A DNA stretch of 32,425 nt, from NCBI RefSeq assembly GCF_025060375.1, contig NZ_JANXCG010000014.1:1-32425 (forward strand). Direction: 5' to 3'. This stretch comes from Meiothermus sp. Lineage in GTDB: Bacteria; Deinococcota; Deinococci; Deinococcales; Thermaceae. The notes beneath the pieces were generated by a model. It worked only from the letters and a program-made list of their open reading frames with translations. It was not told the DNA's origin and made no database searches. Shown piece by piece: positions 1 through 32,425 of the stretch (its first letter is position 1; every line of letters starts with the position of its first letter). Made by a program: the position numbers and the translations under genes.

Positions 1-45
1 GTACTGGGCCCGAAGGGGCCTGGGAGAGTAGGGCGGTGCAGAGGT
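1..45 (+). rRNA. rrf: 5S ribosomal RNA, 3' end (partial)
   Basis: The first ~45 bases match the 3' third of Thermus-type 5S rRNA, including the GTACTGGG block and the CCTGGGAGAGTAGG block with the GGTGC closing strand. The 5' part lies left of the window. The exact 3' end is uncertain by a few bases. A tRNA-Gly gene follows 10 bases later, which is the 23S-5S-tRNAGly order known in Thermus, so 23S rRNA probably lies just outside the left edge. Confidence 0.85.
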
Positions 46-55
46 TTTCCCTTTC

Positions 56-131
56 GCGGGAGTAGCTCAGTTGGTAGAGCACAACCTTGCCAAGGTTGGG
101 GTCGCGGGTTCAAGTCCCGTCTCCCGCTCCA
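56..131 (+). tRNA. tRNA-Gly (GCC)
   Basis: Full cloverleaf with acceptor stem GCGGGAG/CTCCCGC, D-arm AGCTCAGTTGGTAGAGC, anticodon stem CAACC/GGTTG around loop TTGCCAA (anticodon GCC), T-arm with GGTTCAAGTCC, discriminator T and an encoded CCA. It probably belongs to the transcript of the preceding 5S rRNA, since no promoter fits in the 10-base spacer. Confidence 0.97.
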
Positions 132-393
132 GCAAAACCCCAGGAAAAGGTCTCATCTCTGCTTCAGCCGGTGAATGAACCGTCAACAAGCAGGGTTACC
201 CTGTGATTTTCCGCGAAGGCCTTTTCGGCTTGGCGTCCACTGGTTTTTCCTGCCTGTAGGCCTCTATTGGTGAGCTGTGGCGAGCAGCCAGCTTCGTGGG
301 CGGCCATGTCGCCATAAGGGACAACCGGCTATAAACCACAACAGCTGCAACAACGTGAGTGCAGCAAGCGCTCCGAGCTCTTTTCAAACGCCG
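132..393. other. Intergenic stretch after the rRNA/tRNA operon
   Basis: No convincing gene was found. Open frames here lack a start signal or a recognisable product. A TATAAA-like string occurs near 330, and a short odd-centred palindrome CAGGGT-T-ACCCTG lies at 191-203, but neither has enough context to name. The stretch ends at the terminator at 394. Confidence 0.5.
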
Positions 394-418
394 CCCCGTA
401 GGAACGGGGTTTTTGTTT
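394..418 (+). terminator. Rho-independent terminator
   Basis: Stem CCCCGT (394-399) pairs with ACGGGG (404-409) across the loop AGGA and runs into TTTTTGTTT. It is the first strong terminator after tRNA-Gly, so it may end the rRNA/tRNA transcript. Its T-tract merges with the -10 element of the next gene. Confidence 0.8.
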
Positions 419-423
419 AGAAT
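418..423 (+). promoter_or_regulatory. -10 element of the RLP gene (leaderless)
   Basis: TAGAAT, seven bases before ATG at 431. The place where a -35 would sit is inside the terminator hairpin, and no TTGACA-like box is visible. The same hexamer precedes the cupin, hpt and the 78-aa membrane protein. Confidence 0.6.
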
Positions 424-430
424 CCTGAGG

Positions 431-1522
431 ATGCCCTGGATACGCGCTACCTACCGCATTCGCTCGACCCCTGAGCAGATCGAGGCCCGGGCTCTGGCGC
501 TGGCCGTTGAGCAAAGCCTCGAGACCCCTCCCAGTGCGGTACCTGAGGCTTGGATCCTGGAGGAGGTGCTGGCCAGCGTGGAGGCCATCTGGGAGGAGAG
601 CCGAGGGAACTACCGGGTGGTCCTTCGGATGAATGCGGAAAACAGCGGCTTTGAGGTGGCCGGGCTGCTCAACGCGCTATTTGGCAACTGCTCCTTACAG
701 GAAGATGTGGAGCTTCTGGAAGCAGAACTCCCCCCGGAGCTAATTGAGGTTTTCCCGGGCCCCCGCCTGGGCATTCTCGGGCTGCGCCGCCTCACCGGGG
801 TCTACGGCCGCCCCCTCACCTGCACCGCCCTCAAACCCCAGGGCCTCTCCCCTAACCAGCTCGCCGCGCTGGCCCACACCTTTGCCCTGGGTGGGATTGA
901 CATCGTCAAGGACGACCACAACCTAGGCCAGCAGCGCTATGCCCCCTTTGCTGCACGGGTGCCCCTAATCCAGCGGGCCATCCAAAGGGCCAACGCCGAG
1001 ACCGGGAGGAATACCCTGTATGCCCCTATGCTGCTGGGGGGGCCTAAGGGATTGGCCCAGTCCCTTCGGATTGTCCGCGAAGAGGGCGTCCAGGTGGTGA
1101 TGGTAGCCCCAATGGTTCTGGGGCTCCCAGCCTTCTATGAGCTTGCGCAGGAACTGGACGTGGCCCTGTTGGCCCATCCGGCTTTTGCCGGCACCCGCAT
1201 GGCCCCTCCTCTTCTGCTGGGCCGGTTTTTCCGACTGTTGGGGGCCGATGCCTGCATCTTCCCCCACTACGGGGGCCGCTTCGCCTACAGCGAGGCCACC
1301 TGCGCCCAAATCGCCCAAAACCTCACCCAGCCCTGGGGTGTCCTCCAACCCACCCTGCCGGTTCCCGCTGGGGGCATGCGGGTGGAGCGCACTGAGGAAA
1401 TCGTGAGGTTTTACGGTCCAGACTGCATGCTGCTCATTGGCGGCGACCTCCTGAGCACAGGGGACGTCCTGGAGCGGACCCGGGCGTTTGTCCGCAAAGT
1501 GGCCTGTTGCGGCGTAGAATAA
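431..1522 (+). CDS. RuBisCO-like protein (type IV)
   Basis: The 363-aa product has the RuBisCO large-chain TIM-barrel signature. Visible are CTALKPQGLSP (K135, equivalent to catalytic K175 of spinach RuBisCO) and GGIDIVKDDHNLG, in which K160 matches the carbamylated K201 and D162 matches D203, but H163 stands in place of E204. LLAHPAF, then HYGGRF in the loop 6 region, PVPAGGM and the phosphate-binding LLIGGDLL follow. The changed metal ligand and loop 6 indicate a non-CO2-fixing RLP, not a carboxylase. The start at 431 is chosen because TAGAAT lies seven bases upstream; an in-frame ATG at 359 would put the terminator inside the gene. A cupin gene begins 7 bases after the stop. In R. rubrum an RLP isomerises 5-methylthioribulose-1-phosphate and a cupin uses the product; the same role here is inference. 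Alternatives are the YkrW/MtnW enolase and sugar-acid RLPs. Confidence 0.9.
   Translation: MPWIRATYRIRSTPEQIEARALALAVEQSLETPPSAVPEAWILEEVLASVEAIWEESRGNYRVVLRMNAENSGFEVAGLLNALFGNCSLQEDVELLEAELPPELIEVFPGPRLGILGLRRLTGVYGRPLTCTALKPQGLSPNQLAALAHTFALGGIDIVKDDHNLGQQRYAPFAARVPLIQRAIQRANAETGRNTLYAPMLLGGPKGLAQSLRIVREEGVQVVMVAPMVLGLPAFYELAQELDVALLAHPAFAGTRMAPPLLLGRFFRLLGADACIFPHYGGRFAYSEATCAQIAQNLTQPWGVLQPTLPVPAGGMRVERTEEIVRFYGPDCMLLIGGDLLSTGDVLERTRAFVRKVACCGVE
1515..1520 (+). promoter_or_regulatory. -10-like element before the cupin gene
   Basis: TAGAAT overlaps the last codons of the RLP gene (GTA GAA TAA) and lies nine bases before the cupin ATG. The cupin may therefore have its own transcript as well as read-through from the RLP gene. 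Confidence 0.45.
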
Positions 1523-1529
1523 CCGGGCG

Positions 1530-1982
1530 ATGAGGGCTCGAGCCAAGACCAAGCGGGCAGCCCAAGGATACACCTGGGAGGATGTGGAGGTGCTGGCCTA
1601 CAAGGCCGAGGGAACGGCCGCTTTCCGGGGGGTCACCCGGCAGGTGCTCTTCCGGGATCCCCAACTAGCCGCAGAGTGGCGCTATTTTGAGGTAGAACCT
1701 GGCGGGCACACCACCCTGGAGCGCCACCAGCACGTCCACGCCGTGATGGTCATCCGGGGCCGGGGGGCTTGCTTGGTGGGTGAGGAAGTGCACCCCATTG
1801 GGCTTTTTGACCTAATCACAGTACCCCCCTTTACCTGGCATCAGTTCCGCGCGGCTGAAGACGAGCCACTGGGCTTTTTGTGCTTGGTCAACGCCCAGCG
1901 CGACCGGCCCAAACTGCCCAGCCCAGAAGAGCTGGACGAGCTGCGGAAGAACCCTCAGGTAGCCGATTTCATCCGTGTCTGA
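1530..1982 (+). CDS. Single-domain cupin enzyme, possibly a methylthioxylulose-5-phosphate methylsulfurylase
   Basis: A 150-aa protein with one cupin barrel. Motif 1 is the HQHVH cluster (H66, H68, H70) followed by MVIRGRG; motif 2 is DLITVPPFTWHQF with H104. These would bind one divalent metal. The N-terminal ~55 and C-terminal ~35 residues flank the barrel, and the tail is charged (PEELDELRKNPQ). The gene starts 7 bases after the RLP stop on the same strand, so the two probably act together. In Rhodospirillum rubrum the enzyme after the RLP is a cupin that releases methanethiol from 1-methylthioxylulose-5-phosphate and yields 1-deoxyxylulose-5-phosphate. Assigning that step here is inference from the pairing. 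It could equally be another small-molecule cupin isomerase or dioxygenase. Confidence 0.85.
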   Translation: MRARAKTKRAAQGYTWEDVEVLAYKAEGTAAFRGVTRQVLFRDPQLAAEWRYFEVEPGGHTTLERHQHVHAVMVIRGRGACLVGEEVHPIGLFDLITVPPFTWHQFRAAEDEPLGFLCLVNAQRDRPKLPSPEELDELRKNPQVADFIRV

Positions 1983-1993
1983 GCCCAAGCCTA

Positions 1994-2725
1994 TCAGGGC
2001 GAACGCCCCAGCCACCAGTACAGGAGCACCCCTACCCCCAACCAAAGCCACCAGCGCCGGGTCCAGCCCCCCAGCCAAGGCCGCCTTTCAGGCAGGCCCA
2101 CCGATCCGGGAACCGGCGGACGGGGCGGGCGGGTTGGAGGCTGCATCTGCAGGCGCTGCCCACGCTTGAGGTGGTAGACCGCCTTGTCGAACTGCCCCTT
2201 CTTCCGGTAAGCCGCCCCTAGGTTGTGGTGGGCCAGCGGGTAGTCGGGATGCTGCTTGAGCACCTCCTGGTAGAGGGCGATGGCCCTATCTGTCTCGCCG
2301 GCCTCAAGAGCCAGGTTGGCCAGGTTGGTCTTGGCCCGAAAGTGGCCGGGGTCCCGCTGGAGGGCCTCCTCAAAAGCCCGATGGGCCTCCTCCCGCCGCC
2401 CGGTCCGAACCCAAATGAGCCCCAGGGTGGTCCAGGCCTCGGCGCCCAGGTGGGGGTCTTCCGTGTAGGGGCGGATGCGCGCCTCTTGCTCGGCCTCAAA
2501 CGCCTCGAGGGCCTCCTCCACCCGGGCTGGGTCAAGGTAGGCTCCGAGGAGGTCAGCCTCCTGGCGCAAAACCCTCCGGGCCTCCCTATACTCCTTGAGC
2601 CGAAGCCAGTCGCGCAGCTCTAAGAGGGCTGCAAGCCCGTCTGCATCCCCCTCCTCCCCCAACAACAAGCGCCTACGGGCCTCATCGTAGTGGCCTGAGC
2701 GGATCAGCTCCCCCAAACCCTCCAT
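1994..2725 (-). CDS. Tail-anchored TPR-repeat protein
   Basis: The 243-aa product has a helical N-terminal half and three consecutive TPR units at about residues 110-215, with the usual W/LG..Y...G....A....AL...P pattern, e.g. NLGAAYRKKGQFDKAVYHLKR. A proline/arginine linker and one hydrophobic C-terminal segment (WWLWLGVGVLLYWWLG) follow, predicting a tail anchor with the TPR domain in the cytoplasm. The reading frame stays open to 3127, but the upstream part has no TPR character and crosses the divergent promoter. The start at 2725 is chosen because TAGGCT lies seven bases before it. The partner is unknown. The gene converges on the cupin gene with an 11-base gap and no clear terminator. 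Confidence 0.85.
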   Translation of the reverse strand: MEGLGELIRSGHYDEARRRLLLGEEGDADGLAALLELRDWLRLKEYREARRVLRQEADLLGAYLDPARVEEALEAFEAEQEARIRPYTEDPHLGAEAWTTLGLIWVRTGRREEAHRAFEEALQRDPGHFRAKTNLANLALEAGETDRAIALYQEVLKQHPDYPLAHHNLGAAYRKKGQFDKAVYHLKRGQRLQMQPPTRPPRPPVPGSVGLPERRPWLGGWTRRWWLWLGVGVLLYWWLGRSP

Positions 2726-2732
2726 CCCCCCA

Positions 2733-2738
2733 AGCCTA
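2733..2738 (-). promoter_or_regulatory. -10 element of the TPR gene (leaderless)
   Basis: TAGGCT on the minus strand, seven bases before the ATG at 2725. It fixes the start of the TPR protein. Confidence 0.55.
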
Positions 2739-2801
2739 ACCCACAGACCACCGGGCGAAAAGGGTGGGTGAGATGCCGGCACCACGGCAGGCCCGACTCG
2801 A

Positions 2802-2817
2802 GCCCCTATAAAGGGGC
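2802..2817. repeat. Inverted repeat in the TPR/binding-protein divergent region
   Basis: Perfect GCCCCT-ATAA-AGGGGC. It lies between the divergent TPR and solute-binding protein genes, outside both -10 elements. It could be an operator or a small hairpin; no T-tract follows. Confidence 0.45.
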
Positions 2818-2903
2818 CCTGGCGGAGACGGAAAGTGGCGCAGACGCGTCTTGGCCAGCGACCCCAAACGCATTCCAAAGAACAGCACAGAGCGGTGCCT
2901 GAA

Positions 2904-2939
2904 GAACAGGGGCAGCCCCATGCCGCTTCAGCCCTGTTC
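2904..2939. repeat. Spaced inverted repeat upstream of the solute-binding protein gene
   Basis: GAACAGGG (2904-2911) and CCCTGTTC (2932-2939) form a perfect 8-base inverted repeat with a 20-base spacer. It ends 23 bases before the -10 element at 2963. A third AAGAACAG copy occurs near 2878. A regulator binding here is possible but not shown. Confidence 0.4.
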
Positions 2940-2962
2940 AGCCTAACCTCAGAAAAAAAGCC

Positions 2963-2968
2963 TAGACT
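2963..2968 (+). promoter_or_regulatory. -10 element of the solute-binding protein gene (leaderless)
   Basis: TAGACT, six bases before GTG at 2975, preceded by an A-rich run. Confidence 0.6.
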
Positions 2969-2974
2969 CTGCTC

Positions 2975-4183
2975 GTGAAGAGGACGTGGCTGTGCCTGTT
3001 CTGGGCAGGCCTGTGGTTGGGCCCGGCCCTCGCCCAACGGCCGGTGGAGATCACCTTCTGGCACACCCTGGACCCCCCGGGACGGGAAGCCTTGGAGAGG
3101 ATCGTAGCCGAGTTCAACAGCCGGCAACGCGACTACTGGGTCGCAACGCAGTACGTGGGCGATCTGCGGGAAGGGGCGCTCAAGCTGACCTCGGCCCTAA
3201 GGGCAGGCAACGCTCCGCAGCTCTACTACGGCGAGGTCTCCTTCGTGGGGCGGGCCGTCCAGGAAAACCTGGCCCTCCCCCTGGACGAGCACCTGGGGGC
3301 CTTACCAGGCGACTTCTACCCCGGGCTGCTGGAGACCGGCCGCTTCCGCGGGCGTACCTACGCCCTGCCCGTGGAGCTGCACCTGCCGGTGCTCTTCTAC
3401 AACGCCGACCAGTTTGCCTCCCGCCGCCTTGCCCCTCCCCAGAGTTGGGAGGCCTTGGCCAACGCAGCCCAACAGCTCACCACCCGCTCGGCCAAAGGGC
3501 TTGTTGTGGTGAGCGACGTCTACAGCTTCAACGCGGTGGTGATGGGCCGGGGCGGGCAGCTGGTGCGCGAGGGACGGCCCAACTTCACCGACCCCAAGGT
3601 GGTGGAAAGCCTGGAGTACCTGCAGAGCCTGGTGCGAGGGGGTAGCGCGGTAAGCCGCAACATCGCTGAAGCCCCTTTTGCCATGGTGGACTTTGTGCGC
3701 ACCAAAGTCTTCATGGGCATCGCCCCCATCACCCTCTGGCCTGTCCTGGAAAAACGCACCCCCATCCCCTTTCGCCTGGGCGTGGCCCCCATACCCCGCA
3801 CGCCAGACGGCCGGCTTCCCCTGGCCGGCGGTAACCTAATGGTGCTGCGCGGGGCCAGCGAGGCCCAGACCAAGGGCGCAGTGGCCCTTTGGCGCTACTG
3901 GATGGAGCCCAGCGTCCTGGCGGAGTGGGTCAAGGCCACCTACTGCCTACCCCTGCGCCGATCAGCTCAGCCCCTGCTCGAGGCCTTCTACCGCGAAGAC
4001 CCCCGCCGCCGGGTGGTCTTGAGCGGGCTCGAGCAGGCCCAGACCTGGGCCCAAGACCCCGAAGTAACCCTCTGGTACGGGTTTTTGGAGGAGGCCCTGG
4101 AGCGGGTCCTGAAGAGCAACGCTAGCCCCCGCCAGGCCCTGGAGGAGGCCCAGCGCAAGGCCCTAGCGGTAGAACGACGCTAG
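2975..4183 (+). CDS. ABC transporter extracellular solute-binding protein (family 1, UgpB-like)
   Basis: A 402-aa secreted protein. Residues 1-20 form a signal peptide (KR, hydrophobic core, cut after ALA). The mature part begins with VEITFWHTLDPPG, typical of family 1 sugar or glycerol-phosphate binding proteins, and contains the usual AGNAPQLYYG and GRTYALPVE stretches, where ligand-contact residues lie in this family. It would capture a sugar-type solute outside the membrane and deliver it to an ABC permease. No permease or ATPase of the ABC type is in the window, so the ligand cannot be told from context. Start is GTG, supported by TAGACT six bases upstream and by the signal peptide. The last 62 bases overlap the convergent P-type ATPase gene. 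Regulation may involve the inverted repeat at 2904-2939. Confidence 0.92.
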   Translation: MKRTWLCLFWAGLWLGPALAQRPVEITFWHTLDPPGREALERIVAEFNSRQRDYWVATQYVGDLREGALKLTSALRAGNAPQLYYGEVSFVGRAVQENLALPLDEHLGALPGDFYPGLLETGRFRGRTYALPVELHLPVLFYNADQFASRRLAPPQSWEALANAAQQLTTRSAKGLVVVSDVYSFNAVVMGRGGQLVREGRPNFTDPKVVESLEYLQSLVRGGSAVSRNIAEAPFAMVDFVRTKVFMGIAPITLWPVLEKRTPIPFRLGVAPIPRTPDGRLPLAGGNLMVLRGASEAQTKGAVALWRYWMEPSVLAEWVKATYCLPLRRSAQPLLEAFYREDPRRRVVLSGLEQAQTWAQDPEVTLWYGFLEEALERVLKSNASPRQALEEAQRKALAVERR

Positions 4184-6629
4184 GCCCGCGGTACCTGCGG
4201 GCGGTCCAGGCAGCCACTCCCCAGGTCAGAAGGATGCTCAGGAACACCCAGCCCAGCTCCTCTGGTCCCAAAGGCGCTAGCCCCAGCAACAACCGGCCCT
4301 GAGGAAGGGCAAAAACCAAGCCCACCAGGGTTACCCCAGCCCCAACGCTCAGGTTGAGCCAGGGGTTGGGGGCGGGCAGAAGGCGAAGGCTGCGGGCAGG
4401 GTAGGCGAAGACGAGCTGGGCCAGCGACTCGTAAAGGAAAAGCGCGCTCCGTGTCACCTCGAGGCTGGCCCCCCGAAGGGGGAGCAAAACCAACAACACC
4501 ACACCCAGCAGGGCCTTGAACAGCCCCGTAAGCAAGATGAACCCAAGCGAAGGGGCGTCCAGCAAAGGCTCCCTCGGGTCGCGGGGCTTCTGGTGCATCA
4601 CCCCCGGATTGCGGTCCACCCCTAAAGCCAAGGCTGGCGGACCATCGGCGAGGATGTTGATCCACAAAAGCTGCGCCGCCGTGAGGGGTAGGAAAAAGGC
4701 TCCCCCGGGCTCACGCAGCTCCAAAAGCAGGGCCACCACCAAACCCAACACCACCAGGAGCACCAAAGCGACGTTGGTGGAGAAGAGAAAGCGAATGAAC
4801 TTCTGGATATTCTCGTAGATGTTGCGCCCCTCTTCAATGGCCGCCACGATGGTGGCAAAGTTGTCGTCCAGCAAGACCAGGTCGGCCACCTCCCGGCTCA
4901 CCTCGGAGCCCCGCTGCCCCATCGCTACCCCCACATCGGCCCGCTTTAGGGCCGGGGCGTCGTTGACCCCATCGCCGGTCATCGCCACGATCTCCCCCCG
5001 CGCTTTGAGCAGCTCCACCAGGCGCAGCTTGTGCTCCGGGCGCACCCGAGCAAATACGCTGACCTCCTCCAAGGCCTGCTCCAGAGCCTTGGGAGTGAGC
5101 GCCTCAAGGTCTTCCCCGGTAAGCACCCGGTCGCCTGGAATCCCCACCTGGCGCGCAACGGCCAAGGCGGTGGCCGGGTGGTCGCCGGTGACCATGAGCA
5201 CCCGGATGCCCGCTGCCTGGGCTGCCCGGATAGCCGCGGGAACCTCTGGCCGGGGCGGGTCCCAAAACAGGACCAACCCCGCAAAGTTCAGCCCCTCCTC
5301 CCTCTCCCCCTCCCCCCAGGCCAGCCCCAGCACCCGGTACCCCTCGGCGGCGTAGGCCAAGGCCTTCTCCTGCCAGGAGCGAAGCTCCGCTGGGCCGAGC
5401 CGGCAACGCGCCAGCACCTCCTCCGGAGCCCCTTTGAGGTAGCTCACCGGGCGTCCGCCCTCCAGAACACTCACCCGCATAAACCGATACCGGCTGTCAA
5501 AGGGCCGCTCCGAAAGGCGGGGCAGGCTAGCCCGGAGCGCATCGGGGTCAACCCCCTGAGCGCGCGCGTACCCTAAAAGCGCCAGCTCCAGCGGGTCGCC
5601 GGCCTGGTGCTCGGCGTCGTTGGCCAGAGCGCAGACGCGGCAGGCAATGGCCAGATCAGGGGCGTCTATGGCCCGCACCTCCATCCGGTTCTCGGTCAGG
5701 GTACCCGTCTTGTCCGTGGCGATGACCGTGACCGAACCCAGGGCCTCCACCGCCGAAAGCCTGCGCACCACCGCCTTGCGGGAGGCCATTCGCTCCACCC
5801 CCAAGGAGAGGGTCATGGTGATTACGGCTGGAAGCCCCTCTGGCACAGCAGCCACCGCTAAGGCAACCGCAAAGAGCAGGACCTCGTCCAGCCGGTGCCA
5901 GCCCTCGAGGACCACCCCACCCAGAGCAACCAGGAAGGCCACCCCCAGCACCACCCGAGCAACCTGGTGGCCGAAGCGGCGCAAGCGCCGCTCCAAAGGG
6001 GTGGGCTCGGCTTCTACCTCGCCCAGCATCACTGCCAAGCGGCCCAAGGCACTCTCCTTCCCCGTGCGCTCTACCCGAGCGTAGGCCTTACCCCGCACCA
6101 GCAGGCTTCCGGCGTAAAGCTCGTCCCCAGGCCACTTCTCCACCGGAAGGCTTTCCCCGGTGAGCACCGCCTCGTCCACCGCCGGGTTTCCCTCCAAAAC
6201 CACCGCGTCCGCAGGCACCCGCTCGCCCGCCTCGAGCCGCACCACATCCCCTGGCACCAGAAAATCAGCGTATATCTGCTGCCAACGTCCATCCCGCCTT
6301 ACCCAGACCATGGGGGCGGCAAGCTGCTTGAGCCTGCGGAGCGCTGACTCAGACCTACCCTCCTGCCAAACCCCAAGCCCCGCATTGAGCAGGAGAATGA
6401 GGCCAATGGCCACCGACTCAATCGGCACATCCCGGCGACCCTCGAGCCCCCAGATGACCAGGTCCACCAGCAGGGCGAAGAGTAGAATGTAGATAAGCGG
6501 GCTTCTGAACTGCCGCACCAGCCGGCCAAGCAGGCCCTCCGGGGGCTTCTCGGGCAGCCGGTTGGGACCATACTCACGCAGAAGGCGCTCTGCCTCCGCA
6601 TGGCTGAGGCCGGAAAGCCGGGTGTCCAT
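4122..6629 (-). CDS. Cation-transporting P-type ATPase (Ca2+/PMCA-SERCA-like)
   Basis: An 835-aa P2-type ATPase of full length. In order: N-terminal cation-ATPase domain, TM1-2, actuator with TGES (157-160), TM4 with PEGLP (263-267), phosphorylation loop with D306 in DKTGTLT, nucleotide domain with KGAPEEVL, hinge [17 protein letters not shown], and four to six C-terminal TM helices. Site II calcium ligands look kept (PEGL in TM4; N and D in [10 protein letters not shown] of TM6), but the TM5 glutamate of SERCA site I is a leucine in STNVALV, suggesting one ion per cycle as in PMCA-type pumps. It would export Ca2+ or Mn2+ from the cytoplasm. ATG at 6629 is chosen because TAAGCT lies seven bases upstream. 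The glycine/proline-rich tail overlaps the binding-protein gene by 62 bases. Confidence 0.95.
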
Positions 6630-6636
6630 GGTTCAA

Positions 6637-6642
6637 AGCTTA
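6637..6642 (-). promoter_or_regulatory. -10 element of the P-type ATPase gene (leaderless)
   Basis: TAAGCT on the minus strand, seven bases before the ATG at 6629. Confidence 0.55.
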
Positions 6643-6742
6643 GCCCCCAGACCCAGGGCAAATGCCCTGAAGCCGCAGCGGCTCCCGGCCAAGGGTGGTC
6701 AGCCGGGCCCCAACCAGGGTAAGCGGGCCTCTCCCGCAGGGG

Positions 6743-6979
6743 CTAGCGCTGGGAGAAGCGCAAAACCAAGAGCATCCCCAGGCTCTGGAGGAGGGGAAAC
6801 GACATCAGCGTAAGGGCCCCTGGCCACAGGGCGAAAAGCCCCACCGGCACCACGGTCGCAACCACCCCAACCCACATCAGCTCTGTCCGGCCCCGCTCCC
6901 GCAGAAGCCTGTATAGCACGAAGTTGTTGAGCAGGGAAAACAAGATCAGCAAAATCCAGGCCAGCACAAAGGTACTCAT
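6743..6979 (-). CDS. Small membrane protein, unknown
   Basis: A 78-aa very hydrophobic protein, not recognised. Two or three membrane helices are visible: residues 4-22 (FVLAWILLILFSLLNNFVL), about 34-53, and about 56-74, separated by the basic loop RLLRERGRTE. The ORF is supported by a TAGAAT -10 element six bases before its ATG, the same hexamer as at hpt and the RLP gene, and by a composition typical of a real membrane protein. It lies on the same strand 113 bases upstream of the ATPase gene, so the two may be read in one direction, but the ATPase has its own -10. No function is proposed. Confidence 0.7.
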   Translation of the reverse strand: MSTFVLAWILLILFSLLNNFVLYRLLRERGRTELMWVGVVATVVPVGLFALWPGALTLMSFPLLQSLGMLLVLRFSQR

Positions 6980-6985
6980 CCCCCT

Positions 6986-6991
6986 ATTCTA
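6986..6991 (-). promoter_or_regulatory. -10 element of the small membrane protein gene (leaderless)
   Basis: TAGAAT on the minus strand, six bases before the ATG at 6979, within the string CTAGCGTAGAAT. Confidence 0.6.
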
Positions 6992-7050
6992 CGCTAGCCC
7001 CAAACCCAGGGCCCCTCAGCCTATCACAGATAGATTGCGATCTTTTGATA

Positions 7051-7080
7051 TTGACATGCGCAAGCCTTTGCTGCTACCCT
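7051..7080 (+). promoter_or_regulatory. Promoter of the ffh operon
   Basis: TTGACA at 7051-7056 and TACCCT at 7075-7080 with an 18-base spacer. This gives a leader of roughly 75 bases before the ffh ATG, so ffh would not be leaderless. The leader contains a small possible hairpin GGCCC/GGGCC (7088-7106). Confidence 0.55.
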
Positions 7081-7160
7081 GGCGGACGGCCCTGAGAAAG
7101 CGGGCCAAAAATCGCAAAAGTACCTTTAGTGGTTTCTTGGGCACCTGGAGCGGATGAACG

Positions 7161-8456
7161 ATGTTTGAAACCCTTTCCCAGCGCCTCCGCGCGGCGGTAG
7201 ACCGGCTGCGCGGCCGCGGCCGGATCAGCGAGGAGGACCTCAGGTCCACCCTGCGCGAAATTCGCGTGGCCCTGCTGGAGGCCGACGTGAACTTTGAGGT
7301 GGCCAAGGGCTTCGTACAGCGGGTGCAGGAAAAGGCCCTGGGGAAGGCGGTACTGGAAAGCCTAACCCCTGCTGAGCAAATCCTGACCGTGGTCTACGAA
7401 GAGCTGGTGGAGATGCTGGGGGGCAAGGCCAGGCAACCGGTGCTCAAAAGCGAGGGCAACCTGTGGTTCATGGTGGGCCTGCAGGGCTCAGGGAAAACCA
7501 CCACCAGCGGCAAGCTGGCCCTGTTTTACAAATCCAAGGGGCGGCGCCCTCTCCTGGTGGCGGCGGATACCCAACGCCCCGCAGCCCGCGAGCAACTGCG
7601 CATCCTGGGCGAGAAGATCGGCGTACCGGTGCTGGAGGTGGCCGATGGTGAGCCTCCCGAGACCACCCGGGCCCGGCTCCAACAGCACCTTACCTTTGAC
7701 TACCGCGACCTGGTCATCGTGGATACCGCCGGGCGGCTGCAGATAGACGAGGCCCTGATGGACGAGCTGTTCCGGCTCAAGGCGGTGCTGGGGCCCTCAG
7801 AGACCCTCCTGGTGGTGGACGCCATGACCGGTCAGGAGGCCCTCAGCGTTGCCCGGGCCTTCGAGGATCGGATCGGGGTTACGGGCCTGGTGCTCACCAA
7901 GCTAGACGGGGACGCGCGAGGAGGGGCGGCGCTCTCGGCCCGCTATGTGACCCAAAAGCCCATCTACTTCGCAGGGGTCTCGGAGAAGCTCGAGGGTCTG
8001 GAGCCCTTCCACCCCGACCGGCTAGCCCAGCGCATCCTGGGCCTAGGGGACATCCAAACCCTTTTGGAGCGGGTCAAGCAGGCCGAGCTTGAAGCACCCC
8101 AGAAAGACCCTAAGGACATCACCCTTGAAGACCTCATCGTCCAAATGCGCCAGATGCGCAGAATGGGGAGCTTCAGCGAAATTCTGGGAATGATCCCAGG
8201 CCTCTCGCGGATGCTGCCCCCAGGCTTCACGGTGGACGAAAAGCAGCTGCGTCGGATGGAGGCTATCGTGCTCTCCATGACCCCCAAGGAGAGGCGTGAT
8301 CCCCGGATTTTGAACGCCTCGAGGCGTCGGCGCATCGCCGCCGGTTCGGGCACCAGTGTCCAGGAGGTCAACCGCCTCATCAAAACCTTCGAGGACACCA
8401 AACAGCTTCTCAAAACCCTGGCCAAACAGCGAGGCCGAGGGCTTTTTAGGAGATAA
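7161..8456 (+). CDS. ffh: Signal recognition particle protein Ffh (SRP54)
   Basis: A 431-aa GTPase that binds SRP RNA and signal sequences and delivers ribosomes to FtsY at the membrane. The N domain (1-~90) is followed by the G domain with [10 protein letters not shown] (P-loop, ~107-116), [17 protein letters not shown] and [10 protein letters not shown]. The C-terminal M domain includes [19 protein letters not shown] and a basic tail with [12 protein letters not shown], where SRP RNA binds. Length and order are normal. ATG at 7161 follows a weak GGAG at 7147-7150. A five-codon frame (7154-7168) overlaps the start. It leads the ffh-rpsP part of the translation cluster; rpsP begins 12 bases after its stop. 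Confidence 0.98.
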
Positions 8457-8468
8457 GGAGGAAGAACC

Positions 8469-8711
8469 ATGACCAAGATTCGTCTGGCTCGTTTTGGCTC
8501 TAGGGGCAACCCGCACTACCGCATCGTGGTGATGGACAGCCGCACCAAGCGCGATGGCGGCTACATCGAGCGTTTGGGCTACTATGACCCCCGCAAAACC
8601 ACCAAGGACTGGCTCAAGATTGACCTGGAGCGGGTCAACTACTGGCTCTCGGTAGGCGCTCAACCCACCGACACGGTCAAGCGGCTCATCAAGCTAGCCA
8701 GCAACCAGTAG
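8469..8711 (+). CDS. rpsP: 30S ribosomal protein bS16
   Basis: The 80-aa protein begins [20 protein letters not shown], the signature N-terminus of bS16, and has the conserved [21 protein letters not shown] stretch in full. It is part of the small ribosomal subunit and is needed for its assembly. A strong ribosome binding site (AAGGAGG) overlaps the ffh stop region, so it is probably translated from the ffh transcript. A hairpin follows the stop. Confidence 0.98.
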
Positions 8712-8762
8712 CCAGGGCCAGGGGCCGAGGGCAGCAGGGCTTTCGGCTTTTCCCCTCTGGCT
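8710..8762 (+). terminator. Possible hairpin terminator between rpsP and khpA
   Basis: AGCCAG (8710-8715) and AGGGG (8720-8724) can pair with CCCCT (8752-8756) and CTGGCT (8757-8762), with a 4-base bulge. An inner alternative GCCGA (8724-8728)/TCGGC (8743-8747) runs into TTTT. It may weaken read-through from rpsP before the khpA promoter. Confidence 0.45.
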
Positions 8763-8763
8763 T

Positions 8764-8769
8764 TAGCAT
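8764..8769 (+). promoter_or_regulatory. -10 element of khpA (leaderless)
   Basis: TAGCAT, seven bases before the ATG at 8777, directly after the rpsP hairpin. The same hexamer and spacing occur before the pseudouridine synthase gene. Confidence 0.6.
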
Positions 8770-8776
8770 TTTTCCT

Positions 8777-8995
8777 ATGAAAGACCTGGTGGAGTACCTG
8801 GTCAAGGCCGTGGTAGACCACCCCGGCTCGGTACGGGTGGACGAGCGGCGGGGAAAGGAGGGCTGGGTCTACTACATCGAGACCCACCCTCAGGACAAAG
8901 GGCGCGTCATCGGGCGGCAGGGTCGGGTTATCGAGGCCATCCGCGTTGTGGTGCGCTCCTTTGCCAAGGGACGGGTGAACGTAGAGGTGCGCTAG
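8777..8995 (+). CDS. khpA: KH-domain RNA-binding protein KhpA (YlqC)
   Basis: A 72-aa single KH domain. The GxxG RNA-binding loop is in GRVIGRQGR, and the N-terminus MKDLVEYLVKAVVDHP is typical of the YlqC/KhpA family, which binds structured RNAs, often together with KhpB/Jag. Its position between rpsP and rimM is the standard one in many bacteria and supports the name. It has its own -10 element seven bases upstream and so can be made independently of ffh-rpsP. rimM follows after 20 bases. Confidence 0.95.
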   Translation: MKDLVEYLVKAVVDHPGSVRVDERRGKEGWVYYIETHPQDKGRVIGRQGRVIEAIRVVVRSFAKGRVNVEVR

Positions 8996-9015
8996 GAGGC
9001 CCTGCAGAAGGAGGT

Positions 9016-9513
9016 ATGGAAACCCCTAGGCGGGTGGAAATCGGCCGGCTGGGTAAGACCTACGGCCTGGAGGGAGCCCTTAAGTTCCGAGGCGAGCCGG
9101 TGGTCCTCGAGCTGCGGAGGGTTTACCTGGAAGGGTTGGGCTACCGGGCTATCCGGGAGGCCCGAACGCTCAACCGGGAAATCGTCCTCTACCTGGCCGG
9201 TGTGGGGAGCCTCGAGGCCGCCCAGGCTCTGGTGGGCCTCCGGGTCTACGCCGATGTCAGCGAACTGCCCAAGCTGGAAGAGGGCACCTACTACTACTTC
9301 GAGCTGGTGGGCCAGCCGGTCTACGTGGACGGGCAGCCCTTCGGCGAGGTAGTGGACATCCAAGAAGGCCCCCAGGACCTGCTGGTGATACGGGCCAGGG
9401 GCCGCTCGCTGAGGGCACAGCACAAAACCTACCTGGTCCCCCTGCAGGCTCCTTACGTCCGCCTTGAACCCGAGGGCATCCATATAGAGGCCATCCCGGG
9501 TCTTCTTGAATGA
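9016..9513 (+). CDS. rimM: Ribosome maturation factor RimM
   Basis: A 165-aa protein with the N-terminal RimM barrel ([21 protein letters not shown]) and a C-terminal PRC-barrel ([15 protein letters not shown] then [12 protein letters not shown]). It binds uS19 and helps 16S rRNA 3'-domain processing. The ending [13 protein letters not shown] is typical. AAGGAGG at 9008-9014 leaves only one base before the ATG, which is unusually tight, but no earlier in-frame start exists and the next one would remove the barrel motif. The stop overlaps the trmD start (ATGA), so the two are translationally coupled. Confidence 0.96.
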
Positions 9514-10226
9514 AGTACACCATCCTGACCCTTTTCCCAGAACTCATAAGGCCCTGGACGCAGGAGTCCATCCTGAAGAAGGCCATCCAGAAAGGCCTCA
9601 TTGGGGTAGACATCCGGGACATCCGAGACTACGCCCAAAACAAGCACAAAACCGTGGACGACACCCCCTACGGCGGTGGGGCAGGAATGGTGATGCGGGT
9701 AGACGTGGTGGTGCGGGCTATTGAGGACGCAGGACCTGCCGACGAGGTCATCCTCCTCACCCCTGCTGGAGTCCCCTTTCAGCAGCGCCTGGCCGAGGAG
9801 CTAGCCCAAAAGGAGCACCTGGTGCTGGTCTGCGGCCGCTACGAGGGTATCGACGCACGGGTGGAGCAGTTCGTGACCCAGGAGGTCTCCATCGGCGACT
9901 ACGTGCTGATGGGTGGCGAGCTGGGAGCGCTGGTCATCTTGGAGGCCACCGCCCGGCTCGTTCCTGGGGTCATCAAGGAGGAGGAAAGCCATCGGCAGGA
10001 CTCCTTCTCCAGCGGCCTCCTGGACTACCCCCACTATACCCGGCCGCCGGAGTTCCGCGGGCTCAGGGTACCCGAGGTCCTGGTCTCTGGGCACCACGGA
10101 AAAATCGCCGAGTGGCGGAGAAGGCAGGCGCTCTGGCGCACCCTCAAGCGGCGCCCTGACCTTCTGCAAAGGGCCGAGCTTTCCGAGGAGGAAAAGGCCT
10201 GGCTGGAAGCCCAAGCCCTTTCCTAG
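9510..10226 (+). CDS. trmD: tRNA (guanine-37-N1)-methyltransferase TrmD
   Basis: The 238-aa SPOUT enzyme makes m1G37 in tRNAs with G36, which prevents +1 frameshifting. Visible motifs are [13 protein letters not shown] at the N-terminus, [15 protein letters not shown], and the SAM-binding trefoil knot with [14 protein letters not shown] and [30 protein letters not shown] follows in the substrate region. Length is normal. It overlaps rimM by four bases and sits in the classic rpsP-rimM-trmD order. The usual final partner, rplS, is not next; a pseudouridine synthase gene follows instead. Confidence 0.98.
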
Positions 10227-10242
10227 GGCAGCCCCACCGGTT

Positions 10243-10248
10243 TAGCAT
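10243..10248 (+). promoter_or_regulatory. -10 element of the pseudouridine synthase gene (leaderless)
   Basis: TAGCAT, seven bases before ATG at 10256. An ATG at 10247 overlaps this hexamer and is therefore unlikely to be the start. Confidence 0.6.
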
Positions 10249-10255
10249 GGGTCCT

Positions 10256-11077
10256 ATGCGCCTGCAGCAGTTCCTGGCCCGTGCGGGGGTTGCCAGCCGC
10301 CGTAAGGCCGAGGCGCTTATCCGGGCCGGGCGGATCACGGTCAACGACGAGGTGGCCGAGCTAGGCCGGGTAGTGCAACCCGGCGACGTGGTGCGGCTGG
10401 ACGGGGAGCGGGTAACCCCTCCCCAAAGAACCGTGGTCATCGCCCTGCATAAGCCCAGGGGCTACACCACCACCCACGAGGACCCCCACGCTGAAAAGCG
10501 GGTCTACGACCTGGTGCCCCCGCACCCCGGACTGCATGCCGTAGGACGGCTGGACAAGGAGACCGAGGGGCTGCTGCTTCTCACCAACGATGGGGAGCTC
10601 ACCCAGCTTCTCACCCACCCCCGCAACGGGGTGCCCAAGCTCTACCGGGCCTGGTGCAAAAACGGGCGGCTCAGCCCGGAGGCCTGCCGCAGGCTCGAGC
10701 AGGGGGTGCTGCTGGAGGACGGCCCGGCCAAGGCCATTCGGGCCATCCCGGCCCGGGGCGGGGTCAAGTTGGTGCTCGCCGAGGGCCGCAAGCGCGAGGT
10801 GCGGCGGATGTTGCGTCAGGTGGGCTACCCGGTGGAGCGGCTGGTGCGGCTGGCAGTGGGGCCCATCGGGCTGGGCCGGCTCGAGGCCGGCAAGTGGCGC
10901 TACCTGAGCCCGGCCGAAATCCAGCTCCTGCGCCAAAGCGCTCATATGCGCGCGGAGCTTAGCGTAGAATCAGTGCGTGAGCGTGTTCCGAAGCGGAGCG
11001 GGAAAGGTGCAAATCAGCCAAGAGCAGATCGCCGCGCGCATCCAGGCGCTGGGCCAGGAGATAAAGCGGGACTATGA
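10256..11077 (+). CDS. rluB: RsuA/RluB-family rRNA pseudouridine synthase
   Basis: The 273-aa product starts MRLQQFLARAGVASRRKAE, an S4 RNA-binding domain (~1-60), followed by the catalytic domain with GRLDKETEGLLLLTNDG (catalytic D in GRLD) and KREVRRMLRQVGYPVERLVR. It would make pseudouridine in 23S or 16S rRNA. RluB is the closest type by eye, but RsuA or RluE are possible. Start at 10256 follows from the -10 element; the family also begins at this residue. The normal family end is near GKWRYLSPAEIQLLRQS. The last ~40 residues are arginine/proline-rich and run 101 bases into hpt in another frame, so this tail is odd and may be a chance extension after stop loss. Confidence 0.9.
   Translation: MRLQQFLARAGVASRRKAEALIRAGRITVNDEVAELGRVVQPGDVVRLDGERVTPPQRTVVIALHKPRGYTTTHEDPHAEKRVYDLVPPHPGLHAVGRLDKETEGLLLLTNDGELTQLLTHPRNGVPKLYRAWCKNGRLSPEACRRLEQGVLLEDGPAKAIRAIPARGGVKLVLAEGRKREVRRMLRQVGYPVERLVRLAVGPIGLGRLEAGKWRYLSPAEIQLLRQSAHMRAELSVESVRERVPKRSGKGANQPRADRRAHPGAGPGDKAGL
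10965..10970 (+). promoter_or_regulatory. -10 element of hpt (leaderless)
   Basis: TAGAAT, six bases before GTG at 10977, lying inside the end of the pseudouridine synthase gene. Confidence 0.6.
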
Positions 11078-11507
11078 GGGCCAGGAGCCCCACCTGGTCT
11101 GCGTGCTCAACGGAGCCTTTATCTTCATGGCCGACCTGGTGCGGGCCATAGACCTGCCCCTTACCCTAGACTTCCTGGCGGTCTCCTCCTACGGCAACGC
11201 TGAGAGAACCAGCGGCGAGGTGGAGCTCATCAAAGACCTGCGGCTGCCCATCGCAGGCCGTCAGGTCATCATCGTGGAGGACATCGTAGACACCGGCATT
11301 ACCCTCAACTACCTGCTGCGGCTGCTGGAAGCCCGACAGCCCGCCTCCTTGAGGGTAGCCGCGTTGCTCTCCAAACCCAGCCGCCGCCAGATTGAGGTGC
11401 CCATCCACTACCTGGGCTTTGAGATTGAGGACGCCTTCGTCTACGGGTACGGCCTGGACCGGGCCCAGCGGGACCGGAACCTTCCCTTCATCACCTCCCA
11501 AGCCTGA
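10977..11507 (+). CDS. hpt: Hypoxanthine phosphoribosyltransferase
   Basis: A 176-aa purine salvage enzyme making IMP (and probably GMP) from hypoxanthine/guanine and PRPP. The PRPP-binding motif VIIVEDIVDTGITL lies at about residues 95-108. LVCVLNGAFIFMADLVRAI and FLAVSSYGNAERTSGEVELIKDL are the other family signatures, and the ending GYGLDRAQRDRNLPFI is diagnostic. Start is GTG at 10977, six bases after TAGAAT. The first 101 bases overlap the pseudouridine synthase tail in another frame. The queuosine-precursor transporter gene follows after seven bases, so the two are probably co-transcribed, both dealing with purine-like bases. Confidence 0.97.
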   Translation: MSVFRSGAGKVQISQEQIAARIQALGQEIKRDYEGQEPHLVCVLNGAFIFMADLVRAIDLPLTLDFLAVSSYGNAERTSGEVELIKDLRLPIAGRQVIIVEDIVDTGITLNYLLRLLEARQPASLRVAALLSKPSRRQIEVPIHYLGFEIEDAFVYGYGLDRAQRDRNLPFITSQA

Positions 11508-11514
11508 ACCTAAA

Positions 11515-12192
11515 ATGAAAAGCTACCGCTACCTTGACCTCATTACCGCTGCGTTCGTGGTGGTCCTCATCGTCTCCAACATCGCCTCAACCAAGGTGGT
11601 GCAGGTAGGCCCCTTCACCTTTGACGGGGGCACCCTGCTCTTCCCGCTGGCCTACATCTTCGGCGACCTACTCACCGAGGTCTACGGGTATGGAAGGAGC
11701 CGCCGGGTCATCTGGACTGGCTTTTTCCTGCTCCTCCTCTCCACCCTGACCCTGGGCCTGGTCAGCGCCCTGCCGGCTCCCCCCGACGAGTTCAGCCAAA
11801 GCTCGGCAGCCTCCTTCAACGCCCTTTTGGGCCTGGTGCCCCGCATTGCCCTAGCCAGCCTGCTGGCCTACTGGGTGGGCGAGTTCGCCAACAGCTACGT
11901 CCTGGCCCGGCTCAAGGTGGCCACCCAGGGTCGCTGGCTGGCCTTGCGCACCATCAGCTCAACCCTGGTCGGACAGGGGCTGGACACCGCCATATTTCTA
12001 CTGGTGGCCTTCTACGGGGTCTGGGACAATGCGCTTCTTTGGACGGTGTTCGTCTCCAACTACATCTTCAAAGTGGGCCTGGAGGTCCTCTTCACCCCCA
12101 TCACCTATGCGGTGGTGGGCTTCCTCAAGCGGTCCGAAAACGAGGACTACTACGACCGCAACACCCGTTTCAACCCCTTCTCCTTGGGCTAG
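11515..12192 (+). CDS. yhhQ: Queuosine precursor transporter (YhhQ/VUT family)
   Basis: A 225-aa integral membrane protein of the VUT/DUF165 family, which takes up queuosine precursors such as preQ0/preQ1. The family signature FGDLLTEVYGYGRSRRVIW lies after the second helix; about six TM segments are visible, and DTAIFLLVAFYGVW and FKVGLEVLFTPITY are typical of the family. The frame is open upstream inside hpt, but MKSYRYLDLI at 11515 is the sensible start, seven bases after the hpt stop, implying coupling to hpt. The stop shares CTAG with the stop of the convergent gene. It would feed the tRNA Q34 modification; tgt/que genes are not in the window. Confidence 0.93.
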   Translation: MKSYRYLDLITAAFVVVLIVSNIASTKVVQVGPFTFDGGTLLFPLAYIFGDLLTEVYGYGRSRRVIWTGFFLLLLSTLTLGLVSALPAPPDEFSQSSAASFNALLGLVPRIALASLLAYWVGEFANSYVLARLKVATQGRWLALRTISSTLVGQGLDTAIFLLVAFYGVWDNALLWTVFVSNYIFKVGLEVLFTPITYAVVGFLKRSENEDYYDRNTRFNPFSLG

Positions 12193-12452
12193 AAGCGGCG
12201 AATTTTCATGCTCTGCACCTGACCGCTCTCAGCGTTGATGCGAAAAACCTTGTACTCACGGGTGCGGGCCGCATCGCCCAGACTCAGGTATGCGGTGGGC
12301 TCTCGCACCACGAAGGACAGCGTCACCTCCCAAAACTGCCCATCGGCGCTGAGTTCAACCTCTTCGAGCCGCAGCTCTGGAAGCTGCTTGTCCCCATAGA
12401 GGCTTTGGATGTAGTCCATCGCAATCCGGACCGCTTCCCTGACCTCGAGCAT
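12189..12452 (-). CDS. Small conserved-looking protein, unknown
   Basis: The 87-aa product is not recognised. It starts MLEVREAVRIAMDYIQSLYG, a helix, followed by alternating strands (EVELSADGQFWEVTLSFVV; REYKVFRINAESGQVQSMKI), suggesting a small alpha/beta fold of PepSY or cystatin type; this is only a pattern impression. No signal peptide or membrane segment. The frame is open far upstream on this strand, but that part reads antisense to the nucleoside hydrolase. ATG at 12452 is chosen because TAAACT lies five bases before it. The gene is divergent from the nucleoside hydrolase with a palindrome between, and its stop shares CTAG with yhhQ. Confidence 0.75.
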   Translation of the reverse strand: MLEVREAVRIAMDYIQSLYGDKQLPELRLEEVELSADGQFWEVTLSFVVREPTAYLSLGDAARTREYKVFRINAESGQVQSMKIRRF

Positions 12453-12457
12453 ACCCC

Positions 12458-12463
12458 AGTTTA
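12458..12463 (-). promoter_or_regulatory. -10 element of the 87-aa protein gene (leaderless)
   Basis: TAAACT on the minus strand, five bases before the ATG at 12452. Confidence 0.5.
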
Positions 12464-12469
12464 TCGCGG

Positions 12470-12481
12470 CGGAGGCCTCCG
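12470..12481. promoter_or_regulatory. Palindrome between divergent promoters (candidate operator)
   Basis: Perfect 12-base palindrome CGGAGGCCTCCG almost midway between the two divergent -10 elements (12458-12463 and 12491-12496). One protein bound here could cover both -35 positions. Confidence 0.45.
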
Positions 12482-12490
12482 GAAATCTGA

Positions 12491-12496
12491 TAGTCT
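12491..12496 (+). promoter_or_regulatory. -10 element of the nucleoside hydrolase gene (leaderless)
   Basis: TAGTCT, seven bases before GTG at 12504. Confidence 0.5.
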
Positions 12497-12503
12497 GTTG
12501 CCC

Positions 12504-13433
12504 GTGCCGCAGAAAATCATCCTCGACTGCGACCCTGGGCACGACGACGCCATCGCCCTGATGCTGGCCCTGGCCAGCCCGGAGCTGGAGGTGCTGGGGA
12601 TTACCACCGTCTACGGCAACGTGCCGCTGGAACGCACCACCCACAATGCCCTGGTGGTGCTCGAGGTGCTGGGAAAGCGGGTGCCCGTATACCCCGGGGC
12701 CGAGCGGCCCTTGGTGCGCGATCGCATCAGCGCAGAAGAGGTCCACGGCACATCGGGATTGGCGGGCCCTCTCCTGCCCACCCCCAGCCAGCGACCCGAG
12801 GCCCTGCACGCCGCGCTGTTCATCGTTGAACAGGTAGAGCAGCACCCCGGCGAGGTCACCCTGGTGCCGGTGGGTCCCCTGACCAACCTGGCCCTGGCCC
12901 TTCGGCTCAAACCCCAGATTGCGCCCAAGATTCGCCAGATCGTGCTGATGGGCGGCTCAGTCGACCTGGGCAACTGGACGCCGAGCGCCGAGTTCAACAT
13001 TCTGGCTGACCCCCATGCAGCCCGCATTGTCTTTGAGTCGGGGGTTCCACTGACCATGATGGGGCTCAACCTGACCCACCAGGCCATAGCCCACCCCCAC
13101 TGGGTGGCCCGCTTCCAGGGGCTAGGCAACCGAGCAGGCGCTTTTGCCGCCGATCTGCTGGCCTTCTTCCGCGAGCACCATCAAAAGCGCTACGGCTGGG
13201 ATGGAGCCCCTATCCACGACGCCTGCACCGTAGCCTACTTGGTGCGTCCCGGGCTCTTCCAGACCAAGCGGCTGCACGTGGCGGTGGAGACCAACGAGGG
13301 GCTCTCTTTTGGTCGGACGGTCTGCGATTACTGGGGGGTAACCGGGAAGACCCCCAACTGCCAGGTGGGACTACGGATCGACCCTGAGGGCTTTTTTGAG
13401 CTGCTGCTGGAGCGCATTGGGAGCTATCCGTAA
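12504..13433 (+). CDS. Inosine/uridine-preferring nucleoside hydrolase
   Basis: A 309-aa enzyme that splits ribonucleosides into base and ribose. The N-terminal Ca2+-binding signature DCDPGHDDA is present at residues ~8-16, with GITTVYGNVPLERT, HGTSGLAGP, VPVGPLTNLALAL, ILMGGS-like VLMGGSVDLGNWTPSAEFN, and the C-terminal APIHDACTVAYL that supplies the last metal aspartate. Length is normal for the IunH/Rih family. Start is GTG, set by TAGTCT seven bases upstream; the longer open frame reads antisense to the divergent gene. Which nucleosides it prefers cannot be read from sequence. With hpt 1 kb upstream it would fit base salvage. Confidence 0.94.
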   Translation: MPQKIILDCDPGHDDAIALMLALASPELEVLGITTVYGNVPLERTTHNALVVLEVLGKRVPVYPGAERPLVRDRISAEEVHGTSGLAGPLLPTPSQRPEALHAALFIVEQVEQHPGEVTLVPVGPLTNLALALRLKPQIAPKIRQIVLMGGSVDLGNWTPSAEFNILADPHAARIVFESGVPLTMMGLNLTHQAIAHPHWVARFQGLGNRAGAFAADLLAFFREHHQKRYGWDGAPIHDACTVAYLVRPGLFQTKRLHVAVETNEGLSFGRTVCDYWGVTGKTPNCQVGLRIDPEGFFELLLERIGSYP

Positions 13434-13454
13434 ACACCCCTCATCCGCCCGACG

Positions 13455-13460
13455 TACCAT
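13455..13460 (+). promoter_or_regulatory. -10-like element of the DUF4127 gene
   Basis: TACCAT, nine bases before the ATG at 13470. Confidence 0.4.
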
Positions 13461-13469
13461 TAACCCCCG

Positions 13470-14699
13470 ATGCGGGGCTGGGGAATACTTTGGACCCTTC
13501 TGGTCTCGGTGGCCTGGGCCTATCCCCAGGTCGTGTACGTTCCCCTGGACGACCGCCCCCCCAACTGGTCGCCCTGCCGCTGGGAGCTGGTGCGCTGCCC
13601 CCCAAGGGCGCTCTACCGAGGCCGCGAGGGTGCCCGGCTGGGGGAGCTGTGGGGCTGGTTGGTAGGCCAGCCGGGGCACGCCCTGGTGGTCAGCCTGGAT
13701 GCGCTGGTCTACGGCGGGCTGGTGCAAAGCCGCACCGCCACCTTGAACCTGGAAGAGGCCCAGCGCCGGCTGGGGGTGCTCCGTTACTGGCAGCAAACCT
13801 GGGGGCCGGTGCTGGCCTTTGGGGTAATCCCACGCCATCCCGACGCGACAGACCGCGGGCGCAACCTGGCGCTGCTGGGGACGCTGGAGGGCCAGTTTAC
13901 CTACGTGGAGGCCCCCTGGGACGACGCCCTACCCGGTTCCCCCGCGGTGGACGAGGCAGGCCGGCTCCCCATTCCCACCCGCCCTGGGGCCGACGAAGCC
14001 GGCCAGGTCCTGCTGCTGCGGGCTCTGGCCCCGGGCCTGCGGGTGCGGGTGCTCTACGACCGGCCCCAAGCAGCGCAGGAGGTGGTCCGCTACGATGGCA
14101 TCCCCCTCCAGGACTCAGTGCAACGGCTCCTGAGTTCGGTGCGGGCGGTGGAGGTGCGGGACCGGCCCGACCTGGTGCTGGTGGTCTACACCGGCGGCGA
14201 CCCCCGTCAGGGCGTCCTTACGGTCATGCAGGGTCTGCGCCAGGCCCCGGTGGCGGTGGCCGACATTGCCCGGGTTAACCGGGGGGATGCCTCCCTAATT
14301 CGTTACCTTTTGGCCCTGGAAATCTACCCCGAGCTGGCCGCCTACGCCGCCTGGGGTACCCCCAGCAACAACCTGGGCGCAGCCCTGGCCCAGGGGGGCT
14401 TGTTCGCCGCACCCACCTGCCAGCGCGCCGGAAACCCAGCAGCCTTCTGCGAGGTGCGGCGGGTCCGGGCACTGGCCCAAGCCTATCTGGAGTACCTGTG
14501 GGGCGAGGTGGGCCGGCCCTGGGTACGGCGCCACTTCACCGAACCCCTAGGCGAGGAGGCAGCCCAGCAGGCGCTGGAACGGCTTAGAGCGGAAGCCATG
14601 CCCCGCTTCGCCCTGGGGCGGCTCGAGCCCACCGGGCTTGAATTCCCCTGGAGGCGCAGCTTTGAGGCGGAGTGGCGCTACCGGTTCCGCCAGGATTAA
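13470..14699 (+). CDS. DUF4127 family protein, secreted
   Basis: A 409-aa protein. Residues 1-17 look like a short signal peptide (MRGWGILWTLLVSVAWA). The mature part begins VVYVPLDDRPPNW, the start motif of the DUF4127 family, and contains LDALVYGGLVQSR, VIPRHPDATDRGRNLAL and AWGTPSNNLGAALAQG, which are also typical of it. The aspartates and asparagine in these motifs look like a possible active site, but no activity is known to me for the family. It is not clearly linked to its neighbours; it starts 36 bases after the nucleoside hydrolase and has its own -10-like element. Confidence 0.8.
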   Translation: MRGWGILWTLLVSVAWAYPQVVYVPLDDRPPNWSPCRWELVRCPPRALYRGREGARLGELWGWLVGQPGHALVVSLDALVYGGLVQSRTATLNLEEAQRRLGVLRYWQQTWGPVLAFGVIPRHPDATDRGRNLALLGTLEGQFTYVEAPWDDALPGSPAVDEAGRLPIPTRPGADEAGQVLLLRALAPGLRVRVLYDRPQAAQEVVRYDGIPLQDSVQRLLSSVRAVEVRDRPDLVLVVYTGGDPRQGVLTVMQGLRQAPVAVADIARVNRGDASLIRYLLALEIYPELAAYAAWGTPSNNLGAALAQGGLFAAPTCQRAGNPAAFCEVRRVRALAQAYLEYLWGEVGRPWVRRHFTEPLGEEAAQQALERLRAEAMPRFALGRLEPTGLEFPWRRSFEAEWRYRFRQD

Positions 14700-14737
14700 G
14701 CCCCTCCTTACCTAAAGGGAGGCCGCTCTGTGGTACG

Positions 14738-14757
14738 GTACGTAATGCGTTACGTAC
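14738..14757. promoter_or_regulatory. Perfect inverted repeat upstream of the GAF/HD-GYP gene (candidate operator)
   Basis: GTACGTAA-TGCG-TTACGTAC, eight matched bases per arm with a 4-base centre, 41 bases before the -10 at 14799. No T-tract follows, so a terminator is unlikely. Two related strings (TTACCTAAAGGGAGG near 14708 and GTAACCTAAAGAAGG near 14770) flank it. Confidence 0.5.
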
Positions 14758-14798
14758 TCCGCTGTGATGGGTAACCTAAAGAAGGGGTTTGAGCGTTC

Positions 14799-14804
14799 TA
14801 GGCT
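14799..14804 (+). promoter_or_regulatory. -10 element of the GAF/HD-GYP gene
   Basis: TAGGCT, nine bases before the ATG at 14814. Confidence 0.5.
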
Positions 14805-14813
14805 TATTCAGGG

Positions 14814-17408
14814 ATGGCCGCATTCTATCGGGGGATGCTTGCGCTGCTGCGGGAGCTGGTAGGGAGCCCCAGCCCCGAACACATGCTGTCAACAGCCTTG
14901 GATGGCGCCCTGCGGCTCATTCCCGGGGCTCAGGCCGGCTCTGCTCTGCTGCGCGAGGGGCGCGACTACCGGTTCGTGGCCATACGGGGCCACGCGCTGG
15001 AGCTACCCAGCTACCCTTTGAGCCTAGAGGCCGAGCTACGCTGGTACGGCGGGAGCCTGGAAGAAGCCCTGCAAGCCCAGGCCCGCATCACCCGGCCAAG
15101 TCCCGAGCTAAGCGGCCTTTCCCCCAAGGACCAGGCCAGCCTGCAGCCCATCGCCTGGTCTCTGAACGTCCCCGTGCCCCTACTCGGGCGGGTAGAGGCC
15201 TGGCTGTGCCTGGACCGCTTTCAGAAAACTCCCTTCCCCCCAAAGGCCCTAGCCTACGCCCAGGAGCTGGGGAAAAACCTGGGGGTGGCGCTTTTGGCCC
15301 TGAAGGAGCGGCAGAACACCCAGGCCCGGCTCGAGCGGGAGGAACGCCTGGCTCACGCCCTGAGCAGGCTGTCCGCCTTTCGCAGGGCCGAGGAGCTCTG
15401 GGCGGCCCTACCCCAGCTCATCGGGGAGCTTCTGGGGGTAGAACGGACCACCGTGCTCAGGCGAGAGGGGGAAGCCCTACGGGTAGCCTTTGCCATGGGC
15501 TGGGACGCGCCCCTGGGCAGCGAGCTTCCCAAGGGTGCAGGCATCGCCTGGGTCGCCCTGAGCGAGCGACGGGTGCAGATGACCTCCCGGGACGACCCCC
15601 GGATCTACATCCGCCCCACCCACCTCCAGGACACCTACGCGGCATACATTCCACTGCACGACGGGCACCAGCAGGACTTCGGGGTGGCGGCGGCCTACGC
15701 CCAAAGCCCGTTTGGACCGGAGGAAGTGTCCGTCCTGGAGGCCTTCGGCCGAGGGGCGGGGCAGGCCCTGGCCCGGCTCGAGGCCGAGGCCGCCCAGACC
15801 CGGGAGCTGGCCCGGCTGCAGACCCTGGCCCAGGTAAGCCAGCACCTAAGCACAGCCCAAACCAGCGAGGAACTCCTACAGAAGGTGGTTAAGGTAGCCC
15901 TGGAGCAGACCCAGGCCTCCACCAGCCTGCTCTGCCTTTACCGGGCCGGGGAAGAGGTGCTGGAGATTGCTGCAGCAGCCGGCTTTGCCACTGAAAAAGC
16001 CCAGGGAGCGCGCTTTGAGCGGGGGCGGGGCCTGGCCTGGCGGGTGCTCGAGGCCCAACAGCCCCTCTACCTGAGCGACGCCTCCCAGCATCCAGAGGCG
16101 GTGTACCTATCCGGGGTTCGCACCCCCGCAGCCTACCTAGGTGTCCCGCTGAGGGACCCCGAAGGTCGGCTGATGGGGGTGCTCTCGGTGGACACCGCAG
16201 GGGTAGGCGGTCGGCTGGAACCCCAGGACCGGTACGTGGTGGAGGCCCTGGCCGAGGTAACCGGGGTCACCTATTCCCGCCTGCAGGCCCTCGAGCAGGC
16301 CCACCGGGAGACCGAGCGGTACCGCCGGCTGGTCCAGATGTCGGCCGACCTGGAAACCCTGGACGACCCCACCCAGATGGCCCAGCGGGCCCTGGAGACC
16401 CTTATCGAGCTCACCGGGCTTTCCGCTGGGGGGTTCTACCGCCTGGTCCTCGAGCAACCCCAGGAGGGCAAGGGCTTCATGGAACTCCTCCTGGGCTACG
16501 AGCGCCCGGGGGACGCCCGCTTACGGCACTTCAGCAGGCTCCCGGTGGTGCTGGGCAAGGGGTTCATGGGGCTGGCCCTGGCCACCAAGGAGGTGCAGCA
16601 CATTGAGGACTACCAAAGCTGGGAAGGGGCCTGGCCCTCGCTTCAGGCCCACGGCCTGCGCACCCTCCTCACCGCTCCCCTCTTCCTCAGGGGGGCCCCC
16701 TACGGCGCTCTTACCCTGGCCAGTTTCGGGCACAAGGCCGTGGTTTCGGAGGAGGACAGCGCCCTTCTAGAGGCGGTAGCCCGACGGCTCGAGCGGGCCT
16801 TGGAACGGGTCGCCCACCTGGAGGAAATCGCCCGCACCCGGGAGGACGCCCTGCGGGCTTTGGGCCTGGGCCTGGAGCTGCGCGATTTGGAGACCAAGGG
16901 CCACACCGACCGGGTGGTCGCCCTGACCGAGGGGCTGGGAAAGGTCCTGAACTTTCCCGATTTGGAGGGCCTACGCACTGGGGCCTACCTGCACGACCTG
17001 GGCAAGCTGGCCATCCCGGACGCCATCCTGCTCAAGCCCGGCCCCCTCACCGAAGCGGAATGGCGCATCATGCGGAGCCACTGCGACATCGGCTTCGGCA
17101 TGCTGGAGAGCCTGGGCTTTCTCTCCCAGACTGCGCGCAACATCGTTCGCTACCACCACGAGCGCGTGGATGGTTCGGGCTACCCCTTCGGCCTGAAGGG
17201 GGAGGAAATTCCCCTGGAAGCCCGTATCTTCGCCGTGGTAGACGTCTACGATGCCCTCTTGCAACCCCGACCCTACAAGCCCGCCTGGAGCCAGGAGGAA
17301 GCCCTCAAGGAGCTCAGAAGACAGGCTGGGCAAACCCTGGACGCCCAGGTGGTGGAGGCTTTTCTAGCCCTGGTTGCCCAAGCTGCACCAGCCCCCAACG
17401 GTTCTTGA
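14814..17408 (+). CDS. Multi-GAF HD-GYP phosphodiesterase (cyclic-di-GMP hydrolase)
   Basis: An 864-aa cytoplasmic sensor enzyme with no TM segment. Four GAF-like domains are visible at about 20-160, 180-320, 345-490 and 510-660, with a coiled-coil stretch near 315-345. The C-terminal HD-GYP domain (~670-860) has the HD pair at 727-728 in [10 protein letters not shown], an HH pair in [18 protein letters not shown], and G789-Y790-P791 intact. Such domains hydrolyse cyclic-di-GMP; the GAF domains would sense a small ligand, a haem or another nucleotide. The key metal and GYP residues are present, so it should be active. It ends 58 bases before the metK start, and the metK -10 element follows its stop. 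Confidence 0.93.
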
Positions 17409-17418
17409 CGGGGAGTGC

Positions 17419-17450
17419 TATACTCTTTCGGTTGACGCGGCCCGGCCGCG
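17419..17450 (+). promoter_or_regulatory. metK promoter -10 and leader palindrome
   Basis: TATACT at 17419-17424 follows the HD-GYP stop. TTGACG at 17405 is only eight bases away, too close to be its -35. The ~40-base leader holds an inverted repeat CGCGGCC-C-GGCCGCG (17436-17450) that ends just before the metK ribosome binding site, so it could fold and affect translation. Confidence 0.45.
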
Positions 17451-17466
17451 CCAGAGGAGGAGCAAG

Positions 17467-18642
17467 TTGCGAAGACTGGTGACTTCAGAATCGGTAACGG
17501 AAGGGCACCCCGACAAGCTGGCCGACCGCATCTCGGATGCCGTTCTGGACGCCATTCTAGCTAAAGACCCGCAGGCCCGGGTGGCCTGCGAAACCCTGGT
17601 GACCACAGGGCTGGTGATGGTGGCTGGAGAGATCACCACCGAGGCCTACGTGGACATCCCCCGGCTGGTGCGCCAGACCGTGCTCGAGGTGGGCTACACC
17701 CGCGCCAAGTACGGCTTTGACGGCGACACCTGCGCAGTGCTCACCGCCATAGACGAGCAGTCACCGGACATCGCAGGCGGGGTCAACGAGTCTTGGGAGT
17801 GGCGGGTGCTGGGCTCCCGGGATGAGCTGGACCGAATTGGTGCGGGCGACCAGGGCCTGATGTTCGGCTACGCCACCGATGAAACCCCCGAGCTGATGCC
17901 GCTGCCCATCTCCCTGGCCCACCGCCTCACCCGCCGCCTGGCCGAAGCCCGTAAGACCGGGGAGATTCCCTACCTACGCCCCGACGGCAAGGCCCAGGTC
18001 ACGGTGGTCTACGAAGGCTCCAAGCCCCTGTATGTGGGCACCGCCCTCATCTCCGCCCAACACTCCGAGGAGGTGGAGGCCGACCAGATCGCCCATGACA
18101 TCCGCACCAAGGTAATCGAGAAGGCCATTCCTGAGCAGTACCTGAGCAAGGAGACCCTCTACCTGATCAACCCTTCAGGCAAGTTTGTCATCGGGGGCCC
18201 CCACGGGGACACCGGACTCACCGGGCGTAAGATCATCGTGGACACCTACGGTGGAGCGGTGCCCCACGGCGGAGGGGCCTTCAGCGGGAAGGATCCGACC
18301 AAGGTGGACCGCTCCGCCGCGTACTACGCCCGCTACATCGCTAAGAACATCGTGGCCGCAGGTCTGGCCAAGCGGGCCCTGGTCGAGCTGGCCTACGCCA
18401 TCGGCAAAGCCCGCCCAGTCGGGATGCGGGTGGAAACCTTCGGGACCGGCACCATCCCCGACGAGAAGCTCACCGAGCTGGCCCAGAAGGTCTTTGATGC
18501 TCGTCCAAAAGCCATCATCGAGCAGCTCAACCTCCTGCGGCCCATCTACACCCCCACCTCGGCCTACGGCCACTTCGGCCGGGAGGGCTTCCCCTGGGAG
18601 AGGACCGACCGCGTGGAGGAGCTGCGCAAACAGCTCGCCTAA
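17467..18642 (+). CDS. metK: S-adenosylmethionine synthetase
   Basis: The 391-aa enzyme makes SAM from methionine and ATP. Motifs are [20 protein letters not shown] at the N-terminus, [12 protein letters not shown], and [20 protein letters not shown] with the catalytic lysine and aspartate region. Length fits the family. The frame is open to an ATG at 17374 inside the preceding gene, but TTG at 17467 is the likely start: GAGGAGGAG lies at 17454-17462, and MetK proteins start about here. Its product supplies TrmD, TrmB, RlmN and the methylthioadenosine that the RLP/cupin pair may recycle. A strong hairpin follows the stop. Confidence 0.98.
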
Positions 18643-18646
18643 GCCG

Positions 18647-18672
18647 CCACCCGAGGCCCCGGCCTCGGGTGG
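18647..18672. terminator. Hairpin between convergent metK and PP2C genes
   Basis: A perfect 12-base inverted repeat, CCACCCGAGGCC (18647-18658) and GGCCTCGGGTGG (18661-18672). There is no T-tract on either side, but its place between two convergent stops suggests a bidirectional terminator or RNA 3'-end hairpin. Confidence 0.6.
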
Positions 18673-18677
18673 TCCCC

Positions 18678-19640
18678 CTATGGCCTTGGGCTGGGGCCAA
18701 ACTGGTTGAAAAGCACGAAGCCCAGAAGCCCAAACCAAAGCAGAAGCAGGATCACACTGCCCCAGCGCTGCCAGAAAGAGGCCGGCGGGGAGGGCTCGGA
18801 AACCCGGGTGGTGAGCACCTCTAGGTCGGTCCCGCTCTGCAGCCGCACCGGCTGACCCTGGCTGGTCTCCAGGGGCAGGGCATAGGGCCTGGAGCGCACC
18901 GGCACCTGGCTGCCGATGGTGACCACCACCGCGCTGATGTTGTCGGCCCCCCCCCAGTCGTTGGCCAGCTTGACGAGCTTGGCCACCGCGGGCTCAGGAG
19001 GGTTGGTGAGAATCATCTCAGAGAGCACCCGATCCTCCAGCACCCCGCTCAGGCCATCGGAGCAGAGCAAGAAGACATCGCCGGGACGCACCTTTAGGCC
19101 CACCAGATCCACCCGCGCAGCGGGGAAGGAGCCCAAGGCGTTGGTGATGACGTTGCGCCAGCGGTGGCTTCGAGCCTCCTCCTCGGTCAGGAGGCCCTGG
19201 CGCACCCGATCCGCCACCCAGGAGTGGTCTTGGGTGAGCTGGGTGAACTCCCCATCGCGCAGAAGGTAGGCCCGGGAATCACCCACATGGGCGATGAGGG
19301 CGTAGGGCAGGTCAAGCCACAGGGTGGTGCAGGTGGTGCCCATACCGCGCGACTCGGGCTTCTGGCCAGCCAGGTAGATGGCCTCGTTGGCGGCCTCGTA
19401 GGCCTCCAGAAGGGTCTGGGGGGAGGGCTCGCTCTGGCGGAGCATCTCCAGCACCCGGTCCACTGCCATCTGCGAGGCCACCTCGCCGGTACGGTGCCCT
19501 CCCATGCCGTCGGCTACGATGAAGATACCCCCATAGGGGGTCACCATCTGGGCCACCGCGTCCTCGTTGAGGGCCCGCTTGCGGCCGGGGTCGGTCAAAG
19601 CCGCTGCATAAACCATAGGTAGGCTTTCCGAGCCCGGCAT
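18678..19640 (-). CDS. PP2C-type Ser/Thr protein phosphatase, membrane-anchored
   Basis: A 320-aa protein phosphatase of the PrpC/Stp type. Metal-binding motifs are in order: RALNEDAV, ADGMGGHRTGEVAS, HVGDSRAYLLRDG, LLCSDGLSGVL and GGADNISAVVV. A linker of ~40 residues leads to one C-terminal TM helix (WGSVILLLLWFGLLGFVLF), so the catalytic domain faces the cytoplasm. It would remove phosphate from targets of a Hanks-type kinase; none is in the window. ATG at 19640 is preferred because TATAAT lies nine bases upstream; the frame is also open to 19682, and an in-frame ATG at 19616 is possible. trmB lies upstream on the same strand with a 65-base gap. Confidence 0.95.
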   Translation of the reverse strand: MPGSESLPMVYAAALTDPGRKRALNEDAVAQMVTPYGGIFIVADGMGGHRTGEVASQMAVDRVLEMLRQSEPSPQTLLEAYEAANEAIYLAGQKPESRGMGTTCTTLWLDLPYALIAHVGDSRAYLLRDGEFTQLTQDHSWVADRVRQGLLTEEEARSHRWRNVITNALGSFPAARVDLVGLKVRPGDVFLLCSDGLSGVLEDRVLSEMILTNPPEPAVAKLVKLANDWGGADNISAVVVTIGSQVPVRSRPYALPLETSQGQPVRLQSGTDLEVLTTRVSEPSPPASFWQRWGSVILLLLWFGLLGFVLFNQFGPSPRP

Positions 19641-19649
19641 ACTAGGCGC

Positions 19650-19655
19650 ATTATA
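19650..19655 (-). promoter_or_regulatory. -10 element of the PP2C gene
   Basis: A consensus TATAAT on the minus strand, nine bases before the ATG at 19640. Confidence 0.6.
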
Positions 19656-19705
19656 GGCCACGGTGGAGGAGGGGAAGGCCAAAAATTACACCGCCGAGCG
19701 TTAAT

Positions 19706-20617
19706 TCAGTACGAGCGCTGCAGTACCCCCAGGCCCTGGCCCTCCAAAAAGCCCACCAACCAGGCCACCGCCGCCCTCACTCCGGGCGTGGCCAGGGGCG
19801 CGCCAAAACGGGAGAGGCCCACATACAGCCCGTGGGTGCTGGCGCGGGCCTCCAGAAGGACATCCTGCACCAGGTCTTCCTCCTCAACATGGGTCAGAAA
19901 ATAGTAGCCACCAGGAAAGGCCGCAACCTCGAGCAGGACCGCTGTCCCGCCTTCAAACCGCACCACGGTTTTCTCAAAGGTTCCTAGCTCGGGCAGTTTG
20001 CCGGACATCAGGGCGTGGGGCATGGGGCACCTCGGTAGGGGTGGCCAGGGCGCAGGGTCCTCGGCCCGCTTGCGGAAAACCGCATGGTAGAAGCTTCGGC
20101 CCGCTTCCTTCCACTTGAGGGCGTATTTGGTGGTAAGAAGGCAAGGGGGTGGGGGTGGTGTGTCCACCTCAAAAAGCCCGCTGGCCGCAGCTTCAGCCTG
20201 GGCGTAGCGCCAGTAGCCCTCGTGGTCGGTGATGAGCCATAGCTCGCCGCCTTCTGCCAGCCGGGTGGAGAGCCTCCGGAAAAAACCCCGCCGCAGCAAG
20301 CGGTTCCCCTCGTGTTTGGTCTTGGGCCAGGGGTCGGGAAAGTTCACATACACCCGCCCCAGGCTGCGCGGGGCCACCAGGTTGCGCAGGGCAAAGGCAG
20401 CCTGGCCGTGGTAGACCCAGACGTTGGCAATGCCCTCCCGCCGAAAACGCCTAAGGGCCCTCGCCACCGAGGCGGCCGACACCTCAACCCCCAGTATGCG
20501 CCACGTCGGGTGGAGGCGGGCCAGCTCCGCGGTAAAGCGGCCATCGCCGAAGCCCACCTCGAGGACTTCCGGGGCAGGCTGCAGGGGAAACTCAACGTCG
20601 CCCAGCCGGATTAGCAC
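19706..20617 (-). CDS. trmB: tRNA (guanine-46-N7)-methyltransferase TrmB with C-terminal extension
   Basis: The 303-aa product makes m7G46 in the variable loop of tRNA. The SAM site [14 protein letters not shown] is near residues 21-34; [18 protein letters not shown] and [12 protein letters not shown] are diagnostic of TrmB. Typical TrmB has ~210-240 residues; here about 100 extra residues follow the catalytic domain, as known for TrmB of some thermophiles such as Aquifex, where the extension aids heat stability. Start is GTG at 20617, with TATAAT eight bases before it. It is divergent from the CxxC protein gene and precedes the PP2C gene. Confidence 0.95.
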
Positions 20618-20625
20618 AAAGGGCC

Positions 20626-20631
20626 ATTATA
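20626..20631 (-). promoter_or_regulatory. -10 element of trmB (leaderless)
   Basis: A consensus TATAAT on the minus strand, eight bases before the GTG at 20617. Confidence 0.6.
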
Positions 20632-20669
20632 GGGGCTGTGGGCGGCTGCGCCTACCCCCGGGGCGGTGG

Positions 20670-20675
20670 TAGACT
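20670..20675 (+). promoter_or_regulatory. -10 element of the CxxC protein gene (leaderless)
   Basis: TAGACT, eight bases before ATG at 20684. An upstream in-frame ATG at 20666 overlaps it and is rejected. Confidence 0.55.
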
Positions 20676-20683
20676 TTAGCTGT

Positions 20684-21358
20684 ATGGCAGATGAAGGCCT
20701 TGAGCGAGCCTTCGCCAAGGTGCGGGCGCTTTTGGAAGGCGACTTTGAACACCCTGGCCTGACCCTCTACGACCTGCAGAACCTGGTGGGCTACAGCAAC
20801 CGCACCAAAACCGACGGCCCCCTCTCCTACACCCTGCCGCCCGAACCGGCCCTAAGCGGCGTGGCGGCGGTGCGGCTGTACTACTACCCCAAAGACCCCG
20901 AGGTCACCCTCATCGTGGAAATCGAGGACAAGGCCCGCAAGCGCCACCTGCGCCACTTCAAGTGGAACGGCATCTCCTGGACCGCACCCCACGGGCTCAA
21001 GTCCGACCTGACCGCCACCCGGGAGGTTCTCCCCGCCATCGAGGAGGTGGGGGGCGACTTCTTCCTGGGCTACGCCCCTGAGGAGGCCAAGGAGCTGGCC
21101 GAGGCCATCCGGCGGGGTGAGGCAGCCGGGGCCAAGTACATGCTTTGCACCCGCGACAACACCCGCATCTTCTACGCCCCCACCAGCTCCCCGCCCACCA
21201 TCCCCTGCCCACGTTGCGGCAACGGCAACATGATCTTCAAAACCCTGACCTTTGCCAACCCCGAGGACCGCATTGAGGCCCTGTTGCGGGAGCAGCGAGC
21301 CCTGCGCACCGCACTGGAAGACCTGCTCCTGTACCTCAAGCGCAAGCTGGGACCCTGA
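20684..21358 (+). CDS. Unknown protein with a single CxxC motif
   Basis: A 224-aa soluble protein, not recognised. It has an alpha/beta N-terminal region (ALLEGDFEHPGLTLYDLQNLV), a strand-rich middle (VRLYYYPKDPEVTLIVEIED), a basic stretch (KARKRHLRHFKW), and then IPCPRCGNGNMIF, half of a zinc ribbon. No second CxxC pair is visible, so zinc binding would need a dimer or other ligands. The C-terminus is a long amphipathic helix (DRIEALLREQRALRTALEDLL), suggesting oligomerisation. Start at 20684 is set by TAGACT eight bases upstream. A strong terminator follows, so it is a single-gene unit. Confidence 0.8.
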   Translation: MADEGLERAFAKVRALLEGDFEHPGLTLYDLQNLVGYSNRTKTDGPLSYTLPPEPALSGVAAVRLYYYPKDPEVTLIVEIEDKARKRHLRHFKWNGISWTAPHGLKSDLTATREVLPAIEEVGGDFFLGYAPEEAKELAEAIRRGEAAGAKYMLCTRDNTRIFYAPTSSPPTIPCPRCGNGNMIFKTLTFANPEDRIEALLREQRALRTALEDLLLYLKRKLGP

Positions 21359-21380
21359 ATGCCCCCAAAGGGCCGGCCCG

Positions 21381-21406
21381 CTTTTGCCATTTGGCAAAAG
21401 TTTTTT
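21381..21406 (+). terminator. Rho-independent terminator
   Basis: CTTTTGCC (21381-21388), loop ATTT, GGCAAAAG (21393-21400), then TTTTTT. It ends the CxxC protein gene. The hairpin's own A/T runs could also act on the opposite strand. Confidence 0.9.
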
Positions 21407-21456
21407 ATACGCTGTAAAAAACATACTTCCTTACGATTCTCCTCCTCCGGCTGCGG

Positions 21457-21462
21457 TAAGGT
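21457..21462 (+). promoter_or_regulatory. -10-like element of the aceE leader
   Basis: TAAGGT, seven bases before ATG of an 18-codon ORF at 21470 and 57 bases before aceE. It is the best candidate for the start of the aceEF transcript; TACGAT at 21432-21437 is an alternative. Confidence 0.45.
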
Positions 21463-21469
21463 AAGGCCG

Positions 21470-21526
21470 ATGCCAAAGGGCAACCCACGCTGGGGTCGCT
21501 GGCCCAAAGGAGCCATGGTATGGTAG
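21470..21526 (+). CDS. Possible 18-aa leader peptide upstream of aceE
   Basis: The frame encodes [18 protein letters not shown]. Its ATG sits seven bases after TAAGGT, the same geometry as the leaderless genes here. Its stop codon TAG (21524-21526) lies seven bases into aceE, so the two frames overlap. The aceE ribosome binding site AAAGGAG lies within it. Translation could couple to or restrain aceE. It may be chance, since it is very short; three tryptophans among 18 residues are unusual. Confidence 0.4.
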
Positions 21527-24240
21527 AGGACCGCGAACTGATCGCCGCTCGAGGGGGTCTTTCCGCCGAGGAACAGCTGAGGCTCGAGGACCTGGAGAAC
21601 CAGGAGTGGCAGGAAAGCCTGGAGTACGTTCTGCGCTCGGCAGGGCGTGACCGGGTAGCCCAGCTCATGGAGATGCTGGAAAACTACGCCTACCGGATGG
21701 GGGTGGTCATCCACGACAAGGTCAACACCCCCTACGTCAACACCATCTCCAAGGAGCACGAGCCGCCTTACCCCGGCGACCTCGAGCTCGAGGAACGCAT
21801 CGCCAATATCCTGCGCTGGAATACCATCGCCATCGTTCAGCAGGCCAACAAGAAGGCCGACGGCATCGGGGGGCACATCTCCACCTACGCCAGCATTGCT
21901 GAGCTGATGGAGATGGGTTTCAACCACTTCTTCCGCGGCCACGACTCCCCCGATCGCGACCTGGTCTTCTACCAGGGGCACATGGCGCCGGGGGTGTACG
22001 CCCGCAGCTACCTGGAAGGCCGCCTGAGCGAGGAAGACCTGGCCAAGTTCCGCCGCGAGCTCCTGGGCGGGCCGGGCCGGGGCCTGTCCAGCTACCCCCA
22101 CCCCTGGCTGATGCCCGACTACTGGGAGTTCCCCACCGTCAGCATGGGCCTAGGCCCCTTGCAAGCCATCTACCAGGCCCGCTTTTTGCGCTACCTGGAA
22201 GACCGCGGCCTCAAACCCAAGACCAACGCCAAGGTCTGGGCCTTCCTGGGCGACGGCGAGCAGGACGAACCCGAGACCACCGGGGCTCTGCGGGTCGCGG
22301 CCAACGAGGAGCTCGACAACCTGGTTTTCGTGATCAACGCCAACCTGCAGCGCCTGGATGGGCCGGTGCGGGGCAACTCCAAGATTATCCAGGAGCTGGA
22401 AGCCCTCTACCGGGGGGCCGGCTGGAACGTGATTAAGGTGGTCTGGGGCAGCGCCTGGGATGAACTTTTTGCCAGGGACACCGAGGGCGTGCTGTTGGAA
22501 CGCATGGAGCAGCTCGTAGACGGCGAGAGCCAGCGCTACGCGGCCTACGGCGGAAAGGAGCTGCGGGAGAAGTTCTTCAATACCCCGGCGCTCAAAAGGC
22601 TCATTGAAGGGATGAGCGACGAGGATCTGGACCGCCTGACCCTATCGCGCGGCGGCCACGACAACCGCAAAATCTACGCTGCTTTCAAGGCCGCTGCCGA
22701 GCATCGGGGCTCGCCCACGGTCATCATTGCCCGCACGGTGAAAGGCTACTGCTTGGGGCCCACCGCCCAGGCCAAGAACGTGGCCCACCAGGTCAAGAAG
22801 CTCACCCTGGAGGACCTGCGCGAGGCCCGCGACCACCTGGGCATCCCCATCCCCGACGAAGAGCTGGAAAAAACCCCCTTCTACCATCCCGGGCCCGACT
22901 CGCCCGAGGTGCGCTACATGCTCGAGCGTCGCAAGGCCCTAGGCGGGCTGATCCCCGAGCGGCGGGTGCGGGAGTACCGCATCCAGACCCCCGACCTGGC
23001 CTTCTTTGAAGAGTTCTTGGCCGGCTCCGGGGGACGGGAGGTCTCCACCACCATGGCTTTTGTGCGCATGCTGACCAAGCTGGTGCGCCATCCTACGGTG
23101 GGAAAGTACATCGTACCCATCGTACCCGACGAGGCCCGCACCTTCGGCATGGAGGGGGTGATCTCCTCCGTGGGCATCTACTCCCCAAAGGGCCAGCTCT
23201 ACACCCCCGTAGATGCCGGAACGGTGACCGTCTACCGCGAATCCGAGACGGGCCAACTGCTGCAGGAAGGCATCAACGAGGCCGGGGCCATGTGCAGCTT
23301 CATCGCCGCTGGCACCGCTTACGCCCACCACGGCATCCCCACCATCCCCTTCTACATCTTCTACTCCATGTTCGGCCTGCAGCGCACAGGCGACCTGGTC
23401 TGGGCTGCCGCCGATCAGCGCACCAAGGGTTTCCTCATGGGGGCCACCGCCGGGCGCACCACCCTAAACGGCGAAGGCCTGCAGCACGAGGACGGCCATT
23501 CCCACGTGCTGGCCCTGCCGGTGCCCAACCTGTGGGCCTACGACCCCGCCTTCGCCTACGAACTTGCAGTGATCCTGCAGGACGGCATGAAGCGCATGTA
23601 CCAGGACGGGGAGGACATCTTCTACTACATCACCCTAATGAACGAGAACTACCCCCAGCCCCCCATGCCTGAACCGCAAGAAGAAACCCGGCAGGGCATC
23701 CTGAAGGGGATGTACCTGTTCAGGAGGAGCGGGCTCAAAAAACCCAAGGCCCGGGTACAGCTCCTGGGAAGCGGCACCATCCTCAACGAGGCCATCAAGG
23801 CTGCCGACATCCTCGCGGAATACGGCGTCGCTGCGGATATCTGGAGCGTCACCAGCTACAAGGCCCTCTACTACGAGGCCATGGAGACCGCCCGCTACAA
23901 CCGCCTCCACCCGGGCGAAAAGCCGAGGAAGAGCTACGTGGCCAACTGTTTGAACCCCACCGAAGGCCCCATTGTGGCCGCCTCGGATTACATGAAGGCC
24001 CTACCCGACCTGCTCTCGGGCTACCTAAACCGCCCCATCCACAGCCTAGGTACGGACGGATTCGGGCGCTCCGAGACCCGGGAAGCCCTGCGCGACTTTT
24101 TTGAGGTGGACGCCCGGCACATCGCCGCCACCGCCCTCTCGGCACTGCAAGCTGAAGGCAGGCTCAGTCTGAACACTCTGCAAGCAGCCTTCAAAAAGCT
24201 GGAAATTGACCCTGACCGGGAGGCTCCCCACAAACGCTAG
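21520..24240 (+). CDS. aceE: Pyruvate dehydrogenase E1 component (homodimeric)
   Basis: A 906-aa thiamine-diphosphate enzyme that decarboxylates pyruvate and transfers the acetyl group to the lipoyl arm of E2. Motifs match the homodimeric E1: [23 protein letters not shown], the ThDP motif [10 protein letters not shown] near residue 244 with [14 protein letters not shown], and the later [19 protein letters not shown] and [17 protein letters not shown]. Length is close to that of E. coli AceE. ATG at 21520 has AAAGGAG at 21506-21512. aceF follows after 24 bases, so they form an operon. Upstream is a terminator and a possible leader ORF. Confidence 0.98.
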
Positions 24241-24264
24241 CCCCCAGGAAACAAGGAGCGCCTC

Positions 24265-25536
24265 ATGACCGAACTGAAGCTACCCGAACTGGGCGACAAC
24301 GTGGCCTCCGCCGTGGTGGTGGGGGTTTTGATTAAGGAAGGCGACAGGGTAACCGAAGGACAACCGGTGCTGGAGCTGGAAACCGACAAGGCCGTAATGG
24401 AAGCCCCTGCTCTAGCAAGCGGAACCGTCTTCAAGGTTCTGGTCAAGCCTGGCGACGAGGTGAAAAGCGGCCAGGTTATAGCCGTGCTGGGGGAGGAGGG
24501 CAAAGCCCCAGAGGCTAAAACCCCGGCTCAGGAAAAGCTGAGCGAAGCCCCAAGGGCCCAGGAGGACAGGTCAGCTCCCCTACCCGCCCCGCCTCCTAGC
24601 CCCCCACAGGCCCGCCCAACCCCGGGGGAGCGCCGCCTGATTCCAGCCGCCCCCAGCGTCCGGCGGCTGGCGCGGGAGATGGGGATTGACCTGAGGGCGG
24701 TGGTGGGAAGCGGTCCGGCCTACCGCATCTCCGAAAGCGACCTGCGCCGCCTTGCCGGAGGACCAGCGCCCACCACCCCCACCCCCCAGCCTCTTCCCTC
24801 CTCTGCCCTTCCAGACTTCAGCAAGTTCGGGCCGGTGCGGCGCGAAGCCATGTCGGGGGTGCGCCGGGCCACCGTGCGCAGCATGGCCCAGGCCTGGAGC
24901 CTGGTTCCCATGGTCACCCACTTTGACAGGGCCGACATCACCGAGATGGAAGCCTGGCGAAAAAAGCTGGCTCCCAGGGCCGAGAAGCGGGGGGCCAAGC
25001 TGACCATGACCGCCATCTTGCTCAAGGCGGTGGCCGCAGCCCTGAAAAGCTTCCCCAAGTTCAACGCCTCCGTTGACCCGGAGAAAAACGAGGTTATCTA
25101 CAAGGACTACATCCACCTGGGGGTGGCGGTGGACACCCCAGCAGGTCTGCTGGTCCCGGTTATCCGAGACGCGGACAAGAAAGGGGTCTTCACCCTGGCC
25201 CTCGAGCTGGGCGAGGTGGCCGCCAAAGCGCGGGAACGCAAGCTAACCCCTGAGGAGATGCAAGGGGCCACCTTCTCCATTTCCAATCTGGGCGGCATTG
25301 GTGGAACGGGCTTCACCCCCATCGTCAACTGGCCGGAAGTAGCCATCCTGGGAGTCTCCCGCAGCAGCATAGAGCCGGTCTGGAACCCCGAAAAAGGGGT
25401 TTTTGAGCCACGGCACATCATGCCCTTTTCCCTCTCTTACGACCATCGCCTCATTGACGGAGCAGACGCAGCGCGCTTCTGCCGGTTTATAGCGGAGCTG
25501 CTCGAGGAACCCGTGCTGCTGGGGTTTGAGGGCTAG
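24265..25536 (+). CDS. aceF: Dihydrolipoamide acetyltransferase (E2 of pyruvate dehydrogenase)
   Basis: A 423-aa core subunit of the complex. It has one lipoyl domain (1-~77; lipoylated K42 in [10 protein letters not shown]), a proline/alanine-rich linker with many prolines (~85-125), a peripheral-subunit-binding domain ([20 protein letters not shown], ~131-160), a second linker, and the acyltransferase domain ending in [14 protein letters not shown] with H394 and D398. E. coli AceF has three lipoyl domains, so this is a compact form. AAGGAG lies upstream of ATG. The E3 gene lpd is not here. A strong bidirectional terminator follows. Confidence 0.97.
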
Positions 25537-25550
25537 CTTCGCCAAACCAA

Positions 25551-25579
25551 AACCGCCTGAGCAAGCTCAGGCGGTTTTT
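25551..25579. terminator. Bidirectional terminator between aceF and tRNA-Pro
   Basis: AACCGCCTGAGC (25551-25562) pairs with GCTCAGGCGGTT (25565-25576). On the plus strand it runs into TTTTT, ending aceEF. On the minus strand it is followed by a T-rich TTTTGGTTTGG and lies just after the CCA of tRNA-Pro. Confidence 0.9.
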
Positions 25580-25580
25580 C

Positions 25581-25657
25581 TGGTCGAGGCGAGAGGATTT
25601 GAACCTCCGACCACTCCCACCCCAAAGGAGTGCGCTACCAGGCTGCGCTACGCCTCG
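25581..25657 (-). tRNA. tRNA-Pro (GGG)
   Basis: Read on the minus strand: acceptor CGAGGCG/CGCCTCG, D-arm with GCGCAGCCTGGTAGCGC as in other tRNA-Pro, anticodon stem CTCCT/GGGAG with loop TTGGGGT (anticodon GGG), T-arm GGTTCAAATCC, discriminator A and encoded CCA. G37 after the anticodon is the substrate of TrmD, encoded in this window. Confidence 0.95.
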
Positions 25658-25688
25658 GCTCTCCAGCGCCCACACCGGCGCAAAGCCA

Positions 25689-25717
25689 AGTTTAGCTACC
25701 TGCGGCCAAAACGTCAA
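25689..25717 (-). promoter_or_regulatory. Promoter of tRNA-Pro
   Basis: On the minus strand TTGACG (25717-25712), a 17-base spacer and TAAACT (25694-25689). The distance to the tRNA 5' end implies a short leader removed by RNase P. Confidence 0.7.
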
Positions 25718-25744
25718 CCTACACCAGCCCTCTGCCCCCGGGGA

Positions 25745-25774
25745 TTGACAGGCCCTTTCTGGCTCTGCTAGCCT
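25745..25774 (+). promoter_or_regulatory. Promoter of tRNA-Arg
   Basis: TTGACA (25745-25750), an 18-base spacer and TAGCCT (25769-25774). The tRNA starts about 11 bases later. Confidence 0.75.
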
Positions 25775-25785
25775 ATGGGACGCTT

Positions 25786-25862
25786 GGGCGCGTAGCTCAG
25801 TTGGATAGAGCGACTGACTACGGATCAGTAGGTCGTGGGTTCGAATCCTGCCGCGCCCGCCA
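25786..25862 (+). tRNA. tRNA-Arg (ACG)
   Basis: Acceptor GGGCGCG/CGCGCCC, D-arm AGCTCAGTTGGATAGAGC, anticodon stem ACTGA/TCAGT with loop CTACGGA (anticodon ACG, whose first base is normally deaminated to inosine by TadA), T-arm GGTTCGAATCC, discriminator G and encoded CCA. Confidence 0.97.
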
Positions 25863-25867
25863 AGTGT

Positions 25868-25888
25868 GCCAGGGCCCTAGGCCCTGGC
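25868..25888 (+). terminator. Hairpin after tRNA-Arg
   Basis: GCCAGGGCC (25868-25876), loop CTA, GGCCCTGGC (25880-25888). The T content after it is low, so it is a weak intrinsic terminator or an RNA 3'-end hairpin. Confidence 0.55.
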
Positions 25889-25924
25889 CTCACCTTCTTG
25901 GGCCCTCGTAGGGATGGTCCAGGC

Positions 25925-25930
25925 TATACT
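25925..25930 (+). promoter_or_regulatory. -10 element of rlmN (leaderless)
   Basis: TATACT, eight bases before the ATG at 25939. Confidence 0.6.
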
Positions 25931-25938
25931 TAGGCGTT

Positions 25939-26967
25939 ATGGCGCTCATGGCTCCGAAAATCCCCCTTCTCTCCCTAGCCCCTGAGGAGCTTCCCGGGGA
26001 GGGCTTTCGCAAGCGGCAGATAGCGGATTGGCTGTACCGGAAGGGGGCTCGAGCCTGGGAGGCCATGACCAGCCTACCCAAAACCCTGCGGGCCGAGCTG
26101 GCCGAGCAGTACCGCATCGCAGAATTCTCTTCGGTGGAAGCCTACCCCAGCCAGGACGGCTCGGTCAAATATCTCTACACCCTGTTGGACGGCCAAAAAA
26201 CCGAAGCGGTCTACATGCCCTACCCCAACCGCAAGACCCTCTGCATCTCCAGCATGGTGGGCTGCCCTGCAGGCTGCACCTTCTGCGCCACGGGGCGGAT
26301 GGGCTTCGGACGAAACCTGAGCGTGGCCGAGATTTTGGACCAGGTTCTGTACGCTGCACACCATCAGGGCCATTCACCTCGCGAGGTGCGCAATATCGTG
26401 CTAATGGGAATGGGCGAGCCCCTTTTGAACACCGAGAACGTCCTTGCGGCTATTCGGCGAATGCTACACCCGCAGGGGCTGGCGATGAGCCCGAGGCGTA
26501 TCACCCTCTCCACGGTAGGCATTCCCAGGGGCATCTATAGGCTGGCCGACTCTGGGCTTGGGATTCGGCTGGCTCTCTCCCTCCACGCCCCCGATGACGA
26601 GACCCGCCAGCAAATCATTCCGACCGCCCATCGCTACCGCATCGCCGAGATTATGGAGGCTGTGCGGTACTACTACGCAAAAACCCGCCGCAGGGTTACC
26701 CTTGAATACACCCTGCTCAGGGGTCTAAACGACCACGAGTGGCAGGCCAAGGCTCTGGCCCAGCAATTTCAGGGGATCAGCGTCCACATCAACCTCATCC
26801 CCTGGAATCCCTGGCCTGGGGCTCCCCACCAGGGCACCCCCAGGGCCGGCATCCTGCGCTTTAAGGCGGTGCTGGAGGCCCACGGACTTCCCACCTCGGT
26901 GCGGCTCAGCCGGGGAAGGGACGTGGGGGCAGCTTGCGGTCAGCTGGCCTTGCAACAGCCGGTCTGA
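25939..26967 (+). CDS. rlmN: Dual-specificity rRNA/tRNA methyltransferase RlmN
   Basis: A 342-aa radical SAM enzyme that puts a C2-methyl on A2503 of 23S rRNA and A37 of some tRNAs. The [4Fe-4S] cluster motif CPAGCTFC holds C109, C113 and C116; the second catalytic cysteine is C333 in DVGAACGQL. GMGEPLLN and ITLSTVGIPRGIYRLAD are family signatures, which distinguish RlmN/Cfr. RlmN is more likely than Cfr because of the housekeeping setting and sequence pattern. Start at 25939 fits TATACT eight bases upstream. A tRNA-Arg gene precedes it, and the FKBP gene follows after 22 bases. Confidence 0.97.
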   Translation: MALMAPKIPLLSLAPEELPGEGFRKRQIADWLYRKGARAWEAMTSLPKTLRAELAEQYRIAEFSSVEAYPSQDGSVKYLYTLLDGQKTEAVYMPYPNRKTLCISSMVGCPAGCTFCATGRMGFGRNLSVAEILDQVLYAAHHQGHSPREVRNIVLMGMGEPLLNTENVLAAIRRMLHPQGLAMSPRRITLSTVGIPRGIYRLADSGLGIRLALSLHAPDDETRQQIIPTAHRYRIAEIMEAVRYYYAKTRRRVTLEYTLLRGLNDHEWQAKALAQQFQGISVHINLIPWNPWPGAPHQGTPRAGILRFKAVLEAHGLPTSVRLSRGRDVGAACGQLALQQPV

Positions 26968-26976
26968 GGGGGCCAA

Positions 26977-26982
26977 TACAAT
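26977..26982 (+). promoter_or_regulatory. -10 element of the FKBP gene (leaderless)
   Basis: TACAAT overlaps the ATG at 26981 and lies seven bases before ATG at 26990, so the latter is the start. Confidence 0.6.
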
Positions 26983-26989
26983 GGTCGGC

Positions 26990-27463
26990 ATGAAGCGAAG
27001 CGCGATTCTGTTAGGGACCAGCCTGCTGGGTCTACTGGCCCTGGGGGCTTACCTGCTTCTAGGACAGGGCCAAGGGACGGCAGACCTTTGCACCAACCCC
27101 CCCGCCGCGGCTACCGGCCTAACCAATGAGGCCATCCTCAGCCTGCGCATAGAAGACCTCAAGGAAGGCCAAGGACCCCAGGCCATCACCTCCAACACCG
27201 TGCGGGTCCAGTATATTGGCCGCTTAGTGGACGGGAAGGAGTTTGATTCCTCCTGCAGGCCAGGCCGCGGTCCATTTGAGTTCACCCTTGGCGCAGGCCA
27301 GGTAATTCCCGGCTGGGATTCGGGCATCGTAGGAATGCGGGTGGGAGGTCAGCGCCGTCTGATCATCCCCGCCCATCTAGCCTACGGCGAGCGCAGCCCC
27401 AGCCCCGAGATACCCCCAGGTGCAGCGTTGGTGTTTGATGTAGAGCTTCTGGAGATCAAGTAG
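26990..27463 (+). CDS. FKBP-type peptidyl-prolyl cis-trans isomerase, membrane-anchored or secreted
   Basis: A 157-aa protein. Residues 1-~23 (MKRSAILLGTSLLGLLALGA and on) form a signal peptide or anchor, so the enzyme acts outside the cytoplasmic membrane. The FKBP domain covers ~60-157: VRVQYIGRLVDGKEFDSS, FTLGAGQVIPGWDSGIVGM, GGQRRLIIPAHLAYGER and GAALVFDVELLEI are all standard, with the active-site Y, F, D, W and Y positions present. No IF insertion, unlike SlyD. It would speed folding of exported proteins. The start at 26990 is set by TACAAT seven bases before; ATG at 26981 lies in the -10 itself. Two cysteines (the one near residue 30, DLC, and SSC) could form a disulfide. Confidence 0.94.
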   Translation: MKRSAILLGTSLLGLLALGAYLLLGQGQGTADLCTNPPAAATGLTNEAILSLRIEDLKEGQGPQAITSNTVRVQYIGRLVDGKEFDSSCRPGRGPFEFTLGAGQVIPGWDSGIVGMRVGGQRRLIIPAHLAYGERSPSPEIPPGAALVFDVELLEIK

Positions 27464-27490
27464 GCCCAAACCCAGGCCCGACGCGGCCCT

Positions 27491-27496
27491 TATACT
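27491..27496 (+). promoter_or_regulatory. -10 element of rapZ
   Basis: TATACT, nine bases before the ATG at 27506. Confidence 0.55.
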
Positions 27497-27505
27497 GGGT
27501 CTGGA

Positions 27506-28336
27506 ATGCGGTTCGTGGTGCTGAGCGGACAGAGCGGGGCCGGGCTGACCTCAGCCCGGATGGCACTGGAGGACTTGGGCTACTTTTCGGTGGACAACCT
27601 GCCGCCCCAGCTCTGGGGTGAGCTACTCAAAACCGTGGAGGCCCGAGGCATCCATCGGGTGGTCACCGTCTTGGACATACGGGCTCGAGGCTTCCTGCTT
27701 GGGGTAGAAGGCACCCTCCAGGAGCTCAAACCCTTCATCGTCTATCTCGAGGCCCGATCAGACGTGCTCCTCAGGCGCTACAACCTCTCCCGCCGGCTGC
27801 ACCCTTTGGGGATGGGCAACCTGTTGCGGGAAATTGAGGAAGAACGCCGGGCCCTGCTGCCCCTGCGCGACCGGGCCGACCTGGTGCTGGACACCTCTGA
27901 GCGGACCCCCCGTCAGCTCAAGGAGGCCCTCGAGGCGGCCCTGGGGGAGGAGGAGGGCTTTCTACTGCGGATGCTCTCCTTCGGCTTTAAGTGGGGCCCC
28001 CCTCAGGACGCTGACCTGGTGCTCGACGTTCGTTCTTTGCCCAACCCCCACTACGACCCGGTGCTCAAATCACGCCCCGGAACCGATCCTGAGGTGGCCG
28101 CCTACGTCTTCTCCGACAAGCGGAACGAGACCTTCTACCGCACCCTCCTCACCACCATCGGCCTCTCGGCAGAAGGGGCCCGGCAGGGGGGGCGGGCCGC
28201 CTACACCGTGGCGGTGGGCTGTACCGGCGGCCAGCACCGCAGTGTGGCGGTAGCAGAGCGGCTGGCCCAGGAACTCTCCGGGCGCTTCCGGGTAGAGCTG
28301 GAACACCGCGACCTAGAAAAGGCCCTGGCGGGCTGA
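27506..28336 (+). CDS. rapZ: RapZ/YvcJ-family protein with degenerate Walker A
   Basis: A 276-aa protein of the RapZ (YvcJ) family. In enterobacteria RapZ binds sRNA and controls glucosamine-6-phosphate synthesis; in Bacillus YvcJ is an NTPase. The family core is intact: LEDLGYFSVDNLPPQLW, FLEA-like YLEARSDVLLRRYNLSRRLHPL, SFGFKWGPPQDADLVLDVRSLPNPHY and GCTGGQHRSVAVAERLA. The Walker A, however, reads GQSGAGLTSA, with leucine at position 14 where lysine is normal, so ATP/GTP hydrolysis may be lost. yvcK follows after 10 bases, the pairing seen in many bacteria. Product length is usual. Confidence 0.95.
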   Translation: MRFVVLSGQSGAGLTSARMALEDLGYFSVDNLPPQLWGELLKTVEARGIHRVVTVLDIRARGFLLGVEGTLQELKPFIVYLEARSDVLLRRYNLSRRLHPLGMGNLLREIEEERRALLPLRDRADLVLDTSERTPRQLKEALEAALGEEEGFLLRMLSFGFKWGPPQDADLVLDVRSLPNPHYDPVLKSRPGTDPEVAAYVFSDKRNETFYRTLLTTIGLSAEGARQGGRAAYTVAVGCTGGQHRSVAVAERLAQELSGRFRVELEHRDLEKALAG

Positions 28337-28346
28337 GCGAGGGGGC

Positions 28347-29672
28347 ATGACCAGGCAAAAGAGCAAAAGCCCCAGGCCAAATCCCTTGGTCCGAGGACTC
28401 TCCCTAGACCCAGCCGACGACCGCTTCCTCAGCACATTGCGCTGGCTTCTTCCGGGGATGCGGGTCAAGCGCTACGCCTTGGTGGCGGTGCTGGGGGTGC
28501 TGGCGATGTTCCTTGGGGTGGTGCACCTGTCCTGGCACACCCCGCTTATCCCCTGGTTCCTGCAGGTTATGCGGTGGACCGGCTACCTTGGGGTTCCCCT
28601 ATGGCTTTCGGGGGGGCTCTGGCTTCTGCTGGGCCTGTTGCTCTTCGTCTTGGGGCTGCGCTGGATGAACCGGAGCATGCTCTCAGCCATCACCGACCCC
28701 AGCTCCGTCTCCAAGCAGGTGTACATCCGGCGGAGGCTCGAGGCCGGCCCACGCATCGTGGCCTTGGGTGGAGGAACCGGACTTTCCCGGGTGCTCCGGG
28801 GGCTCAAAACCGAGACCGCCAACCTCACCGCCATTGTGGCGGTTACCGATGACGGGGGCTCCACCGGGCGCCTGCGGGTCTCCTTCGGGGTCCCGGCGGT
28901 GGGCGACCTGGTAGACTGCCTGGCCGCCCTCTCCGATGCCGAGGGTCTGCCTGAGTTGATGCAGTACCGCTTCCAACGGGGGGATGGGCTTCAAGGCCAT
29001 ACCTTTGGAAACCTGATGCTGGTCTCCCTCTCCGAACTTCTTCAAGACTTCGCCCAGGCCATCCGGGAAGCCAACCAGGTTTTGCGCCTGCGGGGGGCGG
29101 TCTGGCCCGCCACCTACGAGGCCGCCCGGCTTTGGGCGGAGCGGAGCGACGGCAGCCGGGTCCAGGGTGAAAGCGCCCTGCGGGAGCAACCGGGCCGCAT
29201 TCTCAAGGTGGGGCTGGCCCCTGCCGACGTCGCGGCGATGCCAGAGGCCGTGCAGGCGATTGAGCGGGCCGAGATGATCGTGCTGGGGCCTGGCAGCCTT
29301 TACTCCAGCGTGATCCCAAGCTTTCTACCCAAAGGCATCCAGATGGCCATACAGCGCTCGTCGGCCCGCCTGGTCTACATCGTCAACATCATGAGCGAGC
29401 GAGGGGAAACCGAGGGCATGGACGCCTATGACCACTTCCGGGCCGTTGAGCAACACCTGGGCCGCAAGCCCAGCGTGGTCCTGGTCCACAACGCTCGCAT
29501 CCCCGAGGCGCTGCTTCGACGCTACCAGGCCAGCGGGCAACAGCCGGTGCGCTTCAACCCCCAGCGCTTTGAGGGGTTGGGGGTGCGGGTCATCGCGGAG
29601 GACTTTCTTGAACCCGGGTTTGCTCAGCACGACCCTGAGCGGCTGGTCAGGGTTTTAATGTCACTGCGATGA
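28347..29672 (+). CDS. yvcK: YvcK/CofD-family gluconeogenesis factor with N-terminal membrane domain
   Basis: A 441-aa protein. The YvcK core (~134-441) shows RIVALGGGTGLSRVLRGLK, VAVTDDGGSTGRLR, GNLMLVSLSELLQDF, and LGPGSLYSSVIPSFL. In Bacillus YvcK is needed for growth on gluconeogenic carbon sources and for cell shape, and binds UDP-sugars. Here ~130 extra N-terminal residues contain a hydrophobic pair of helices (~43-60 and ~80-108), so it is tethered to the membrane. GAGGGGG lies just before ATG; the rapZ stop is 10 bases upstream. The last codons overlap the next gene (ATGA), so translation of the next gene is coupled. Confidence 0.95.
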   Translation: MTRQKSKSPRPNPLVRGLSLDPADDRFLSTLRWLLPGMRVKRYALVAVLGVLAMFLGVVHLSWHTPLIPWFLQVMRWTGYLGVPLWLSGGLWLLLGLLLFVLGLRWMNRSMLSAITDPSSVSKQVYIRRRLEAGPRIVALGGGTGLSRVLRGLKTETANLTAIVAVTDDGGSTGRLRVSFGVPAVGDLVDCLAALSDAEGLPELMQYRFQRGDGLQGHTFGNLMLVSLSELLQDFAQAIREANQVLRLRGAVWPATYEAARLWAERSDGSRVQGESALREQPGRILKVGLAPADVAAMPEAVQAIERAEMIVLGPGSLYSSVIPSFLPKGIQMAIQRSSARLVYIVNIMSERGETEGMDAYDHFRAVEQHLGRKPSVVLVHNARIPEALLRRYQASGQQPVRFNPQRFEGLGVRVIAEDFLEPGFAQHDPERLVRVLMSLR

Positions 29673-30355
29673 TACCCGTCGTTTTTTCTGACCCCTTGGG
29701 CGACGACCACGGCCTAGGGTACGCCTACCCTACCGCACCCCTATTCGCTGAGGCTGGCTTTGCCGACTTAAGGGGGTTTGAGGCCCTAAAGAGGGGGGAG
29801 AAGCTGGTCCTGCGGGTACGCCTCCAACGCTACCCCAATCCCCTGGGCGCACCCAACGGCTTCTCCCTGGCCACCGTGGCCATCTACCTCCACACGGGGC
29901 CCGGTGGCGCAGAGGAACTGCCTGGCGCAGGTTTCAAGACCCCTGAGGGCCAGGGGTGGAGCCACGCCTATCTGCTCACCGGTTGGCTGGCCGAGGAGCG
30001 GCGACCAGACGGAAGCCGGAAACCGGTAGGCCTGAGCCGCCAGGGGGATTGGCTCGAGCTAACCCCCAGCCTGCCGCCCGGCGACTACGGCTACTACGTG
30101 GCCGTGGGCCTCTATGACCCCTTCACTCCCTGGCACTTCCGCCCGGTGCAGCCCGGTGGAGGCCCCTGGGCGCTGAGCGGCCCCAGCGGGGCCCCTAGGG
30201 CGGTGGACGTGCTTCACCCCCAGCAGGCCCAAGCCTACCAGAGCGGGGTCCTACCCCCTATACGGGCTACCCAAAGCCACACCCCCTGGGCCCTTCTCAG
30301 CGCTGGGCTGGGCCTGCTCTTTATTCTCCTGGCCTTCCGTTTTCCCCGTCCTTAG
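29669..30355 (+). CDS. Glucodextranase C-terminal-like (DOMON-type) membrane protein
   Basis: A 228-aa protein. The N-terminal ~180 residues look like the C-terminal binding module of glucodextranase and related amylases: DPLGDDHGLGYAYPT, the GFADLRGFEAL strand, APNGFSLATVAIYLHT, and PGDYGYYVAVGLYDPF. One C-terminal TM helix follows (TPWALLSAGLGLLFILLAF). Such domains normally sit outside the cell, yet no signal peptide is seen; insertion with the C-terminal helix alone would leave the domain in the cytoplasm. It overlaps yvcK by four bases (ATGA), so it is coupled to it. The stop nests with the stop of the convergent CBS gene. Family assignment is by eye, function unknown. Confidence 0.7.
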   Translation: MIPVVFSDPLGDDHGLGYAYPTAPLFAEAGFADLRGFEALKRGEKLVLRVRLQRYPNPLGAPNGFSLATVAIYLHTGPGGAEELPGAGFKTPEGQGWSHAYLLTGWLAEERRPDGSRKPVGLSRQGDWLELTPSLPPGDYGYYVAVGLYDPFTPWHFRPVQPGGGPWALSGPSGAPRAVDVLHPQQAQAYQSGVLPPIRATQSHTPWALLSAGLGLLFILLAFRFPRP

Positions 30356-30789
30356 CGTGCCCCGATGATGTAGCTTTCCAGCTCAGCAATCATCAGCTCC
30401 TGCTGGGTTATGATGGCCTTGACCACATCGCCTATCGAAACAACCCCCACCAACTTTTCATTCTCCAGCACCGGCAGGTGGCGCACCCGGTGAGCTGTCA
30501 TGAGGTTCATGCAGTAGGCCACGGTAGCCTCAGGGCCAACCGTCACCAGCTCGGTGGTCATGACCTCCTCCACCCGGGTGTCCTTGGAGATCCGGCCCAT
30601 CAGAACAATCTTACGGGCGTAGTCGCGCTCCGAAAAAACCCCCACCAAACGCTCTCTCTGCACCACCATCAGGGCCCCCACATCATGGGCGGCCATCCGC
30701 TCTAGAGCCTCGAAGACCGTCGCCTCCGGCGCGATGGTATACACCGAGCCCCCTTTGGCCTGAAGCAACTGCCGTACCGTACTGGTCAT
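30352..30789 (-). CDS. Twin CBS-domain protein
   Basis: A 145-aa soluble protein made of one Bateman module, two CBS repeats: residues ~10-65 (YTIAPEATVFEALERMAAHD and VGVFSERDYARKI) and ~72-128 (VMTTELVTVGPEATVAYC and HLPVLENEKLVGVVSIGDVV). Such pairs bind adenosyl ligands (AMP, ATP, SAM or NADH) and act as sensors. No catalytic domain is fused. A C-terminal helix (ITQQELMIAELESYIIG) completes it. GGGAGGTG lies before ATG at 30789; the frame is open further but without a signal. A leader of ~50 bases is likely, unlike most genes here. Confidence 0.92.
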   Translation of the reverse strand: MTSTVRQLLQAKGGSVYTIAPEATVFEALERMAAHDVGALMVVQRERLVGVFSERDYARKIVLMGRISKDTRVEEVMTTELVTVGPEATVAYCMNLMTAHRVRHLPVLENEKLVGVVSIGDVVKAIITQQELMIAELESYIIGAR

Positions 30790-30840
30790 AACACCTCCCG
30801 CATCCCAAAAAACCAAGCACACCGGCCCGCCAACTGCCCG

Positions 30841-30846
30841 ACTATA
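30841..30846 (-). promoter_or_regulatory. Possible -10 of the CBS gene
   Basis: TATAGT on the minus strand about 50 bases before the ATG at 30789. No clear -35 is visible; this AT-rich segment (30841-30885) is the likely promoter zone. Confidence 0.35.
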
Positions 30847-30890
30847 AGTGTTGCTGATTATTTTACTCGCCCAGGCTTATAAAGCAAGCT

Positions 30891-31613
30891 TCAAGGCCCG
30901 GCATACCATAAAAGCTCCCGTTCCATCGGCCCCTCGTGACCCTCGAGGTGGAAGCTCTCCACTGCCAGGCGCTGGGGGAAGCGGTCCATAAAGTTGAGCA
31001 CCGAAAGGGCCTGGGTGCGGTGCTGGGCCATGGCCTTTAGCTTGCGCAGGAGCACATCCAGGGGTAGGTGCCGCACATGCGTGGGGGGCAGCCAGCCCTC
31101 CTGGTACTCCGGCAGCGGGTTGAGGGGCGCGTAGTAGAACAGGCGGATGCGCTGCCCCGAACGGCGCACCGCCTCCCTCACGAACCGGTGGGTGGCCACG
31201 TGGTCGGGATGCCGGTTGGAACCGTTGGGGCCAAAGGTGATCACCGCCCTAGGCCGCAGCACCTCAAAGCGCCAGAGGAGCAGGTCTACGATCTCCGGGT
31301 GGTCGGCTACCCCTTCAGAGCTGGCGAAGCCTACCCCCCGCGCCTCCCCTGCCCTTGCCCCGTTGGGCTGGCCGTTGGGAAACCCGTAGAGCTCGAGGTG
31401 CCCTAAACGCAAAACCTCCGCTGCCCGCCTGAGCTCCTGCGCACGAACCTCGCCCAGCTCCTCAGGGGCACAAAGGCCCAGGGTGCGCCCGGCCTCCCCC
31501 CGGGTCAGGGTGATGAGGCCTGTCTCCAGCCCCCACTCGGCGTACTGAATCAACGTGCCGCCTGCGCCGAAAACCTCGTCGTCTGGATGCGGCACCACCA
31601 CCAACAGGTCCAT
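30891..31613 (-). CDS. PIG-L/LmbE-family N-acetylglucosaminyl deacetylase (possible BshB)
   Basis: A 240-aa Zn-dependent deacetylase. The metal/catalytic motif PHPDDE lies at residues 8-13 (H9, D11, D12), TRGEAGRTLG follows near 35, and NRHPDHVATHRFV supplies the third ligand. Enzymes of this size act on GlcNAc conjugates; in Thermus and Deinococcus one removes acetyl from GlcNAc-malate in bacillithiol synthesis (BshB). That role is likely but cannot be separated from other LmbE enzymes by sequence alone. The frame is open upstream to 31727 inside the GH43 gene; MDLLVVVPHPDDE at 31613 is the natural start, although only a weak CATCAT precedes it, so it may be read from the GH43 transcript 41 bases away. 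Confidence 0.92.
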   Translation of the reverse strand: MDLLVVVPHPDDEVFGAGGTLIQYAEWGLETGLITLTRGEAGRTLGLCAPEELGEVRAQELRRAAEVLRLGHLELYGFPNGQPNGARAGEARGVGFASSEGVADHPEIVDLLLWRFEVLRPRAVITFGPNGSNRHPDHVATHRFVREAVRRSGQRIRLFYYAPLNPLPEYQEGWLPPTHVRHLPLDVLLRKLKAMAQHRTQALSVLNFMDRFPQRLAVESFHLEGHEGPMERELLWYAGP

Positions 31614-31654
31614 GCCCCTATGATGGCCCGGCGGGAATGGCGCCGCAACCCGAG

Positions 31655-32425
31655 CTACTCCAGAGGCCTGTAGGTAAAGTAGTCGAAGTCGGCAGGTAGG
31701 CGGGCCCCACTCAGGTCCTGTGCGCACAGTCCAATAAAGGTACCGGTAAAGCCCAAGCCCCTACAGTGCTCGTCAGAAAGCTTGTAGGTGGGGTAGCGCA
31801 GGGGTATGGGTTGCCAGTCTCGCCCGCTGGCCGAGTAGAAAAAGCTGAAGCTTTCCCGCTCAAAGCGCACCTTAAGGTAGACCCGGCTCCAGCCCTCAAC
31901 GGGTAGCTCCTGGCCTAAAGGCTCGTCGTAGCGGCCGTTTTCACAGGCCAGGATGTTGAGGGTCTTACCCAGGCGCTCGTCGCGGCTTAGGCGCAGGTAG
32001 ACCCAGTTACCGGTGTCGTAGTAGCAGACCAAGCCGGCCATCTGCTGAAAGTGTTGGGGTTCGAACTCGAGGGCCGTTTCGGCTTCGGCGTAAAAGTGCT
32101 CCAGGCGGCGGGCCACCAGGCTCTGGCGATGGCGCGAGCTGAGGGACTCCCGTCCGTAAAGCCGTAGATAGCCTGGCCGCTCACTGAGGGAGAGCCAGGA
32201 AGGGTCGGGGGGATGGCGCAAAGTCTGGAACTGGAGGCCCAAAGCAGGCCCGTCGAAGTCATCTCGCTCGGGCTCGGCGGGCCAGGGGTGGGGGGGCAGG
32301 GCAGGGGCCTCGACCTCGAGAGCGGGGGCATTGCCCCCATGAGCCAGCCGAGGCCAGCCATCCGATGTCCAGACCAGCTTTTGCAACGCGGTCTCGCGGC
32401 CCAAGGGGCAGTGCCGTTGGGGAGC
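31655..32425 (-). CDS. GH43 beta-xylosidase, C-terminal part (5' end outside the window)
   Basis: The last 256 codons of a gene that enters from the right edge. The first visible residues include CPLGRETALQ and then VWTSDGWPRLAHGG, the end of the five-bladed catalytic domain of GH43 beta-xylosidases. The rest is the C-terminal concanavalin-like sandwich: RDDFDGPALGLQFQTLRHP, ERPGYLRLYG, LVARRLEHFYAEAET, GLVCYYDTGNWVYLRLS and ending DFDYFTYRPLE. The enzyme would release xylose or arabinose from oligosaccharides; no signal peptide can be judged. The stop is 41 bases from the deacetylase start on the same strand. Confidence 0.88.
   Translation of the reverse strand, partial: APQRHCPLGRETALQKLVWTSDGWPRLAHGGNAPALEVEAPALPPHPWPAEPERDDFDGPALGLQFQTLRHPPDPSWLSLSERPGYLRLYGRESLSSRHRQSLVARRLEHFYAEAETALEFEPQHFQQMAGLVCYYDTGNWVYLRLSRDERLGKTLNILACENGRYDEPLGQELPVEGWSRVYLKVRFERESFSFFYSASGRDWQPIPLRYPTYKLSDEHCRGLGFTGTFIGLCAQDLSGARLPADFDYFTYRPLE

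Follow-up and report, generated by a model that had tools for sequence, protein, structure and literature searches.

A RuBisCO-like protein and cupin pair of Meiothermus predicted to serve a methylthioadenosine-isoprenoid shunt, and a split transketolase beside related proteins

We analyzed a window of 32,425 nucleotides that forms the start of a contig in a 2.39-Mb Meiothermus genome (99.8% complete). The window carries a gene for a RuBisCO-like protein (RLP) followed by a gene for a single-domain cupin (Table 1). Judging from sequence, these two proteins very likely recycle carbon from S-adenosylmethionine (SAM) by-products into an isoprenoid precursor, as in the methylthioadenosine (MTA)-isoprenoid shunt. 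Orthology, gene order and the presence or absence of partner genes were computed; the reactions are taken from the R. rubrum and R. palustris literature, and we infer their occurrence in Meiothermus. The initial annotation held that such a pair had not been described for this phylum, a claim refuted by two earlier reports: Meiothermus sp. has been named as a carrier of the RLP-cupin pair (North 2016, PMC4958253) and two Meiothermus species have been counted with it (Miller 2018, PMC5893883). The pair analyzed here is the same and comes from the same phylum, and the species of the window may differ from the two counted. The Meiothermus pair is thus already reported and largely ordinary, and its function in the phylum is a prediction.

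Table 1. Features located in the window
Feature	Position	Strand	Details
tRNA-Gly	56-131		
Intrinsic-terminator-like hairpin	394-418	+	CCCCGT-AGGA-ACGGGG-TTTTTGTTT; read from sequence
-10-like box	418-423	+	TAGAAT; 7 nt before ATG 431
RLP ORF	431-1522	+	363 aa; predicted 5-methylthioribulose-1-phosphate 1,3-isomerase, DeepYkr type
Cupin ORF	1530-1982	+	150 aa, single-domain; predicted 1-methylthioxylulose-5-phosphate methylsulfurylase
metK	17374-18642		574.9 bits
LmbE/PIG-L-type deacetylase	30891-31727	-	resembles BshB2, 78 bits vs cut-off 195

The RLP matches the Pfam RuBisCO_large family (E = 1.6e-24). Its best solved relative by phmmer is 3qfw (E = 4.3e-104, 351.9 bits, 47% identity), which leads the best MtnW (132.3 bits) by 220 bits. 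The structure record itself says just Rubisco large subunit; 3qfw presumably represents R. palustris RLP1. In an IQ-TREE phylogeny of 36 sequences, with the R. rubrum RLP itself left out, 3qfw is joined, with a support of 100/100, by the window RLP and every other DeepYkr-type RLP from Thermaceae, and the whole group of RLPs carrying KDDH is set apart from MtnW (99/97). The tree placement suggested in the initial annotation therefore puts the protein with R. palustris RLP1 and outside MtnW. The catalytic lysines that had been noted as kept in this type IV RLP are indeed found at K135 (TALKPQG) and K160 (GGIDIVKDDH). Together with H163 and H249, both are the same in the window RLP and 3qfw (K175/K201 equivalents, KDDH). 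After KDD, the window RLP shares a histidine (His163) with R. palustris RLP1, where MtnW and Rubisco have Glu. Deletion, metabolite and in vitro work have identified R. palustris RLP1 as a methylthioribulose-1-phosphate 1,3-isomerase (PMC5893883). Sequence comparison supports the assignment of the window RLP to the clade of this characterized isomerase, and to neither MtnW nor the sugar-acid RLPs.

The cupin matches Pfam Cupin_2 (E = 1.6e-12). Its best PDB match is 3kgz (E = 2e-53, 59% identity), presumably the R. palustris cupin, followed by 3jzv (E = 1.5e-50, 57% identity over 135 aa), whose deposition names Rru_A2000, the methylsulfurylase of R. rubrum. The motif E64-x-H66-x-H68-x-H70, together with H104 and C118, is invariant across 20 aligned sequences; H66/H68/H70 and H104 correspond to the HxHxH and second-motif histidine first read from the sequence. 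Residues E64, H66, H68, H70 and H104 are candidate metal ligands, and this full set is kept with the cysteine C118. These matches make the cupin an Rru_A2000 ortholog and a predicted 1-methylthioxylulose-5-phosphate (MTXu-5P) methylsulfurylase.

Both ORFs were located at 431-1982, separated by 7 bases (1523-1529), as initially annotated. The RLP probably starts at ATG 431: its alignment with 3qfw runs from residue 2, and a TANNAT-like box is located immediately 5' of this codon. All 11 readable orthologues have such a box directly before their RLP start codon, the sequence farther upstream being different, and its conserved position suggests that the RLP transcript is leaderless. The hairpin preceding the box probably terminates the upstream rRNA/tRNA-Gly transcript. 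We considered a riboswitch or attenuator in the RLP leader and rejected it: no riboswitch was matched in Rfam anywhere in the window, and apart from the -10-like box the upstream sequence is unconserved among orthologues.

The cupin gene is directly downstream of the RLP gene in every Thermaceae genome carrying a DeepYkr-type RLP (12/12). These genomes represent 10 of the 18 genomes of the window's genus and both genomes of genus g3; genus g4, presumably Thermus, lacks such an RLP in all 27 of its genomes. More distant adjacent RLP-cupin pairs are found at six loci in KSB1, Planctomycetota, Sumerlaeota and Gemmatimonadota. Adjacency kept within the family and in four other phylum-level groups is therefore not due to chance. 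Among named organisms, Meiothermus luteus has the closest RLP, with 85% identity over the full length. In the M. luteus assembly, the cupin gene (L071 76-524) is interrupted by a frame change at a G-run following residue 59, which may be a sequencing error. Another genome of the same genus (G040) encodes a cupin 82% identical (L074 7020-7463) with no adjacent RLP and no DeepYkr-type RLP elsewhere in the genome. ORFs of ~480 aa weakly similar to the RLP are present at L037 and L038 and in further genera g1 and g4 genomes, and are probably the form I Thermus-clade Rubisco described in PMC12999727; no such ORF was found in the window's own genome.

In the proposed pathway, MtnA would supply 5-methylthioribulose-1-phosphate, which the RLP would isomerize to 1-methylthioxylulose-5-phosphate. 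The cupin and a thiol, probably bacillithiol, would convert this product to 1-deoxyxylulose-5-phosphate (DXP) and a methylthio-thiol adduct. The methanethiol set free would react with O-acetylhomoserine to give methionine, and the DXP would enter the MEP pathway alongside the DXP made by Dxs. The corresponding RLP-cupin pair of R. palustris is functional in vivo and in vitro (PMC5893883).

Partner genes were sought by searching the genome against family cut-offs. This search identified mtnA (G000:C1:6674-7594, 400.5 bits vs cut-off 279), an O-acetylhomoserine sulfhydrylase gene (G000:C14:48805-50061, 631.5 bits vs 495.1) and dxs (722.8 bits, over cut-off); given dxs, the shunt is unnecessary for DXP supply. 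Conversely, mtnC and mtnD, the latter encoding acireductone dioxygenase (ARD), are absent from all 18 genomes of the genus. The presence of mtnA and absence of mtnC and mtnD, together with the RLP1 clade and the Rru_A2000 orthology, agree with the functional reading proposed at the outset, a methylthio-sugar isomerase paired with a methylsulfurylase. The initial annotation had also proposed looking for mtnP and mtnA without mtnBCD: mtnA was found and mtnC and mtnD were absent, but canonical mtnP was not found. It had further pointed to metK ~16 kb away; the gene is present, but we rejected it as a functional neighbor, since at 15 kb, with unrelated genes intervening, its position has no evidential weight.

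No match to canonical mtnP exceeds the cut-off in the 111 genomes of the order. Putative MtnP genes are mentioned for listed species in PMC5893883, whereas by the curated model none in the order qualifies. In the window's own genome, the best match to the mtnP model is a 6-oxopurine PNP-I paralog (60 bits vs 274.85), one of five genes of the PNP/UDP phosphorylase family, the others being a DeoD-type PNP, MtnN (over cut-off), a uridine-phosphorylase type and a futalosine hydrolase. PNP-I was rejected as the MTA phosphorylase, both for its membership in the 6-oxopurine family and because its T. thermophilus counterpart has no detectable adenosine activity (PMC11430618). For the latter reason we favor the DeoD-type PNP as the candidate source of methylthioribose-1-phosphate. 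As another phosphorylase may fill the step, the missing canonical mtnP lowers the completeness of the pathway and not the RLP-cupin assignment. With MtnN present and no methylthioribose kinase gene (mtnK) found in the genome, hydrolysis of MTA would be a dead end. A class II aldolase of the fuculose-phosphate type is encoded 3 kb from mtnA, a proximity lost in most relatives. It was rejected as MtnB, scoring 68.6 bits vs a cut-off of 137, with the T. thermophilus fuculose-1-phosphate aldolase as best match.

The thiol used in R. rubrum is glutathione (PMC5893883). Bacillithiol is the main thiol of T. thermophilus (PMC6445937), and for this reason the co-substrate of the Meiothermus cupin is, by analogy, probably bacillithiol rather than glutathione. 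The deacetylase listed in Table 1 may be part of bacillithiol metabolism, although a score below the BshB2 cut-off does not make it proof of this thiol.

The Meiothermus system resembles the R. rubrum shunt (Rru_A1998 RLP, Rru_A2000 cupin) in having a DeepYkr RLP and an Rru_A2000-type cupin (57%), mtnA and O-acetylhomoserine sulfhydrylase, and in the absence of mtnC and mtnD. It differs in the adjacency of the two genes, as the R. rubrum locus tags imply an intervening gene, in the missing canonical MtnP, and probably in the thiol. The R. palustris rlp1-cupin genes (RPA2169-RPA2170) likewise form an adjacent pair, with 47% (3qfw) and 59% (3kgz) identity to the Meiothermus RLP and cupin. However, in R. 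palustris mtnP adjoins mtnA and Ald2 is verified, whereas in Meiothermus just the fuculose-phosphate-type aldolase is seen.

The top-scoring NCBIfam family for the RLP is the MtnW enolase (169 bits), and no DeepYkr-type family is among the matches. The RLP could accordingly be read as a 2,3-diketo-5-methylthiopentyl-1-phosphate enolase of the universal aerobic methionine salvage, with the cupin taking over a step that is missing, for instance that of the dioxygenase. Yet the scores are well under the cut-offs (169 vs 409, and 126 vs 513.6 for another MtnW model), and the RLP is parted from MtnW by a strongly supported branch and by KDDH in place of KDDE. In addition, mtnC and ARD are absent and the cupin is the Rru_A2000 ortholog and no ARD, making this reading highly improbable. 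Bacillus and Geobacillus MtnW (YkrW) shares the RuBisCO superfamily and a role in methionine salvage, but forms a separate clade with KDDE and serves a dioxygenase pathway whose mtnC and mtnD were not found in Meiothermus. A role as a sugar-acid decarboxylase/isomerase, with the cupin as a sugar isomerase, is suggested by a weak match to OiaX; at 78 bits against a cut-off of 700, with none of the sugar-acid genes adjoining the pair and the RLP grouping with RLP1, we give this role almost no credence.

Alternatively, the pair may act mainly on a related sugar phosphate, such as 5-deoxyribulose-1-phosphate derived from 5'-deoxyadenosine, or on an unidentified ketose phosphate. Upstream enzymes of this kind are promiscuous, canonical MtnP is missing, and the fuculose-phosphate-type aldolase near mtnA could process methylthioribulose-1-phosphate. 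Against this, the cupin retains the residues of Rru_A2000, the invariant cysteine among them, which fits cleavage of a methylthio group, and a 5-deoxy sugar is sulfur-free; we therefore consider a related substrate unlikely and retain the MTA-isoprenoid shunt.

Two further families of the same order, f4 and f5, encode a related RLP (36-44% identical by tblastn) with no such cupin alongside. In the same tree, these RLPs form their own clade (support 100/98). Directly upstream of the RLP, all 14 f4/f5 loci (L021-L034) carry a two-part transketolase of N and C halves. The nearest solved structure is the Carboxydothermus split transketolase (6yaj/6yak); DXP synthase is a further match of the C-terminal half (154 bits). 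In the five longer f4/f5 stretches (L079-L083), the RLP cluster includes mtnA, joined by mtnK in four. Genus g17 has an enlarged mtnK-mtnA cluster that contains transporter-like ORFs, with an aldolase/short-chain dehydrogenase fusion and DhaK in L081 and DhaL in L082; it looks like a catabolic operon for 5-modified ribose. The natural reading of the gene order is that the product of the f4/f5 RLP would be cleaved by the split transketolase, and the cluster is possibly an undescribed route for methylthioxylulose-5-phosphate. We found no description of an RLP combined with a split transketolase in the open-access papers searched. We tentatively propose that the isomerase product has two fates in the order. 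In the Meiothermus type it would pass to a bacillithiol-using cupin, with an unrecognized first enzyme starting from MTA. In the sister families it would serve as substrate for a split transketolase/DXS-like enzyme dedicated to it, whose genes directly precede that of the RLP and are accompanied by mtnA and mtnK, in an undescribed sulfur-sugar salvage.

Taken together, oxygen-independent methionine salvage, first worked out in purple bacteria, would span much of Meiothermus and its sister genus. The Meiothermus pair points to two testable questions, namely which enzyme makes methylthioribose-1-phosphate and which thiol is used in bacillithiol-reliant organisms. The cupin-free RLPs with a split transketolase are more novel than the RLP-cupin pair and provide a fresh lead on a second fate of the same intermediate.
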